A program made the translations under genes and the position numbers. The notes under the pieces are model-generated. The model was not told the origin of the DNA. It ran no database searches and saw only the letters and a list, made by a program, of their open reading frames with translations. Shown piece by piece: positions 1 to 64,000 of a DNA stretch of 64,000 nucleotides (the stretch's first letter is position 1; the number at the start of each line of letters is the position of its first letter). The stretch is from Phreatobacter cathodiphilus. GTDB lineage: Bacteria; Pseudomonadota; Alphaproteobacteria; Rhizobiales; Phreatobacteraceae. The stretch lies in contig NZ_CP027668.1 of NCBI RefSeq assembly GCF_003008515.1, positions 1,790,001-1,854,000 on the forward strand, read 5' to 3'.

Positions 1-1183
1 TGTACTCGCCCATGCGCCGCCAATCCTCGCCGAACGGGGCGGGATCGTGGAAAATCTTCACGCGCATGCCGTTGGCGCCTCGCTTCAGGCCGGCCTCGTC
101 AAGCAGGCGGTTGGCGATCTCCAGGCGGTCACGCACGTCGAAGCGCAGGATGTTCTGGTCGGTGAAGGCGCCGTTGCCCTTCATGAAGGAGGAGATGGGA
201 CCGACGGCCGGCTTGCCGAAACCGTGCCAGATCGCCCGCGTGATGAAGTTGCGGTCAAGGGCGTAGGCGACGGCGAGGCGCACGCGCTTGTCGTCGAACG
301 GGGGCTTCTGGACGTTGAGCTCCAGCATCATGACGGGCGCGATGGCCTCGTAACCGCCCTTGGCGATGGCGATGTGCGGCAGCGTCTCCAGCCGCCGCAT
401 CTCCACCGGGTTGATGGTGCCGAAGGTCGCGACGTCGATCTCGCCGCGCTCGACGCCGGCGGCGCGGGTGGCCGAGTCCGCGATGAAGCGGATGATGAGG
501 CGGTCGAGATAGGGGCGGCCGGGGCGCCAGTAGTTCTCGTTCTTGTCGAGCTGGATGAAGTTGCCCTTCTCCCAGCGGGCGAACTTGAAGGGGCCGGTGC
601 CGATCGGGGCGTTCACCGCGGGATTGTTGCGGAAGTCGGTGCCCTCGTAGATGTGCCGCGGCACGATCGGGGATTCGAGGCTCGACAGGCCCATCATCAG
701 CGGCGGATAGGGATGGGCGAGGTTGAACACCGCGGTATGGGCGTCCGGCGTGTCGATGGACTGGACCGGGCCGAGATTGCCCTGGCCGCGCGGGTGGAAC
801 TTCTTGACCACCTCCATCAGCGCGAACTGCACGTCGGCCGAGGTGAAGGGCTTGCCGTCGTGCCAGGTGACGCCCTGGCGCAGCTTGAAGGTGATGATCT
901 TGCCGTCCGGGCTGATCGTCCAGCTCTCGGCGAGCGAGGGCTTCGGCTTCAGCTCGAGATCATATTCCAGCAGGCCGTCGAAGATCTTGGTGGCGAGCTC
1001 GGCGGTGGTCGGCGCCGAACTCAGCGCGTTGGTGATGATCGCCGGCTCGGGCGTGGTGGTGATCGTCAGCGTGCCGCCCGACTGCGGATTGGCGAGGGAC
1101 TGCGACGCGGGAAGCAGGGCGCCGAACGCGGTGCCGAGAAGGAGGCCGTTGAAGAGCCTGCGCGACGTGACGAGATGATCCAT
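1..1183 (-). CDS. ABC transporter substrate-binding protein, family 5 (partial, 3' end outside window)
   Basis: The minus-strand frame starts with ATG at 1183 and stays open to the left edge, giving about 394 residues without a stop. The N-terminus carries a twin-arginine-like motif (TSRRLF, residues 6-11) followed by a hydrophobic stretch ending near ASQSLA, which fits Tat or Sec export. The mature part reads like SBP_bac_5 (dipeptide, oligopeptide or nickel binding proteins): GGTLTI near the mature start, then LAESWTISPDG, LRQGVTWHDGKPFTSADV, GTGPFKF and NYW. It would bind a peptide-like or other ligand in the periplasm for an ABC importer; the permeases presumably lie left of the window. 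The ligand cannot be told from sequence. An AT-rich dyad sits 57 bases upstream of the start, and an XRE-cupin regulator is divergent. Confidence 0.85.
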   Translation of the reverse strand, partial: MDHLVTSRRLFNGLLLGTAFGALLPASQSLANPQSGGTLTITTTPEPAIITNALSSAPTTAELATKIFDGLLEYDLELKPKPSLAESWTISPDGKIITFKLRQGVTWHDGKPFTSADVQFALMEVVKKFHPRGQGNLGPVQSIDTPDAHTAVFNLAHPYPPLMMGLSSLESPIVPRHIYEGTDFRNNPAVNAPIGTGPFKFARWEKGNFIQLDKNENYWRPGRPYLDRLIIRFIADSATRAAGVERGEIDVATFGTINPVEMRRLETLPHIAIAKGGYEAIAPVMMLELNVQKPPFDDKRVRLAVAYALDRNFITRAIWHGFGKPAVGPISSFMKGNGAFTDQNILRFDVRDRLEIANRLLDEAGLKRGANGMRVKIFHDPAPFGEDWRRMGEY

Positions 1184-1239
1184 GGCCGTTCCCCGGTCGT
1201 GAGCAGCCCTTGCGGGCACGACCTGAGCGTTTCATCATG

Positions 1240-1268
1240 ATTGAAAATTTCGAAGTGCTTTTTTCAAT
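1240..1268. promoter_or_regulatory. Inverted repeat ATTGAAAA-N13-TTTTCAAT, candidate operator
   Basis: Two exact 8-base arms (1240-1247 and 1261-1268) are separated by 13 bases in the 328-base divergent region between the binding-protein gene (start 1183) and the XRE-cupin gene (start 1512). The arms are AT-rich in a GC-rich genome. I infer an operator for the neighbouring regulator; no family consensus was matched. I see no other clear element in the rest of 1184-1511. Confidence 0.4.
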
Positions 1269-1511
1269 GGGCAGCAATGCAGCTCAACTTCGAGAGCTCG
1301 GTCGACTGAGTGTTTTTCGGGCGATTTCCGCAAAAGGCCGCCAATTCGCCCGATTATGGAGGGAAATCGCATAAAAACATTCTGAACGCGGGAGCCCGGC
1401 CGTTATCACAGCAGTATAAGTTGGGTGCGCCTCACGCGCAGGGCCTCGCCTAGATTTTTCAACCGGCATATAAGGCGATCATCGCCCCCTGCCCTTTCCG
1501 ATGGCCCTGGA

Positions 1512-2105
1512 ATGTCCGACGGCACCGACGAACTCGACAGCAACACGCTGGTTGGCCTCGGCGAGCGGATTCGCAATCTGCGCGTGGAGCGCGACCTCAC
1601 TCTGGCGACGCTGTCGACGCGCAGCCAGATCTCCGTCGGCATGCTCAGCCACATCGAGCGGGGCAAGACGTCTCCGTCGCTGAAGCTGCTCGACCGCCTG
1701 CGTGTTGCGCTGGGGGTGCCCCTCGCGAGCTTCTTCGAAGCCCAGACGGATCGCTCGGTCGAGGAAGGCACCGTCACCCGCGCGGGTCAGCGCTCCACCC
1801 TGGCCTTCAGCAAGACAGGGCTCACCAAGGAATTGCTCTCGCCTCCGGGGCATTCGGAGATGGAGATGCTGATGCTGACCATCGCGCCCGGCGGCGGCTC
1901 GGGGACGGACCCCTGGCGCCGGAACGGCCAGAAGGGCGGCTATGTCCTCCAGGGTCGTTTCGAACTGAAGATCGACGACCAGGTCCACATCCTGCATCCG
2001 GGCGACGCGTTCCAGTTCGACAGCCGCCGGCCCCACTGGTTCCGCAACCTCGCGGATGACGAGGCCAAGATCCTGTGGATCATCCGGTCGAACGAGGCGG
2101 GATAG
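1512..2105 (+). CDS. XRE-family HTH regulator with C-terminal cupin domain
   Basis: This is a 197-residue regulator of the HTH_3 plus cupin_2 class, which usually senses a small ligand and controls a neighbouring uptake or catabolic gene. Residues about 12-66 form the HTH: LGERIRNLR, then LATLSTRSQISVGMLSHIE and RGKTSPSLKLL. The C-terminal half is a beta-rich cupin with GYVLQGRFELKIDDQ and HPGDAFQFDSRRPHWFRN. The frame is open upstream to 1425, but the ATG at 1512 (MSDGTDELD) gives the usual length for the family; the ribosome binding site is weak for either start. It is divergent from the family 5 binding-protein gene, which is the likely target. Confidence 0.85.
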   Translation: MSDGTDELDSNTLVGLGERIRNLRVERDLTLATLSTRSQISVGMLSHIERGKTSPSLKLLDRLRVALGVPLASFFEAQTDRSVEEGTVTRAGQRSTLAFSKTGLTKELLSPPGHSEMEMLMLTIAPGGGSGTDPWRRNGQKGGYVLQGRFELKIDDQVHILHPGDAFQFDSRRPHWFRNLADDEAKILWIIRSNEAG

Positions 2106-2196
2106 CCGGTCACGGACCGCCCTCGCCCGGCGCGCCCGGGCGCTCTCCACCGTCGACACCGCCCGTCTCATGGTGTGCTCCGGCGATACCCGAGCC

Positions 2197-3174
2197 TTAG
2201 TCCCGCAACCCGCCGTTCACGCGTCCTCTGACCTCTGCCAGGGTTCCCACGACCTCGTCACGCAAGAGATCTGCGACGATCTGCCCCGTGCGCAACAGGG
2301 GACGACGGGCGCTGATCGCAACGGCGATCGACTGCGGCCGGGCTGTGTCGTCGATGATCGGCAGGAAGCGCAGGTCGCCCGCGAGAATTTCGGGGGCCGT
2401 GTCGAGTTCGGAGGTGATGGCGACATGACTGCCGCTCACTGCGAGCTTCTTCATCAGCTGCAGGGAGTTGGTGACGATCGGTGCGTCCCTTTCCGAGAAC
2501 ATCCAGGCGTGGCGGTCGTCCATGTAGCGGCGGATGGCGAGGCTTCGGCTCTGGCTGGCGAGCGGGAAGGACACGACGTCCTTCAGTCGCACCGAGGCCC
2601 GCGCGGCGAGCGGGTGGGACGGCGCCACGGCGCAGCCGAGCGGCAGGTCCGCGGACCACAGGACGTGGATTTCCCGGCGCGGCTTGACGTTGAAAGCGGC
2701 GACGAGGTCGACCCTGTCGTCCATCAGCATGGTGACGGCGGCGTCGGTCGAGACGATCTCCACCTCAAGCGCGATGCGGGGATGGCGGCTCACGAGGGTG
2801 CTGATCACGGAGGGCAGGAGGCCGTTGGCGTGACTGTCCATCGCCGCAAGCCGCACATGGCCGATATCGACGCCCTTCATCTGCCGCACGGCGGCCGCCA
2901 GATTCCCCGCATCCGTCTTCCATCGCTGCGACAGGGAAATGATCAGGCCGCCGACGGGCGTCGGCCGCATGCCGGTCGGCTGGCGCTCGAACAGCGGCGC
3001 GCCGAGTTCCTCCTCCAGAATGAGGATCTGCCGGTCGATCGCCGAGGCGGCGATCCCCAGTTCGCGTGACGCGGCCTGGATGGACCCCTGACGGGCCACC
3101 TCCTCGACGTAGCGCAGGGCGCGCGGCACCAGCGGAAAGGCCATCGAACCATTCGCAAGATGAGAACAGATCAT
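2197..3174 (-). CDS. LysR-family transcriptional regulator
   Basis: This is a 325-residue LysR regulator. The N-terminal winged HTH reads ALRYVEEVARQGSIQAASR and LGIAASAIDRQI, followed by LEEELGAPLFERQPTGMRPT and a co-inducer-binding domain (GHVRLAAMDSHANGLLPSVI, then DRVDLVAAF). An internal ATG at 3144 (MAFPLVPRALRY) is an equally good start and would give 315 residues. It is divergent from the uraD-tct-uraH run, so it probably controls that cluster; this is inferred from position only. Confidence 0.9.
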   Translation of the reverse strand: MICSHLANGSMAFPLVPRALRYVEEVARQGSIQAASRELGIAASAIDRQILILEEELGAPLFERQPTGMRPTPVGGLIISLSQRWKTDAGNLAAAVRQMKGVDIGHVRLAAMDSHANGLLPSVISTLVSRHPRIALEVEIVSTDAAVTMLMDDRVDLVAAFNVKPRREIHVLWSADLPLGCAVAPSHPLAARASVRLKDVVSFPLASQSRSLAIRRYMDDRHAWMFSERDAPIVTNSLQLMKKLAVSGSHVAITSELDTAPEILAGDLRFLPIIDDTARPQSIAVAISARRPLLRTGQIVADLLRDEVVGTLAEVRGRVNGGLRD

Positions 3175-3195
3175 CTCTTATTATGCGATGGCCTG

Positions 3196-3209
3196 CCATG
3201 GCGCCATGG
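3196..3209. promoter_or_regulatory. Perfect palindrome CCATGGCGCCATGG in the lysR/uraD intergenic region
   Basis: A 14-base gapless palindrome lies between the lysR start (3174 or 3144) and the uraD start (3238). A few such palindromes are expected by chance in a window this size, so only its position in a divergent LysR intergenic region suggests an operator. Confidence 0.2.
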
Positions 3210-3237
3210 GTCACTGTGTCGATGAGGGGCATGGACC

Positions 3238-3798
3238 ATGGATCTGGCGCAGCAGGCTTTGACGGAGGGGCGGTTCCTGCCGGTCGCCGAACTCAATGAG
3301 GCGACGCGCGACGCGTTCGTCCGCCTGCTGGCGCCGGCCGTCGAGAACGCGCCCTGGATCTGCGAGCGCGTCGCCGCGTCGCGGCCGTTCGACGGGCCAG
3401 TGGCTGTCCTTGATGCCATCGGCACGGTCATTCGCTCGGCGCCCCGCGACGACCAGATCAGGCTCCTGCGCGGCCATCCCGAGCTCGCCGGACGCGAGGC
3501 GGCGGCTGGAACGATGACCGCGGCCTCCACGACCGAACAGGGACGCCTCGGCCTCGACAGGCTGCCCGCCCCTGCCCTCGCCGCTCTCGTCGAGGGCAAT
3601 CGCGCCTATCGGGAGCGCTTCGGCTTTCCCTACGTGGTGGCCCTGCGCCGCCGCGCCACGCTCGACGAGGTCTTCGACGACCTGAACCGGCGCCTGGGCC
3701 AGCCGCCCGACGCCGAACTGGCGACCGCGCTGAACGAGGTCATCGCCGTGACCTCAGGGCGCCTGTCGCTGCTGCTCGGCCCTTTCGACATTCCATGA
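3238..3798 (+). CDS. uraD: 2-oxo-4-hydroxy-4-carboxy-5-ureidoimidazoline (OHCU) decarboxylase
   Basis: The 186-residue product matches OHCU decarboxylase, which converts OHCU to S-allantoin, the last step of uricolysis. Family motifs are present: RGHPELAG with the catalytic His, STTEQGRLGLD (usual S-x-x-EQ-x-x-x-GLD), and GNRAYRERFGFPYV. The start at 3238 has a GAGGGG ribosome binding site eight bases upstream; an ATG at 3231 is out of frame. It is the first gene of a plus-strand run continuing with tctCBA and a 5-hydroxyisourate hydrolase-like gene. No urate oxidase or allantoinase is in the window. Confidence 0.85.
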   Translation: MDLAQQALTEGRFLPVAELNEATRDAFVRLLAPAVENAPWICERVAASRPFDGPVAVLDAIGTVIRSAPRDDQIRLLRGHPELAGREAAAGTMTAASTTEQGRLGLDRLPAPALAALVEGNRAYRERFGFPYVVALRRRATLDEVFDDLNRRLGQPPDAELATALNEVIAVTSGRLSLLLGPFDIP

Positions 3799-3817
3799 CT
3801 GACGCCAGGAGACGGAC

Positions 3818-4795
3818 ATGACCTTCAGATTGAACCGGCGCACGCTTCTGGCTGGCGCCTCGCTGCTCGCAGCCCCGGCGATCGGCCGGGCCCAGACGGC
3901 CTGGCCGACGAAGCCGATCCGCATCGTCGTGACCTTCCCGCCGGGCGGCACCAGCGACATCGTCGCCCGCCTCGTCGGCCAGTATCTGTCGGAGAAGGTC
4001 GGCCAGCAGGTGATCGTCGACAACCGCGCCGGCGCCGGCGGCACGCTCGCCGCCGACATCGTCAAGAAGGAGGCCGCCGACGGCCACACCCTGCTGCTCG
4101 CCAACAATGCGCCCTTTACGATCTCGCCGACGCAGTTCCGGCAGATCCCCTACGACACGGTGAAGGACTTCACCCATATCGCCTATATCGGCGCCTCGGC
4201 GCCGGGCCTCTTCGTCCAGCCGTCGCTCGGCGTGAAGACGCTGAAGGAGTTCATCGACAAGGCCAAGGCGCAGCCGGGCCAGATCAAATACGGCTCGTCC
4301 GGCGTCGGCTCGATCCACCACGTGCTCGGCGAAGCGCTGAAGCGGCGGGCAGGCATCAACGTGGTGCATGTGCCCTATCGTGGCACCGCACCCGCCATCC
4401 AGGACTTCAAGGCCGGCGTGCTCACCTGCTTCTACGACCTCGTGGCGCAGAACGTGCCGCTCCTCACCGCCAACGAGGCAGTCTGTGTTGCCATCGCTGC
4501 GCCGGAGCGCATCTCGCAGGCGCCGCAGGTTCCGACCTTCCGCGAGCAGGGCGTCGACCTCGTCCTCGAAAACTGGCTCGGTGTCTCGGGCCCCGCCGGC
4601 ATCCCCGCGCCGGTCGTCGCGACCATGCACACCGCGCTGAGCGAGGTCCTCGCCCTCGCTCCGGTGAAGGAGCGGCTGATGTCGTGGGGGGTCGAGCAGA
4701 AGGTGATGACCTCGGCCGCCTATGCCGGCTTCGTGGCGGAACAGATCCAGGTCTGGCGTCCGCTCATCATCGAGGCCGGCGCGCAGGAACGCTGA
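3818..4795 (+). CDS. tctC: Tripartite tricarboxylate transporter substrate-binding protein (Bug/TctC family)
   Basis: This 325-residue periplasmic binding protein has a signal peptide (MTFRLNRRTLLAGASLLAA..AIGRAQ) with a twin-arginine-like start. The mature part shows the Bug signatures: WPTKPIRIVVTFPPGGTSDI, VIVDNRAGAGG, DGHTLLLANNA, YGSSGVGS, VHVPYRGTAPA and WLGVSGPAGIPAPVV. Bug proteins bind carboxylates, amides or other small ligands and feed TctAB. It lies 19 bases after uraD and 23 before tctB, so the three look cotranscribed. The ligand is inferred from context only: an intermediate or substrate of ureide catabolism. Confidence 0.9.
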   Translation: MTFRLNRRTLLAGASLLAAPAIGRAQTAWPTKPIRIVVTFPPGGTSDIVARLVGQYLSEKVGQQVIVDNRAGAGGTLAADIVKKEAADGHTLLLANNAPFTISPTQFRQIPYDTVKDFTHIAYIGASAPGLFVQPSLGVKTLKEFIDKAKAQPGQIKYGSSGVGSIHHVLGEALKRRAGINVVHVPYRGTAPAIQDFKAGVLTCFYDLVAQNVPLLTANEAVCVAIAAPERISQAPQVPTFREQGVDLVLENWLGVSGPAGIPAPVVATMHTALSEVLALAPVKERLMSWGVEQKVMTSAAYAGFVAEQIQVWRPLIIEAGAQER

Positions 4796-4818
4796 GGCGG
4801 ACCCGGGGGGACCGATCC

Positions 4819-5262
4819 ATGGGGCGGCTCATCAACAGCGAGGTGGCGTCGGGGTTGCTCGTCGTCGCCTTTGGCGTGCTCGGCTTGTCGGCGATCGGCT
4901 CCCTCGAGATCGGGACCGCCAACGACATGGGCCCCGGCTATCTGCCGCGGCTGGTCGCCTGGGCGCTGGTCCTCGCCGGGCTGACCATGACGGGTCTGGC
5001 CGTGTTCCGCGCTCATCCCCCCGTTCCCGACCTGCATTGGCGGCCGCTCTTCGCCATCTCAGCGGCCGTCCTCTTCTTCGGCGCCTCGATCGACAGGTAC
5101 GGCATGGTGATCGCCGTCGTCGGCATGACCCTCCTCGCGGGTCTTGCCAGCCCCATCAGCCGCTGGCGGGAGACCCCTCTCATCGCCGGCTGCCTGGCGG
5201 CAGGCGCGGTGCTCGTCTTCATCGTCGGGCTGAAGCTCGCCATTCCGATCTGGCCCAGGTGA
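4819..5262 (+). CDS. tctB: Tripartite tricarboxylate transporter small membrane subunit (TctB)
   Basis: This 147-residue protein has four hydrophobic segments (LLVVAFGVLGLSAIG; LVAWALVLAGLTMTGLAV; FAISAAVLFFGASI, then VIAVVGMTLLAGLA; LAAGAVLVFIVGLKLAI), the size and topology of TctB. NDMGPGYLPRLVA matches the family signature for the loop after the first helix. The ATG at 4819 follows a GGGGGGACC ribosome binding site. It sits directly before tctA, as in other TTT operons. Confidence 0.88.
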   Translation: MGRLINSEVASGLLVVAFGVLGLSAIGSLEIGTANDMGPGYLPRLVAWALVLAGLTMTGLAVFRAHPPVPDLHWRPLFAISAAVLFFGASIDRYGMVIAVVGMTLLAGLASPISRWRETPLIAGCLAAGAVLVFIVGLKLAIPIWPR

Positions 5263-5278
5263 GACAGGGAGGCGTCCG

Positions 5279-6778
5279 ATGGATCTCATTGCCAATATCG
5301 GTCTCGGCTTCTCGGTCGCCATCACGCCGGTCAACATCCTGTTCTGCTTCGTCGGGGTGCTCCTCGGCACGCTGATCGGGGTGCTGCCGGGCATCGGCGC
5401 GGTCGCGACCATGTCGATGCTGCTGCCGGTCACCTTCCACCTGCCGCCGGCGACCTCGCTGATCATGCTCGCCGGCATCTACTACGGCGCCCAGTACGGC
5501 GGCTCGACCACCGCCATCCTGGTCAAGCTGCCGGGCGAGGCCTCGTCGGTCGCGACGGTGCTCGACGGCTATGCCATGGCCCAGAAGGGGCGTGCGGGTG
5601 CCGCGCTGTCGATCGCCGCCCTCGCCTCCTTCGTCGCCGGCACGGTCGCCACCCTGCTCATTGCCGTCGCCGGGCCGCTCATGGCGCAGCTGGCGCTGAA
5701 ATTCGGCCCCGCCGAGTACTTTTCCCTGATGGTGCTCGGCCTCGTCGCCTCGGTGATCCTCGCCTCGGGCTCGCTCGCCAAGGCCATCATCATGATCCTG
5801 GCCGGCGCTTTCCTCGGCCTCGTCGGGCCCGACGCGAATTCGCCGATGCCTCGCCTGACCTTCGGCGTTCCGGCGCTGGCCGAAGGGGTCAACTTCGTCG
5901 CCCTCGCCGTCGGGTTCTTCGGCATCAGCGAGATCATCCTCAACCTGGAAAAGGATATGCAGCGCGTCGCGCCCGTGGCGATGCGGGACCTGTTTCCCAA
6001 TCGCGAGGAGATCCGCCGGTCGGTCGGCCCGACGCTGCGCGGAACGCTGATCGGATCGGTTCTGGGGGTGCTGCCCGGCGGCGGCGCGCTCCTCGCGTCC
6101 TTCGGCGCCTATGCCATCGAGAAGAAGCTGTCGGATACGCCGGAACGGTTCGGGCAAGGCGCTCCGGAAGGTGTCGCAGCGCCGGAGGCCGCCAACAATG
6201 CGGGGGCGCAGACCTCGTTCGTGCCGCTGCTCACCCTCGGCGTGCCCTCGAACGCCATCATGGCGGTGATGGCCGGGGCGATGACGATCCAGGGCATCGC
6301 GCCGAGCCCGAAGGTGATGGTGGAGCATGCTCAGCTCTTCTGGGGCATGATCGCCTCGATGTGGGTCGGCAACCTGCTGCTGGTCGTCCTCAACCTGCCC
6401 CTCGTCGGGCTGTGGGTGAAGCTGCTCCAGGTCCCCTATCGCATCCTCTACCCGGCGATCCTGTTCTTCTGCTGCATTGGGGTCTATTCGATCAACAACT
6501 CGGCCTTCGACGTCTATGTCGCCGTCGGCTTCGGCGTCGTCGGTTATCTGCTCATCAAGCTCGGCTTCGAGCCGACGCCCCTGCTCCTCGGCTTCATCCT
6601 GGCCCCGATGATGGAGGAGAACCTGAAGCGGGCGATGATCCTGTCCGGCGGCAGCCTGGAGCCCTTCGTCACGCGGCCGATCAGCGCCTTCCTCCTGCTG
6701 GCGACCGTGGCCATGCTCCTGCTGATGGCCTTGCCGAGCTTTAAGCGGACGCGCGAGACCGCGCTCAACGCGGACTAG
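5279..6778 (+). CDS. tctA: Tripartite tricarboxylate transporter large permease subunit (TctA)
   Basis: This 499-residue inner-membrane permease has about twelve hydrophobic segments. It shows the TctA signatures GTLIGVLPGIGAVATMSMLL and YYGAQYGGSTTAILVKLPGE near the N-terminus, with the internally duplicated GTLIGSVLGVLPGGGALLA and PEAANNAGAQTSFVPLLTLG in the second half. It uses an ion gradient to take up the ligand delivered by TctC. It starts 16 bases after tctB, with GGGAGG upstream. Confidence 0.93.
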   Translation: MDLIANIGLGFSVAITPVNILFCFVGVLLGTLIGVLPGIGAVATMSMLLPVTFHLPPATSLIMLAGIYYGAQYGGSTTAILVKLPGEASSVATVLDGYAMAQKGRAGAALSIAALASFVAGTVATLLIAVAGPLMAQLALKFGPAEYFSLMVLGLVASVILASGSLAKAIIMILAGAFLGLVGPDANSPMPRLTFGVPALAEGVNFVALAVGFFGISEIILNLEKDMQRVAPVAMRDLFPNREEIRRSVGPTLRGTLIGSVLGVLPGGGALLASFGAYAIEKKLSDTPERFGQGAPEGVAAPEAANNAGAQTSFVPLLTLGVPSNAIMAVMAGAMTIQGIAPSPKVMVEHAQLFWGMIASMWVGNLLLVVLNLPLVGLWVKLLQVPYRILYPAILFFCCIGVYSINNSAFDVYVAVGFGVVGYLLIKLGFEPTPLLLGFILAPMMEENLKRAMILSGGSLEPFVTRPISAFLLLATVAMLLLMALPSFKRTRETALNAD

Positions 6779-6783
6779 CCGCC

Positions 6784-7749
6784 ATGCTGCACGTCCGATT
6801 CATCCTCAACACCTTCGTCTCAGGCCCCCAGGCCTGGTTCTTCGTCGCCGACGACAGGGGCTACTTCGCCGCGGAGGGGCTCGAGGTCACCTTCGTTCCC
6901 GGCGACACCCTCGCCAACGCCGTCCCGAAGGTCGCCTCCGGCGCCTTCGATCTCGGCTATGGCGACCTCAATGCGGTGATCACCCTGGCCGCGGAAGCCC
7001 CCGGCGCCGCTCCCCCCGCCGTCTTCATCATGCACAACGCCTCGCCCTACACGATCGCGGTGGCGGCCGAAGGGCCGGTCCGGACGCCGGGCGATCTGGC
7101 GGGTCGGCACCTGCTCAGCCATGCGGACGATGCGGCCTGGAAGATGTTCGACACTTTCGCCGCGGCGGCGAACGTCGACCCGGCCACGGTGAGCGTGACG
7201 CCGGACGGCCGCCATCATCGCGAGTTGCTGCCCCTCATCCTCGCCGGGACGACCGACGGGCTCTTCGGCTTTGTCAACACCCTCGCCTCGGCCGCCATCG
7301 AGGCCGGGCTCGACCCCACGGCCTTTCGGCATTTCGAATGGCGCACCATCGTCCCCGACCTCTGCGGCGCCGCCGTCATCGCCAGTCCCGCCTTCATCGC
7401 AGCCCATCCAGACGCCGTTCGGGGCTTCGTGCGGGCCGTGAACCGGGCATTGGCCGATGTCGTCGCAGATCCGGAGGCCGCCATCGGCGCCGTGCGGCGG
7501 CGCGATCCCGGCATCGACGTGAAGGCCAATCTCGCGCGGCTGACGGGAACGCTCGCCCTCGAAATGGCGCATCCGGATGGTGCGACCTACGGCATTGGGG
7601 CCGTGGACCCCGCCCGCCTCGACCGGGCGATCGACCTGGTGGCGCGGGTCAAGGGGCTGACCCGCCGGCCAGCAACGAGCGCAATCTTCGACGCCCGGTT
7701 CCTGCCGGCTGCCGACGATCGCGTCAGGACTCTCGCACGTAGACGATGA
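6784..7749 (+). CDS. NMT1/THI5-like (SsuA-type) binding-fold protein lacking a signal peptide
   Basis: This 321-residue protein has the fold signatures of NMT1/SsuA binding proteins: VSGPQAWFFVADDRGYFAAEGLEV, VASGAFDLGYGDLNAVI, RTPGDLAGRHLLSH and PAFIAAHPDAVRGFVRAVNRAL. Such proteins are normally exported, but this one begins MLHVRFILN with no signal peptide. An in-frame TAA at 6742-6744 excludes any significant upstream extension. It starts five bases after the tctA stop and precedes the HIU hydrolase-like gene by ten bases, so it belongs to the operon although no ABC partner is nearby. It may be a cytoplasmic enzyme or ligand-binding protein; its function is unknown. Confidence 0.75.
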   Translation: MLHVRFILNTFVSGPQAWFFVADDRGYFAAEGLEVTFVPGDTLANAVPKVASGAFDLGYGDLNAVITLAAEAPGAAPPAVFIMHNASPYTIAVAAEGPVRTPGDLAGRHLLSHADDAAWKMFDTFAAAANVDPATVSVTPDGRHHRELLPLILAGTTDGLFGFVNTLASAAIEAGLDPTAFRHFEWRTIVPDLCGAAVIASPAFIAAHPDAVRGFVRAVNRALADVVADPEAAIGAVRRRDPGIDVKANLARLTGTLALEMAHPDGATYGIGAVDPARLDRAIDLVARVKGLTRRPATSAIFDARFLPAADDRVRTLARRR

Positions 7750-7759
7750 GGAGCACGCC

Positions 7760-8107
7760 ATGACCGCCGGAGGAATTTCGCTGCACGCCGTCGATGTCGT
7801 CAGCGGCCAGGCCGCAACGGGCATGCGCGTCGCGATCCGGCGCATCGCACCCGACGAGGCGGCAGTGGCCGAGGGCATCCTCGGAGCCAACGGGATGCTC
7901 GATCATCCCGTCGTCACCGGCGAGGGAATGATCGCCGGAACCTACGTCGCCTCGTTCGCGATCCGCGACTTCTACGCGCCACGCGGCATCCCCTGCCCCT
8001 TCCTCGATCGTCTCGACTTCCGCTTCGTCGTCGAGGATCCGGGACCGCATGTGCATTTGCCCCTGAAGTTCTCACCCTGGGGTCTGGCGCTGTTTCGCGG
8101 TGTCTAG
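7760..8107 (+). CDS. uraH: Transthyretin-family protein, 5-hydroxyisourate hydrolase-like (diverged)
   Basis: The 115-residue product is a transthyretin-like protein of HIU hydrolase type. The first catalytic His is present (SLHAVDVVSGQAATGMRVAI), as is the late His motif (HVHLPLKFSPWGLALF). Two hallmarks differ. The DGR motif that carries the catalytic Arg reads NGM, and the C-terminal tetrapeptide, usually YRGS, is FRGV. Context with uraD supports a role beside OHCU decarboxylase, but the substrate may not be 5-hydroxyisourate. It is last in the plus-strand run and ends eight bases from the convergent livF. Confidence 0.75.
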   Translation: MTAGGISLHAVDVVSGQAATGMRVAIRRIAPDEAAVAEGILGANGMLDHPVVTGEGMIAGTYVASFAIRDFYAPRGIPCPFLDRLDFRFVVEDPGPHVHLPLKFSPWGLALFRGV

Positions 8108-8114
8108 GTCCACA

Positions 8115-8867
8115 TTACCGGGCGTGGTCGGCAACGGCCTTCTCGACACCGAAATAGGCCCTTTCCAGGCGATGCGGCAGGTTCGGCTCGCTGGCCTGCG
8201 CCTCGAGCACCACGCTGCCCTGCGACATCGCATAAACGCGGTCGGCGATCGCCAGAACCTTCTCGATCAACTGCTCGACCAGCAGAACGGCCGTGCCGTT
8301 GTCCCGCAGTGTCGAGACCACGGCCAGCACGCGGTCGACGAGCACGGGCGAAAGCCCGGCGGACGGTTCGTCGAGCATCAGGAGCCTGGGGCGCCGCACG
8401 AGCCCCTGCGCCACGGCGAGCATCTGCTGCTGGCCGCCGCTCAACGAGCCGCCGCGGTCGTTCCGCTTCGCGGCGATCTCCGGGAAGTAGTCGAGCGCCT
8501 CCTCGACGCGGGCCATGCGTTCGGCCCGCGGGATATCGTAGGCGGCGAGCAGCAGGTTGTCGGTGACCGTCTGCTGGGTGAACACCCGATGGCCTTCCAC
8601 CACGTGGACCAGGCCCCCGCGCGCCGTCTCGCGCGGACTGACGCCGCGAAGGCTGGAACCGCCGAAGCGGACGTCGCCGGCACCCCATGGCAGGAGCCCG
8701 GATATGGCACGCAGCAGCGTGGTCTTGCCGGCGCCGTTCGGGCCGAGTAAGGCGACGACCTCGCCCGCACCGACGTTCAGCGTCAGGTCATGCAGCACGT
8801 TGATCTTGCCGTAGCCCGCCTGAAGCGCGCGGACGTCCAGCAGCGGTTCAGCCTCCGAGATAGGCAC
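8115..8867 (-). CDS. livF: Branched-chain-type ABC transporter ATP-binding protein (LivF)
   Basis: This 250-residue ATPase has Walker A (LLGPNGAGKTTLLRAISG), signature LSGGQQQML, Walker B (LLMLDEPSAGLSP) and the LivF-typical HVVEGHRVF and VEQLIEKVLAIADR. It starts at a GTG (8867) that overlaps the 3' end of the livM-livG fusion by 20 bases, which indicates translational coupling. It is the last gene of the six-gene enolase-liv operon. Confidence 0.92.
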   Translation of the reverse strand: MPISEAEPLLDVRALQAGYGKINVLHDLTLNVGAGEVVALLGPNGAGKTTLLRAISGLLPWGAGDVRFGGSSLRGVSPRETARGGLVHVVEGHRVFTQQTVTDNLLLAAYDIPRAERMARVEEALDYFPEIAAKRNDRGGSLSGGQQQMLAVAQGLVRRPRLLMLDEPSAGLSPVLVDRVLAVVSTLRDNGTAVLLVEQLIEKVLAIADRVYAMSQGSVVLEAQASEPNLPHRLERAYFGVEKAVADHAR

Positions 8868-10653
8868 TGACGACCTCCTTGTGCACGCGTATCTCCGACG
8901 GCGTTCCGGCGGCCAGCACGCGGCCGAGGTTCAGGACCGTGACGTGGTCGCAGATGTCGAAGATCAAGTCGGCATGGTGCTCCACGAGCAGCACGCCTGT
9001 CCCCTGACGGCTGATGCCCTTGATGAGGGCGGCGAGGCGCTCGATCTCGGACACCGAAAGGCCGGCGGCCGGCTCGTCCAGCATCAGGAAGGCGGGCCTG
9101 AGGACGAGGGCGCGGGCGATCTCGACGAAGCGCAATTCGCTGTGCTGCAGACGGTCGGCACGGACGTCGGCCAGCGCCTCCAGCCCCACGGCGGCGAGGG
9201 CCGTCATGGCGGCGCCACGCAGCCGCCTCTCGTCGGCCCGATGGCGGGGCAGAGAGAACAGCGTCTCCATGAAGGTCGCCTGCCCCTGGATCGTCGCCCC
9301 GATCATCACGTTGTCGATGACGGACGCCTCGCCGACGATGCGCGGCGTCTGGAACGTGCGGGCGATGCCCCGGCCGGCGCGGGTCTCGGGCGCTCCCGGC
9401 TCCAGGGGCTGCCCGAGCGTGACGCTGCCCTTTTCTGGCGCATAATAGCCGGAGATCACATTGAGGGTGGTCGTCTTGCCGCTGCCGTTGGGACCGATCA
9501 GGCCGTGCACCTTGCCGGTCTCGATGGTGAGGGAGACGCCATCGATCGCGCGGACGCCGCCGAAGCTCAGCACGATGTCGGTCAGCACGACCGGGGTACG
9601 CTCGTCCCGGCGATCGAGCAGCGATGCCAGCAGCGCCGGGCGCGGCTTGATCGCCCGGTCAAAGGTCAGAGGCTTGCGGCTCTTGAAGTCGAGGAGCGCG
9701 GCAATGCCACCGGGCATGGCGAGGACGATGACCAGCAGCAGGACCGCGTAGAGGAAGGTCGACCAGGCGGCGAGCGGCGCGGCGATCTCCGGCAGGATGG
9801 TCAGCACGATCGTGCCGATCAGCGGTCCGAGGATCGAGCCGCGGCCGCCGATCAGCACGGCGATGAAGAACAGCAGCGACAGCTCGAAGGTGAAGGCGTC
9901 GGGCGTGATGTAGGTCTGGAGGCTGGCGAACAGGCCGCCCGCCATGGCCGCCAGCGCTCCCGCCAGCATGAACACGGCGATGAGCAGGCGCGCCTTGGAA
10001 ATGCCGCTCGCCTCAGCCGCCACGTCGGCGTCTCGCACGGCGATCAGGGCGCGCCCGAACCGGCTGTGGGCGATGTTCGAGGTGATCCAGGTGCTGAAGG
10101 CAGCGATCCCCAGACACAGGTAGAAGAAGCCCCAAGCCTTGTCGAAGGGCGCCGGCATTTCCGGGCCCGACAATCCGATCCCGCCGCCGGTGACGCTCTG
10201 CCAGGCCAGAGCCACCTGGGTGACGATAGTGGCAAATCCCAGCGTGGTCATCGCGAAGTAGAATGTCCGCAGCCGCAATGCGGGCAGGCCGATGACGACG
10301 CCGAAGACGGCGCCGACGCAGCCCGCCGCGGCGAGGGCGGCGAAGACCGGCAGGGGCGGCGTCACATTGCCGGCCACCAGGACGCTGGTCGTATAGGCAC
10401 CGAGGGTCAGGAGCGAGACATAGCCGATCGCAAGCTGGCCGGCATAGCCGACGATCAGGTTGAGGCCTGCGACGAGCATCCAGTAGATGGCGGCGCGCGT
10501 GGCGATGAGGCCCCAGTACTCGTTGCCGGTCAGCGGCAGCAGAGCGGCGAGACCGAAGAGGGCGATGAAAGGCAGCGCGGCGCGCAGCACCGCAGGACCT
10601 CCGCCGGTCTTGTCTGCCGGCGCCATGCCGGCCGTGTTGGTCAGGTCGGCCAT
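8848..10653 (-). CDS. LivM-LivG fusion: ABC permease fused to ATP-binding protein
   Basis: One 601-residue frame joins two normally separate HAAT subunits. Residues about 20-325 are a LivM permease (multiple membrane segments; NLIVGYAGQLAIGYVSLLTLGAY; LRLRTFYFAMTTLGF; GGRGSILGPLIG). Residues about 352-601 are a LivG ATPase with Walker A at 387-395 (GPNGSGKTT) and Walker B FLMLDEPAAGLS. The ABC signature region reads LQHSELRFVEIARAL, so the usual G and Q are replaced. The ATG at 10653 overlaps the livH stop by one base. Fused LivMG proteins exist in other proteobacteria; a misassembly is unlikely because the frame is continuous and colinear. Confidence 0.9.
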   Translation of the reverse strand: MADLTNTAGMAPADKTGGGPAVLRAALPFIALFGLAALLPLTGNEYWGLIATRAAIYWMLVAGLNLIVGYAGQLAIGYVSLLTLGAYTTSVLVAGNVTPPLPVFAALAAAGCVGAVFGVVIGLPALRLRTFYFAMTTLGFATIVTQVALAWQSVTGGGIGLSGPEMPAPFDKAWGFFYLCLGIAAFSTWITSNIAHSRFGRALIAVRDADVAAEASGISKARLLIAVFMLAGALAAMAGGLFASLQTYITPDAFTFELSLLFFIAVLIGGRGSILGPLIGTIVLTILPEIAAPLAAWSTFLYAVLLLVIVLAMPGGIAALLDFKSRKPLTFDRAIKPRPALLASLLDRRDERTPVVLTDIVLSFGGVRAIDGVSLTIETGKVHGLIGPNGSGKTTTLNVISGYYAPEKGSVTLGQPLEPGAPETRAGRGIARTFQTPRIVGEASVIDNVMIGATIQGQATFMETLFSLPRHRADERRLRGAAMTALAAVGLEALADVRADRLQHSELRFVEIARALVLRPAFLMLDEPAAGLSVSEIERLAALIKGISRQGTGVLLVEHHADLIFDICDHVTVLNLGRVLAAGTPSEIRVHKEVVSAYLGG

Positions 10654-11510
10654 CAGACCCTCCTCGCGGCCTGGCCGCCGAACAGGCCCTGTGGTGCGAT
10701 CAGCAGCACGATGATGAACAGGCCGAACACCGCGACGGAGGAGAAGATGCCGCCGACGAGGAAGTTGGCCGCCTGCTGGAAGATGCCGAGCGCCAGGCCG
10801 CCGATGACGGCGCCGCGGTTGTTGCCGAGCCCGCCGAGCGCCACCGGCACGAAGCCGTAGAAGTTCAGGAGAGGACCGTTGGCGAAGAACGCCAGCAACA
10901 ATTGGCCGCCGGCAAATCCCGCCAGGCCCCCGATGGCACCGGCGAGCGCATAGCTGGCGATGCGCAGGTTGCGCTCGGGGAGGCCGAGGGCCCGCGCGGC
11001 GAAGTTGTCCTCGGCAATGGCGAGGAAGGCGCGGCCCACCAGCGTCTTGCGATAGAGGAATTCGAGCCCGACGATGGTGATGGCGCAAGCCGCCACGGGC
11101 AGCCAGAACTTCTCCTCGATGAAGCCGCCGCCCGAACTGAAGAGCCTCGGGAAGGGCTGCGGTTCGGTGCTCCACTCGATCGCGGTCACCTGCTGGATCA
11201 TGAGCGCCAGCGCCAGGGTGGACAGCACGTAGAGATGCTGGTCGAGGCTCTTCAGCACCGGCCTGACGGCCACGAACTCGGTGACGACGCCGATCAGGGC
11301 GCAGCAGGCGATCATCGCCAGGAAACCGAGGACCGGCGGAAAGCCCATGCGCAGGATGAACAGCGAGCCGAAGACGCCGCCGAGCATGCCGAGCTGGCCT
11401 GCCGTGAAGCTCATGACCCGCGAGGTCGAGAACATGGTGTTGTAGGCAATCCCGATGAGAGCGTAGATCGCCCCAACCGCGAGGCCCGAGGCGAGGATCG
11501 AAGCCAGCAT
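10653..11510 (-). CDS. livH: Branched-chain-type ABC transporter permease (LivH)
   Basis: This 285-residue inner-membrane permease has about eight hydrophobic segments and the LivH signatures GLAVGAIYALIGIAYNTMF, FTAGQLGMLGGVFG, RALGLPERNLRIASYALAGA and VALGGLGNNRGAVIGGLALG. It overlaps the livM-livG start by one base and follows the binding-protein gene by 84 bases. Together with the fusion and LivF it forms a complete importer. Confidence 0.92.
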   Translation of the reverse strand: MLASILASGLAVGAIYALIGIAYNTMFSTSRVMSFTAGQLGMLGGVFGSLFILRMGFPPVLGFLAMIACCALIGVVTEFVAVRPVLKSLDQHLYVLSTLALALMIQQVTAIEWSTEPQPFPRLFSSGGGFIEEKFWLPVAACAITIVGLEFLYRKTLVGRAFLAIAEDNFAARALGLPERNLRIASYALAGAIGGLAGFAGGQLLLAFFANGPLLNFYGFVPVALGGLGNNRGAVIGGLALGIFQQAANFLVGGIFSSVAVFGLFIIVLLIAPQGLFGGQAARRV

Positions 11511-11594
11511 GGGTCATCTCTTTCGGGACTGAAGGCCTGCATGCGAGGCCGGGCTGCTCTGGGGAGCCGAGCCCGGCCCTGGTTGGTTGTCGGC

Positions 11595-12791
11595 TCAGCC
11601 GGAATAGCCGGGAGCCAGCGCAAAGGTGCCGTTCTTCGCCGAACTGGCCGCCGACATGACCACATCGGCCACGGGATAGCCGTTGTGCCGGGTTGGGCTG
11701 TAGGAGTAGTTGCCGAAATAGCCCTCGTATTTGGCGAGGCCATTCCAGAAGCCGATGATGGCCTCACCCGAGGACGAGCCGGTCGTGTCGACCGCCTTGG
11801 CCACGAGGTCGATCGCATCGATGCCGCAGGCGACCCACCAGAGCAGCGTGTCCTGCAGGTTGACCTTGCCGGCCAGCCTCTCCACCAAGGCCTGGTTCTT
11901 CGGCGGCAGCTTGCCGTCGGCGCCGTAGCTGCAGCTGCGATAGCCGATGGCGTAGACCTTGTCCCAGTTGGCCGGCTTCTCGATCAGGCCGCCGATCTCG
12001 CCCGACGACAGCGAGGGGTGGCCGACGAAGGGCACGTCCCAGTTCATGGCGGCGCGAGTGTTCATCATCCGCGCCTCCATGCCGGTGGACACGCTCCACA
12101 CCACGATCGCCTGGGCGCCGGCATTGCGGGCGCGCAGCATGTCGGGGGTCATGTCGGGCTGGGTCGCGTCGATATTGGCCTGGTAGACGACCTCGGCACC
12201 GTCCTTCTTGAAGCCGGCGACCGAGGCATTGACCGCGCTGACGCCGTAGCCGGTGGTGTCGCCGATGACGGCGATCTTCTTCAGCTTGAGGATGGCGAGG
12301 CAGTAGTTGCGCACGGCGTCGTCCCACTGGGTGTTCGACGGCGAGATGCGGAAGGCATTGGGGAAGCGGCGCTCGTCGATCAGGGAATCGACCACGCAGG
12401 GGTGGATGTTGGGCATCTTGGCGCGCGCCATGATCGGGGTGACCGCCAGAGACTCTCCGGAGTTGGTCGGCCCCCAGATCGCGTGGACCTTGGCCTGGCT
12501 GATCAGCTCCTGGGTGGCGTTGACCGCCTTCGTCGGGTCGCCCTGGGTGTCGCGGGTGATGATCTCGATCCTGCGGCCCTTGACGCCTCCGGCCGCATTG
12601 ATGGCCTCCGCGGCATAGATGACGCCGCGGTTGAAGCCGACACCCGGTGCCGAGCTCGGTCCGGTGAGGGCCGCCAGCCAGCCGATGCGGATCGGCTCGG
12701 CCTGGGCGATCGCCGGGTGGGCGAGCCCGAGCGCCGATGCGCTGACGGCTCCCGCGGTGCCTAAGGTGAAGTGACGACGATTGATGGCCAT
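11595..12791 (-). CDS. Branched-chain-type ABC transporter substrate-binding protein (Peripla_BP_6)
   Basis: This 398-residue exported protein has a twin-arginine-like signal (INRRHFTLGTAGAV) with cleavage near HPAIAQA. The mature domain matches LivK-like receptors: IRIGWLAALTGPSSAPG, EAINAAGGVKGRRIEIITRD, IWGPTNSGESLAVTPIM and AVIGDTTGYGVSAVNA. It lies between the two enolase-superfamily genes and livH in one minus-strand operon. The ligand is inferred to be the acid that these enzymes process, such as a sugar acid or aromatic or aliphatic hydroxy acid, rather than an amino acid. Confidence 0.9.
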   Translation of the reverse strand: MAINRRHFTLGTAGAVSASALGLAHPAIAQAEPIRIGWLAALTGPSSAPGVGFNRGVIYAAEAINAAGGVKGRRIEIITRDTQGDPTKAVNATQELISQAKVHAIWGPTNSGESLAVTPIMARAKMPNIHPCVVDSLIDERRFPNAFRISPSNTQWDDAVRNYCLAILKLKKIAVIGDTTGYGVSAVNASVAGFKKDGAEVVYQANIDATQPDMTPDMLRARNAGAQAIVVWSVSTGMEARMMNTRAAMNWDVPFVGHPSLSSGEIGGLIEKPANWDKVYAIGYRSCSYGADGKLPPKNQALVERLAGKVNLQDTLLWWVACGIDAIDLVAKAVDTTGSSSGEAIIGFWNGLAKYEGYFGNYSYSPTRHNGYPVADVVMSAASSAKNGTFALAPGYSG

Positions 12792-12848
12792 GGGATCCTC
12801 CCGATCGCTGAGTGAGAATTGCCCGTCTGCGCGGGTTTTTCCGGGCCT

Positions 12849-13931
12849 TCAGCCCTTGAGGTGGCGGATGTAGTCGCGGTTGAAGGTGAAGCCCCAGCCG
12901 GGCCGTTCCGGAACGACGGCCGCTCCGTTCTCGAAGGTCAGCGGCTCGGTGTAGAGCGGCGAGAACCAGGGCATGTATTCGAGGAAGATCGCGTTGGAGA
13001 GGGCGCCCAGCACCTGGATGCTGGTCTCCGGGAATAGATGGCTCGACACCGCGACATCGTGGGCTTCCGCCATGTGGCCGACCCGCATGAATTCGCTGAC
13101 CCCGCCGGCGCGCTGCAGGTCGGGCATCAGTATGTCGGCGGACCGCAGCTCCAGCATGCGGCGGAAGCCGTAGCGGGAATACTCCGTCTCGCCGGAGGCG
13201 ATGGGCGTGTCGAGGGCGGCCGAGACGCGCGCCAGTCCGTCCAGGTCCCAGGCGGGGAGCGGCTCCTCGAACCAGGTGAGGTCATACTCCTCCAGCATGC
13301 GTCCCAGGCGGATCGCCTGATGCTCGTTGAGCCCCTGATTGGCATCGGCCATCAGCTTGATCTTCGGGCCGATCGCCTCGCGCACGGCCTTCACACGTGC
13401 GATGTCGTCACGCGGATCGGCATGGCCGAGCCGCATCTTCATGGCCTTGAAGCCTTCGGCCATGAAGCGGCTGGCCTCTTCCTGCAATTCGCTGATCGAC
13501 AGCGACAGCCAGAGCCCGCCGGAATGATAGGCCGGTACGCGCGATTGCGCGCCGCCGAGCATGCGGTAGAGCGGCAGGCCGGCGGCCTTTCCCGCGAGAT
13601 CCCACAGCGCGCCGTCGAGGGCCGAGATGCCCATGACGGTCACGCCCTTGTGGCCGAGGAAGTTGATGTCCGTCCAGGCGCGGGCGTTGAAGCCGGCGAT
13701 CAGGCCCGCATCCTGCCCGACGATCAGGTCGGACAGTTCCTCGACCATGGCCCGCAGCACCGGCGTCCGCCGGTTGTTCAGCGTGAAGACGAGGTTTTCC
13801 CCGGTCAGGCCCTGGTCCGTGTGGATGGTGACCAGCACCATGCCGAAGTCGCGGAGTTCGCCGAGCGCGCTGCCGATGGGTTTGGCGAGCGTCAGCGTGA
13901 CCGTGTCGGTCTCGACCCTGGTGACTTTCAT
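12849..13931 (-). CDS. Mandelate racemase/muconate lactonizing enzyme family protein (enolase superfamily)
   Basis: This 360-residue enzyme has the enolase-superfamily barrel layout. The predicted catalytic set is K165-M-R167, metal ligands D196 (MADAN), E222 (WFEEP) and E248 (SGETE), and the general base pair D271/H298 (SSHLFPE). The Lys and His on opposite faces place it in the mandelate racemase subgroup, many members of which dehydrate sugar acids; R167 replaces the usual second Lys. Its start overlaps the stop of the upstream paralogous gene by four bases (ATGA), so the two are translationally coupled. The substrate is not identified. Confidence 0.9.
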   Translation of the reverse strand: MKVTRVETDTVTLTLAKPIGSALGELRDFGMVLVTIHTDQGLTGENLVFTLNNRRTPVLRAMVEELSDLIVGQDAGLIAGFNARAWTDINFLGHKGVTVMGISALDGALWDLAGKAAGLPLYRMLGGAQSRVPAYHSGGLWLSLSISELQEEASRFMAEGFKAMKMRLGHADPRDDIARVKAVREAIGPKIKLMADANQGLNEHQAIRLGRMLEEYDLTWFEEPLPAWDLDGLARVSAALDTPIASGETEYSRYGFRRMLELRSADILMPDLQRAGGVSEFMRVGHMAEAHDVAVSSHLFPETSIQVLGALSNAIFLEYMPWFSPLYTEPLTFENGAAVVPERPGWGFTFNRDYIRHLKG

Positions 13932-15049
13932 GGCCGGCTCCGTCCGTCGATGCGGGTGATGTCGCCGACGCGGTAGCGGGCCAGCACGGCGTGGTCCGGA
14001 TCGGCGCCGAGGCCGGGGCCGTCCGGCACCGCAAACAGGCCCTTGTCGCCCTTGACCCAGGGATCGAAGGGATTGGCCTCCATGTCGAGCCAGAGCACCT
14101 CGACCATGGGCTTTTCCATCCGCGCCTGGATGATGTGCAGGGTGGCGATGAAGCCGGGTCCGAAATAGGGACTGTGGGGACAGACCTCGACGCCGTGGGC
14201 CTCGCACAGGTCGAAGATCCTGAGCATTTCCGCGATGCCGCCCACCTTGGTGACGCTCGGCTGGGCAATGTCGATGGCATCGGCATCGATCAGCGTCTTG
14301 AAGCCGAACAGGCCCGCGACGTTCTCGCCGGCCGCAATGGGAATGCCATAGGCGCGCACGCTGGCGAGGCTCCCGACATCCTCGGGCGGCCAGACCGGCT
14401 CCTCGAGCCACATCAGCCCGTCCTCGACGAGCGAGGCTGCCATGGCGCGGGCCGCCGGCGGCGACCAGGCGCAGTTGACGTCCATCATGACCGGCACGTC
14501 GCCGGCCGCCTCCATGGAGGCCAGCACCGCCGAGCGGGTGAGTTCGTGCAGCTTGATGAAGCGATAGCCGCGCGCGCAGGCCGCCGCCGTGTTCTTGGCC
14601 GCCAGAGCATCGTCGTTGTAGGCGAGAAGGCTCGCATAGCCGGGGATCGGTCCGCGGTCGCGGCCGCCCAGCAGTCGGTAGAGCGGCTGGCCGGCGCGCT
14701 TTCCCGCGAGATCCCAGAGCGCAATCTCGATGCCGGAATAGCCATAGACGAAGGAGCCGTTGCGCCCGAGCAGATGCAGGCTGTGCAGGATGGTGCGGGA
14801 CAGGCCCTGGATGTCGCCGGCATCGCGGCCGATCATGAGCGGGCCGACGATCGTGTCGATGGCGGCCTTCGTCGCGGGAATGGCTGCGTGGCCGAAGGCC
14901 TCGCCCCACCCCACGAGCCCGTCCTCGGTCTCCACCTTGACCAGAAGAATCTCGAGATGGTCCCAGGGCCTGCCGGCAAAGGCCGGCTTCGGCCCGCCCA
15001 TGTCAAAGGGCAGCGCCACGACGCAGGTCTCGACCGCGGTGATCTTCAT
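13928..15049 (-). CDS. Second mandelate racemase-type enolase-superfamily enzyme
   Basis: This 373-residue protein is the first gene of the enolase-liv operon. Visible catalytic positions are K166-L-H168 (FIKLHEL), D190 (MMDVNC), E216 (WLEEP), E242 (AGEN) and H292 (CPHSPYFG). The K-x-H motif differs from the K-x-R of its neighbour, so the two are not simple duplicates and probably act on different acids or successive steps. It is read divergently from a LysR gene, with three TAAGCT half-sites in the 123-base space between them. Confidence 0.9.
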   Translation of the reverse strand: MKITAVETCVVALPFDMGGPKPAFAGRPWDHLEILLVKVETEDGLVGWGEAFGHAAIPATKAAIDTIVGPLMIGRDAGDIQGLSRTILHSLHLLGRNGSFVYGYSGIEIALWDLAGKRAGQPLYRLLGGRDRGPIPGYASLLAYNDDALAAKNTAAACARGYRFIKLHELTRSAVLASMEAAGDVPVMMDVNCAWSPPAARAMAASLVEDGLMWLEEPVWPPEDVGSLASVRAYGIPIAAGENVAGLFGFKTLIDADAIDIAQPSVTKVGGIAEMLRIFDLCEAHGVEVCPHSPYFGPGFIATLHIIQARMEKPMVEVLWLDMEANPFDPWVKGDKGLFAVPDGPGLGADPDHAVLARYRVGDITRIDGRSRP

Positions 15050-15129
15050 GTCCGGTCCGGCATTTCCTCAGGCGCCGGCCTCTTGGGTCGGGCAGCGTCC
15101 ATGTCCCAGACGCTAGGCCGACGGCAGAA

Positions 15130-15166
15130 TAAGCTCAATTGTCTCCAGCTTAATTCCATATAAGCT
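15130..15166. promoter_or_regulatory. Three TAAGCT half-sites, candidate LysR operator
   Basis: TAAGCT (15130-15135), AGCTTA (15147-15152) and TAAGCT (15161-15166) form two overlapping dyads, with 11- and 8-base spacers. They end six bases before the lysR start (15173) and begin 81 bases from the divergent enolase gene start (15049). A multi-half-site array in a lysR divergent promoter is typical of autoregulation plus activation of the target operon. Confidence 0.55.
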
Positions 15167-15172
15167 GAGCTG

Positions 15173-16111
15173 ATGTCTCTCAGCATCCGCCAGTTGCAGA
15201 TCGTCCATACCGTCGCGAGTTCGGGGTCGGTCACGTCGGCCGCCCAGGCCCTGGGCATCTCCCAGCCGGCGGTCAGCATGATGCTGCGCGAGTGTTCGCG
15301 GGAAGCCGGCTTCCCCATGTTCGTGCGCAAACAGGGGCGCCTGCAGCCGACCGCCGAGACGCGCGTCCTGATCGCCGAGCTGGAGCGCGTCTTCGACGGC
15401 GTCGATCGGATCGGCCGGCTGATCGAAGATATGGGCGATACCAATGTCGGCTCGATCCAGATCGCGGCGACCGCGACTTTGGCCAACAACATTCTGCCGG
15501 CGGCGGTCGCCGCGTTCCAGGCCTCGCGCCCCCGCATCCAGATCACCATCAGGACGACCGACAACCCCGGCGTCATCCAGAGTGTGGTGCGCGACGAGGT
15601 CGATCTCGGGCTGGCACTGTCGCCGCTCGCCCAGCACGACGCGCGCGCCATCGAGCTGTGCACCGCCGACCTCGTCGTCGTCGTCAACCCGACCCATCCG
15701 CTGGCGGACCGGGCCGTGGTCGAAGCGGCCGATCTCGCGCCCTATCCGCTGATTTCGTTCAGCCGCAGCCAGCCGCTCGGCGCCCTGGTCGACCAGGTCT
15801 TCCGTCAGGCGCAAACGCCGCGCCGGGTTGCGATCGAGGTCAACCAGTCGTCGGTCGCCTGCGCCCTCGCGCGCGCGGGAGCCGGCGTCGCGGTCATCGA
15901 CCCCTTCTGGCTGATCGACGCACGCGAAATCGGGATCGTCTGCCTGACCTTCGCGCCGAAGACGGCGTTGAGCGCGCAGATCCTGATGTCGCGCAGTTCG
16001 TCGCTGTCGCGACCGGCGCGTCTGTTCCTCGCAACCCTACGGCGCACCGTTCAGTCCCTTCAGGCCCAAGGCGTTCTCGAAGGCATCGGGGCGAGCCCGG
16101 GTGCAAGATAG
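15173..16111 (+). CDS. LysR-family transcriptional regulator of the enolase-liv operon
   Basis: This 312-residue LysR regulator has an N-terminal HTH (RQLQIVHTVASSGSVTSAAQ, then LGISQPAVSMMLRECSREAG) followed by PMFVRKQGRLQPTAET and a periplasmic-binding-like effector domain (GSIQIAATATLANNILP; DEVDLGLALSPL; ALARAGAGVAVIDPF). It is divergent from the six-gene enolase-liv operon and separated from it by 123 bases, so it is very likely its regulator. The inducer is probably the acid taken up. Confidence 0.92.
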   Translation: MSLSIRQLQIVHTVASSGSVTSAAQALGISQPAVSMMLRECSREAGFPMFVRKQGRLQPTAETRVLIAELERVFDGVDRIGRLIEDMGDTNVGSIQIAATATLANNILPAAVAAFQASRPRIQITIRTTDNPGVIQSVVRDEVDLGLALSPLAQHDARAIELCTADLVVVVNPTHPLADRAVVEAADLAPYPLISFSRSQPLGALVDQVFRQAQTPRRVAIEVNQSSVACALARAGAGVAVIDPFWLIDAREIGIVCLTFAPKTALSAQILMSRSSSLSRPARLFLATLRRTVQSLQAQGVLEGIGASPGAR

Positions 16112-16545
16112 CGTTCGAGGTGACCGAGGCAGCGCTCACCGGCAACGAAGCGGCGGACCGCCGAGACGCCGAAGCGCCTCAGCGTGAGGAGAACCGGAGT
16201 CGCGCGCGACGAATGGCTCCGGCAGGTCCCGCCGCGCGCATCGGCGCCTCCCCTTCCCTCGGATCACGTCGACCGTTCCCTGATCGCCGAGGCGGATAGC
16301 GACACAGGCGACGCGGCGATCGTCAACAATGTCGCGGCGACCGGCCTGTTGGCTTGCGCCCGATGGGAAACGCGGGAGTCCGCACTGGGACACGACTCGA
16401 ATGTCGGCTGTGGCGGCGCCATGCGGAACTCTCGACTGAGGGTCAGAGCGCTGAGATTCCACCGGTCCTGCCGGCTTGCCCGGCCATGAGTACAGGCGCG
16501 ATAATCTATTGATTTGACGCAGTTTTTTCGAGCCCAAAACAGGGC
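16112..16545. other. Region of 434 bases without a supported gene
   Basis: This stretch lies between the lysR stop and tRNA-Glu. Open frames of about 100-130 codons occur on both strands, but none has a recognisable domain, a ribosome binding site or protein-like composition. A short stem (AGCCC-N6-GGGCT, 16531-16546) lies just 3' of the tRNA on its strand but is not followed by a U-run. Confidence 0.4.
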
Positions 16546-16621
16546 TGGCGCTCCCTACGGGATTCGAACCCGTGTACCCAACGTGAAAGGCTGGTGTCCT
16601 AGGCCTCTAGACGAAGGGAGC
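16546..16621 (-). tRNA. tRNA-Glu (anticodon UUC), CCA encoded
   Basis: The minus strand reads GCTCCCTTCGTCTAGAGGCC at the 5' end and closes with AGGGAGC, discriminator G and an encoded CCA (16546-16548). The seven-base acceptor arms pair perfectly. The anticodon loop is CTTTCAC with anticodon TTC at 16587-16585, and the T arm contains GGTTCGAATCC. The body is 73 bases plus CCA. This pattern is standard for bacterial tRNA-Glu. Confidence 0.97.
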
Positions 16622-16688
16622 GAACCGCATGGCGGCGGCGGGCGTTATAGGGGTGTTCCCCGCCGCCATCAAGCGCCCGGGCGGAAAT

Positions 16689-17666
16689 TCAGCTCGCCTT
16701 GATCGAATTCTCCCGCACCACGTCTCCCCAGATCTTCATCTGGCTCGCGAAGAAGGTCCTGAGCTCGTCCGGCCCCGTCGCCAGCAGCTTGATCTGCTGG
16801 GTCTCGGTGAGCTGTTTCGCCGTGGCCGGCTCGCGGAAAGCGCCGGCCAGCGCCTCCCGGAACCGCGCGACGACGGGCGCCGGCGTGCCGGCGGGTGCGA
16901 AGACGCCCCACCAGGCTTCGGCCTCGAAACCGGGAAAGCCGCTCTCGGCCACCGTCGGCACCTCGGGCAGCGTCGCCGCCCTCTGTGCGCCCGTCTGGAC
17001 GATCGGCCGCAGCGTGCCCGCCGTGAGATGGGCGGCGAGAACCGCGACGGATGCGATGGACAAAGGCACGTGACCGCCGAGCGCGTCGTTGATGAGCGGG
17101 CCGCCGCCGCGATAGGGGATGTGGTTGAAGCCGGTAGCGGCGCGACGGGCGAGCAGCGTCATGGCGAGATGACCGAGGCTGCCGTTGCCGATCGTCCCGT
17201 AGGGCACGCCCCCTGCCCGCTCCTTGCCCGCCTGGATCACCTCGGCGAGGGTCCGGTAGGACTGCGAGGGATGGGTGACCAGCACCATCGGCGCCGTGCC
17301 GATCAGCATGACCGGATCGAGGTCCTTCAGGGAATCGAAAGGCATGTTCGGCAGCAGCGACGGATTCACCGCATGGGTGTCGAAGACGAACAGCCAGGTA
17401 TTGCCGTCGGGTGCCGCCTTGGCCACGGCATTGGCGCCAACGCTGCCGCCGGCCCCTGCCCGGTTCTCCACGATCACGGTGGCCCCGAGGCTGCGCTCGA
17501 GCATCGGCTGGGCGAGCCGCGCCAGCGCATCGACGGAGCCGCCGGGCGGAAAGGGCGCGACGATCCGGATCGTGCCGGAGGGCCAGGACTGCGCTCGCGC
17601 CACGGCAGGGGCGAGCGGCGCGAGGATGGCAGCCGCGGCGAGGCCGCGGCGCGTCAGGGTAGGCAT
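16689..17666 (-). CDS. Orphan Bug/TctC-family substrate-binding protein
   Basis: This 325-residue exported protein has a signal peptide (MPTLTRRGLAAAAILAPLAP..AVARAQ). Bug motifs are SGTIRIVAPFPPGGSVDALA, VIVENRAGAGGSVGANAVA, YGTIGNGSLGH, IPYRGGGP and WWGVFAPAGTPAPVV. There are no tctA or tctB genes beside it, so it may share a permease such as the one at 4819-6778, or act as a ligand sensor. It is the second Bug gene in the window and is clearly distinct from the TctC at 3818. Confidence 0.9.
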   Translation of the reverse strand: MPTLTRRGLAAAAILAPLAPAVARAQSWPSGTIRIVAPFPPGGSVDALARLAQPMLERSLGATVIVENRAGAGGSVGANAVAKAAPDGNTWLFVFDTHAVNPSLLPNMPFDSLKDLDPVMLIGTAPMVLVTHPSQSYRTLAEVIQAGKERAGGVPYGTIGNGSLGHLAMTLLARRAATGFNHIPYRGGGPLINDALGGHVPLSIASVAVLAAHLTAGTLRPIVQTGAQRAATLPEVPTVAESGFPGFEAEAWWGVFAPAGTPAPVVARFREALAGAFREPATAKQLTETQQIKLLATGPDELRTFFASQMKIWGDVVRENSIKAS

Positions 17667-17736
17667 TGGCGTTCTCCCGGTCGATGTGCCGGCGGAGGCG
17701 TCGAGGCCTCCGCCCGTCCGGGAGTATAGGGCGGCG

Positions 17737-18171
17737 TCAGGGAATGCGAAGCACCCAACCCGGCTGGATGAGATCCGGATTGACGATCGGCGGATTGTTG
17801 GCCGCGACGATCTTCGGGTAGTCGGCGCCCTTGCCGTAATGGGTCTCGGCGATCTTCCAGAGCGTGTCGCCCTTCTTCACCGTGTAGAACTTGGCCGCCG
17901 GCGTCTCCGCCGCCACGATGAGCTGGCTGGTGTCGACCTGCGCCACCCCCACCGTGTTGCCGAGGGCGAGGATGATGCGCTCGGCCTCCTCCTGCGACTT
18001 CACCTGGCCCGAGAGCTGCACGTTGTTGCCGGACGTGCCGATCTGCAGCTTGCTCGTGTCGAAGCCGTGGCTGGCCACCTCCTGCGTCAGGACGGGTGCC
18101 GGCGCCGCCTGCGCCTCGCTGGCGCCCACCAGCTTCTTGCCGACGCTCTTCACGAAATCGAAGAATCCCAT
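17737..18171 (-). CDS. kbp: Kbp/YgaU-like BON and LysM domain protein
   Basis: This 144-residue protein begins MGFFDFVKSVGKKL, close to Escherichia coli Kbp (YgaU), the cytoplasmic potassium-binding protein. Residues about 30-85 form a BON domain (LQIGTSGNNVQLSGQVKSQ) and 94-143 a LysM domain (FYTVKKGDTLWKIAETHYGK, ending QPGWVLRIP). The ATG at 18171 is chosen over upstream starts because it has a GGAGGAG ribosome binding site and matches the family start. There is no signal peptide, in keeping with a cytoplasmic role. Confidence 0.88.
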   Translation of the reverse strand: MGFFDFVKSVGKKLVGASEAQAAPAPVLTQEVASHGFDTSKLQIGTSGNNVQLSGQVKSQEEAERIILALGNTVGVAQVDTSQLIVAAETPAAKFYTVKKGDTLWKIAETHYGKGADYPKIVAANNPPIVNPDLIQPGWVLRIP

Positions 18172-18413
18172 GCTCTGCTCCTCCCGGCGGGGCCGCTCAT
18201 CGGCGGCACTGACGGCACAGTAGCGCCCCCGGACCGTCCTGGCCAGCGCACATGACGTTAAGGCAGGCGACGCCGCCGCGCTGCAGCACGCGGGTCTGTG
18301 GATAAGGGATGGACGCATCATTCCCGCCGTTGCCGCCGCCTCGCCGAAGGGTTGCAATCACCCTGTCGGCCCGACCGATTCCGTGCATCCCCTTGCGTGC
18401 CAGGTGCGATTTG

Positions 18414-18767
18414 ATGGGTACTGCGTCTGTGGACCTCACCCTGCCGACGGGCAGCGACCGCGAGGACAGTCTGGTCGCGCTGGTCCTGTGGCGCCTCCAC
18501 GACCCCGCCTGGAACCCCTCTTTCGTCGACCTGCTGGAGGATGCGCGCACCTGCGCCGACCCGAAGACCGAGGCGGCAACGCTGCTCGCCGCCCTGCGCA
18601 CCGTCGTCACCTCGGACGCGGCGCTGGCGCCGCGCGCCCGCACCCTCGCCGTTCAGGCCCAGCGGCTGATGGCGGCGCGCTGTCGCTCGCGTTCCGGCGG
18701 AAGCGAGCCGGAGCCGCCCCGCAGCCGCCGGCTCGGGGCTCTGCGCGCGCCGCTCTTCCGGACCTGA
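18414..18767 (+). CDS. Hypothetical protein
   Basis: The 117-residue frame starting MGTASVDLTLPTGSDREDSL is Ala/Leu/Arg-rich and looks helical in the middle (SLVALVLWRLHD; ATLLAALRTVV), with a basic C-terminal tail. I do not recognise a family. Its stop abuts the convergent recJ stop, with no base between them. The frame is open upstream to 18309, but that part looks non-coding. It could be a small helical regulatory protein; confidence that it is expressed is moderate. Confidence 0.5.
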   Translation: MGTASVDLTLPTGSDREDSLVALVLWRLHDPAWNPSFVDLLEDARTCADPKTEAATLLAALRTVVTSDAALAPRARTLAVQAQRLMAARCRSRSGGSEPEPPRSRRLGALRAPLFRT

Positions 18768-20567
18768 TCAGAGGCCCGGCGGAACGGCCGCGTCGGTCAT
18801 GCGGAACTGCACCCGCTCCTGGCCTTGCCAGCGGTTGATGGCGGCGCATCCCGCGACGTGAAGCGGGCGGCCGCGGTTCGCCGCCAGCATCTGCCCCAGC
18901 GGTTGGCCGGCGGCCCTGAAGGCGATGGCGTCGACCGTCTTGCCGTCCCCGCTGCGCAACCGCGCCCGCACATGGGCGCCGGCGAGTTCGTCGACGTGCA
19001 CCAGCGTGTGCGAGGGCAGCGCCAGGATGGGCTCGGGATTGCCGGTGCCGAAGGGCCCTGCCCGGTCGAGCATGGAGACGAGCTCGGTCGTCAGCGCTCC
19101 CGCCGTGGTCGCCGCGTCGACGAGCAGCATGTCCTCGCGCCGCGCCCGGCTCACCGCCTCGGCGAGGTGCGCCTCGAGGAAGGCGCGGAATTCGGCCAGC
19201 CGCTCCCGCTGCACGGTGATGCCGGCGGCCATGGCGTGGCCGCCGCCCTTGGCGAGGATCCCGGAGGCGACCGCCCGTCTTACCGCCGCGCCGAGATCGA
19301 CCCCCGGCAGCGACCGGCCAGACCCCGTCCCCGTGTCGCCGGTGAAGGCGATGGCGAAGGCGGGCCGTTTGAAGCGTTCCTTAAGCCGCGAGGCGACGAG
19401 ACCCACGACCCCGGCGTGCCAGCCGTTGCCGGCGGTCACCACGACGGCGGCTCCCTCCTCCAGCGGCCCCAGTGCGGCGAGCGCTTCGGCCTCGGCCTCC
19501 GCGACCGTGCCCATCTCCACCACCTGCCGCTCGCGGTTCAGCCGGTCGAGATCGGCGGCGAGGCGCCCGGCCTCCAGCGTGTCCTCCGTCATCAGCAGTC
19601 TGAGCCCCAGCGCCGCATCGCCGATTCGTCCTCCGGCATTGATGCGGGGGCCGAGGAGGAATCCGAGGTGGTAGGGCGTCGGCGGCCCGTCCAGCCGCGC
19701 CACGTCCATCAGCGCGCGCAGGCCGGCATTCTCGCGCCGCCGCATGACGACGAGGCCGCGGGCCACGAAGGCCCGGTTGAGCCCGGTGAGCGGCACCACG
19801 TCGGCGACCGTGCCGAGCGCCACGAGGTCGACGAGGCCCATCAGGTCGGGCTCCGGCCGCGCCGTCGTCCAATGCCCCTTGCCGCGCAGGTGGCGGTTCA
19901 GCGCCACGACGAGCATGAAGGTGACGCCGGCGGCGCAGAGCTGGCCGAGCCCGGAGAGATCGTCCTGGCGGTTGGGGTTCACCACGGCCTCGACGGCCGG
20001 CAGCGTCTCGTCGGCCTGGTGATGGTCGCAGACCACGACGTCGAGACCGAGAGCCCCCGCCTCCCCCAGCACCTGGTGGCTGGTGGTGCCGCAGTCGAGG
20101 GTGACGAGCAGCGTCGCGCCGCGGCCCGCGAGTTGGCGCAGCGCCTCGGCATTGGGCCCGTAGCCCTCGAAGATGCGGTCGGGGATGTGCAGGAAGGGGT
20201 CGAGGCCGGCGGCCCGCAGGAACAGCGCCAGCACCGCCGAGGAGGCCGCACCGTCGACGTCGTAATCGCCGAAGATCGCCACCTGCTCGCCAGTCAGCAC
20301 CGCTTTGGCGAGCCGCTCCACCGCCCGGTCCATGTCGGTGAGGACGGAGGGATCGGGCATGGCCTCCCGGATCGTCGGATCCAGGAAGGCCTCCGTGGTG
20401 TCGGCGGTGACGCCCCGGCCCGCCAGCACCCGGGCGAGGATGTCCGGCAGGCCGTGGGTCTGGGCGATGGCAAGCGCCTGGGCGCGCCCCGGTTCATCGA
20501 GCCGGTCGCGCCAGGCGCGACCGAGGGCCGATGTTTCGATGCCGAGGAACAGCCGGCGGCGCTCCAT
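18768..20567 (-). CDS. recJ: Single-stranded-DNA-specific exonuclease RecJ
   Basis: This 599-residue protein is the 5'-3' single-strand exonuclease of recombination and mismatch repair. DHH phosphoesterase motifs are present in order: VAIFGDYDVDGAASSAV, TLDCGTTSHQ, VVCDHHQADETLP, LVALGTVADVVPL and GPRINAGGRIGDA. The DHHA1 region follows with GGGHAMAAGI, and an OB-fold C-terminal segment ends with RWQGQERVQFRMTDAA. It follows glpX by four bases, in the alphaproteobacterial order hom-glpX-recJ. Confidence 0.96.
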   Translation of the reverse strand: MERRRLFLGIETSALGRAWRDRLDEPGRAQALAIAQTHGLPDILARVLAGRGVTADTTEAFLDPTIREAMPDPSVLTDMDRAVERLAKAVLTGEQVAIFGDYDVDGAASSAVLALFLRAAGLDPFLHIPDRIFEGYGPNAEALRQLAGRGATLLVTLDCGTTSHQVLGEAGALGLDVVVCDHHQADETLPAVEAVVNPNRQDDLSGLGQLCAAGVTFMLVVALNRHLRGKGHWTTARPEPDLMGLVDLVALGTVADVVPLTGLNRAFVARGLVVMRRRENAGLRALMDVARLDGPPTPYHLGFLLGPRINAGGRIGDAALGLRLLMTEDTLEAGRLAADLDRLNRERQVVEMGTVAEAEAEALAALGPLEEGAAVVVTAGNGWHAGVVGLVASRLKERFKRPAFAIAFTGDTGTGSGRSLPGVDLGAAVRRAVASGILAKGGGHAMAAGITVQRERLAEFRAFLEAHLAEAVSRARREDMLLVDAATTAGALTTELVSMLDRAGPFGTGNPEPILALPSHTLVHVDELAGAHVRARLRSGDGKTVDAIAFRAAGQPLGQMLAANRGRPLHVAGCAAINRWQGQERVQFRMTDAAVPPGL

Positions 20568-20571
20568 GGGG

Positions 20572-21573
20572 TCAGTCGAGATGGAATTTCTCGAGCTGGC
20601 GATGCTCGCCGAAGATCCGCCGCACGGTGCCGGTGGTCGACCGGTACACGATGGTCTCGGTGGTGATCAGCTCGGGGCCGAAGACCACGCCCTTGAGCAG
20701 CGCGCCGTCGGTGACGCCGGTCGCCGAGACGATCACGTCGCCGGAGGCCATCTCCTCCATCGCATACTTCTTGTTCGGGTCCTTCACGCCCATCTTGCGG
20801 GCGCGCTCGACCTTGGCCTCGGTGTCGAGGATCAGGCGGCCCTGCATCTGGCCGCCGACGCAGCGCAGCGCCGCCGCCGCCAGCACGCCCTCGGGCGCGC
20901 CGCCGATGCCGAGATAGATGTCGATGCCGGTCTCCAGCGCATTGGCGGTGTGGATGACGCCGGCGACGTCGCCGTCGGTGATGAGACGGATGGCGGCGCC
21001 GGTGCCGCGCACGGCCTCGATCAGCTTGGCGTGGCGCGGCCGGTCCATGATCAGCGCGGTGATCTCGTTGGGCTTCACGCCCTTGGCCTTCGCGATGGCG
21101 TGGATGTTGTCGACCGGCGAGGCGTCGAGGTCGACGACCCCCTTCGGATAGCCCGGGCCGACGGCGATCTTGTCCATGTAGACGTCGGGCGCGTTGAGCA
21201 GCGAGCCGTGCTCGGCCATGGCGATGACGGCGATCGAACCCGGCATGTCCTTGGCGCAGAGGGTGGTGCCCTCCAGCGGGTCGAGGGCGATGTCGACCTT
21301 CGGCCCCTTCTTGGTGCCGACCTCCTCGCCGATATAGAGCATCGGCGCCTCGTCGCGCTCGCCCTCGCCGATCACCACCGTGCCGTCGATCGGCAGCTTG
21401 TTCAGCTCGCGCCGCATGGCGTCGACGGCGGCCTGGTCGGCCGCCTTCTCGTTGCCCCGGCCGCGCAGGCGCGCAGAGGCCACCGCCGCCCGCTCCGTCA
21501 CCCGGACGAGTTCCATGGAGAGGACCCGCTCGATGACGAGGTTCTTGGGGATGGAAAGCCCTTGCTCGGCCAT
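20572..21573 (-). CDS. glpX: Class II fructose-1,6-bisphosphatase
   Basis: This 333-residue enzyme hydrolyses fructose-1,6-bisphosphate in gluconeogenesis. Class II motifs are AADQAAVDAMRREL, GTVVIGEGERDEAPMLYIGE, VDIALDPLEGT, DRPRH and YLGIGGAPEGVLAAAAL. The ATG at 21573 (MAEQGLSIPKN) has AAGGA upstream; the frame is open further 5', but that part overlaps hom antisense-like sequence. It lies between hom and recJ, a conserved order in this bacterial group. Confidence 0.96.
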   Translation of the reverse strand: MAEQGLSIPKNLVIERVLSMELVRVTERAAVASARLRGRGNEKAADQAAVDAMRRELNKLPIDGTVVIGEGERDEAPMLYIGEEVGTKKGPKVDIALDPLEGTTLCAKDMPGSIAVIAMAEHGSLLNAPDVYMDKIAVGPGYPKGVVDLDASPVDNIHAIAKAKGVKPNEITALIMDRPRHAKLIEAVRGTGAAIRLITDGDVAGVIHTANALETGIDIYLGIGGAPEGVLAAAALRCVGGQMQGRLILDTEAKVERARKMGVKDPNKKYAMEEMASGDVIVSATGVTDGALLKGVVFGPELITTETIVYRSTTGTVRRIFGEHRQLEKFHLD

Positions 21574-21605
21574 TGGAAGGTCCTTTTCGCTCTTGGGATC
21601 GGTGG

Positions 21606-22925
21606 TCAGTTGCGTTCGATGCGGATGACCTGGGGGGCGCCCAGGAGGATTCCGTCCGTGTCCATGGCCTTGAGGGCGCGCCGCACGGCGGCCTCCGTCG
21701 TCGCGTAGGTAATGAGCACGACCGGCGCGGGCGCCGCAGCCGCGGCCGGATCGGTGCCGCCGCGCACGGGGCCTGCCCGGCGCTGCACGATCGATTCCAG
21801 CGAGATGTTGTTCTGCGCCATGCGCGAGGCGATGCGCGCCGCCGTGCCCGGCTTGTCCACCACTTCGAGGCGGATGTAGTAGCCGCCCTCGTGCCGGGTC
21901 ATCGGCGCCCGGCTGGGCTTCGTCAAGGCGGAGACCGGGCGGATGAAGGGCGCCGTGCGGTGCCCACGCGCCACGTCGACGATGTCGGCGATGACGGCGG
22001 AGGCGGTGGCGTCGCCGCCGGCCCCCGGGCCGACCAGGGTGAGGTCCACGGCGTCGGCGTCGATGGCCACGGCGTTGAGCACGCCGTTGACCTGGGCGAT
22101 GGCCTCGTCCTTGGGGATGAAGGTCGGGTGCACGCGCTGCTCGACGCCGTCGGCGGTGCGCTGGGCGACGCCCAGCAGTTTCACCCGGTAGCCGAGCTCC
22201 TCGGCCATGCGCAGGTCCACCGGCTTGATCGAGCGGATGCCCTCGATGGAGATGCCCTTGGTGTCGACCAGCGTGCCGAAGGCGAGGCTGGTGAGGAGCG
22301 AGAGCTTGTGGGCGGTGTCGAAGCCGTCCACGTCGAAGGTCGGATCGGCCTCCGCATACCCCAGGCGCTGGGCGTCCTTCAGGCACTCCTCGAAGGCGAT
22401 GCCCTCCTCCGCCATGCGGGTGAGGATGTAGTTGCAGGTGCCGTTGAGGATGCCATAGACGCGCTCGATCGTGTTGCCGAGCAGGCTTTCCCTGAGGGTC
22501 TTGATGACGGGGATGCCGCCGGCCACCGCCGCCTCGAAATTGAGCGCCACGCCCTTGGCCTCGGCCTTCTTGGCCAGGGCCGGCCCGTGGGCGGCGAGCA
22601 GCGCCTTGTTGGCGGTGACCACCGCCTTGCCGTGGCCGAGAGCCGTCTCCACCGCCGCCTTGGCCGGATCCTCGGCGCCGCCCATCAGCTCGACGAAGAC
22701 GTCGATCTCCGGATCGGCGGCGAGGCTGACGGGATCGTCCACCCAGCGCGCGCCGGAGAGGTCGATGCCGCGGTCCTTCCTGCGCGAGCGGGCGGAGACG
22801 GCGGTGACGCGGATCGGACGGCCGGCGGCTTCCGCCAGGCGATTGTCGCGCTTGGCGATGAGCCGGACGACCGAGGCCCCGACCGTGCCGAGGCCGGCGA
22901 TCCCGACTTTCAAGACGTCCTGCAT
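21606..22925 (-). CDS. hom: Homoserine dehydrogenase with C-terminal ACT domain
   Basis: This 439-residue enzyme reduces aspartate semialdehyde to homoserine for threonine and methionine synthesis. The NAD(P) motif GIAGLGTVGASVV is at residues 8-20. FVELMGG, VVTANKALLA, NFEAAVAGGIPVIKTLRESL, ILNGTCNYILTRM and GYAEADPTFDVDGFD follow. The ACT domain (YYIRLEVVDKPGTAARIAS) starts near residue 345 and suggests feedback control by threonine. The start at 22925 (MQDVLKVGIAGLG) fits the family. Confidence 0.96.
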   Translation of the reverse strand: MQDVLKVGIAGLGTVGASVVRLIAKRDNRLAEAAGRPIRVTAVSARSRRKDRGIDLSGARWVDDPVSLAADPEIDVFVELMGGAEDPAKAAVETALGHGKAVVTANKALLAAHGPALAKKAEAKGVALNFEAAVAGGIPVIKTLRESLLGNTIERVYGILNGTCNYILTRMAEEGIAFEECLKDAQRLGYAEADPTFDVDGFDTAHKLSLLTSLAFGTLVDTKGISIEGIRSIKPVDLRMAEELGYRVKLLGVAQRTADGVEQRVHPTFIPKDEAIAQVNGVLNAVAIDADAVDLTLVGPGAGGDATASAVIADIVDVARGHRTAPFIRPVSALTKPSRAPMTRHEGGYYIRLEVVDKPGTAARIASRMAQNNISLESIVQRRAGPVRGGTDPAAAAAPAPVVLITYATTEAAVRRALKAMDTDGILLGAPQVIRIERN

Positions 22926-23018
22926 GGCTGATGGATCCGCACTGCCGCGACCGATGCGTCGCGCCGGGCTTGTGCCCGATTTGGCCCGACAAGGCAAGGA
23001 ATGCCGGTCCCGGCGCCC

Positions 23019-23824
23019 TCAATCCAGCAGGTGGTCGATGCCGCGGGTGAGGCCGACGGAGCCGCCCACCCGGCGCGCCGCCAGCAGCGTTCCGCCGACA
23101 TAAGGGGCCGCCGAGGAGCCGGCGTCGTGGCGGATGGTCAGCCGCTCGTCCGGCAGGCCGAAGATCGCCTCGGCGGAGAGGACGAAGGAGGGCATGCGAA
23201 CCGAATGGACCTGGACGGCGATCCCGCCGGCATTGACCGCCCCGCCCCGCGTCTCGCGGATGCCGCCGAGCTCGTCGACGGGCTTCGAGGTCGGCGCGCC
23301 GCGGATCGTCGACAGGATTTCGCCGAGCTCGCGCCCCGTGCCCGAGGGCGTGTCGGGCTTCTTGGCCGAGGCGTAGTCGATGATCTCGACGTCCGGCACG
23401 TGCCGCGCCGCCATGGTGGCGAAGCGCTTCAGCAGCGAGGCGGTGACGGAGAAATTGCCGGCGGCGATGACGCCCTTCCCCGCTGCCTTCGCGGCGGCGT
23501 CGATCTCGGCATAATCCCCGGCCGCAAGGCCCGACGTGCCGATGACGACGTGGCGGCCGCTCGCCAGCGCCTCGAGGGCATGGCCCTTCACCACATGGGC
23601 TTGGTGTAGTCGACGACGACGTCGCTCGGCACCGCCAGCGCTTCCGCGAGCGTCGCCGAGACGGCGAGACCGAGCGCCGGCCCGCCCGCCACCTCCCCGG
23701 CGTCGCGGCCGGCGGCGGAGCGCGCCACGGCGCCGACGAGCGACAGGTCGCCCGCGGCGGCCACCGCCCGCACCAGTTCGCGCCCCACCCAGCCCGAGGC
23801 CCCTGCGACGACGATGCGGATCAT
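23019..23824 (-). pseudogene. dapB: DapB-like reductase (4-hydroxy-tetrahydrodipicolinate reductase family), disrupted by a frameshift
   Basis: Two overlapping frames on the minus strand make one DapB-like protein of about 268 residues. The first (from 23824) has the NAD(P) motif VVAGASGWVGRELV and runs to VDYTKPMW then TGA (23590-23588). The second continues as VKGHALEALASGRHVVIGTS to 23019. One missing base near 23594-23597 would explain the break: ATGTGGTGA would become ATGGTGGTGA. The usual catalytic HHRHK motif is replaced (EIIDYASAKKPDTPSGT); the Lys and the PSGT loop remain, but both His are absent, so this is a DapB-like paralogue family. It may be a real pseudogene or a base-calling error. 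It sits between alaC and hom on the same strand. Confidence 0.75.
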
Positions 23825-23839
23825 GGCGGCTCCTTCGGC

Positions 23840-25069
23840 TCAGCGGCCGGCGGCGGCGATAGGAATGACGTTGTGGAGGGTGGTCGCCGCGCCGTCGAAG
23901 AAGCGTTTCACGTTGCGCGCCGCCTGGCGGATGCGTTGCTCGTTCTCGACCACGGCGATGCGCACATACTCGTCGCCGTGCTCGCCGAAGCCGATGCCGG
24001 GCGCCACCGCGACCTCGGCCTTCTCGACCAGCAGCTTGGCGAATTCGAGCGAGCCCAGCGGCTTGAACTGATCGGGAATCGGCACCCAGGCGAACATCGA
24101 GGCCTGCGGGACGGGAATGTCCCAGCCGGACTTGCCGAAGCTCTCGACCAGCGCGTCGCGCCGCTTGCGATAGGTGCCGCGCATCTCGTGGATGCAGTCC
24201 TCCGGCCCGTTCAGGGCCGCGGTCGCCGCCACCTGCACCGGCGTATAGGCGCCGTAGTCGAGATAGCTCTTCACCCGCGCCAGCGCGGCGCAGAGCCGCT
24301 CGTTGCCGACCGCGAAGCCGATGCGCCAGCCGGCCATGGAGAAGGTCTTGGACATGGAGGTGAACTCCACCGCCACGTCGAAGGCGCCGGGCACCTGCAG
24401 GATCGAGGGCGGCGGATTGGCGTCGTCGAAATAGACCTCGGCATAGGCGAGGTCGGAGAGCACGATCAGATCGTGCTTCTTCGCGAAGCGGACGAGTTCG
24501 GCATAGAAATCGAGATCGGCAACCTGCGCCGTCGGGTTGGAGGGATAGCAGGTGACGACGGCGATGGGCTTGGGGATGGAATGCTGCATGGCCCGCTCCA
24601 TCGCGCGGAAATACTCTTCGTCGGCGGTGGCCGGCACCGAGCGGATGACGCCGCCCGCCATCAGGAAGCCGAAGGCGTGGATCGGATAGCTTGGATTGGG
24701 GCAGAGCACGACGTCGCCCGGGGCGGTGATCGCCTGCGCCATGTTGGCGAAGCCTTCCTTGGACCCGAGCGTGGCGATGACCTGGGTGTCCGGGTCGAGC
24801 TTCACGCCGAAGCGGCGGGCGTAATAGGCCGCCTGGGCGCGCCGGAGCCCCGGAATGCCCTTGGAGGCCGAGTAGCGGTCGGTGCGCGGCTTGCCGATCG
24901 TCTCCTTCAGCTTCTCGATGACGTGGTCGGGGGCCGGCAGGTCCGGATTGCCCATGCCGAGGTCGATGATGTCGACGCCCTTGGCGCGGGCGGCGGCCTT
25001 CACCTTGTTCACCTGCTCGAAGACGTAGGGAGGCAGCCGGCGGATGCGGTGGAACTGGGGCTGGGTCAT
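23840..25069 (-). CDS. alaC: PLP-dependent aminotransferase, AlaC-like (class I/II)
   Basis: This 409-residue enzyme resembles Escherichia coli AlaC (glutamate-pyruvate aminotransferase) and is often labelled LL-diaminopimelate aminotransferase in databases. Signatures include IRRLPPYVFEQVN, IIDLGMGNPDLPAPDHVIEK, PNPSYPIHAFGFL, YPSNPTAQ, LSDLAYAEVYFDD and the PLP lysine in SMSKTFSMAGWRIGF. The ATG at 25069 (MTQPQFHRI) is chosen over an upstream start. It is the first gene of the alaC-dapB'-hom-glpX-recJ run. An alanine or diaminopimelate role cannot be separated by reading alone. Confidence 0.88.
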   Translation of the reverse strand: MTQPQFHRIRRLPPYVFEQVNKVKAAARAKGVDIIDLGMGNPDLPAPDHVIEKLKETIGKPRTDRYSASKGIPGLRRAQAAYYARRFGVKLDPDTQVIATLGSKEGFANMAQAITAPGDVVLCPNPSYPIHAFGFLMAGGVIRSVPATADEEYFRAMERAMQHSIPKPIAVVTCYPSNPTAQVADLDFYAELVRFAKKHDLIVLSDLAYAEVYFDDANPPPSILQVPGAFDVAVEFTSMSKTFSMAGWRIGFAVGNERLCAALARVKSYLDYGAYTPVQVAATAALNGPEDCIHEMRGTYRKRRDALVESFGKSGWDIPVPQASMFAWVPIPDQFKPLGSLEFAKLLVEKAEVAVAPGIGFGEHGDEYVRIAVVENEQRIRQAARNVKRFFDGAATTLHNVIPIAAAGR

Positions 25070-25177
25070 CGGTGCGAGTCGCTCGGGCGGCAGGCCTTGC
25101 CGCAAGGGGCTAGCCTCGTATCACATTGCAATACGGCTTGGAACGGGAGGGCGCCCGCGCCGCTCCCGTCTTTCGTC

Positions 25178-25624
25178 CTAGTCCTCGCTGCCGCGTTCGG
25201 CCGGATCGATGGCCGGGCGCGCGCCGGGCCCGGGTCCGCGAATGCGGCCCTGGCTCTCCAGGCGCTGCTGCATCGCGCCGGAATGAGCGGCGCGCTGCGC
25301 CTCCAATTCCTGACGACGCGCCGTCTGCTGGGCCGGGGTCAGCAGTTCCGGCGTCTCCGACGAGCGCGGCGGCGGCGCCACCCGGTCGGGCGGCGGCAGC
25401 CGGGCGATCAGGGTGCCGGCGCCGTAACCGGTGACCCGGAGCGGCGCGGGAGCCCAGAGGCCGCCGCCGGCGACCGGTGGCAACGGCGTCGGCTGGGAGG
25501 GGCCGTAGGGCGAGGGATAGCCGTCGCTGGCGTGCTGGCATCCGGCGAGCATGAACGCCGCTGCGGCCACGACGGCGAGCCGTGACGGGGCCGGCGCGAT
25601 CAGCCGGAGGAATGAAACTGCCAT
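25178..25624 (-). CDS. Proline-rich lipoprotein
   Basis: This 148-residue protein has a signal peptide and lipobox MLAGC with the lipidated Cys at residue 29. The rest is low-complexity, Pro/Gly/Ala-rich (YGPSQPTPLPPVAGGG), followed by a Gln/Arg-rich segment (LTPAQQTARRQELEAQ) that may be helical. The ATG at 25624 follows CGGAGAG. It is divergent from phaC. Its function is unknown; an envelope-anchored structural role is possible. Confidence 0.75.
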   Translation of the reverse strand: MAVSFLRLIAPAPSRLAVVAAAAFMLAGCQHASDGYPSPYGPSQPTPLPPVAGGGLWAPAPLRVTGYGAGTLIARLPPPDRVAPPPRSSETPELLTPAQQTARRQELEAQRAAHSGAMQQRLESQGRIRGPGPGARPAIDPAERGSED

Positions 25625-25707
25625 GTCGCTCTCCGAGGGGAAACCACACATCTTTCGCATGGCGGCCTCCGCATCGCCTTCCTAATATGCTCAGATCAAA
25701 AAGTGGA

Positions 25708-25732
25708 CCGATTTCGTGATGGACGAAAGCGG
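25708..25732. promoter_or_regulatory. Imperfect dyad CCGATTTCG-N7-CGAAAGCGG before phaC
   Basis: Nine-base arms with one mismatch end 20 bases before the phaC start codon (25753), just ahead of the GGAGGG ribosome binding site. It could be an operator in the phaC promoter or a hairpin in the 5' leader. No consensus was matched. Confidence 0.3.
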
Positions 25733-25752
25733 CGATTTTCGGAGGGACGCTC

Positions 25753-28266
25753 ATGGCGAAACGCGATTCCGGCAAGCCGAAGTCGCCGCAGGCCGCGCCC
25801 AAGGCACCCTCGCCGCGCGATAAGGCCGCTCCGGCGGCTCCGGCCGCACGGGCGGATTCGGCTCCGCGCACGGCGGCGGCGGCTGTCGCGCCCAAGGCGA
25901 AGTCGGCGGTGGCCAGGGTCGCCGCCCGGCCGGATCGGTCGAAAGCCGGCACATCCGCGGCCAATGCGCCTGTCGCAAAAACGCCTGCCGCCAAGACCCC
26001 TGCCGCCAAGACCCCTGCCGCCAAGACCCCTGCCGCCAAGACCCCTGCCGCCAAGACCCCTGCCGCCAAGACCCCTGCCAAGACGGCTGCCGCCAAGACC
26101 CCTGCCAAGACGGCTCCCGCCAAGACTCCTGCCAAGGCGGCTGCCGCAAAGACTCCCGCCAAAACCCCTGCCAAGACGGCTCCCGCCGCGACGAGGGAGC
26201 CGGCGACCCGTCCCGGGCCCGCCAAGCCCGCTTCCGCCAAGCCTGCTTCCGTCAAGCCCGCTCCCGCCAAGACGGCGCCCGTCGAGGCGACGTCACCGAA
26301 GACGGCTCCCGCGGTGAAGGCACCCGCCGCTCCCGCCGCGGCGGCACCCTTGGCCGACAGACCGGCCCCGGCCGCCGCCCCCCGCAAGCCGCTCTCGCTC
26401 GTCACCGGCGGCAAGTCCGCCGAGCCGGCGGCCGCTCCGCCACCCGCCGTGGCGCCCCAACCTGCGGCCGAGGCGGCGGGTGACGATCCCTTCCGCTTCC
26501 AGGCCCTGGACGTCGAGCGCCTGTCGTCCAACATCGCCCGCATGGTCGAACTCGGCGGCAAGGCGCTCGCCGCCTATCTGAAGCCGCGCGAGACCGGCGC
26601 CCACCCCTCCGATTCGCCGGACGGCGTCGCCGATGTCGCCAAGACCCTCGGCCATGTCGCCGAGTTCTGGCTGAAAGACCCGCAGCGGGCCATGGTGGCG
26701 CAGTCCGAGGTCGCCACGCGCTATATGGACCTGTGGGCCCAGTCGCTGAAGGCGATGGCGGGCGAACCGGCGGAACCGGTGGTCCGGCCCGACCCGCGCG
26801 ACGTCAGGTTCAAGGACCCGCAATGGGAGAAGAACCCCTTCTTCGATTTCCTGAAGCAGTTCTACCTGGTGACCACCGGGCTCGCCGAGAAATTCGTCAC
26901 GGAGGCCGAGCTCGACGAGCACCTGAAGCACAAGGCCTCGTTCTACGCCAGGCAGATCGCCAACGCCCTCTCGCCCTCAAACTTCGTCGTCACCAATCCG
27001 GAACTGCTGCGCGAGACGATCTCCTCCAATGCCGAGAACCTCGTGCGCGGCATGAAGATGTTCGCCGAGGACGTGGAGCGCGGCGGCGGCGACCTGCGCA
27101 TCCGCCAGTCCGACGACAGCCAGTTCGCGGTCGGGCGCAACCTCGCCATGACACCCGGCAAGGTGGTCTTCGAGAACGACCTGATTCAGCTCATCCAGTA
27201 CGAGCCCACCACCAAGACGGTCGGCAAGGTGCCGCTGGTCATCGTCCCGCCCTGGATCAACAAGTTCTACATCCTCGATCTCACCCAGGAGAAGAGCTTC
27301 ATCAAATGGGCGGTGGACCAGGGCCTGACGGTCTTCGTCGTCTCCTGGGTCAATCCAGACCAGCGCCACGCCAACAAGAGCTTCGACGACTACATGCTGG
27401 AGGGGCCGCTGGCCGCCTTCCGCGTCGCCGGCGAGATCACCGGCGAGGAGAAGGTCCACGCCATCGGCTACTGCGTCGGCGGCACGCTGCTGGCGGTGAC
27501 CCTCGCCTACATGGCGGCCAGGGGCATGGACACGGTGCAGACCGCCACCTTCTTCACCACCCAGGTGGACTTCACCCACGCCGGCGACCTCAAGGTCTTC
27601 GTCGACGAGGAGCAGATCCAGAGCCTCGAGAAGCGCATGGCGCAGACCGGCTATCTCGAGGGCAAGCAGATGGCCAACGCCTTCAACATGCTGCGCTCGA
27701 ACGACCTGATCTGGAGCTATTTCGTCAACAATTACATGAAGGGCAAGCAGCCCATGCCCTTCGACCTGCTCTACTGGAACGCCGATTCCCCCCGCATGCC
27801 GGCGGCGAACCATTCCTTCTACCTGCGCCACTGCTATCTGCAGAACGACCTCAGCCAGGGCCGCATGGAGGTCGCCGGGGAAAAGCTGGACCTGAAGAAG
27901 GTGAAGGTGCCCGTCTACAACCTCGCCGCGCGTGAGGACCACATCGCCCCGGCACACTCGGTCTTCCTCGGCTCGCAGAGCTTCGGCGGCCCGGTGGAAT
28001 ATGTCATGGCGGGATCGGGGCACATCGCCGGCGTCGTCAACCCGCCGGCGAAGAAGAAGTACCAGCACTGGACCGGCGGCAAGCCCGAGGGCAGCTTCGA
28101 CGACTGGGTCGCCCGCGCCGAGGAGCATCCCGGCTCCTGGTGGCCGCATTGGCGCGAATGGGTCCGCGCCCATGACGGCAAGGAGGTCGAGGCGCGCCGC
28201 ATCGGCTCCAACGCCTATCCGCCCATCGAGGACGCCCCCGGGCGCTACGTGAAAGTGAAGGACTGA
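25753..28266 (+). CDS. phaC: Class I poly(3-hydroxyalkanoate) synthase with long basic repeat N-terminal extension
   Basis: The 837-residue product polymerises hydroxyacyl-CoA on PHA granules. Residues from about 243 onward are a class I PhaC. The nucleophile is C574 in the lipase-like box GYCVGG, with D729 (AREDHIAP) and H757 ([12 protein letters not shown]) completing the triad; the D-to-H spacing equals that of the Cupriavidus enzyme. Residues 1-242 are an added Lys/Ala/Pro/Thr-rich region with six exact AAKTP repeats plus variants, resembling histone H1-like tails and the DNA-binding tail of phasin PhaF. Typical class I synthases are near 600 residues. A GGAGGG ribosome binding site precedes the ATG, and the frame is continuous. 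A thioesterase gene follows by two bases. Confidence 0.95.
25987..26076 (+). repeat. Six perfect tandem copies of a 15-base unit (GCCGCCAAGACCCCT) in phaC
   Basis: Six identical 15-base copies encode AAKTP each. They are preceded by a variant VAKTP unit (25972-25986) and followed by imperfect AKTA and AKTP units to about 26190. Because the unit is a multiple of three, slippage would change repeat number without shifting the frame, so tail length could vary between strains. Confidence 0.97.
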
Positions 28267-28268
28267 CA

Positions 28269-28703
28269 GTGCCTCTACCGTTGAATGAGCGCCCGGCGCT
28301 CGAAGCCTACCCGTTCCTGACCGTGCATCCCGTCCGCTACGGCGATCTCGACCCGAACAACCACGTCAACAACGCGGTGATCGGAACCTATCTGGAGATC
28401 GGCCGCACCGAATTCTTCGACCGCGAGGGCATCCGCCTCACCGCGGAGGGCCGCGGCATCTCGCTGGTCCACATGGAGGTCGAGTTCCACCGGGAGATTC
28501 TCTATCCCGGCTTCGTGCAGATCGTCTCCGGCATCCGGCGCGTCGGCTCCTCCTCGCTCACCTTCGACCAGGCCGTCTTCGTCGACGGGGTGCGGCACAT
28601 CTCGGCCTCGACGACCACGGCCCAGGTCGACAAGGCGACCAAGCGCTCGACGCCGTGGAACGACGTCCAGCGCGCCAAGTTTGAGCGGCTGATGATGCGG
28701 TGA
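28269..28703 (+). CDS. Hot-dog fold acyl-CoA thioesterase (4HBT family)
   Basis: This 144-residue protein has the YbgC/4HBT signature RYGDLDPNNHVNNAVIGTYLE, with the catalytic Asp in GDLD, and HMEVEFHREILYPG in the second half. It likely hydrolyses an acyl-CoA thioester. It starts with GTG two bases after the phaC stop, so it is cotranscribed and may act on PHA precursors, but the substrate is not shown. Confidence 0.85.
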   Translation: MPLPLNERPALEAYPFLTVHPVRYGDLDPNNHVNNAVIGTYLEIGRTEFFDREGIRLTAEGRGISLVHMEVEFHREILYPGFVQIVSGIRRVGSSSLTFDQAVFVDGVRHISASTTTAQVDKATKRSTPWNDVQRAKFERLMMR

Positions 28704-28735
28704 CCGACGGCGCCGCCCCCGCGGCGCCGCGCGCC

Positions 28736-29785
28736 TTACGGGAACAGCGCGATCTGCTCCAGACCCGTCGTCTCGGGATAGCCGAGGACGAGGTTCATGT
28801 TCTGGATCGCCTGGCCCGCCGACCCCTTCACCAGGTTGTCGAGGGTCGAGATGACGATGGCCCGGCCGGGAATCCGGTCCTCGAACACGCCGATCTGCAC
28901 GTAGTTGGAGCCGCGCACGTTCTGCGTCTGCGGCACCACGCCCTTCGGCGCCACATGGACGAAGGGCTCGTCCCGGTAGGCGTCGGCGAGCGCTTTGCGC
29001 AGGTCGTCGGCGGTGGCCCCCTTCAGCCGGACATAGGACGTGCAGAGCTCGCCGCGCGCCATGGGGATGAGGTGCGGCGTGAAGTTGATGGTCACCTTTC
29101 CACCCACCGCGACGCCGATCTCCTGCTCGATCTCAGGCGCGTGGCGGTGCTTGCCGATCGAATAGGGCGAAAGCCCCTCGCCGGCTTCCGAGAACAGCGT
29201 GTTCTGCTTGAGGCCCCGGCCGGCGCCGGTCACACCCGACTTGGCGTCGACGATGATGTCCTCGGCGTGGATGAGGCCGGCCTTGGCGATCGGCACCAGC
29301 GCGAGCAGGGTCGCGGTCGGGTAGCAGCCCGGGCAGGCGACGAGGCGGGCGGCGGTGATCTCCTTCCGGTAGAACTCCGTGAGCCCATAGACCGCCTCCT
29401 TCTGCAGCTCCGGCGCCTGGTGCTCGTGGCCGTACCACTCCGCATAGGTCGCCCCGTCGCGCAGCCGGAAGTCGGCGGACATGTCGAGGATCTTGATCTT
29501 CGGGTTGGCGGCGAGCACGGCGGCCGTGATCTCCTGCGTCGTGCCGTGCGGCAGGCCGCAGAACACCGTGTCGAGACCGCTCCAGTCGACGCTCTCCCAG
29601 GCGACGAGCTTCGGCAGGTCGAGCATGAAGAAGTGCGGGAACACATCCGCCATGGCCTTGCCGGCATGGGTGTTCGCCGTCAGCGCGGTGATCTCGACAT
29701 GCGGATGGCGGGCGGCGAGGCGCACGGCGTCGGCGCCGGTGTAGCCGGAGGCTCCGAGGATCGCGATTTTGGCCTTGGTCGCCAT
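28736..29785 (-). CDS. argC: N-acetyl-gamma-glutamyl-phosphate reductase
   Basis: This 349-residue enzyme catalyses the third step of arginine synthesis. The NADP motif ILGASGYTGADAVR is at the N-terminus. VFCGLPHGTT, the catalytic Cys in VACPGCYPTATLLAL, KSGVTGAGR and the catalytic His in GKHRHAPEIEQEIG follow, with VRGSNYVQIGVFEDR near the C-terminus. Its 204-base upstream region holds a promoter, an arginine-rich leader peptide and a terminator, suggesting control by transcription attenuation. Confidence 0.97.
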   Translation of the reverse strand: MATKAKIAILGASGYTGADAVRLAARHPHVEITALTANTHAGKAMADVFPHFFMLDLPKLVAWESVDWSGLDTVFCGLPHGTTQEITAAVLAANPKIKILDMSADFRLRDGATYAEWYGHEHQAPELQKEAVYGLTEFYRKEITAARLVACPGCYPTATLLALVPIAKAGLIHAEDIIVDAKSGVTGAGRGLKQNTLFSEAGEGLSPYSIGKHRHAPEIEQEIGVAVGGKVTINFTPHLIPMARGELCTSYVRLKGATADDLRKALADAYRDEPFVHVAPKGVVPQTQNVRGSNYVQIGVFEDRIPGRAIVISTLDNLVKGSAGQAIQNMNLVLGYPETTGLEQIALFP

Positions 29786-29831
29786 GGCAGTCTCCGCAGG
29801 GTGCGAGAAGTCGGTTCAGGAATTCAGGGAC

Positions 29832-29855
29832 AAAAAAACCGCGCTGGGAGCGCGG
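29832..29855 (-). terminator. Rho-independent terminator in the argC leader (attenuator)
   Basis: On the minus strand CCGCGCT-CCC-AGCGCGG is followed by seven T (29838-29832). It lies between the leader peptide stop (29892) and the argC start (29785), so it would end transcription before argC unless an alternative pairing wins. The alternative is GCGCGGC (29889-29883), directly after the leader stop codon, with GCCGCGC (29856-29850), the 5' arm of the terminator. Confidence 0.85.
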
Positions 29856-29891
29856 CGATCGGGTCGATCATCAGGGCACACGGCCGCGCGC

Positions 29892-29942
29892 TCATCGCTG
29901 GATGAGGATACGGCGTCGGGTGCTGGTCGCGGCGGTGATCAT
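29892..29942 (-). CDS. Arginine-rich leader peptide of argC (attenuator, 16 residues)
   Basis: ATG at 29942 opens the 16-residue frame MITAATSTRRRILIQR, which stops at TGA (29894-29892). It has three consecutive Arg codons (CGA CGC CGT) and a fourth (CGA) just before the stop. No ribosome binding site is visible. The TTGACA element at 29977-29972 would place transcription start at or next to the A of this ATG, so the peptide is probably translated leaderless, as is known for Sinorhizobium meliloti trpL. Within the coding part GCCGCG (29933-29928) can pair with CGCGGC (29888-29883) after the stop, giving the 1:2, 2:3 and 3:4 pairings of a ribosome-controlled attenuator. Confidence 0.75.
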   Translation of the reverse strand: MITAATSTRRRILIQR

Positions 29943-29948
29943 GGCCGT

Positions 29949-29977
29949 TACATGCAATCGGCGGATGACGCTGTCAA
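29949..29977 (-). promoter_or_regulatory. Predicted argC leader promoter
   Basis: A perfect -35 TTGACA (29977-29972) is followed after 17 bases by a poor -10 candidate CATGTA (29954-29949). It starts 13 bases beyond the cobalamin adenosyltransferase stop. The expected start near 29942 coincides with the leader peptide ATG. Confidence 0.5.
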
Positions 29978-29989
29978 GACGAGCCCGCG

Positions 29990-30568
29990 CTACCGGTTCT
30001 TGCCCGGCACCCAGAGCACGTCCGCCCGGCCCTTGTCGTTGAGGTAGCGGGCGGCGACGAAGAGGAAGTCCGACAGCCGGTTCACATATTCGAGCGCGGG
30101 ACGCGACACCGCCTCGCCGGGACGGCGCACGAGGTCGACCATGATCCGCTCGGCGCGCCGGGCGATGGTCCGCGCCAGGTGCAGATGCGCCGAAGCGGGG
30201 CTTCCGCCGGGCAGGATGAAGCTCTTCAGGGGATCGAGCTCGGCATTGAGCTGGTCGATCTCCCGCTCGATGCGTTTCACCTGGGCTTCCACGATCCTGA
30301 GCGGCTCGTAGCCGAGATCCTCGCCGAGGTCAGGCGTCGCCAGGTCGGCGCCGAGATCGAAGAGGTCGTTCTGGATGCGCATCAGCATCGCGTCGACCAC
30401 GGGATGATCGGCGGTGGCGAGCCGGGCGATGCCGATGGCGGAATTCGCCTCGTCGATGCAGCCATAGGCCTCGACGCGCAGGTCCGACTTCAGCCGACGC
30501 GGCCCCGCCGCCAGCCCCGTCGTGCCGTCGTCGCCGGTCTTCGTGTAGATCTTGTTGAGCTTGACCAT
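29990..30568 (-). CDS. Cob(I)alamin adenosyltransferase, PduO type
   Basis: This 192-residue enzyme transfers adenosyl from ATP to cob(I)alamin. The ATP-binding N-terminus KIYTKTGDDGTTGLAAGPR, VEAYGCIDEANSAIG, FILPGGSPASAHLHLARTIARRAER and YVNRLSDFLFVAARYLN are family hallmarks. It follows the HIG1-type gene by 12 bases, with tspO further upstream on the same strand, so the three look like one transcript. No B12 riboswitch was recognised in the region. Confidence 0.93.
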   Translation of the reverse strand: MVKLNKIYTKTGDDGTTGLAAGPRRLKSDLRVEAYGCIDEANSAIGIARLATADHPVVDAMLMRIQNDLFDLGADLATPDLGEDLGYEPLRIVEAQVKRIEREIDQLNAELDPLKSFILPGGSPASAHLHLARTIARRAERIMVDLVRRPGEAVSRPALEYVNRLSDFLFVAARYLNDKGRADVLWVPGKNR

Positions 30569-30580
30569 GCAGTCCCGTCC

Positions 30581-30772
30581 TCAGCCGCCGTTCGCCTTGT
30601 AGTAGATGGCGATGACGATGATGACGATGGCGACGAACTGCAGACCCACGCGCCAGCGCATGAGCTTCTGCGACGTGTTGGGATCGCCGCCGCGCATCAT
30701 GTTGACGAGGCCCATGACCAGGACGATGGCGACCGCCGCGACGGCGATGGGCACGAAGAAGCTAAAGGACAT
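30581..30772 (-). CDS. HIG1-type twin transmembrane protein
   Basis: This 63-residue protein has two membrane helices (FFVPIAVAAVAIVLVMGLVN and GLQFVAIVIIVIAIYY). The loop QKLMRWRVGLQ fits the HIG1 pattern Q-x3-R-x-R-x3-Q seen in mitochondrial respiratory supercomplex factors. Alphaproteobacterial homologues are common, and their role is mostly unexplored; a link to respiratory oxidase is possible. It lies 12 bases after tspO in the same direction. Confidence 0.85.
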   Translation of the reverse strand: MSFSFFVPIAVAAVAIVLVMGLVNMMRGGDPNTSQKLMRWRVGLQFVAIVIIVIAIYYKANGG

Positions 30773-30784
30773 CGGCGGTTCCCG

Positions 30785-31288
30785 TCAGCCGTTGAGCCGC
30801 CAGATGGCGACGTTCAGCAGGGTGGCGTAGCTGACCCATGCAAGATAGGGAATGAGCAGGAGCGAGGCCAGACGGTCCTTGTTCCAGCCGAAGGCGATGG
30901 TCCCGGCGATGGCGAACCACAGCGCGACGATCACCGCGATCGCGGCTCCCATGGCCTGGCCGTAGAAGAAGACCCAGGACCATGCGGCGTTGAGCGCGAG
31001 CTGCGCGGTGTAGAGGGCGAGCGTCGGTTCCTTCTCGCGTGCCGGCGAGAGGACGTAGCGGGCGCCTGCCACCGCGATCATGCCGTAGAGCACGGTCCAG
31101 ACCGGCCCGAACACCCAGTTCGGCGGGTTGAACCAGGGCTTGGTCAGGGCGGGATACCAGCTCGCGAGGCCGTAGGAATTGGCGATCCCGCCGGTGATCG
31201 CGATGAGGATGCAGACGAGGAAGAACGCCCCGTAGACCGCGACAATGCCGCCGGTCGAAATTCGATTGTCCACGCCTGTCTTCCTCAT
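30785..31288 (-). CDS. tspO: TspO/MBR family tryptophan-rich sensory protein
   Basis: This 167-residue membrane protein has five helices and the TspO signature SWYPALTKPWFNPPNWVFGP, followed by VWTVLYGMIAVAGARY, LNAAWSWVFF and AWVSYATLLNVAIWRLN. TspO binds porphyrins and affects tetrapyrrole or stress responses. The ATG at 31288 (MRKTGVDN) is chosen over an upstream in-frame start. It heads a tspO-HIG1-adenosyltransferase run. Confidence 0.92.
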   Translation of the reverse strand: MRKTGVDNRISTGGIVAVYGAFFLVCILIAITGGIANSYGLASWYPALTKPWFNPPNWVFGPVWTVLYGMIAVAGARYVLSPAREKEPTLALYTAQLALNAAWSWVFFYGQAMGAAIAVIVALWFAIAGTIAFGWNKDRLASLLLIPYLAWVSYATLLNVAIWRLNG

Positions 31289-31494
31289 GCTCGCCGGGAC
31301 GCTTACGATGGGCCAACGCAGCGGGATCACCGCCGTTCCGCAGCACGGGACAAAGACTGGCCCGCCGCCGTGGGCCGGTCCAGAGGCGAGGCGCGGCGGG
31401 GACCGTTTCCGTTCCGTTCGCGCCGCCGGCCGGCTATGCCATCATGGACCCGACTGATTCGCGGCCGCCAGGCGGCCTTGAGGATTGAGTGACG

Positions 31495-33537
31495 ATGGAC
31501 AATTCCAGCGACCTGTTCGGAGGACCGAAGGAACCGGCCGCCAAGGCGCCTCCCGGCGCCCGCCCCCGGCCAGAGCCGGCCAAGGCCGCCCGCCCCGGCA
31601 CGCCGGGCGAACAGGGCTATTCTGCGTCCGACATCGAGGTGCTCGAAGGCCTTGAGCCGGTGCGCCGCCGCCCCGGCATGTATATCGGCGGCACCGACGA
31701 AAAGGCGCTGCACCACCTCTTCGCCGAGGTCATCGACAACGCCATGGACGAGGCGGTGGCCGGCCACGCCACCTGGATCGAGGTGGAGCTCTCCGCCGAC
31801 GGCTCCCTCTCGGTGACCGACAACGGCCGCGGCATTCCCGTCGACCCGCATCCGAAATTCCCCGGCAAGTCGGCCCTCGAAGTCATCATGTGCACCCTGC
31901 ACGCCGGCGGTAAGTTCGATTCCAAGGTCTACGAGACCTCGGGCGGCCTGCACGGTGTCGGCGTCTCCGTCGTCAACGCCCTCTCCGTCGCCCTCGACGT
32001 GGAGGTGGCGCGCGGCCAGATGCTCTACCGCCAGCGCTTCTCCCGCGGCATCCCGCAGACCGGGCTCGAGGAGCTCGGCCGCGTCCACAACCGCCGCGGC
32101 ACCAAGGTGCGCTTCGTCCCCGATCCCGAGATCTTCAAGGAAACCAGCACCTTCAAGCCAGCTCGCCTGTTCAAGATGGCGCGCTCCAAGGCCTATCTCT
32201 TCGGCGGCGTCGAGATCCGCTGGTCCTGCGATCCGGAACTGGTCAAGGGCACCGACACGCCCGAGAAGGCCGTGCTGCGGTTTCCCGGCGGCCTCAAGGA
32301 CTATCTCGCCGCCACCCTGGAAGGCGCCACCCGCGTCCACCCGGATATCTTCGGCGGCAAGCTCGACAAGCAGGGCCACGGCTCGGTGGAATGGGCCATC
32401 GGCTGGGTTGGTGACCAGGACGGATTCGTGTCCTCCTACTGCAACACCATTCCGACCCCCGACGGCGGCACCCACGAGCAGGGCCTTCGCATCGCCCTGC
32501 TGCGCGGCCTGAAGGACCATGCCGAGCGCACCGGCAACAAGCGGGCCGCCCAGGCGACCGCCGACGACGTACTGGCGGGCTGCTGCGTCATGCTCTCGGT
32601 CTTCATCCGCGAGCCGGAATTCCAGGGCCAGACCAAGGACAAGCTCGCCACGGGCGAAGCCTCGCGCATCGTCGAGAACGCCATCCGCGACCCCTTCGAC
32701 CACTGGCTGGCCGGCAATCCGAACCAGGCGAACAAGCTGCTGGAATGGGTGATCGAGCGCGCCGAGGAGCGCCTGCGCCGCCGCGCCGAGAAGGACGTCA
32801 GCCGCAAGACCGCCGTGCGCAAGTTGCGCCTGCCCGGCAAGCTGGCGGACTGCTCCAACACCTCGGCCGCGGGCTCGGAAATCTTCATCGTCGAGGGCGA
32901 TTCCGCCGGCGGCTCCGCCAAGCAGGCGCGCGACCGCCAGACCCAGGCGATCCTCCCCCTGCGCGGCAAGATCCTCAACGTCGCCTCGGCCGGCCGCGAC
33001 AAGCTCGCCCAGAACCAGCAGCTCTCCGACCTCATCCAGGCTCTCGGCTGCGGCACCGGCTCGCATTACCGCGACGACGACCTGCGCTACGAGCGGGTCA
33101 TCATCATGACCGATGCCGACGTCGACGGCGCCCATATCGCGAGCCTGCTCATCACCTTCTTCTACCGGCAGATGCCGCGCCTCATCGACAACGGCCATCT
33201 CTATCTCGCCGTGCCGCCGCTCTACCGCCTCACCCAGGGCGGCAAGACGCTCTATGCCCGCGACGACGGCCACAAGGACGAGCTGCTGCGCACCGCCTTC
33301 AAGGGCAACCAGAAGGTGGAGATCGGCCGTTTCAAGGGCCTCGGCGAGATGATGCCGCAGCAGCTCAAGGAGACGACGATGGACAAGAAGGTGCGCACGC
33401 TGCTGCGCGTGGGCATCGTCCCGGAGGAGCGCCCCGAGACCGCCGACAGCGTCGAGCGTCTGATGGGCGTCAAGGCCGAGCCGCGCTTCGCCTTCATTCA
33501 GGAACGCGCCGAATTCGCCGAGGAACTGGACATCTGA
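31495..33537 (+). CDS. parE: DNA topoisomerase IV subunit B
   Basis: This 680-residue ATPase subunit decatenates chromosomes with ParC. It shows the GHKL ATPase motifs EVIDNAMDEAVAGHA, VTDNGRGIPV and ETSGGLHGVGVSVVNAL, the TOPRIM motifs FIVEGDSAGGSAKQARDR and IMTDADVDGAHIASLL, and the C-terminal IGRFKGLGEMMPQQLKETTM. An acidic/Pro-rich N-terminal tail of about 40 residues precedes the ATPase. The ATG at 31495 is preferred to GTG 31489 because TGAGGA lies upstream at good distance. Confidence 0.96.
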   Translation: MDNSSDLFGGPKEPAAKAPPGARPRPEPAKAARPGTPGEQGYSASDIEVLEGLEPVRRRPGMYIGGTDEKALHHLFAEVIDNAMDEAVAGHATWIEVELSADGSLSVTDNGRGIPVDPHPKFPGKSALEVIMCTLHAGGKFDSKVYETSGGLHGVGVSVVNALSVALDVEVARGQMLYRQRFSRGIPQTGLEELGRVHNRRGTKVRFVPDPEIFKETSTFKPARLFKMARSKAYLFGGVEIRWSCDPELVKGTDTPEKAVLRFPGGLKDYLAATLEGATRVHPDIFGGKLDKQGHGSVEWAIGWVGDQDGFVSSYCNTIPTPDGGTHEQGLRIALLRGLKDHAERTGNKRAAQATADDVLAGCCVMLSVFIREPEFQGQTKDKLATGEASRIVENAIRDPFDHWLAGNPNQANKLLEWVIERAEERLRRRAEKDVSRKTAVRKLRLPGKLADCSNTSAAGSEIFIVEGDSAGGSAKQARDRQTQAILPLRGKILNVASAGRDKLAQNQQLSDLIQALGCGTGSHYRDDDLRYERVIIMTDADVDGAHIASLLITFFYRQMPRLIDNGHLYLAVPPLYRLTQGGKTLYARDDGHKDELLRTAFKGNQKVEIGRFKGLGEMMPQQLKETTMDKKVRTLLRVGIVPEERPETADSVERLMGVKAEPRFAFIQERAEFAEELDI

Positions 33538-33539
33538 CG

Positions 33540-34001
33540 ATGGGCCGGCTTGCAGCGGCCTCGATGGGATGGGTGCTGCTGGCGGCAGGCGTCGCCCCCC
33601 TGCCCGCTCGCGCCCAGTCCCCCGACCCCGTCCGCGCCCTCTCCTCCCTCGCCCCCGAGATCATGTTCGTGCGCGCCACCGGCACCTGGACAACCGGGGA
33701 GCGCGAGGGCACGTCCCGCATCGTTCTCCTCCGCTCCGGCTCGCCGGACGGGGCCCAGCGCCTCTTCGTGCAATGGCTCAACCGCCCGGACGCGGCCTCG
33801 GGCCGCCCCGCCATCGCCGCCACCGAGGAAATCCCGGAGGTCTTCGACTGGCGCGTCGGCATCGAGGATTACCGCGTCGAGCCGGAGGCGAACGGCGCCC
33901 GCGTCGTCATCGACGGGCGGATCATCGGCACCGGCCGCAGCCGCCGCTACGTCCTCGCCATCGGCCCGCCGGGCGAGGTGAGCTTTTCCGCTCTGCGCTG
34001 A
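33540..34001 (+). CDS. Hypothetical exported protein
   Basis: This 153-residue protein starts two bases after the parE stop and has a signal peptide (MGRLAAASMGWVLLAAGVAPLPARAQS). The mature part is beta-rich, with motifs such as ATGTWTTGEREGTSRIVLLRS and VVIDGRIIGTGRSRRYVLAI. I recognise no family. It is probably cotranscribed with parE. Its 3' end is three bases from the convergent hydrolase gene. Confidence 0.7.
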   Translation: MGRLAAASMGWVLLAAGVAPLPARAQSPDPVRALSSLAPEIMFVRATGTWTTGEREGTSRIVLLRSGSPDGAQRLFVQWLNRPDAASGRPAIAATEEIPEVFDWRVGIEDYRVEPEANGARVVIDGRIIGTGRSRRYVLAIGPPGEVSFSALR

Positions 34002-34003
34002 GT

Positions 34004-34729
34004 TCAGGCGGCGAGCCAGGATTCCAGCGCCGCGTTCACCGCCTCGGGCCGTTCCAGCGTCGACAGGTGGCCGCAGTCGGGCACCACCACCAGCCGCGAC
34101 CCCCCAATCGCCTCCGCCATGTCCTCGGACATGAAGCGCGGGGTGATGGCGTCGTCCTCGCCCACCAGAACGAGCGTCGGGCAGCGGATCGCCTTGAGCC
34201 CCGCCTCGTAGGCGGGCCTGGCCATCACCGCCCGTTGCTGGCGGATGAAGCGTGCGGGCCCGGTCCGATCGGCCATGCGCCGCACCGCCGCCTCCAGCGC
34301 CTCGTCGCCGAGCCGACGGATATGGACGAGGCGCGGCCAGAGAATGCCGTGGATGTCGTCGAAGCGGCCGGTTTCGGCGAACTTGATCGCCACCTGCCTG
34401 AGCTCGGTGTCCTCCGGCGCGTCGGCGCTCGCCCGCGTGTCGAGGAGGGCGAGCCGCTCCACCCGCTGCGGCGCCTGCCGCATGACCTCCAGCGCCACAT
34501 AGCCGCCCAGGGAGAGTCCCGCGAGAGCGAAGCGCGGCGGCGCCGTGGCGAGCAGTCGGCGGGCGATCGCGGCGATGGTCTCGTCCTGGGAATGGTCGGC
34601 GATGGCAATGTCGTAACGGCCGGACAGGGCTTCGACCTGCGGCGCGAACAGGTCGGCGGTGCAGTTCAGGCCGGGCACGAGAACGAGAGGCGGCCGGCCG
34701 GAAGGCCGCTGCGAGGCGGGAGTCGTCAT
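34004..34729 (-). CDS. Alpha/beta hydrolase
   Basis: This 241-residue protein has the oxyanion region LVLVPGLNCTADLF, the nucleophile elbow GLSLGGYVAL (Ser), an acidic residue in LVLVGEDDAITP and the catalytic His in PDCGHLSTLERPEAV. It is a single-domain hydrolase of the AB_hydrolase_6 type, most likely an esterase; the substrate is unknown. It is divergent from the RNA helicase gene. Confidence 0.88.
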   Translation of the reverse strand: MTTPASQRPSGRPPLVLVPGLNCTADLFAPQVEALSGRYDIAIADHSQDETIAAIARRLLATAPPRFALAGLSLGGYVALEVMRQAPQRVERLALLDTRASADAPEDTELRQVAIKFAETGRFDDIHGILWPRLVHIRRLGDEALEAAVRRMADRTGPARFIRQQRAVMARPAYEAGLKAIRCPTLVLVGEDDAITPRFMSEDMAEAIGGSRLVVVPDCGHLSTLERPEAVNAALESWLAA

Positions 34730-34806
34730 GGTCCTGATCCTTCACCATGCGCGGCGAATCCCGCCAAATCCACAGCGCGGCAGACCGTTCGCACAGGTCG
34801 CAATCG

Positions 34807-34834
34807 TTGACAATCGACCAATTGAGACTATGTT
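34807..34834 (+). promoter_or_regulatory. Predicted promoter of the RNA helicase gene
   Basis: TTGACA (34807-34812), 16 bases, then TATGTT (34829-34834) fits a housekeeping promoter. The expected transcription start near 34841 gives a leader of about 150 bases before the helicase ATG (34992). Confidence 0.55.
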
Positions 34835-34843
34835 GCGCTGCGA

Positions 34844-34872
34844 CGAAGGATTACCGGAATGCCGGCCCTTCG
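34844..34872 (+). other. 5'-terminal stem-loop in the RNA helicase leader
   Basis: CGAAGG (34844-34849) pairs with CCTTCG (34867-34872), and an inner CCGG (34854-34857) pairs with CCGG (34862-34865) around a four-base loop. The stem would begin within a few bases of the predicted transcription start. It may stabilise the mRNA or serve in helicase autoregulation. Confidence 0.4.
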
Positions 34873-34991
34873 CTGCTCTGTCCGTTCGGCCTCGTGGGTT
34901 CTAGGGGCCGCCAAGCGCGAAATCCGTTCGCGCCGAACGCCTCAAGACATCGTCGCAAGACCCCGCCAGACCACAAGGACACTCTCACAAC

Positions 34992-36425
<1,434 letters not shown>

Positions 36426-36488
36426 CGTTGGGTAAGGTCTGATTTTTACCCGCGATAAAGCATTCAGGGGCTAGCCTCGGCAGAGGGG

Positions 36489-36517
36489 GGAGCGCGCACT
36501 GCGTCGCTCCTTCTTTC
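36489..36517 (+). terminator. Possible terminator after the RNA helicase gene
   Basis: GGAGCG-N10-CGCTCC is followed by TTCTTTC. The T-run is interrupted and the loop is long, so this is weak. A second dyad, GGGTAA-N10-TTACCC (36430-36451), lies just after the helicase stop. Confidence 0.3.
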
Positions 36518-36536
36518 CCCAGGACAGGGCCGCCCG

Positions 36537-37589
36537 ATGCACACCCGCGACGACATAGAGCGCAGCTACAGCTTCGGCGAGCTCGCGTTCTCCCAGATCA
36601 AGGGGCGCAGCCTCGCTGCCGTGCCCCGCAACTACGAGGTCTGGTACTGCTATGCCTCCGGTTACCACGCGGAACTGTCCGACGCCGTGAATCTCGTCCT
36701 GTCCGAAAAGGGCAGCATCTCCCAGGATCAGCTCGACACGATCTACGAGAATTTCCTCTCCCAGAGCCGGATGGGCGAGAAGATCGACGTCGTCGGCAAC
36801 CGGGTCATGGACGAGATCGAGCACGTCATGACCATGATCGATTCGGCCGCCGGCCAGGCGAGCGCCTATGGCAACGACCTCGCCGGCGCGACCGCGCGGC
36901 TCGCTTCGGTCGGCTCGCCGGAGGGCGTGCGCACGATCATCGAGACGCTGATCCGCTCCACGCGCGAGATCGAGGCCAACAACAAGGCGCTGGAGCAGCG
37001 ACTGAAGGCCTCCCGCAGCGAGATCAAGCTCCTGCAGGACAATCTCGACGCGGTCCGCACGGAATCCCTGACCGACCCCCTCACCTCGCTCGGCAACCGC
37101 AAATATTACGACCAGTCCATCGCCAAGGCCGTGGCGCTCGCCAATAAGGCAGAGACGCCGCTCAGCCTGCTGGTCAGCGACATCGACCATTTCAAGAAGT
37201 TCAACGACACCTTCGGCCACCTCACCGGCGACCAGGTGCTGCGCCTCGTCGCCCTTTCCGTGAAGCAGAACGTCAAGGGTCAGGATCTCGCCTGCCGCTA
37301 CGGCGGCGAGGAATTCGCCATCATCCTGCCCGACACCACGCTGCGCGCGGCGGTCACCGTCGCCGAGCATATCCGCCGCTCGGTCATGACCAAGGAGCTG
37401 ATCAAGCGCTCGACCAGCGAGAACCTCGGACGCATCACCATCTCGCTCGGCGTCGCCGCCTTCCGGCCCGGCGACACCGCGGCGAGCCTCTACGAGCGCG
37501 CCGACCGCTGCCTCTATGCCGCCAAGCGCAACGGCCGCAACCGCGTCGTCTGCGAGACCGATCCGGAAGCCGAACTCAAGGTCGCCTGA
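36537..37589 (+). CDS. GGDEF-domain diguanylate cyclase
   Basis: The 350-residue protein has an N-terminal helical region (about 1-170, with a coiled-coil-like EIEANNKALEQRLKASRSEI) and a C-terminal GGDEF domain starting SLTDPLTSLGNRKYYD. The active-site motif is RYGGEEF, so cyclase activity is likely. The inhibitory site position, normally R-x-x-D five residues upstream, reads K-G-Q-D, so product inhibition may be weak. No membrane segment is seen; it is a cytoplasmic c-di-GMP synthase. Its 3' end overlaps the convergent TfoX-type gene by 14 bases. Confidence 0.92.
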   Translation: MHTRDDIERSYSFGELAFSQIKGRSLAAVPRNYEVWYCYASGYHAELSDAVNLVLSEKGSISQDQLDTIYENFLSQSRMGEKIDVVGNRVMDEIEHVMTMIDSAAGQASAYGNDLAGATARLASVGSPEGVRTIIETLIRSTREIEANNKALEQRLKASRSEIKLLQDNLDAVRTESLTDPLTSLGNRKYYDQSIAKAVALANKAETPLSLLVSDIDHFKKFNDTFGHLTGDQVLRLVALSVKQNVKGQDLACRYGGEEFAIILPDTTLRAAVTVAEHIRRSVMTKELIKRSTSENLGRITISLGVAAFRPGDTAASLYERADRCLYAAKRNGRNRVVCETDPEAELKVA

Positions 37590-37932
37590 GCCCCTTGCCG
37601 GCCTTGACCGGCGCCCTCAGCGCCGCTTGCCAGGCCAGCCCCGCCCAGTGCCGCAACTCGCCCTCGTCGTCGAAGCAGCTATCCGGCATCCGACGGTAGC
37701 TGCCGACGCTGCGCGCGCCGTCCTTCGTCCGATAGACGAAGATGGCGAGCCCCGCCGCGTCGAAGGCGCCGGCGGTCTCCTCGTCGGTCTTGAGGAAAAT
37801 GCCTTCCGTCAGCGCCCAGGCGAAGACCCGCCCCTCGCGATAGACGCCGTAGCCGGAGAACATGCGCCGGACGGTGACGCGCGCAAACGGGGCGAACAGA
37901 TCCACGAGAAAGTCGGGATCGAAGGCCGCCAC
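37576..37932 (-). CDS. TfoX N-terminal domain protein
   Basis: This 118-residue protein matches TfoX_N: FLVDLFAPFARVTVRRMFSG then GYGVYREGRVFAWAL, LKTDEETAGAFDAAG and SYRRMPDSCFDD. The GTG at 37932 lies two bases after the sufA stop, so it appears to be the last gene of the suf operon. TfoX proteins promote competence in gammaproteobacteria, but the isolated N-terminal domain in alphaproteobacteria has no known function. Confidence 0.82.
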   Translation of the reverse strand: MAAFDPDFLVDLFAPFARVTVRRMFSGYGVYREGRVFAWALTEGIFLKTDEETAGAFDAAGLAIFVYRTKDGARSVGSYRRMPDSCFDDEGELRHWAGLAWQAALRAPVKAGKGLRRP

Positions 37933-37934
37933 GG

Positions 37935-38312
37935 TCAGGCGGCGCCGAGCGCCTCGGGGCGGGCCGGGGTCAGGGCGATCGATTCGCCGCAGCCGCAGGC
38001 CGAGGTCTGGTTCGGATTGTTGAAGACGAATTTCGCCGACAGCTTGTCGGTGACGTAATCCATCTCCGTACCGAGGAGATAGAGCACCGCCTTGGCGTCG
38101 ATGAAGACGCGGACGCCGCGATCCTCGACGATCTCGTCGAATTTGGCCGGCGCATCGACGAATTCCATCGTGTATTCCATGCCGGCGCAACCGCCTTTGG
38201 TCACGCCCACGCGCAGTCCGGCGCTCGCATGGCCGGAGGCCTCGACGAGCTCCCTGACGCGGTCTGCGGCCGCCTGGGTCAGGCGCATGGCCTGCATCTT
38301 GGGCAAAGGCAT
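37935..38312 (-). CDS. sufA: Iron-sulfur cluster carrier, SufA/IscA type
   Basis: This 125-residue A-type carrier has the three conserved Cys in VTKGGCAGMEY and SACGCGES, with RVFIDAKAVLYLLGTEMDYV between them. It accepts clusters from SufBCD and passes them to apoproteins. The ATG at 38312 (MPLPKMQAMRL) has CGGAGA upstream. It follows sufT in the operon. Confidence 0.94.
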   Translation of the reverse strand: MPLPKMQAMRLTQAAADRVRELVEASGHASAGLRVGVTKGGCAGMEYTMEFVDAPAKFDEIVEDRGVRVFIDAKAVLYLLGTEMDYVTDKLSAKFVFNNPNQTSACGCGESIALTPARPEALGAA

Positions 38313-38416
38313 TTCGGTCTCCGAAGGCACCCGGATTCAAGGTCCGGCGTTCAAAGCGCTCCCGTCAATATAGAGAGTGCCGGGCCTCAGTTAAATCCCT
38401 GTTGCCGGCCGCCCGG

Positions 38417-38797
38417 TCACCACATGTTGAGGGCGACGCGCGCCTCGTCCGACATGCGGCTCTGGTCCCAGGGCGGATCGAACGTGATGGTGACCTTGGC
38501 CTCCGACACGCCGGGCACGCTGGCCACCGCATTCTCGACCATCCCCGGCAGCTCGGCCGCCGCCGGGCAGGACGGCGAGGTCAGCGTCATGTCGATGGAG
38601 ACCTTGCGGGCATCGTCGATGTCGACCCGGTAGATGAGGCCGAGCTCGTAGATGTCGGAGGGAATTTCCGGGTCGTAGACCGATTTCATGGCCGCGACGA
38701 TGTCGTCGGTCAGGCGATCCAGCTCTTCCGGCGGGATGGCGGCGGTGTCACCACCGACGGTGGTGTTCAGGGTCTGGGACTCGTCCATCGGGTTCAA
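38417..38797 (-). CDS. sufT: SUF system protein SufT (DUF59/MIP18 family)
   Basis: This 126-residue protein has the DUF59 signature VYDPEIPSDIYELGLIYRVD and TLTSPSCPAAAELPGMVENAV, with the conserved Cys, and ends FDPPWDQSRMSDEARVALNMW. SufT-type proteins assist Fe-S maturation or delivery. It lies between sufS and sufA in the operon. A second possible start (MDESQTLN) is three codons downstream. Confidence 0.92.
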   Translation of the reverse strand: MNPMDESQTLNTTVGGDTAAIPPEELDRLTDDIVAAMKSVYDPEIPSDIYELGLIYRVDIDDARKVSIDMTLTSPSCPAAAELPGMVENAVASVPGVSEAKVTITFDPPWDQSRMSDEARVALNMW

Positions 38798-38827
38798 GGT
38801 CCGTGGGTCTGAGGCTGGCGGAAGGGC

Positions 38828-40084
38828 TCAGCCGAAGAGAGATTGGGCCTTGAGGAGGGCATCCGCAAGGCGGTCCACCTCTTCGGCCGTGTTGTAGAGG
38901 CCGAACGAGGCGCGGCAGGTCGATGTCACGCCATATCGCTGAAGCAGCGGCTGGGCGCAATGGGTGCCGGCGCGAACCGCCACGCCGTAGCGGTCGATCA
39001 CGGTGGCGACGTCGTGGGCATGGGCCCCCTTCATCTCGAAGGAGACGATGGCCCCCTTGTCCCGCGCCGTGCCGAAGATGCGCAGCGAGTTGATCGCCCC
39101 CAGTCGATCCTGGGCGTAGCGCACCAGGCTGTCCTCGTGGGCGCGGATCGCCGGGCGGCCGATGGAGCGCATGTAGTCGAGCGCAGCTCCCAGGCCGATG
39201 GCCTGGACGATGGCCGGCGTGCCCGCCTCGAAACGGTGCGGCGGATCGTTGTAGGTGACGCCCTCGGTGGTGACGACGGAGATCATCTCGCCGCCGCCGT
39301 TGTAGGGCGGCATCCGCTCCAGGAGGTCCTTCTTGCCGTACAGAACGCCGATGCCGGTGGGCCCGTAGACCTTGTGACCGGTGAAGACGTAGAAGTCGGC
39401 GTCGAGGTCCTGGACGTCGACCTCCATGTGGACGGCGGCCTGCGACCCGTCGACCAGCACCGGGATGCCGCGCGCATGCGCCAGCCGGATGCACTCCTTG
39501 ACCGGCACGACGGTGCCGAGCGCGTTCGACATGTGGGTCAGCGCCACCATCTTGACGCGGGGCCCGAGCAGTTTCTCGAACTCCTCGACGAGGAAGTTCC
39601 CCTCCTCGTCGATCGGCGCCCAGACGAGCTTCGCCCCCCGCCTCTCCCGGTGGAAGTGCCAGGGCACGATGTTGGAGTGGTGCTCCATGATCGACAGGAC
39701 GATCTCGTCGCCCTCCCCGATCACCGTTCCGCCGAAGGAGGCGGCCACCAGATTGATGGCCTCGGACGCATTGCGGGTGAAGACGATCTGGTCGACCGAG
39801 GGCGCGTTCAGGAAGGCGCGCACGCTCTCGCGCGCGGCCTCGTAGGCCTCGGTCGCTGCATTGGCGAGATAGTGCAGGCCGCGGTGGACGTTGGCGTATT
39901 CGCTCTCGTAGGCGTGGCTGATGCGGTCGATCACCGCCCGCGGCTTCTGCGCCGAGGCGGCGTTGTCGAGATAGACCAGGTCCTTGCCGTAGGGCTTCAG
40001 CGCCAGGGCGGGGAAGTCCTTGCGGATGAGATCGACGTCATAGCCGCCGTTCGCGACAGCCGGATGCTGGCCTGGCGCTGTCAT
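38828..40084 (-). CDS. sufS: Cysteine desulfurase SufS
   Basis: This 418-residue group II cysteine desulfurase supplies sulfur to SufBCD. Signatures are YLDNAASAQKPRAVIDRI, THMSNALGTVVPVKE, the PLP lysine in YVFTGHKVYGPTGIGVLYGK and the catalytic Cys in VRAGTHCAQPLLQRYG. It starts four bases after sufD. The window carries a second desulfurase at the head of the same operon (43801-44955). Confidence 0.95.
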   Translation of the reverse strand: MTAPGQHPAVANGGYDVDLIRKDFPALALKPYGKDLVYLDNAASAQKPRAVIDRISHAYESEYANVHRGLHYLANAATEAYEAARESVRAFLNAPSVDQIVFTRNASEAINLVAASFGGTVIGEGDEIVLSIMEHHSNIVPWHFHRERRGAKLVWAPIDEEGNFLVEEFEKLLGPRVKMVALTHMSNALGTVVPVKECIRLAHARGIPVLVDGSQAAVHMEVDVQDLDADFYVFTGHKVYGPTGIGVLYGKKDLLERMPPYNGGGEMISVVTTEGVTYNDPPHRFEAGTPAIVQAIGLGAALDYMRSIGRPAIRAHEDSLVRYAQDRLGAINSLRIFGTARDKGAIVSFEMKGAHAHDVATVIDRYGVAVRAGTHCAQPLLQRYGVTSTCRASFGLYNTAEEVDRLADALLKAQSLFG

Positions 40085-40088
40085 GGCC

Positions 40089-41443
40089 TCAGGTCCTCGC
40101 CCGCATCCACTCGGTCACGGAGGCGAGCATCGCCTCGCGCAGTTCCTCCACCACCGCCAGCGGCCCACCGCCGAAATCCTCGATGGCCTCACGCGCGAAA
40201 GCCTCCACCAGAAGCGCCTCGGCCTCCTTGTGGGGGATGCCGCGCGCCTTCAGGTAGAACATCAGGTCCGCGTCCAGCTCGCCGCAGGTGCAGCCGTGGG
40301 CGCAGGCGACGTCATCGGCGAAGATCTCAAGCTCCGGCTTGTTGTCCATCGACGGACCTTCGGCCAGCATGATCGTCTGGCTCATCATCCGCCCGTCGGT
40401 CTTCTGCGCCACCGGCTGGACGATGATCTTTCCCTGGAACACGCCGTGGGCCTCGCCGTCGAGGATGTGCTTGAAGGTTTCGCGGCTCTGGCAGTGCGGC
40501 ACCGCGTGATCCGTCACCAGCGCCGTGTCGGCGTGCTGGCGGCCCTTGAGCATGGTGACGCCGCGCAGCGTCACGTCGGAATGCTCGCCGGAGAAGCGCA
40601 CGAAGAGCTGGCTGCGCGACACGGCGGCGCCCGTGGTGAGCGTCAGCGAGTCGAAATGGGCTTCGGCGCCGACATTGGCCTCCAGCGTCGACAGGTGCAG
40701 GGCCTGGTCGCCCTCGACCTGGCGGCGGCCGTGCTCGAGCGTCGCGCCGTCGCGCACGACGACCTGCATCACCACGTTCTTCTGATAGTCGACGCCCGCC
40801 GGACCGACATGGGTCTCGACGATGCCGGCCGAGGCCCCTGCCCCCACCACCACGACGACACGCGAGGTGACGAGGCGCGGTGCGCCGTCCGACGTGATGG
40901 AGACGAGGTCGAGCGCATGGCCGAGCTCGACACCGGGAGCCACCTCGATCAGCAGGCCGTCGGTGAGGAAGGCGTTGTTGAGGGCGAAGGCGGTGTTGGC
41001 CCGGGTTGCCGGCTGGCCCGCGAGCAGCGCCGCGACGTCGGGCCGCCGTACCATGGCCTCGGCGAGGCCGGAGACGGTGACGCCCTCGGGCAGCGGACCG
41101 CCGTCGGCGAGATCGGGCGCGTGGAAGCCGTCGACGAGCACGATACGGCTGCCGCCGACACGCGGCAGGCGGCCGACCGCGACCTTCGCCGCGAGCAGCG
41201 CCGAGGCGTCGGGCGCCGCGGCGAGCGGCTTCGCCTCGCGCATCATCGCGCGCAGGTCGGTGTACTTCCAGTCCTCGACCCGGCGATGCGGCAGGCCGTT
41301 CGCCTCGAAGCGGGAGAAGCCGTCGATGCGCAGGCCCTCGAGGGCGGCGCCCGCCGGACCGGTGTCGCGCAGGGTGCCAAAGGCGCCGATCAGCGCCTGT
41401 TCGGCCGGGGTTCTGATGGGGGTGACAGCGTTCATGGCCATGC

Positions 41444-41447
<4 letters not shown>
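40089..41447 (-). CDS. sufD: Fe-S cluster assembly scaffold subunit SufD
   Basis: This 452-residue protein is the SufB-like partner subunit in SufBC2D. GLPHRRVEDWKYTDLRAM, DKKPELEIFADDVACAHGC and YLKARGIPHKEAEALLVEAF are typical. The GTG at 41447 overlaps the sufC stop by four bases; the ATG at 41441 is an alternative start. Confidence 0.94.
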
Positions 41448-42205
<758 letters not shown>

Positions 42206-42275
42206 GGGGGTGGTCCTTGACATCACGGACGGGCCGCGGCGGGGCGGCCTGTATGAGGTGGAGCGGGCCGGCGGA

Positions 42276-43748
42276 TCAGCCGACCGAGCCTTCCAGCGAG
42301 ATGGCGATGAGCTTCTGGGCCTCCACCATGAACTCCATCGGGAGCTGCTGGAGGACGTCCTTGACGAAGCCGTTGACGATGAGCGCGATGGCCTCTTCCT
42401 GCGTCAGCCCGCGCTGCATGCAGTAGAACATCTGGTCCTCGGACACTTTCGAGGTGGTGGCCTCGTGCTCGAAGACCGCCGAGGCCGTCTTGCTCTCGAT
42501 ATAGGGCACCGTGTGCGCGCCGCAGGCGTTGCCGATCAGCAGCGAGTCGCAATTGGTGAAGTTCTTGGCGTTGGTCGCCCGGCGATGGGCCGAGACCAGG
42601 CCGCGGTAGGTGTTCTGCGAGCGACCCGCCGAAATGCCCTTGGAGATGATCCGCGACCGGGTATTCTTGCCGAGGTGGATCATCTTGGTGCCGGAATCGA
42701 CCTGCTGGGCACCGTTCGACACGGCGATCGAGTAGAACTCGCCCTGGCTGTCATCGCCGCGCAGGATGCAGCTCGGATATTTCCAGGTGATGGCCGAGCC
42801 GGTCTCCACCTGCGTCCACGAGATCTTCGAACGCGCGCCGCGGCAATCGCCGCGCTTGGTGACGAAGTTGTAGATGCCGCCCTTGCCCTCGGCATCGCCG
42901 GGGAACCAGTTCTGGACGGTGGAATACTTGATCTCGGCATCGTCGTGGGCGATCAGCTCGACGACCGCCGCGTGGAGCTGGTTCTCGTCGCGCATCGGCG
43001 CGGTGCAGCCTTCGAGATAGCTCACGTAGGAGCCCTTGTCGGCGATGATCAGCGTGCGCTCGAACTGGCCGGTCTTCTGCTCGTTGATGCGGAAATAGGT
43101 CGACAGCTCCATCGGGCAGCGCACGCCCGGCGGGATGTAGACGAAGGAGCCGTCGGAGAAGACGGCGGCGTTCAGCGTCGCATAGAAGTTGTCGGTCGTC
43201 GGAACCACCGAGCCGATATACTGGCGCACCAGCTCCGGGTGCTCCTGCAAGGCCTCCGAGATCGAGCAGAAGATGACGCCCGACTTCTTCAGCTCCTCCT
43301 TGAAGGTGGTGACCACCGAGACGCTGTCGAAGACGGCGTCCACGGCGATCCGGTTCTCGGGAGCGACGCCGGCGAGGATCTCCTGCTCGCGCAGCGGGAT
43401 GCCGAGCTTCTTGTAGGTCTCGAGGATGGCGGGATCGATCTCGTCCAGCGACTTCGGCGCGGCGTTCGATTTCGGCGCCGCGTAATAATACATGTCCTGG
43501 AAGTCGATGGCCGGATAGTCGACGCGCGCCCACTCCGGCTCGCGCATGGTCAGCCAGCGGCGGTAGGCGTCCAGCCGCCATTCCAGCATCCACGCCGGCT
43601 CGTTCTTCCGCGCCGAGATGTAGCGCACGATGTCCTCGGACAGGCCCTTGGGGGCGAGTTCCATCTCGATCTCGGTCGAAAACCCGTACTTGTACTGGTC
43701 GACGTCGATCGCACGGACCTGTTCGACGGTTTCCTGAACCGCGGGCAT
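42276..43748 (-). CDS. sufB: Fe-S cluster assembly scaffold SufB
   Basis: This 490-residue scaffold matches Suf[78 protein letters not shown] and [20 protein letters not shown]. It builds Fe-S clusters with SufC and SufD. The ATG at 43748 ([10 protein letters not shown]) has GAGGAGA upstream and follows the desulfurase gene by 52 bases. Confidence 0.96.
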
Positions 43749-43800
43749 GGTCTTCTCCTCACATCCTCGCGGCTTCAAGGGCCGCAGGTTGGCATTCGCA

Positions 43801-44955
43801 TCACGCGGCGCGCGCCGCGATCATCCTGGCATGGGCGGCAAAGGCCGCCATGAACCGTTCCACGTCCTCACGGGTCGTCGTCCAGCCGAGGCTGACACGC
43901 AGGGCCGAGCGGGCCTCCGCCGGCGCGAGTCCCATCGCCGCCAGAACGTGGCTGGGAGCGATCTTGCCCGAGGCGCAGGCCGAGCCGGTCGATACCGCGA
44001 CGCCCGAGAGATCGAGGGCGATCACCGCCGTCTCCCCCTCCAGGCCCGGATGGACCGTCAGGCTCGTATTGGCCAGACGGGCCGCTGGCAAGCCGACGAC
44101 GCGGCTCGCCCCCGAAATAGTGACGATTTCGCCCTCCAGCCAGTCCCGAAGTGCGGCAATCCGCTCCATCTCCGCCGCGAAGACCGGCCCGATCGCCGCA
44201 GCGGCCGCGCCGAAGCCGGCGATCCCCGGCAGGTTCTCGGTTCCCGCGCGACGCCGGCCCTCCTGGCCGCCGCCGCGCACCAGCGGCGAAAGAGCGACCG
44301 CCTCCGAGGCGGCGACGACGGCACCGACGCCCTGAGGGCCACCGATCTTGTGAGCGGAGACGAAGAGCGCGTCGCAGTCGAGTTCGCCGATCGCGAGCGG
44401 CAGCTTGCCGAGCGCCTGCACCGCGTCCACCACGAGGCCCGCCCCATGGGCGCGACACAGCGCCGCGACCTCGGCGAGCGGCTGGATCACCCCGGTTTCG
44501 TTGTTGGCCGCCATGACGGCGACGAGCGCCCGGCCCTCGCCGTCCGCGAGCAAGGCGGCGAGCGCGGCAAGGTCGACGCGCCCGGATCCGTCCACCGGGC
44601 AGACCATGACGGCTTCCGGCGCGAAGCGACCACCGGCGAGAACGCAGGAGTGCTCCACCGCCGAGACGATCAGCCGGGCAAAACCCTGCACCGCGCCGTC
44701 GCGGCCGACGAAATCCGGCGACAGCAAGGTGGCCGCCGCCTCGCTCCCCCCCGAGGTGAAAGTGACGCAGCGAGGGTCCGCACCGACCAGGGTGGCGACC
44801 GAGGCGCGCGCCTCCTCGATCAGGCGCCGGGCGGCGCGACCGTCGCCGTGCACCGCCGAGGCGTTGCCCGTCATGTCCAGCGCCGCGACCATGGCCGCGC
44901 GCGCTTCCCTGCGGAGCGGCGTCGTGGCATTGTGGTCCAGATAGACGCGGGTCAT
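43801..44955 (-). CDS. Cysteine desulfurase, IscS/NifS type, first gene of the suf operon
   Basis: This 384-residue group I desulfurase has [48 protein letters not shown], the PLP lysine in [19 protein letters not shown] and the active Cys in [17 protein letters not shown]. It differs from the group II SufS further down the operon. The ATG at 44955 ([10 protein letters not shown]) follows an Irr-type palindrome by 111 bases. Two desulfurases in one suf operon are common in alphaproteobacteria. Confidence 0.92.
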
Positions 44956-45065
44956 CGGGGGAGAGGCCCTGTCGGAAAAACTTGGCATTGGAGGCCGGGT
45001 TCGTGCTATAGGCCCGACCCCGATACGCCAGTCCCGTCCCGAGCAGAAGAGCGGGAGGGGAAAGC

Positions 45066-45084
45066 GTTTAGAATTATTCTAAAC
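45066..45084. promoter_or_regulatory. Irr box (iron control element) of the suf operon
   Basis: The 19-base perfect palindrome GTTTAGAATTATTCTAAAC contains TTTAGAA-N3-TTCTAAA, the established Irr recognition motif of Rhizobiales. It lies in the divergent region between the suf operon (start 44955) and the hydrolase gene (45187). The known rule is that Irr acts when iron and heme are scarce; here it would repress iron-consuming cluster assembly. Motif identity is strong; which gene it controls is inferred. Confidence 0.85.
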
Positions 45085-45186
45085 TCTAGAGCCGCCCTGC
45101 CGCCCTGTCAAGGTCGGAACTCCATCGAAGCCGCGGACTTACCGGCGGGTTTCGGTGTCGATGGGCCACCATGACGAGGATTTCCG

Positions 45187-45843
45187 ATGCCTGAAGTCAT
45201 CTTCAACGGTCCGGCAGGCCGGATCGAAGGGCGCTATCATCCCGCCAAGGTCCGCTCCGCTCCCATCGGCATCGTGCTGCACCCGCATCCGCAGTTCGGC
45301 GGCACGATGAACAACCAGATCGTCTACAACTGCTACTATCAGTTCGTGAACCGCGGCTTCTCGGTCCTGCGCTTCAACTTCCGCGGCGTCGGCCGCAGCC
45401 AGGGCGCCTTCGACCACGGCGTCGGCGAGCTCTCCGATGCCGCCGCCGCCCTCGACTATGCCCAGGCGATCAATCCGGAAGCGCGCACCTGCTGGATCGC
45501 CGGTTTCTCCTTCGGCGCCTGGATCGGCATGCAGCTCCTCATGCGCCGCCCGGAGGTGGAGGGCTTCATCTCCATCGCCCCGCCGGCCAACCTCTACGAC
45601 TTCTCCTTCCTCGCCCCCTGCCCCTCCTCCGGTCTCATCGTCCACGGCGACAAGGACGCGGTGGTGCCGCTCACCGCCGTCCAGGGCCTCGTCGAGAAGC
45701 TGAAGACGCAGAAGGGCATCGTCATCGAGCAGCAGGTCGTGCCCGGCGCCAACCACTTCTTCGAGAACGCCATCGACCCGCTCATGGAGGTCGTCGGCGG
45801 CTATCTCGACAAGCGCCTGGGGAAACAGGACGCGGCGGAGTGA
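45187..45843 (+). CDS. Alpha/beta hydrolase (COG2945-like)
   Basis: This 218-residue protein has IVLHPHPQFGGTMNNQIVY, LRFNFRGVGRSQG, the nucleophile elbow AGFSFGAWIGMQL, LIVHGDKDAVVP and VPGANHFFENAID. These fit COG2945-type hydrolases. The Ser-Asp-His triad is complete. It is divergent from the suf operon and shares the Irr-box intergenic region. The substrate is unknown. Confidence 0.88.
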   Translation: MPEVIFNGPAGRIEGRYHPAKVRSAPIGIVLHPHPQFGGTMNNQIVYNCYYQFVNRGFSVLRFNFRGVGRSQGAFDHGVGELSDAAAALDYAQAINPEARTCWIAGFSFGAWIGMQLLMRRPEVEGFISIAPPANLYDFSFLAPCPSSGLIVHGDKDAVVPLTAVQGLVEKLKTQKGIVIEQQVVPGANHFFENAIDPLMEVVGGYLDKRLGKQDAAE

Positions 45844-45889
45844 CACGGCGCTTGCGGGGTCGTCCGACTCCGCTTAAAGCCCGGGGCTT

Positions 45890-46840
45890 ATGACCCAAGA
45901 CCCTTCGTCCTTCGTGCTGAAGCGCCGGCACTTGCTCGGGATCGAGGGGCTTTCCCCCGCCGAGATCACCGGTCTCCTCGACCTCGCCGAGGAGTTCGTC
46001 ACCCTCAACCGGCAGATCGAGAAGAAGCGCACGTCCTTGCGCGGGCGCACCCAGATCAACCTCTTCTTCGAGGCCTCGACCAGGACCCAGTCGTCCTTCG
46101 AGCTCGCCGGCAAGCGCCTCGGCGCCGATGTGATGAACATGTCGGTGGCCCAGTCCTCGATCAAGAAGGGCGAGACGCTGATCGACACGGCGCTCACCCT
46201 CAACGCCATGCATCCCGACATCCTGATCATGCGGCACGCCGCCTCGGGAGCGGTGGAACTGCTGGCGAACAAGGTGGACTGCTCGGTGGTCAATGCCGGC
46301 GACGGCACCCACGAGCACCCGACGCAGGCGCTGCTCGACGCCCTCACCATCCGCCGCAACAAGGGCCGCATCGAGCGGCTCACGGTCGCCATCTGCGGCG
46401 ACATCCTGCATTCGCGGGTGGCGCGCTCCAACATCATCCTGTTGAACCAGATGCAGGCGCGAGTCCGCGCCATCGGCCCGTCGACGCTGCTGCCCGCCGC
46501 TGCCGAGCGCCTCGGCGTCGAGGTCTATCGCGACATGAAGGAGGGCCTGAAGGACGTCGACATCGTCATGATGCTGCGCCTCCAGCGCGAGCGGATGAAC
46601 GGCTCCTTCGTGCCCTCGGTGCAGGAGTATTTCCACTATTTCGGCCTCGACGAGGTCAAGCTCCGCTATGCGAAGCCCGATGCCCTCGTCATGCATCCCG
46701 GCCCCATGAACCGCGGCGTCGAGATCTCGACCGCCGTGGCGGACGGCGCCCAGTCGCTCATCCGCGAACAGGTGGAGATGGGCGTCGCCGTGCGCATGGC
46801 GGTGCTGGAAGCCCTCGCCCGCAACCTGCCGAACGCGTGA
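45890..46840 (+). CDS. pyrB: Aspartate carbamoyltransferase catalytic subunit
   Basis: This 316-residue enzyme makes carbamoyl aspartate in pyrimidine synthesis. The carbamoyl-phosphate motif [54 protein letters not shown] and [13 protein letters not shown] are diagnostic. No regulatory subunit gene (pyrI) follows. Instead pyrC' overlaps or abuts it, as in Pseudomonas-type complexes in which an inactive dihydroorotase supports the enzyme. Confidence 0.96.
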
Positions 46841-46851
46841 GGGCGAAGCCG

Positions 46852-48153
46852 ATGACCGCACAGCGCCCCCTCCTCCTCGCCAATGCCCTGCTGGTCGATC
46901 CCGCGGCCGGCACGCAGGTCCATGGCGGCCTCCTCGTCCGCGACGGTCTCATCGCCGATGCCGGCCCGCATCTCGCGCCCGGCGCCGCCCCCGAAGGGAC
47001 CGAGACCGTCGATTGCGGCGGGCGCATCGTCGCGCCGGGCCTCGTCGACATGCGCTGCTTCGTCGGAGAGCCCGGCTACGAGTACCGCGAGACCATCGCC
47101 TCGGCCACGGCCGCCGCGGCGGCGGGCGGCGTCACCACCCTCGTCAGCCAGCCGGCCACCGACCCTGCCGTCGACGATCCCGCCATCGTCGACTTCCTAC
47201 TCCGGCGCGCGCGCGACACCGGCATCGTCCGCTTCCACCCCATGGCGGCCATCACCAAGAAGCTCGCCGGCCGCGAGATGACCGAATTCGGCCTGCTGCA
47301 GGAGGCCGGCGCCGTCGCCTTCACCGATGGCGCGCGCTCCGTCACCGACGCCCTGGTGATGCGCCGGGCCATGACCTATGCGCGCGACTTCGACGCCCTC
47401 ATCGTCCATCACACCGAGGAGCCCTCGCTCGTCGGCGAGGGCGTGATGAACGAGGGCGAGTTCGCCTCGCGCCTGGGGCTCGCCGGCATTCCCGTCGAGG
47501 CCGAGACCATCATGCTCGAGCGCGACATCCGTCTCGTGAAGCTCACCGGCGCGCGCTACCACGCCGCTTCCGTCACCTGCCGCGACTCTCTCGCCATCAT
47601 CGCCCGGGCGAAGAACGAGGGACTGCCGGTCACCGCCGCCGTGTCCATCAACCACCTCACCCTCAACGAGAACGACATCGGCAGCTACCGCACCTTCTGC
47701 AAGCTGTCGCCGCCGCTGCGCACCGAGGACGACCGCCTCGCCCTCGCCGACGCCGTCGCCGACGGGACGATCGACGTCGTGGTCTCCGATCACGACCCGC
47801 AGGACGTCGAGACCAAGCGCCTGCCCTTCGCCGAGGCGGCTCCCGGAGCGGTCGGTGTCGAGACCATGCTGCCGGCGGCCCTGAGGCTCGTCCATGGCGG
47901 CCTCGTGCCGCTGGCGACCCTGCTGCGCGCCCTGTCGACGGCGCCCGCCCAGCTTCTCCGCCTGCCCGGCGGCACGCTGGCGCGCGGCGAGGCCGCCGAT
48001 CTCGTGGTCATCGACCTCGACACGCCCTGGGTCCTGGACCGCGACGACCTCAGGTCCAAATGCAAGAACTCGCCCTTCGACGAGGCGCGCATGAGCGGCC
48101 GCGTCCTGCGCACCATCGTCGGCGGCCGCACCGTTCACGCCGTCGCCGGCTGA
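46852..48153 (+). CDS. pyrC': Dihydroorotase-like protein lacking the HxH zinc motif (PyrC')
   Basis: This 433-residue protein has the dihydroorotase fold, with [42 protein letters not shown] and [20 protein letters not shown]. In active enzymes the first motif is DxHxH; here it reads DMRCF, so the zinc ligands are missing. It is most likely the non-catalytic partner of PyrB, as described for Pseudomonas PyrC', and an active dihydroorotase should be encoded elsewhere. The ATG at 46852 has GAGGG upstream; a GTG at 46837 overlapping the pyrB stop is an alternative. Confidence 0.88.
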
Positions 48154-48263
48154 TCGCGCGGCCACACTTTTTTCGTGCGGAGCGCCGATTCTGCCCGTCG
48201 GGGGCATGGCCTTCGCGGGCCGATTGGCTCTAGCCTGTCCTTCACGATCCCGGTGCCCGCCCC

Positions 48264-48881
48264 ATGACATCCGCATCGCTTCCCCTCCTCGCCGCCGCCC
48301 TCGCCTTCGGCTATCTCCTCGGCTCGATCCCCTTCGGCCTGGTGCTGACGCGCAGCGCCGGCCTCGGCGACATCCGCGCCATCGGCTCCGGCAATATCGG
48401 CGCCACCAATGTCCTGCGCACGGGCAACAGGAAGCTCGCGGCGGCGACCCTCCTCCTCGACGGGCTGAAGGGCACCGCCGCCGTCCTTGTCGCCGCCTGG
48501 TTCGGGCCTGCTGCGGCCCTCGCCGCCGGCCTTGGCGCCTTTCTCGGCCACCTCTTCCCGGTCTGGCTCGGCTTCAAGGGCGGCAAGGGCGTCGCGACCT
48601 TCCTCGGTGTCCTCCTGGCCATCCACTGGCCGGCTTTCCTGATCTTCGCCGCCATCTGGATCGCCATGGCCTTCGCCTTCCGCTACTCCTCGCTCGCCGC
48701 ACTCGTCGCCAGCGCCGCGACCCCCGTCGTCCTCTTCTTCATGGGGCTCGGCTGGCCGACCGTCCTCGTCTTCGCCGCCATGACGGCGCTCTCCGTCGCC
48801 AAGCACCACGAGAATATCGCGCGGCTCCTCGCCGGCACCGAGAGCCGCATCGGCGCCAAGAGTGCGAAACCGCCGGGATGA
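48264..48881 (+). CDS. plsY: Glycerol-3-phosphate acyltransferase PlsY
   Basis: This 205-residue membrane enzyme acylates glycerol-3-phosphate from acyl phosphate. Motifs are [47 protein letters not shown]-like [17 protein letters not shown] and the late [14 protein letters not shown]. It has several membrane helices. Its stop overlaps the dprA start (ATGA), so the two are coupled. Confidence 0.95.
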
Positions 48882-50020
48882 GCGGACAGGGCGACGACCT
48901 CTTCGCGCGCCCCACCGCCGCGATCCGGTTGACGGATCGCCAGAGGCTCGACTGGCTGCGCCTGTCGCGCTCCGAGAATGTCGGCCCCCGCACCTTCCGC
49001 GAGCTGATCAATATCTACGGCAGCGCCGGCGCCGCCCTCGACGCCCTGCCGGACCTCTCCCGCCGCGGCGGCGCCCGCACCATCCGCATCGCCACCCTCG
49101 CGGAGGCGGAACGGGAGATGGCGAGGGCCGCGGCCTTCGGGGTGAGCTTCGTCGCCATCGGCGAACGCGACTATCCGGACCGCCTGCGCCGCATCGCCTC
49201 CGCCCCGCCGCTCGTCGCGCTGCGCGGCGATCCCGCCTGCCTGACCCGCCCGATGGTCGGCCTCGTCGGCTCGCGCAATGCCTCCATCGCCGGAATCAAG
49301 ATGGCGGCACTCCTCGCCCGCGGCCTCGGCGAGGCCGGCTTCACCACCGTCTCCGGCCTCGCCCGCGGCATCGACGCGGCGGCCCACGAGGCCTCCCTCG
49401 CCACGGGAACCGTCGCCGTGCTCGCCGGCGGCCAGGACCACGTCTATCCCGCGGAGCACGAACCGCTGCTGGCGCGCATCCTCGCCGCCGGCGGCGCCGC
49501 CGTCAGCGAGATGCCCATGGGCCATGAGCCGCGGGCGCGCGACTTCCCCCGGCGCAACCGGCTGATCGCAGGTCTTGCCGTCGGCGTCGTCGTGGTGGAG
49601 GCCGCCGAGCGGTCCGGCTCGCTCATCACGGCGCGGCTGGCCCTGGAGGAGAACCGCGAGGTCTTCGCCGTGCCCGGCTCCCCTCTCGACCCCAGGGCCG
49701 AGGGCACCAACCGCCTGCTCAAGCAGGGCGCCACGCTCGTAACATCGGTGGACGACGTTCTGGGGGTCTTGCGGCCCATCCTCGCCCAGCCGCCTGACGA
49801 GACGGCCATGGAGGAGCACGAGGTCGCGATGGAGGAGGCCGATCCGGGTGACGACGGCCGGCAGCGCATCCTCGGCCTGCTCGGTCCCGTCCCGGTGACC
49901 GTCGACGACGTGGTGCGCGCCTCGGGCCTCGGCGTCGCGGCGGTGCGCGTGGCCCTGCTCGAACTCGAACTCGCCGGCCGGCTTCACCGCGACTCCGGTG
50001 GCCGCGTGTCCCTCGCCTGA
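48878..50020 (+). CDS. dprA: DNA-processing protein DprA
   Basis: This 380-residue protein loads RecA on incoming single-strand DNA. The Rossmann-fold core shows [80 protein letters not shown] and [22 protein letters not shown]-terminal winged-helix ([20 protein letters not shown]) follows. The ATG at 48878 overlaps the plsY stop. Confidence 0.95.
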
Positions 50021-50295
50021 GGCGCGGGGCCGATCTGCGGGGTCCTGCGCAGCAGCCGCACCTGCTGCTCGGCCTCCAGCCGGGTCATGTCGGCGAGATA
50101 GGCGAGCAGATGCAGATCCGCCACGCGGGCCAGTTCCACCATCTCGGCCGCGAGGCGGGCGACATAGGCGGCGACGTCCTCGCGTCCGACGCGGGGCGAC
50201 GCGGCCGCCGCCACACCCTCGCGGCAACCGCGCGATCCCGAACGGCGTCGTCCGCCATCGCCCGCCATCCATCGCTCCCCCGTCTTCGAAGCCAT
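49984..50295 (-). CDS. Small hypothetical protein between dprA and topA
   Basis: This 103-residue frame ([20 protein letters not shown]) has a basic N-terminus and a helical C-terminal half ([40 protein letters not shown]) of the kind seen in small alphaproteobacterial proteins at this place. The first 37 bases from the 3' end overlap dprA antisense. I do not know its function. Two dyads lie in its upstream region shared with topA. Confidence 0.6.
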
Positions 50296-50313
50296 CGCCA
50301 CCGCGCGACGGTA

Positions 50314-50329
50314 TTTACAACCCAGTAAA
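50314..50329. promoter_or_regulatory. Dyad TTTAC-N6-GTAAA in the small gene/topA intergenic region
   Basis: Five-base arms at 50314-50318 and 50325-50329, 19 bases from the start of the small minus-strand gene. It is a candidate operator; weak alone, but it lies next to a stronger palindrome. Confidence 0.3.
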
Positions 50330-50348
50330 CGTGTCAACGCAAAATACT

Positions 50349-50366
50349 CGTTATGCGGGCATAACG
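50349..50366. promoter_or_regulatory. Perfect palindrome CGTTATGCGGGCATAACG upstream of topA
   Basis: Eight-base arms (CGTTATGC and GCATAACG) flank GG. It lies 97 bases before the topA start (50463) and 54 bases before the divergent small gene (50295). About one such match is expected by chance in the window, so its intergenic position and AT-bearing arms are the reasons to note it. The regulator is unknown. Confidence 0.45.
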
Positions 50367-50462
50367 GTGGCGATTTGACTTGGGCCGGCCTTGTGCCCAT
50401 GTTCCGGCCGACTTCTGGCACCGCATCAACGGCGAGCCGACAATTCCGAGGGGCAGGGACGC

Positions 50463-53186
50463 GTGGCCGTGAACGTCGTCATCGTCGAGTCGCCGGCCAA
50501 GGCCAAGACGATCAACAAATATCTGGGTCCGGACTACGAGGTCGTCGCCTCGTTCGGCCATGTGCGCGACCTGCCCCCCAAGGACGGGTCCGTGGATCCC
50601 GATGCCGACTTCGCCATGGTCTGGGAGGCGGACGGTCGCGGCGCCAAGCGCATCGGCGAGATCGCCAAGCTGGTCAAGGGCGCCGACAAGCTGATCCTCG
50701 CCACCGACCCCGACCGCGAGGGCGAGGCCATTTCCTGGCACCTTCTGGAGGCGCTGAGGGACAAGCGCGTCCTGAAGGACATGCCGGTCGAGCGCGTCAC
50801 CTTCAACGCCATCACCAAACAGGCCGTGCAGGAGGCCATGGCCGCCCCGCGGTCCATCGACACCGCCCTGGTGGAGGCCTATCTCGCCCGCCGCGCCCTC
50901 GACTATCTCGTCGGGTTCCGCCTCTCGCCGGTGCTGTGGCGCAAGCTGCCCGGCGCCCGCTCGGCCGGCCGCGTCCAGTCCGTGGCGTTGAGGCTGGTCT
51001 GCGAGCGCGAGGCCGAGATCGAGCGCTTCCGCAAGAAGGAATACTGGTCCCTCGTGGCGACCCTCGCCACGCCGCGCGGCGAAGCCTTCGAGGCCCGCCT
51101 CGTCGGCGCCGACGGACAGAAGATCCAGCGGCTCGACGTCGGCACCGAGGCCGAAGCCCGCGCCTTCGAGAAGGCGCTGGCGGAGGCCCATTTCGCCGTC
51201 TCCGGCGTCGAGGCCAAGCCCGCCCGGCGCCACCCCTTCGCGCCCTTCACCACCTCGACCCTCCAGCAGGAGGCGAGCCGCAAGCTCGGCTTCGCACCGG
51301 CGCGCACCATGCAGGTGGCCCAGCGCCTCTACGAGGGCACCGACATCGGCGGCGAGACGGTCGGCCTCATCACCTATATGCGAACCGACGGCGTCGACGT
51401 GGCGCCCGAGGCAGTCAGCGCCATCCGCGGCCTCATCGGCAAGGATTTCGGGCCGCGCTATCTGCCGAGCGCGCCGCGCAAATACACCTCCAAGCAGAAG
51501 AACGCCCAGGAGGCCCACGAGGCCATCCGGCCGACCGACGCGCGCCGCCATCCGCGCGAGGTCGCCCGCTTCCTCGAGCCGGAACAGGCCCGCCTCTACG
51601 AGCTCATCTGGAAGCGCACCGTCGCCTCGCAGATGGAGAGCGCCGAGCTCGAGCGGACCACGGTCGACATCGATGCGACGGTGGGCGGCCTCGGCACCGC
51701 CATGGGCCGGCGGCTGGAGCTGCGCGCCACCGGCCAGGTGGTGAAGTTCGACGGCTTCCTCACCCTCTATACCGAGGACCGCGACGACGACGGCGACGAC
51801 GAGGACGGCAAGCGCCTGCCGGCCATGACGGTCGGCGAGAAGCTCGCCCGCAAGGCCATCGCCACCACCCAGCACTTCACCGAGCCGCCGCCGCGCTATT
51901 CGGAGGCGAGCCTCGTCAAGCGCATGGAGGAGCTCGGCATCGGCCGGCCCTCCACCTATGCCTCGACCCTGCAGACCCTGCAGGACCGGGAATACGTGAA
52001 GATCGACAAGAAGCGCCTCGTCCCCGAGGACAAGGGCCGCCTCGTCATCGCCTTCCTGGAAAACTTCTTCGAGCGCTACGTCGAATACGGCTTCACCGCA
52101 GCCCTGGAGGAGCGGCTCGACCTCGTCTCCAACAGCGAACTCGACTGGAAGGCGCTGCTGCGCGACTTCTGGCGCGATTTCGCCGCCGCCATCGACGAGA
52201 CCAAGGAGCTGCGCGTCTCCGATGTGCTCTCCGCGCTCAACGACAGCCTCGGGCCGCACATCTTCCCCGACAAGGGCGACGGCTCCAACCCGCGGGCCTG
52301 CCCCGTCTGCGGCACCGGCGCGCTGTCCCTCAAGCTCGGCAAGTTCGGCGCCTTCATCGGCTGCTCGAACTATCCCGAATGCCGCTTCACCCGCCAGCTC
52401 GCCGCGCCGGGCCCGGATTCGGAGGGTGACGGCCCCGCCTCGGCCGGAGCCGACGGCACGCGCAAGCTCGGCGAGGATCCGGTCACCGGCCTCGAAGTCA
52501 CGGTGCGTGACGGCCGCTTCGGCCCCTATGTGCAGCTCGGCGAGGGCGAGAAGCCGAAGCGCTCCTCCCTGCCCAAGGGCATGACGCCGGCCGGGCTCGA
52601 CCTCGAACGGGCGCTCGCCCTCCTCGAACTGCCGAAGGAGGTCGCGAAGCACCCCGAGAGCGGCAAGCCCATCCTCGTCGGCATCGGCCGCTATGGCCCC
52701 TATGTCCAGCACGAGAAGACCTACGCCAACCTGGAGAAGGACGACGACGTGCTGGCGATCGGCGCCAACCGCGCCATCGATCTCGTCATCGCCAAGGAGA
52801 GCGGCGCCAAGAGCCGCTTCGGCCGCGGCAGCGCCCCGGCGGGCCGCGAGCTCGGCGAACATCCGACCCTCGGCGGCCCCGTCACCGTCATGGCCGGCCG
52901 CTACGGCCCCTACGTGAAGCACGGCGCGGTCAACGCCACCCTGCCCAAGGGCAAGGACGCCGCGACGCTGACCATGGAGGAGGCCGTCCCCCTGCTCGCC
53001 GCCCGGGCGGAGGCCGCCGGCTCCGGCAAGAAGGGCCCTGCCCGCGGCAAGGCGAAGGCTGCCGCCAAGCCCAAGACCTCTGCGGAAGCCAAGCCCAAGG
53101 CCGCCGCGAAGTCGAAGGCCGCCGCCAAGGGGTCCAAGACGGCGAAACCCGCGGCGAAGGCCAAGGTTGCCAAATCGGAGGCTTGA
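50463..53186 (+). CDS. topA: DNA topoisomerase I
   Basis: This 907-residue type IA topoisomerase relaxes negative supercoils. Order of domains: TOPRIM (VIVESPAKAKTINKYLG, ATDPDREGEAISWHL), catalytic Tyr in GLITYMRTDGVD, HEAIRPTDARR, GIGRPSTYASTL, a four-Cys zinc ribbon (CPVCGTGALSLKLGKFGAFI then GCSNYPECRF), and repeated GRFGPYVQLGEG, GRYGPYVQHEK and GRYGPYVKHG units. The last 50 residues are a Lys/Ala-rich tail (AKAAAKPKTSAEAKPKAAAK). GTG at 50463 or 50469 can serve as start; GAGGGG lies upstream. Confidence 0.95.
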   Translation: MAVNVVIVESPAKAKTINKYLGPDYEVVASFGHVRDLPPKDGSVDPDADFAMVWEADGRGAKRIGEIAKLVKGADKLILATDPDREGEAISWHLLEALRDKRVLKDMPVERVTFNAITKQAVQEAMAAPRSIDTALVEAYLARRALDYLVGFRLSPVLWRKLPGARSAGRVQSVALRLVCEREAEIERFRKKEYWSLVATLATPRGEAFEARLVGADGQKIQRLDVGTEAEARAFEKALAEAHFAVSGVEAKPARRHPFAPFTTSTLQQEASRKLGFAPARTMQVAQRLYEGTDIGGETVGLITYMRTDGVDVAPEAVSAIRGLIGKDFGPRYLPSAPRKYTSKQKNAQEAHEAIRPTDARRHPREVARFLEPEQARLYELIWKRTVASQMESAELERTTVDIDATVGGLGTAMGRRLELRATGQVVKFDGFLTLYTEDRDDDGDDEDGKRLPAMTVGEKLARKAIATTQHFTEPPPRYSEASLVKRMEELGIGRPSTYASTLQTLQDREYVKIDKKRLVPEDKGRLVIAFLENFFERYVEYGFTAALEERLDLVSNSELDWKALLRDFWRDFAAAIDETKELRVSDVLSALNDSLGPHIFPDKGDGSNPRACPVCGTGALSLKLGKFGAFIGCSNYPECRFTRQLAAPGPDSEGDGPASAGADGTRKLGEDPVTGLEVTVRDGRFGPYVQLGEGEKPKRSSLPKGMTPAGLDLERALALLELPKEVAKHPESGKPILVGIGRYGPYVQHEKTYANLEKDDDVLAIGANRAIDLVIAKESGAKSRFGRGSAPAGRELGEHPTLGGPVTVMAGRYGPYVKHGAVNATLPKGKDAATLTMEEAVPLLAARAEAAGSGKKGPARGKAKAAAKPKTSAEAKPKAAAKSKAAAKGSKTAKPAAKAKVAKSEA

Positions 53187-53281
53187 GCCCAGGCCTCTCG
53201 CGAACGGCGTTTCCCCGAATCCGCCGATCGGCTAGCCTGACCGTGCCCGACGCCTCCGCGCCGGCCTGACCTGGACGTCAT

Positions 53282-55609
53282 TTGCCCCGCAGATCCAAGA
53301 CCGGCCTTCCATCCGCCCTTCCCTCACGCGAGGAGGTCCTGGCCTTCATCGCCAGCCAATCCGGCCGGGTGGGCAAGCGTGAGATCACGCGGCATTTCGG
53401 TCTGCACGGCGCCGACAAGGCGGCGCTGAAGGCGCTGCTCAAGGACATCGTCGACGAGGGCCTGGTCGCCAGGGGCCGCGGCAAGCTGTCGAAGCACGGC
53501 GCGCTGCCGCCGGTGGTGGTCGTCGACATCCACGCGCGCGACGCCGAGGGAGACCTCGTCGCCAGTCCCGCCGAATGGGACGAAGAGGAGCACGGCGCCG
53601 CCCCCACCATCGTCATCGCCGTACCGCATCGCCCGCGCCCCGGCGATCCGGTCCCGGGCGTCGGCGACCGGGCGCTGGTGCGCCTCTCCGACGGCGGAGC
53701 GCCCAGCGACGACCCCCGCCCGGTCGGCCGGGTCATGAAGGTGCTGGAGCGTGGCCGCTCGCGCACCATCGGCGTCTTCCGGGCCGTGCCCGGGCACGGC
53801 GGCCGGCTCCTGCCCATCGACAAGAAGAACGTCGGCCGCGAACTCGCCATTCCCGAGGAAGCGACGGGCGACGCGAAGGACGGCGACCTCGTCGCGGTCG
53901 ACATTGTCCGAACCTCGCGCTTCGGCCCGCCGGTGGCCAAGGTCCGCGAGCGGCTCGGCAACCTCAAATCCGAGCGCGCCGTGTCGCTCATTGCCCTCGA
54001 GGTGCACGGCATCCCCCACGTCTTCCGCGCCGATACGCTGGCGGAAGCCGAGAAGGCCGAGCCGGTCTCGGTCGGGCGGCGCGAGGACTGGCGCAAGCTC
54101 CCCCTCGTCACCATCGACCCGCCGGACGCCAAGGACCACGACGACGCCGTCCACGCCGAGCCGGACCCTTCCGATGACAATGCCGGCGGCTTCATCCTGA
54201 CCATCGCCGTCGCCGACGTCGCCGCCTATGTGCGGCCTGGCACGGCGCTCGACCGCGAGGCGGCGGTGCGCGGCAATTCGGTTTATTTCCCCGACCGCGT
54301 CGTGCCGATGCTGCCCGAGCGCATCTCCAACGACCTGTGCTCGCTGAAACCGCACGAGGACCGCCCCGCCCTCGCCTGCCGCGTCGTCATCCGCGCAGAC
54401 GGGCGCCGGAAGAGCCACAGCTTCCACCGCATCATGATGCGCTCGGCCGCCAAGCTCGCCTATGCCCAGGCCCAGGCCGCCGTCGACGGCCACCCCGACG
54501 AGACGACGGACGGTCTCGTCGAGCCCATCCTGAAGCCGCTCTGGGAGGCCTATGCGGCGCTGAAGCGGGCGCGTGACGACCGCGAACCGCTCGACCTCGA
54601 CCTGCCCGAGCGCAAGATCGTGCTGAAGCCCGACGGCACCGTCGACCGCGTGGTCGTCCCCGAGCGGCTGGAGGCGCACCGGCTGATCGAGGAGATGATG
54701 ATCCTCGCCAACGTCTGCGCCGCGGAGACGCTGGAGAAGCACCGCACGCCTTGCATGTACCGCATCCATGACGCGCCGAGCATGGAGAAGCTCCTCTCGC
54801 TCAAGGAGTTCCTGAAGACGCTCGACATCTCGTTGCCCAAGGCGGCGCTGCTGAGGCCCTCGAACTTCAACCAGATCCTGGCGCGGGCGAAAGGCACGGA
54901 ATCGGCCGAGCTGGTCAATCAGGTGGTGCTGCGCTCGCAGTCGCAGGCGCAATACGATCCGGAGAACATCGGCCATTTCGGCCTCAACCTGCGCCGCTAC
55001 GCACATTTCACCTCGCCGATCCGCCGCTACGCCGACCTCATCGTGCACCGCGGCCTGATCCGCGCCCTCGGCTTCGGCCAGGACGGCTTGACCGACGGCC
55101 AGGCGGCCTCCCTCGCCGAAATCGCCGCGGAGATTTCCGCCGCCGAGCGCCGCGCCATGGCGGCCGAGCGCGAGACCATCGACCGGCTGATCGCCGCCCA
55201 TCTCTCAGAGCGTGTCGGCGACGTCTTCGGCGCCCGCATTTCCGGCATGACCCGATCCGGTCTCTTCGTGAAGCTCGATGACACCGGTGCCGACGGCTTC
55301 GTGCCCGCCTCCACCATCGGCGGCGACTATTACCGCTACGAGGAGGGCCTGCAGGCCCTGGTCGGCACCCGCACGGGAGAGACCTGGCGCCTCGGCGACA
55401 CGGTCACGGTGCGCCTCGTCGAGGCGGCGCCGGTGGCCGGAGCCCTGCGATTCGAACTGATGAGCGATGGTCGCAGCGGCCTTGCACCCGCGGGCCGCGG
55501 GGCGCACATAGGCCGCAAGAAGCGCGACGACGGCTTTTCCGACGGGCGGCGCGCAAGGCCGGGCGACAAGCCCTCCAGGCCGCCGTGGAAGAAGAAAGGC
55601 CGGAAATGA
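53282..55609 (+). CDS. rnr: Ribonuclease R
   Basis: This 775-residue 3'-5' exoribonuclease degrades structured RNA. An N-terminal helix-turn-helix-like region (RVGKREITRHFGLHGADKAA) is followed by cold-shock domains. The RNB catalytic motif is TIDPPDAKDHDDAVHAE, with GNSVYFPDRVVPMLPE, HFTSPIRRYADLIVHR and a C-terminal S1 domain (RISGMTRSGLFVKLDDTGAD), then a basic tail. The start is a TTG (53282) that matches the family N-terminus; no better in-frame start is present. It follows topA by 95 bases. Confidence 0.94.
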   Translation: MPRRSKTGLPSALPSREEVLAFIASQSGRVGKREITRHFGLHGADKAALKALLKDIVDEGLVARGRGKLSKHGALPPVVVVDIHARDAEGDLVASPAEWDEEEHGAAPTIVIAVPHRPRPGDPVPGVGDRALVRLSDGGAPSDDPRPVGRVMKVLERGRSRTIGVFRAVPGHGGRLLPIDKKNVGRELAIPEEATGDAKDGDLVAVDIVRTSRFGPPVAKVRERLGNLKSERAVSLIALEVHGIPHVFRADTLAEAEKAEPVSVGRREDWRKLPLVTIDPPDAKDHDDAVHAEPDPSDDNAGGFILTIAVADVAAYVRPGTALDREAAVRGNSVYFPDRVVPMLPERISNDLCSLKPHEDRPALACRVVIRADGRRKSHSFHRIMMRSAAKLAYAQAQAAVDGHPDETTDGLVEPILKPLWEAYAALKRARDDREPLDLDLPERKIVLKPDGTVDRVVVPERLEAHRLIEEMMILANVCAAETLEKHRTPCMYRIHDAPSMEKLLSLKEFLKTLDISLPKAALLRPSNFNQILARAKGTESAELVNQVVLRSQSQAQYDPENIGHFGLNLRRYAHFTSPIRRYADLIVHRGLIRALGFGQDGLTDGQAASLAEIAAEISAAERRAMAAERETIDRLIAAHLSERVGDVFGARISGMTRSGLFVKLDDTGADGFVPASTIGGDYYRYEEGLQALVGTRTGETWRLGDTVTVRLVEAAPVAGALRFELMSDGRSGLAPAGRGAHIGRKKRDDGFSDGRRARPGDKPSRPPWKKKGRK

Positions 55610-56046
55610 CGGTTCAGATCCTCACGGGGCAGCCGGTGGCCGAGCCCGTTCGTCCGGCGCGCGACCTCTGGACCGCCGTGCGGCGCGGCATGGTCTGCCG
55701 CTGCCCGGCCTGCGGCGAGGGCCGGCTCTTCACCTCCTATCTGAAGGTCGCGCCGGTCTGCGAGAGCTGCGGCGAGGAACTGCACCACCACCGCGCCGAC
55801 GACGCGCCGCCCTATCTGACCATCATGGTGGTCGGCCACGTCATCGTCCCGCTGCTCATGTGGTTCGAGCTCGCCTATCAGCCCTCGCTCTGGATTCATG
55901 CGGCCATCTGGCTGCCGCTGACGCTTGTCATGTCCCTCCTTTTGCTGCCTCCCCTCAAGGGCCTCGTCGTGGGATACCAGTGGGCCATGCGCATGCACGG
56001 CTTCGACGAGTTCGGCGAAGACCGCCAACAGGGACAGATACAGTGA
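55606..56046 (+). CDS. DUF983 family membrane protein
   Basis: This 146-residue protein has a cytoplasmic zinc-ribbon-like part (RGMVCRCPACGEGRLFTSYL and APVCESCGEELHHHRADDAP, four Cys) and two membrane helices (YLTIMVVGHVIVPLLMWFEL; IHAAIWLPLTLVMSLLLLPP). Its start overlaps the rnr stop (ATGA) and its end overlaps the NUDIX start. The function of DUF983 is unknown. Confidence 0.9.
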   Translation: MTVQILTGQPVAEPVRPARDLWTAVRRGMVCRCPACGEGRLFTSYLKVAPVCESCGEELHHHRADDAPPYLTIMVVGHVIVPLLMWFELAYQPSLWIHAAIWLPLTLVMSLLLLPPLKGLVVGYQWAMRMHGFDEFGEDRQQGQIQ

Positions 56047-56789
56047 CCGACAAGGGCATCGCTCTCGCCGAGCGCCTGACCAAGACAGAGCGTGAGACCC
56101 GCTGGGCCAACCAGAAGCCGGTCGACGCGGCGACCCTCATCCTGATCGACCGCTCGGGCACCAAGCCCAAGGTGCTGATGGGCAAGCGCCGCCACGACCT
56201 CAAGTTCATGCCCGGCAAGTTCGTTTTCCCCGGCGGCCGGCGCGATCCCGACGACCGGGCCATGCCCGTCTACGGCACGCTCGACGACCGCGCCCAGGCC
56301 CGCCTGATGGCGCGCGTCCAGCGCCCCTCCATGTCGCGCGCGCGCTCGCTCGCCCTCACCGCCATCCGCGAGACCTGCGAGGAGACCGGCCTTCTCCTCG
56401 GCACCCGCGACGCCGGCAAGCCGGAATCGGTGCCCAAGGGCTGGGAAGCCTTCGCCGAGCACGGCGTCTTCCCGGATCTCGAATCGCTGCACTTCGTCGC
56501 CCGCGCCATCACCCCGCCGCGCCGGCCGAAGCGCTTCGACACCCGCTTCTTCGCCTGCGACGCCGAGCACATCGCCCACCGGATCGAGGGCGTCGTCGGA
56601 CCCCATGCCGAACTCACCGAGCTGAAATGGCTCACCCTCGACGAGGCGCTGCACGAAGACCTGCCGACCATCACCACGGTCGTTCTGGAAGAGCTCGGCG
56701 ACCGCATCGCCAAGGGCTTCTCCCCGCTCCTGCCCGTGCCCTTCTATTTCATGGTGCGGAAGGAGTTCCGCCGCGAGGTCATCGACTGA
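56043..56789 (+). CDS. NUDIX hydrolase
   Basis: This 248-residue protein starts with GTG 56043 overlapping the DUF983 stop (GTGA). The NUDIX box is FVFPGGRRDPDD then ALTAIRETCEETGLLLG, with the R-E-x-x-E-E-x-G core intact and an insertion before it. It probably hydrolyses a nucleoside diphosphate derivative; the substrate is unknown. It is the last gene of the topA-rnr-DUF983 run. Confidence 0.9.
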   Translation: MTDKGIALAERLTKTERETRWANQKPVDAATLILIDRSGTKPKVLMGKRRHDLKFMPGKFVFPGGRRDPDDRAMPVYGTLDDRAQARLMARVQRPSMSRARSLALTAIRETCEETGLLLGTRDAGKPESVPKGWEAFAEHGVFPDLESLHFVARAITPPRRPKRFDTRFFACDAEHIAHRIEGVVGPHAELTELKWLTLDEALHEDLPTITTVVLEELGDRIAKGFSPLLPVPFYFMVRKEFRREVID

Positions 56790-56829
56790 CCATCGCGCCC
56801 TCGTGATTTGAGGCAGCGCAAGGACCCAG

Positions 56830-56846
56830 ATTAGAAGCGATCTAAT
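56830..56846. promoter_or_regulatory. Irr-like dyad upstream of the PepSY gene
   Basis: ATTAGA-N5-TCTAAT (ATTAGAAGCGATCTAAT) is close to the Irr motif TTTAGAA-N3-TTCTAAA, differing by one base in the left half and two in the right. It lies 38 bases before the start of a PepSY membrane gene of a type often linked with siderophore uptake, which supports iron control. Confidence 0.55.
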
Positions 56847-56883
56847 CAGGGGCTGCGGCGTCCAGCCGCAGAGGGGGTCCGAC

Positions 56884-57816
56884 ATGATCAAGCCGTGGTT
56901 GCTGCGCCTTCACCGGTGGCTGACGCTGGTTTTCGCCCTCCCGCTAGCGGTCATCGTCTCGACGGGGCTCGTTCTCTCCTTCGAGCCCATGGCGCAGATC
57001 GGCGCCGCCGCGCCCGGGACGCTCACGGCCGATCGGGTGGTGGACCTGCTCCAGCGCCACGATCCCGAGGGCAAGGCGCGCTCCCTCACCTTCCGCGCCT
57101 ACGAGCATCGCCTGTCGATCGGCGGCGTGCGCCCCGACGACACCATCGACGTCGACGTGCGCAGCGGTGCCGAACTCACCGAGGACGGCACACTCTCCAA
57201 CCTGTTCTATTATTCCCGCGTCCTGCACGAGACGCTGATGCTGGACCTCGGCTGGCTGGTCCATGTCTCGACCATGGCGATGATCCTGCTCATGGCGCTC
57301 GGCATCGCCATGGGCTGGCCCCGTCTCACCAATACCCTCTCCGGCTGGCACAAGGGCATCGCCTGGAACCTCCTGCCCATCCTCGTCCTCAGCCCCGTCA
57401 CCGGCCTCCTCCTCGCCTGGGGCGTCAGCTTCGCCCGCCCCGCCTTCGCGCCCGCCCCGTCCGCCCCGCTCTCCATGGTCGAGGCTGTCCGGCGCGTCGG
57501 CGCCTCCCACGATCTCTCCGGCCTCGTCTGGATCCGCGGCCGCAGCGGCCGCCTCCTCGCCCGCGTCGTCGATCGCGGCGAATACCGGGTCTTCACGGTG
57601 ACGCCCGAGGGGCTGTTCCCCACCTCGCGCAACTGGGTGCGCCTGCTCCACGAGGGCAATTTCGCCGGCCACTGGTCGGCGCTCATGAACGTCGTGACCT
57701 CCATCGCCCTCACGGCGCTGATGGCCACCGGCCTCGTCATCTGGGCCCGCCGCCGCTTCCGCAAGCGCCGGCCGCGCGTGAGGCGCGAGCGGTCGACGCT
57801 CGTTACACCGGCCTGA
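56884..57816 (+). CDS. PepSY-associated transmembrane protein
   Basis: This 310-residue inner-membrane protein starts with LLRLHRWLTLVFALPLAVIV, the typical first PepSY_TM helix with its His. SRVLHETLMLDLGWLVHVST, GWPRLTNTLSGWHKGIAWNL and a late helix LTALMATGLVIWARRRF follow. The conserved His positions suggest heme or electron transfer. Such proteins often work in reductive iron release from siderophores. The upstream Irr-like dyad fits this. Confidence 0.85.
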   Translation: MIKPWLLRLHRWLTLVFALPLAVIVSTGLVLSFEPMAQIGAAAPGTLTADRVVDLLQRHDPEGKARSLTFRAYEHRLSIGGVRPDDTIDVDVRSGAELTEDGTLSNLFYYSRVLHETLMLDLGWLVHVSTMAMILLMALGIAMGWPRLTNTLSGWHKGIAWNLLPILVLSPVTGLLLAWGVSFARPAFAPAPSAPLSMVEAVRRVGASHDLSGLVWIRGRSGRLLARVVDRGEYRVFTVTPEGLFPTSRNWVRLLHEGNFAGHWSALMNVVTSIALTALMATGLVIWARRRFRKRRPRVRRERSTLVTPA

Positions 57817-57871
57817 CGCGGCAATTCGGCGCTTGTCATCTGCCCGTCGCGCCTCCATGGGAGGCGGCCTG

Positions 57872-59038
57872 ATGAGCAGCCCGACCACCACCGTCCAATT
57901 CTCCCGCCAGACCGTCGCCTCTCTCGGTGCGGCCATTGCCTGCATCGTCTCGGTCGGCATCGGCCTGTCGCTGTCGATTCCGCTCCTCTCCTTCGCGCTC
58001 GACGCGAAGGGGGCGTCGCGCACGGTCATCGGCCTCAACACCGCCATGGCAGGCGTCGCGACCATCGTCTGCGCGCCCTTTATTTCCGGCTGGGCAAGGC
58101 GCTTCGGCGTCAGGACGCTGCTGGTCGCGGCGACGCTGCTGGCCGGCGTGAGCCTCCTCGCCTTCCAGATCGTCGAGCCTCTATGGGCCTGGTTTCCGCT
58201 GCGTTTCGTGTTTTCGGTCGCGCTGACCATCCTCTTCGTTCTCTCGGAATACTGGATCAACGCCGCCGCGCCCGAGCAGAGGCGCGGCCTCGTGCTCGGC
58301 ATCTATGCCAGCGCGCTCTCCGTCGGCTTCGCGGCCGGCCCCTATGTGCTGATCCTGCTCGGCGCCTCCGGTCCGGCGCCCTATTTCGCCGGCGCGGGGC
58401 TGATCATTCTCGCCATGCTGCCCGTGCTGGTCGCCCGCGACATGATCCCGACCATCGACGAAGAGCCCTCTTCCGGCTTCGTCACCTTCCTCTGGGCGGC
58501 TCCCGCAGCGACGCTTGCGGCCCTCGTCTTCGGCTCGGCGGAAACCGGCGCCTTCGCGCTGTTGCCGCTCTACGGCACGGCGATAGGCCTCGACGTTTCG
58601 GGCGCCGCCACACTCGTCTCGCTGATGTCGCTGGGCAACCTCGCCTTCCAGATCCCCATCGGCCTGATCGCCGACCGCGTGGACAGGCGCAAAGTCCTGC
58701 TCGCCTGCGGCGTGGTCGGCGCGGTCGGCATGCTGGTCGCGACCCTCGTCACCCTGCCTCTCGGCTGGTTCCGCGCGCTGCTCTTCGTCTGGGGCGGTAT
58801 CGTCGCGGCGCTGTATACGGTGGGCCTCGCCCATCTCGGCAGCCGGTTCCGAGGCGCAGACCTCGCTCAGGCCAACGCCGCCTTCGTCGTGATGTATTCG
58901 GCGGGCCTGATGATCGGTCCGCCCCTCGCCGGCGCGGGCATGGACCTCTGGCCGCCGCACGGGCTGATGGCGACCTTCGCCGCGCTCTTCAGCCTCTATG
59001 TTGGCGTCGTCGCCTGGCGCATGCGCACGGCGCGCTGA
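57872..59038 (+). CDS. MFS transporter
   Basis: This 388-residue protein has about 12 membrane segments, with the MFS loop motifs GLNTAMAGVATIVCAPFISG and GLIADRVDRRKVLLACG. The start at 57872 (MSSPTTTVQ) has GGAGGCGG upstream. It follows the PepSY gene by 55 bases and might export or import a siderophore-like compound, but substrate is unproven. Confidence 0.88.
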   Translation: MSSPTTTVQFSRQTVASLGAAIACIVSVGIGLSLSIPLLSFALDAKGASRTVIGLNTAMAGVATIVCAPFISGWARRFGVRTLLVAATLLAGVSLLAFQIVEPLWAWFPLRFVFSVALTILFVLSEYWINAAAPEQRRGLVLGIYASALSVGFAAGPYVLILLGASGPAPYFAGAGLIILAMLPVLVARDMIPTIDEEPSSGFVTFLWAAPAATLAALVFGSAETGAFALLPLYGTAIGLDVSGAATLVSLMSLGNLAFQIPIGLIADRVDRRKVLLACGVVGAVGMLVATLVTLPLGWFRALLFVWGGIVAALYTVGLAHLGSRFRGADLAQANAAFVVMYSAGLMIGPPLAGAGMDLWPPHGLMATFAALFSLYVGVVAWRMRTAR

Positions 59039-59047
59039 GCGGGCCGC

Positions 59048-60874
<1,827 letters not shown>

Positions 60875-60938
60875 GCCTGTCGTTCTCCACGTCCCGTCCG
60901 GCGGCAGGGCCGCGCCGCGTCCGAATCCGGTGCTTATA

Positions 60939-60958
60939 CCGCCTGAAAGACAAGGCGG
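60939..60958. promoter_or_regulatory. Stem-loop CCGCCT-N8-AGGCGG in the glmS upstream region
   Basis: It lies 65 bases before the glmS start. It is a six-base inverted repeat whose function is not evident; it might be a leader hairpin. A second dyad, CGGGAA-N5-TTCCCG (60982-60998), lies beside it in the glmS/binding-protein divergent space. Confidence 0.3.
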
Positions 60959-61162
60959 GTTTAACGGGCCCGCACCCGGGCCGGGAAATGAATTCCCGTG
61001 ACGGTTTGAAACAGGGGGTCGCCGCGGCCATATTGATATGCGGTACGATCGTGGCGCATTGGAGAGGAGCGGTACCGACTGAGCCGGACGGCATGTCTCA
61101 TGCTTTGATCGACGGTGCCGGCCTCCCGAGGCGGGAAGGACGCGGCAAACCGGAGACAGACG

Positions 61163-62728
61163 ATGCGCTTTCGACTGCCTTGCCTATTTCTCCTGCTGCT
61201 CCTGACCCAGATTCTCCCCGTCCAGGCACAGTCCGTGCTGCGGGTGGCCATGCACGCCGATCTCAGGGCCATCGACCCCGTCTGGTCCACCGCCTACATC
61301 ACCCGCAACCACGGCTACATGATCTACGACACGCTCTTCGCCATGAACGAGCAGGGCGAGATCAAGCCGCAGATGGTCGACGGCTACGACGTCTCCGCCG
61401 ACGGCCTGACCTATTCCTTCACCCTGCGCGAGGGGCTGCTCTGGCACGACGGCCAGCCGGTCACCGCCGAGGACTGCGTCGCATCCATCCGCCGCTGGGG
61501 GATGCGCGACACCATGGGCCAGACGGTCATGACCTTCGTCGAGGACATGGCCGCAACCGGTTCGAAAACCTTCACGATCCGCCTGAAGCAGAAGACCGGC
61601 CTCCTCATCTACGCCCTCGGCAAGCCTTCCTCCGCCGTGCCCTTCATGATGCCGAAGCGCATCGCCGAGACGCCGCACACGGTGCAGATCACCGAGGCCA
61701 TCGGCTCCGGCCCCTTCATGTTCCGCCGCGACGAGTGGAAGCCTGGCGACCGTGCCGTCTATGTGAAGTTCGACCGGTACGTGCCGCGCCCTGAGCCCGC
61801 CTCCAGCCTCGCCGGCGGCAAGGTCGCCCGTTTCGACCGCATCGAATGGGTGGTGCTCGCCGACCAGCAGCAGACGGTGAACGCGCTGCTCGCCGGCGAG
61901 ATCGACATGATCGAGGGCGTCTCCCACGACCTCATCCCTCTCGTGCGCGACGCGCCGGGCGTCACCATGTGGGCCTCCAATCCCATCGGCAACCAGTTCT
62001 CCTTCCGGCCGAACCAGCTCCACCCGCCCTTCGACAACCCGAAGATCCGCCAGGCCCTCTGGTATGCCTTCAACCAGGAGGATTTCCTCAAGGCCGTCAT
62101 CGGCGACGCCGAATTCTACTCGCCCTGCAAGTCGGTCTTCGTCTGCCCGACGCGCTTTGCCGGCGAAGCGGGCATGGAGGGTCTCCTGGAGAGCAACATG
62201 GCCAAGGCCCGCCAGCTCCTGCAGGAGGCCGGCTATGACGGCACGCCCGTGGTCCTCCTCCACTCCTCCGACGTGGCGGTGCTGGCGAACCTCGCCCCCG
62301 TCGCCAAGTCGCTGATGGAGCGCGCCGGCTTCAAGGTCGACATGCTGACCATGGACTGGGCTACCGTCGTCGCCCGCCTGGGCAAGCGCGACCCGCCCTC
62401 CTCCGGCGGCTGGAGCGCCTATCTCACCTCGTGGAACGCCGCCGACGTCCTCGATCCCGTCATGACCGCCTGGCTGAACTCCCGCTGCGAGCGGGCCCTG
62501 GTCGGCTGGCCCTGCGATCCGGAGATGGAGCGGCTGCGCACCGCCTTCGCCGCCGAGGGCGATCCGGCGAAGCAGAAGGAACTGGCTGAGGCGGTCCAGC
62601 GCCGGGCGATCGAATGGACCCAGTTCGTGCCGCTGGGTCAGTGGCGCAACGCCCTCGTCACCCGCGCCAACATCAAGGGCGTGCTGACCTCGCCCGTGCC
62701 GGTGCTGTGGAACATGCGGCGCGAGTGA
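61163..62728 (+). CDS. ABC transporter substrate-binding protein, family 5
   Basis: This 521-residue exported protein has a signal peptide (MRFRLPCLFLLLLLTQILPV then QAQ). SBP_bac_5 signatures are DLRAIDPVWSTAYITRNHGY, LREGLLWHDGQPVTAEDCVA, GSGPFMFRRDEW and NPIGNQFSFRPNQLHPPFDN. It binds a peptide-like or nickel-like ligand. No permease or ATPase gene is next to it; it is isolated between glmS and glmU. The start at 61163 has GGAG upstream. Confidence 0.9.
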   Translation: MRFRLPCLFLLLLLTQILPVQAQSVLRVAMHADLRAIDPVWSTAYITRNHGYMIYDTLFAMNEQGEIKPQMVDGYDVSADGLTYSFTLREGLLWHDGQPVTAEDCVASIRRWGMRDTMGQTVMTFVEDMAATGSKTFTIRLKQKTGLLIYALGKPSSAVPFMMPKRIAETPHTVQITEAIGSGPFMFRRDEWKPGDRAVYVKFDRYVPRPEPASSLAGGKVARFDRIEWVVLADQQQTVNALLAGEIDMIEGVSHDLIPLVRDAPGVTMWASNPIGNQFSFRPNQLHPPFDNPKIRQALWYAFNQEDFLKAVIGDAEFYSPCKSVFVCPTRFAGEAGMEGLLESNMAKARQLLQEAGYDGTPVVLLHSSDVAVLANLAPVAKSLMERAGFKVDMLTMDWATVVARLGKRDPPSSGGWSAYLTSWNAADVLDPVMTAWLNSRCERALVGWPCDPEMERLRTAFAAEGDPAKQKELAEAVQRRAIEWTQFVPLGQWRNALVTRANIKGVLTSPVPVLWNMRRE

Positions 62729-62732
62729 GCCT

Positions 62733-64000
62733 TCAGCCCTTCGCCGCCTCTTCCTTCGCCTTGCGGGCGGCGCGCCGGACCTTGTTGGCGCGGATCATCT
62801 CCGCGCCGCGCCCGGGCAGGCCCGCTTGCTTGGCGCGGCCGAAGACGAGCGCGCCCTCCTTGGCGTCGAGGGTGATGGTCGAGCCGGCGGCGATCAGCAC
62901 CTCGTCGCCGATGGTCAGCGGCGCCACCAGTGTCGAGTTGGAGCCGACGAAGACGTCGCGGCCGATGACGGTGGGATGCTTGTCGGCGCCGTCGAAATTG
63001 CAGGTGATGGTGCCGGCGCCGATATTGGTGCCCTCGCCGATGGTGGCATCGCCCAGATAGGCGAGGTGGTTGGCCTCAGCCTTCGCCGCCATGGTCGTGC
63101 GGTTGACCTCGACGAAATTGCCGATGTGGACCTTCTCGCCGATGCGGCTCTTCGGCCGGATGCGGGCGAAGGGGCCGATGATGGCGCCCCGGTCCACCAC
63201 GCATCCCGCTAGGTGCGAATAGGCGCGGATGGTGACGTCGTCGGCGACGGCGACGCCCGGCCCGAAAACCACGTGCGGCTCGAGGGTCACGTCGCGGCCG
63301 AACTGGGTGTCGAAGGCGAGGAAGACCGTCTCCGGGGCGGTCATGGTGACGCCGCCGCGCATCGCCGCCGCGCGCAGCCGCGCTTGAGCGATGGCCTCGA
63401 CCTCGGCGAGCTGGAGGCGGTCGTTCACCCCCCTCACCTCCTCCTCCGGCGCTAGCACCACGGCGGTGGAAAGGCCTTCGGCACGGGCCAGCGCCACGGC
63501 GTCGGTCAGGTAGAACTCGCCCTTCGCGTTGGCGTTGCCGATGCTTTTCAGGAGCGGGAGCGCCGTTCCGCCGGCGAGCGCCATGAGCCCGCCGTTGCAG
63601 AGCGTGATGGTCCGCTGGGCCGCGCTGGCCTCCTTCTCCTCGACGATGGCGGCGAGCGCGCCGCCTTCCATGACGAGCCGGCCATAGCCGAATGGGTCGG
63701 CCGCCTCGAAGCCGAGCACGGCCACCGCCGCGCCATCGGCGAGAGCCGCCCGCAGGCGGGCGAAGGTTTCCGATGTCACCAGCGGCGTGTCGCCGAAGGC
63801 GACGATGACGTCGTCGAAGCCGCGGGCGATCTCGCTCTCGGCATGGAGCACGGCGTGGGCCGTGCCGAGACGCTCGCTCTGCACGTGGATCGAGGCGTCG
63901 GGTTTCAGCCGCCGCGCCTCGGCGGCGACGTCCTCCCGGTCCGGGCCGACCACCACCGCCGCCGCCGTGCCGCCGGCCTCGGCGACGGCGCGCAGCACGT
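62733..64000 (-). CDS. glmU: Bifunctional GlcNAc-1-P uridyltransferase/GlcN-1-P acetyltransferase GlmU (partial, 5' end outside window)
   Basis: The minus-strand frame is open to the right edge, so only the first few tens of residues are missing. The uridyltransferase part shows DVIVAFGDTPLV, GYGRLVMEGG, VEEKEAS, LCNGGLMALAG and GEFYLTDAVALA. The left-handed beta-helix acetyltransferase follows with GCVVDRGAIIGPFARIRPKS, NFVEVNRTTMAAKAEANHLA, YLGDATIGEGTNIGAGTITC and NFDGADKHPTVIGRDVFVGS. It makes UDP-GlcNAc from the GlmS product. Its end lies four bases from the convergent binding-protein gene. Confidence 0.96.
   Translation of the reverse strand, partial: VLRAVAEAGGTAAAVVVGPDREDVAAEARRLKPDASIHVQSERLGTAHAVLHAESEIARGFDDVIVAFGDTPLVTSETFARLRAALADGAAVAVLGFEAADPFGYGRLVMEGGALAAIVEEKEASAAQRTITLCNGGLMALAGGTALPLLKSIGNANAKGEFYLTDAVALARAEGLSTAVVLAPEEEVRGVNDRLQLAEVEAIAQARLRAAAMRGGVTMTAPETVFLAFDTQFGRDVTLEPHVVFGPGVAVADDVTIRAYSHLAGCVVDRGAIIGPFARIRPKSRIGEKVHIGNFVEVNRTTMAAKAEANHLAYLGDATIGEGTNIGAGTITCNFDGADKHPTVIGRDVFVGSNSTLVAPLTIGDEVLIAAGSTITLDAKEGALVFGRAKQAGLPGRGAEMIRANKVRRAARKAKEEAAKG

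Follow-up and report, generated by a model that had tools for sequence, protein, structure and literature searches.

Among the described systems closest to the locus studied here is the trp attenuator of Sinorhizobium meliloti (trpL/rnTrpL/peTrpL). In the accessible parts of PMC7298713 and PMC10117765, it appears as an alphaproteobacterial ribosome-mediated attenuator in which the message starts at the leader ATG, and in which control codons and a terminator stand before a biosynthetic gene. The orf34-speF leader of Salmonella shares another property, as two consecutive Arg codons sense arginine there and a further Arg codon lies beside the stop (PMC6386406, available in part). Alphaproteobacterial leaders with codons matching an amino acid have also been described upstream of ilvBN in Caulobacter crescentus (PMC4117421) and, as uORFC-8-2, before cysS in Rhodobacterales (PMC8632094), both papers being cited from their accessible parts.

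Herein, we analyzed a leader upstream of argC in a 64-kb stretch of DNA, hereafter the window. Sequence comparison and RNA modelling indicate that it very probably acts as a ribosome-mediated transcription attenuator by which argC is controlled according to the supply of charged tRNA-Arg. Like the S. meliloti message, that of the leader would start at the ATG. The first-pass annotation was not aware of an arginine attenuator upstream of argC, and our literature searches, which covered mainly open-access papers, brought up no published case. Rfam yielded three matches in the window region at E values up to 5, none of which reached the gathering score, and no family reached it at 14 related loci either.

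Layout of the leader and its conservation in the genus

All elements of the locus lie on the minus strand. The −35 element TTGACA (29977-29972) is located 35 nt before the ATG (29942-29940) of the leader frame MITAATSTRRRILIQR, which has 16 codons (29892..29942) and ends at the stop codon TGA (29894-29892). The putative control codons CGA-CGC-CGT are codons 9-11 (29918-29910), and the final sense codon, CGA at codon 16 (29897-29895), falls within a hairpin over the stop and is paired in the predicted folds. The intrinsic terminator, GCCGCGCU-CCC-AGCGCGGU followed by a T run, occupies 29832..29856, with its stem at 29856-29838 and the T run extending to 29832. Downstream lies argC (28736..29785, ATG at 29785), encoding N-acetyl-gamma-glutamyl-phosphate reductase of 349 aa (NCBIfam TIGR01850, 415.6 bits against a cut-off of 233.6). 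The TTGACA, the ATG, the 16-codon frame, the Arg codons including the final CGA, and the terminator were all found where the first-pass annotation had placed them; only the distance of 47 nt that it gave between terminator and argC had to be corrected, as the T run ends 46 nt before the gene.

A strict scan of 29600-30200 returned no full sigma-70 promoter, because the presumed −10 element is weak (CATGTA, 29949..29954); this element was positioned from spacing alone and is absent from the scan. Since the usual distance from −35 to +1 would place the first nucleotide of the message at the leader AUG, we infer from the promoter spacing that MITAATSTRRRILIQR is leaderless, with transcription starting at or beside the ATG. 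Elsewhere in the window, an 837-aa frame at 25753-28266, by eye a probable polyhydroxyalkanoate synthase, has a long N-terminal extension of KTPAA-type repeats.

For the comparison within the genus, we used 12 genomes of the family, including that of the window, all of which belong to one genus; a 221-base stretch was matched in all 12. TTGACA was present in every genome, 35-37 nt upstream of the leader ATG, and the leader frame had 16 codons without a single indel. The distance from the ATG to the end of the T run was 111-113 nt, and the terminator stem and T run were preserved throughout. The codons CGA9, CGC10, CGA16, and the stop TGA were invariant, and codon 11 encoded Arg in 10 of the 12 leaders. 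Additional Arg codons occurred at position 7, 8, or 12 in seven leaders, giving four to five Arg codons among the 16 in each genome, at shifting positions. Outside the Arg residues, the peptide varied freely. Conservation of the Arg codons in relatives, to which the first-pass annotation had pointed as a check, was thus observed at codons 9, 10, and 16. A second DNA match in the genome of the window lay inside a long reading frame and was taken as chance.

CGA accounted for one of 151 Arg codons in six chosen genes of the window, compared with two of four in the leader. It occupied codons 9 and 16 in all 12 genomes, and slowing at such a rare codon may sharpen the response.

The ArgC proteins of two genomes (G005 and G011) were only 58% identical to that of the window, compared with 91-96% in the other nine relatives. 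Despite this divergence, their leader DNA was 76% and 79% identical over the matched part.

Occurrence of the leader outside the genus

To search more widely, model R1 was built from the 12 congeneric leaders, from the ATG to just beyond the T run, TTGACA not being included. Against 397 genomes of the order, R1 gave matches in 64 at an E value of 0.01, 52 of them outside the genus. We fetched 18 of the loci outside the genus. Seven were located upstream of a second argC subfamily, whose products are approximately 30% identical to the ArgC of the window, and ten had neither argC nor TTGACA and were taken as chance. The leader of G228 (L203/L127) precedes a RidA-like gene (PF01042), and there was no argC in the 3,000 bases read.

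Model R2, built from 20 leaders and also without TTGACA, was applied to 385 genomes from the class and 397 from the order. At E < 1e-10 it gave five matches in the class and 24 in the order, eight of which were not training sequences. Five of these eight (G517, G490, G488, G377, and G131) lay upstream of second-type argC. G407 had its match before an argD-type gene whose frame ends after 226 aa and scores below the curated cut-off, and the second leader of G275 stood before argD-argF, with both ArgD and ArgF passing their curated cut-offs. The match in G116 was judged to be chance. Arginine genes (argC, argD, or argD-argF) were thus found downstream of seven of the eight strong non-training matches. 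Besides this second leader, G275 has one upstream of second-type argC (the two loci being L131 and L243).

In total, 15 leaders were identified outside the genus, in other families, all with repeated Arg codons and with TTGACA 35-39 nt before the ATG. Fourteen of them precede arginine genes, namely second-type argC in 12 cases, argD in one, and argD-argF in one. With the 12 congeneric leaders included, TTGACA was present at 35-39 nt in 27 of 27; among 36 other model matches read, with partial-model matches mostly outside this number, none had TTGACA in the 50 bases upstream.

The distribution was patchy. In the order sample, second-type argC was present in 190 genomes, in nine of which our searches found the leader. 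We read 61 other upstream regions of second-type argC (the 30 best-scoring and 31 spread over genera) and found no leader; the remainder of the 190 genomes was covered only via the models. The orders of G490 (two genomes) and G407 (one genome) yielded no further leaders. Among 327 genomes sampled from the phylum, the highest-ranking match other than the window itself reached an E value of 2.7e-8, and the nine loci read there lacked TTGACA. Four weak candidates with TTG-start frames (L148, L149, L155, and L190) were rejected, and a loose DNA pattern proved too unspecific, matching 55 of 60 genomes.

Among named organisms, we tested 52 of 80 argC loci with R2, which matched all ten Bradyrhizobium loci (E values of 1.2e-7 to 0.0072), with a weak match in Rhodopseudomonas rhenobacensis (E 0.044). 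An example of these leaders is MINAATIIIARRRRILAVWAVARV. Instead of TTGACA, they have TTGACG, 36-38 nt upstream in Bradyrhizobium and 35 nt in R. rhenobacensis. They precede a PaiB-like FMN-binding gene (L003-L011, L017, and L031; PF04299 in the two tested), which adjoins argC in L004, L005, L006, L009, and L031 and ends approximately 1 kb before argC in L003, L007, L008, L011, and L017; in L010 its frame breaks early. In five Bradyrhizobium loci, a further gene separates the PaiB-like gene from argC. A crude scan of the 80 loci had missed these Bradyrhizobium leaders because it covered only 330 bases before argC. Model R3, run over all 80, recovered seven of the Bradyrhizobium and R. rhenobacensis leaders at an E value of 0.01 and no others. 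Since the T run is weak in several Bradyrhizobium leaders, termination is less sure there. The ArgC of the window was 84% identical to that of Bradyrhizobium jicamae, compared with 58% for the congeneric G011 and G005, which keep the same leader; argC thus seems to have been replaced beneath a retained leader (loci concerned in this comparison: L093, L094, and L003).

Instead of arginine supply, the leader might sense slow translation in general, or a drug under which ribosomes stall on Arg-rich nascent peptides. Arg-Leu-Arg leaders have been linked to antibiotic-induced stalling (accessible part of PMC8632094), and the position of the G228 leader before a RidA-like gene also favors a non-arginine signal. 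However, arginine genes lie downstream of 14 of the 15 outside leaders and of all 12 congeneric ones. Moreover, Arg codons that shift in position while their count stays at four to five are expected of codon sensing rather than of a fixed stalling peptide. We therefore consider a signal other than arginine improbable.

It should also be considered whether the hairpin merely terminates the upstream gene, in which case the Arg frame would be a by-product of GC content and argC would have its own promoter past the terminator. The upstream neighbor, a cobalamin adenosyltransferase gene (29990..30568, minus strand; NCBIfam TIGR00636), shares its orientation with the leader, and its end is 12 bases upstream of TTGACA. 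Furthermore, the window holds 235 frames that start with ATG and span 14-25 codons, and 41 of them contained RR and at least four Arg residues; as such short Arg-rich frames are common in this GC-rich DNA, a high Arg content by itself is weak evidence. TTGACA at 33-40 nt upstream was found for one of the 235 frames, which was the leader MITAATSTRRRILIQR. The terminator was the sole one within 29600-30200 (one found, against a mean of 0.3 in shuffles). Against this explanation, six of the 12 congeneric genomes have, by eye, a different upstream sequence in place of the adenosyltransferase gene and still keep leader and terminator with argC, indicating that the leader goes with argC. A by-product of GC content also fits poorly with TTGACA, frame length, and Arg codons conserved in all 12 genomes, and with the occurrence of the leader-terminator unit before argD and argD-argF elsewhere. 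This explanation is very unlikely, and the adenosyltransferase gene is not regarded as part of the switch.

The comparison therefore supports an attenuator with conserved promoter element, frame, Arg codons, stop, antiterminator segment, and terminator, as well as its recurrence before arginine genes. The proposal of the first-pass annotation, that argC is preceded by an attenuator with Arg codons in a leaderless leader, thus gained comparative support from all 12 congeneric genomes and from this recurrence.

ArgR (PF02863) was detected in none of six congeneric genomes, while eight of 14 control genomes were positive. This agrees with a survey of 196 proteobacterial genomes, according to which many groups of Gammaproteobacteria conserve ArgR whereas other classes lack it (PMC5343134). 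It is quite possible, if still somewhat doubtful, that the element is a portable leaderless arginine attenuator that recurs in Alphaproteobacteria instead of ArgR, standing before argC of two subfamilies, argD, argD-argF, and PaiB-like/argC. Such an element would be kept while the gene below diverges or is replaced, and its RNA may act in trans.

Predicted pairings and the proposed switch

The whole leader folded better than 195 of 200 shuffles (z −2.31). Both the leader of the window and the alignment of 12 gave a full fold consisting of a hairpin over codons 9-16 and the stop, a small hairpin GAUCG/CGAUC (29857..29869), and the terminator. According to the predicted folds, the first of these (the 1:2 hairpin, 29883..29914) is likely formed by CUCAUC (29906-29901) and GAUGAG (29896-29891) over codons 13-16 and the stop, with GCCGU (29914-29910) and GCGGC (29887-29883) pairing outside. 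It replaces the pairing of GCCGCG (29933-29928) with CGCGGC proposed by the first-pass annotation, which was present in only one of the 12 genomes. The outermost and second-innermost parts of the 1:2 hairpin were disrupted in one to two of the 12, and in the small hairpin one of the five pairs was altered on both sides in one genome.

The fragment 29895-29850 approximates the RNA left free by a ribosome stalled at the Arg codons, with the terminator still incomplete. It folded as GCGCGGC (segment 2, 29889-29883) paired with GCCGCGC (segment 3, 29856-29850, which is also the 5′ arm of the terminator) around the small hairpin, and a duplex of segment 2 with the terminator arm was formed in all 12 congeneric genomes. 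Both this pairing and the terminator stem had been foreseen in the first-pass annotation. On its own, the antiterminator did not fold better than shuffled sequences (z −0.63), and once the 3′ arm was present, in the full-length RNA, the terminator was favored over the antiterminator. Thus, the switch would be kinetic.

Ensemble folds were calculated for all 27 leaders. Occupancy of the terminator arm was higher for the stalled than for the released state in 24 of them, but in 21 of the 27 it did not fall below one half when the released state was modelled. The pairing of segment 2 with the terminator arm was better than the shuffle mean in 22 of the 27, with p ≤ 0.05 in four.

MAFFT and RNAalifold gave practically no consensus structure for the 15 divergent antiterminators, and we therefore compared duplexes formed with own and swapped partners. 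This test included 13 of the 15 divergent leaders (near copies dropped: G300 of G365, and G131 of G062) and 10 of the 12 congeneric ones (G007 and G005 dropped as near copies). In one setting, the region around the stop of the 13 divergent leaders gave −11.8 kcal/mol with its own partner ahead of the terminator and −9.7 kcal/mol with swapped partners (P 0.0007). Across eight window settings, the P values were 0.12, 0.086, 0.0054, 0.0007, 0.0010, 0.0017, 0.065, and <0.0001; that is, five were below 0.01 and three lay between 0.065 and 0.12, in statistics that ignore relatedness. When the strongest leader was removed, P was 0.0032 to 0.0063 in three settings. There was no antiterminator covariation among the 10 congeneric leaders (P 0.55), and the 1:2 hairpin showed none in either the divergent set (P 0.43) or the genus (P 0.85). 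Of the compensatory stem changes that the first-pass annotation had suggested looking for, the comparison therefore supports those of the antiterminator in divergent relatives, but not changes within the genus or in the 1:2 hairpin.

On the attenuation reading, transcription would begin at the leader ATG or next to it, and the 16 codons would be translated from a leaderless message. When charged tRNA-Arg is short, the ribosome would stall at CGA-CGC-CGU and cover the 5′ half of the 1:2 hairpin. GCGCGGC would then be free to pair with GCCGCGC, so that no terminator forms and argC is transcribed. When arginine is plentiful, the ribosome would reach UGA and cover GCGCGGC; the terminator would form, and a leader RNA of approximately 111 nt would be released. 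That the element chiefly yields a trans-acting small RNA or peptide, replacing or beside cis control, is highly improbable: its layout is that of rnTrpL, whose start is the trpL ATG (accessible part of PMC7298713), but the peptide outside the Arg residues is not conserved in the genus, the link to arginine genes is explained by cis control, and a trans product would in any case be compatible with attenuation.

Comparison with known systems

The trp attenuator of S. meliloti differs from the argC leader in its Trp codons and in its target, trpE; start, attenuation, and trans action were measured there, whereas start and attenuation are predicted from sequence for the argC leader. The orf34-speF system of Salmonella concerns an ornithine decarboxylase, depends on Rho, RNase G, and translation, and has no intrinsic terminator (PMC6386406); its frame begins at +32 with a Shine-Dalgarno sequence, unlike a leaderless frame. 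The ilvBN leader and uORFC-8-2 of cysS, as described in the accessible parts of their papers, concern other amino acids and other genes.

If confirmed, the argC leader would add arginine to the amino acids sensed via attenuation at an intrinsic terminator. It would also offer a concrete and testable answer to how arginine synthesis is controlled in part of the Alphaproteobacteria. A small RNA of approximately 111 nt is predicted in the species of the window, and Bradyrhizobium is an accessible place for a test.

A short upstream frame is also linked to arginine genes in the fungal arginine attenuator peptide. However, that system belongs to eukaryotes, and it is translation that the nascent peptide affects there, together with arginine. 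Attenuation, the mechanism proposed for the argC leader, is a known one; what would be new is arginine as the amino acid sensed, in bacteria whose arginine control is little known.
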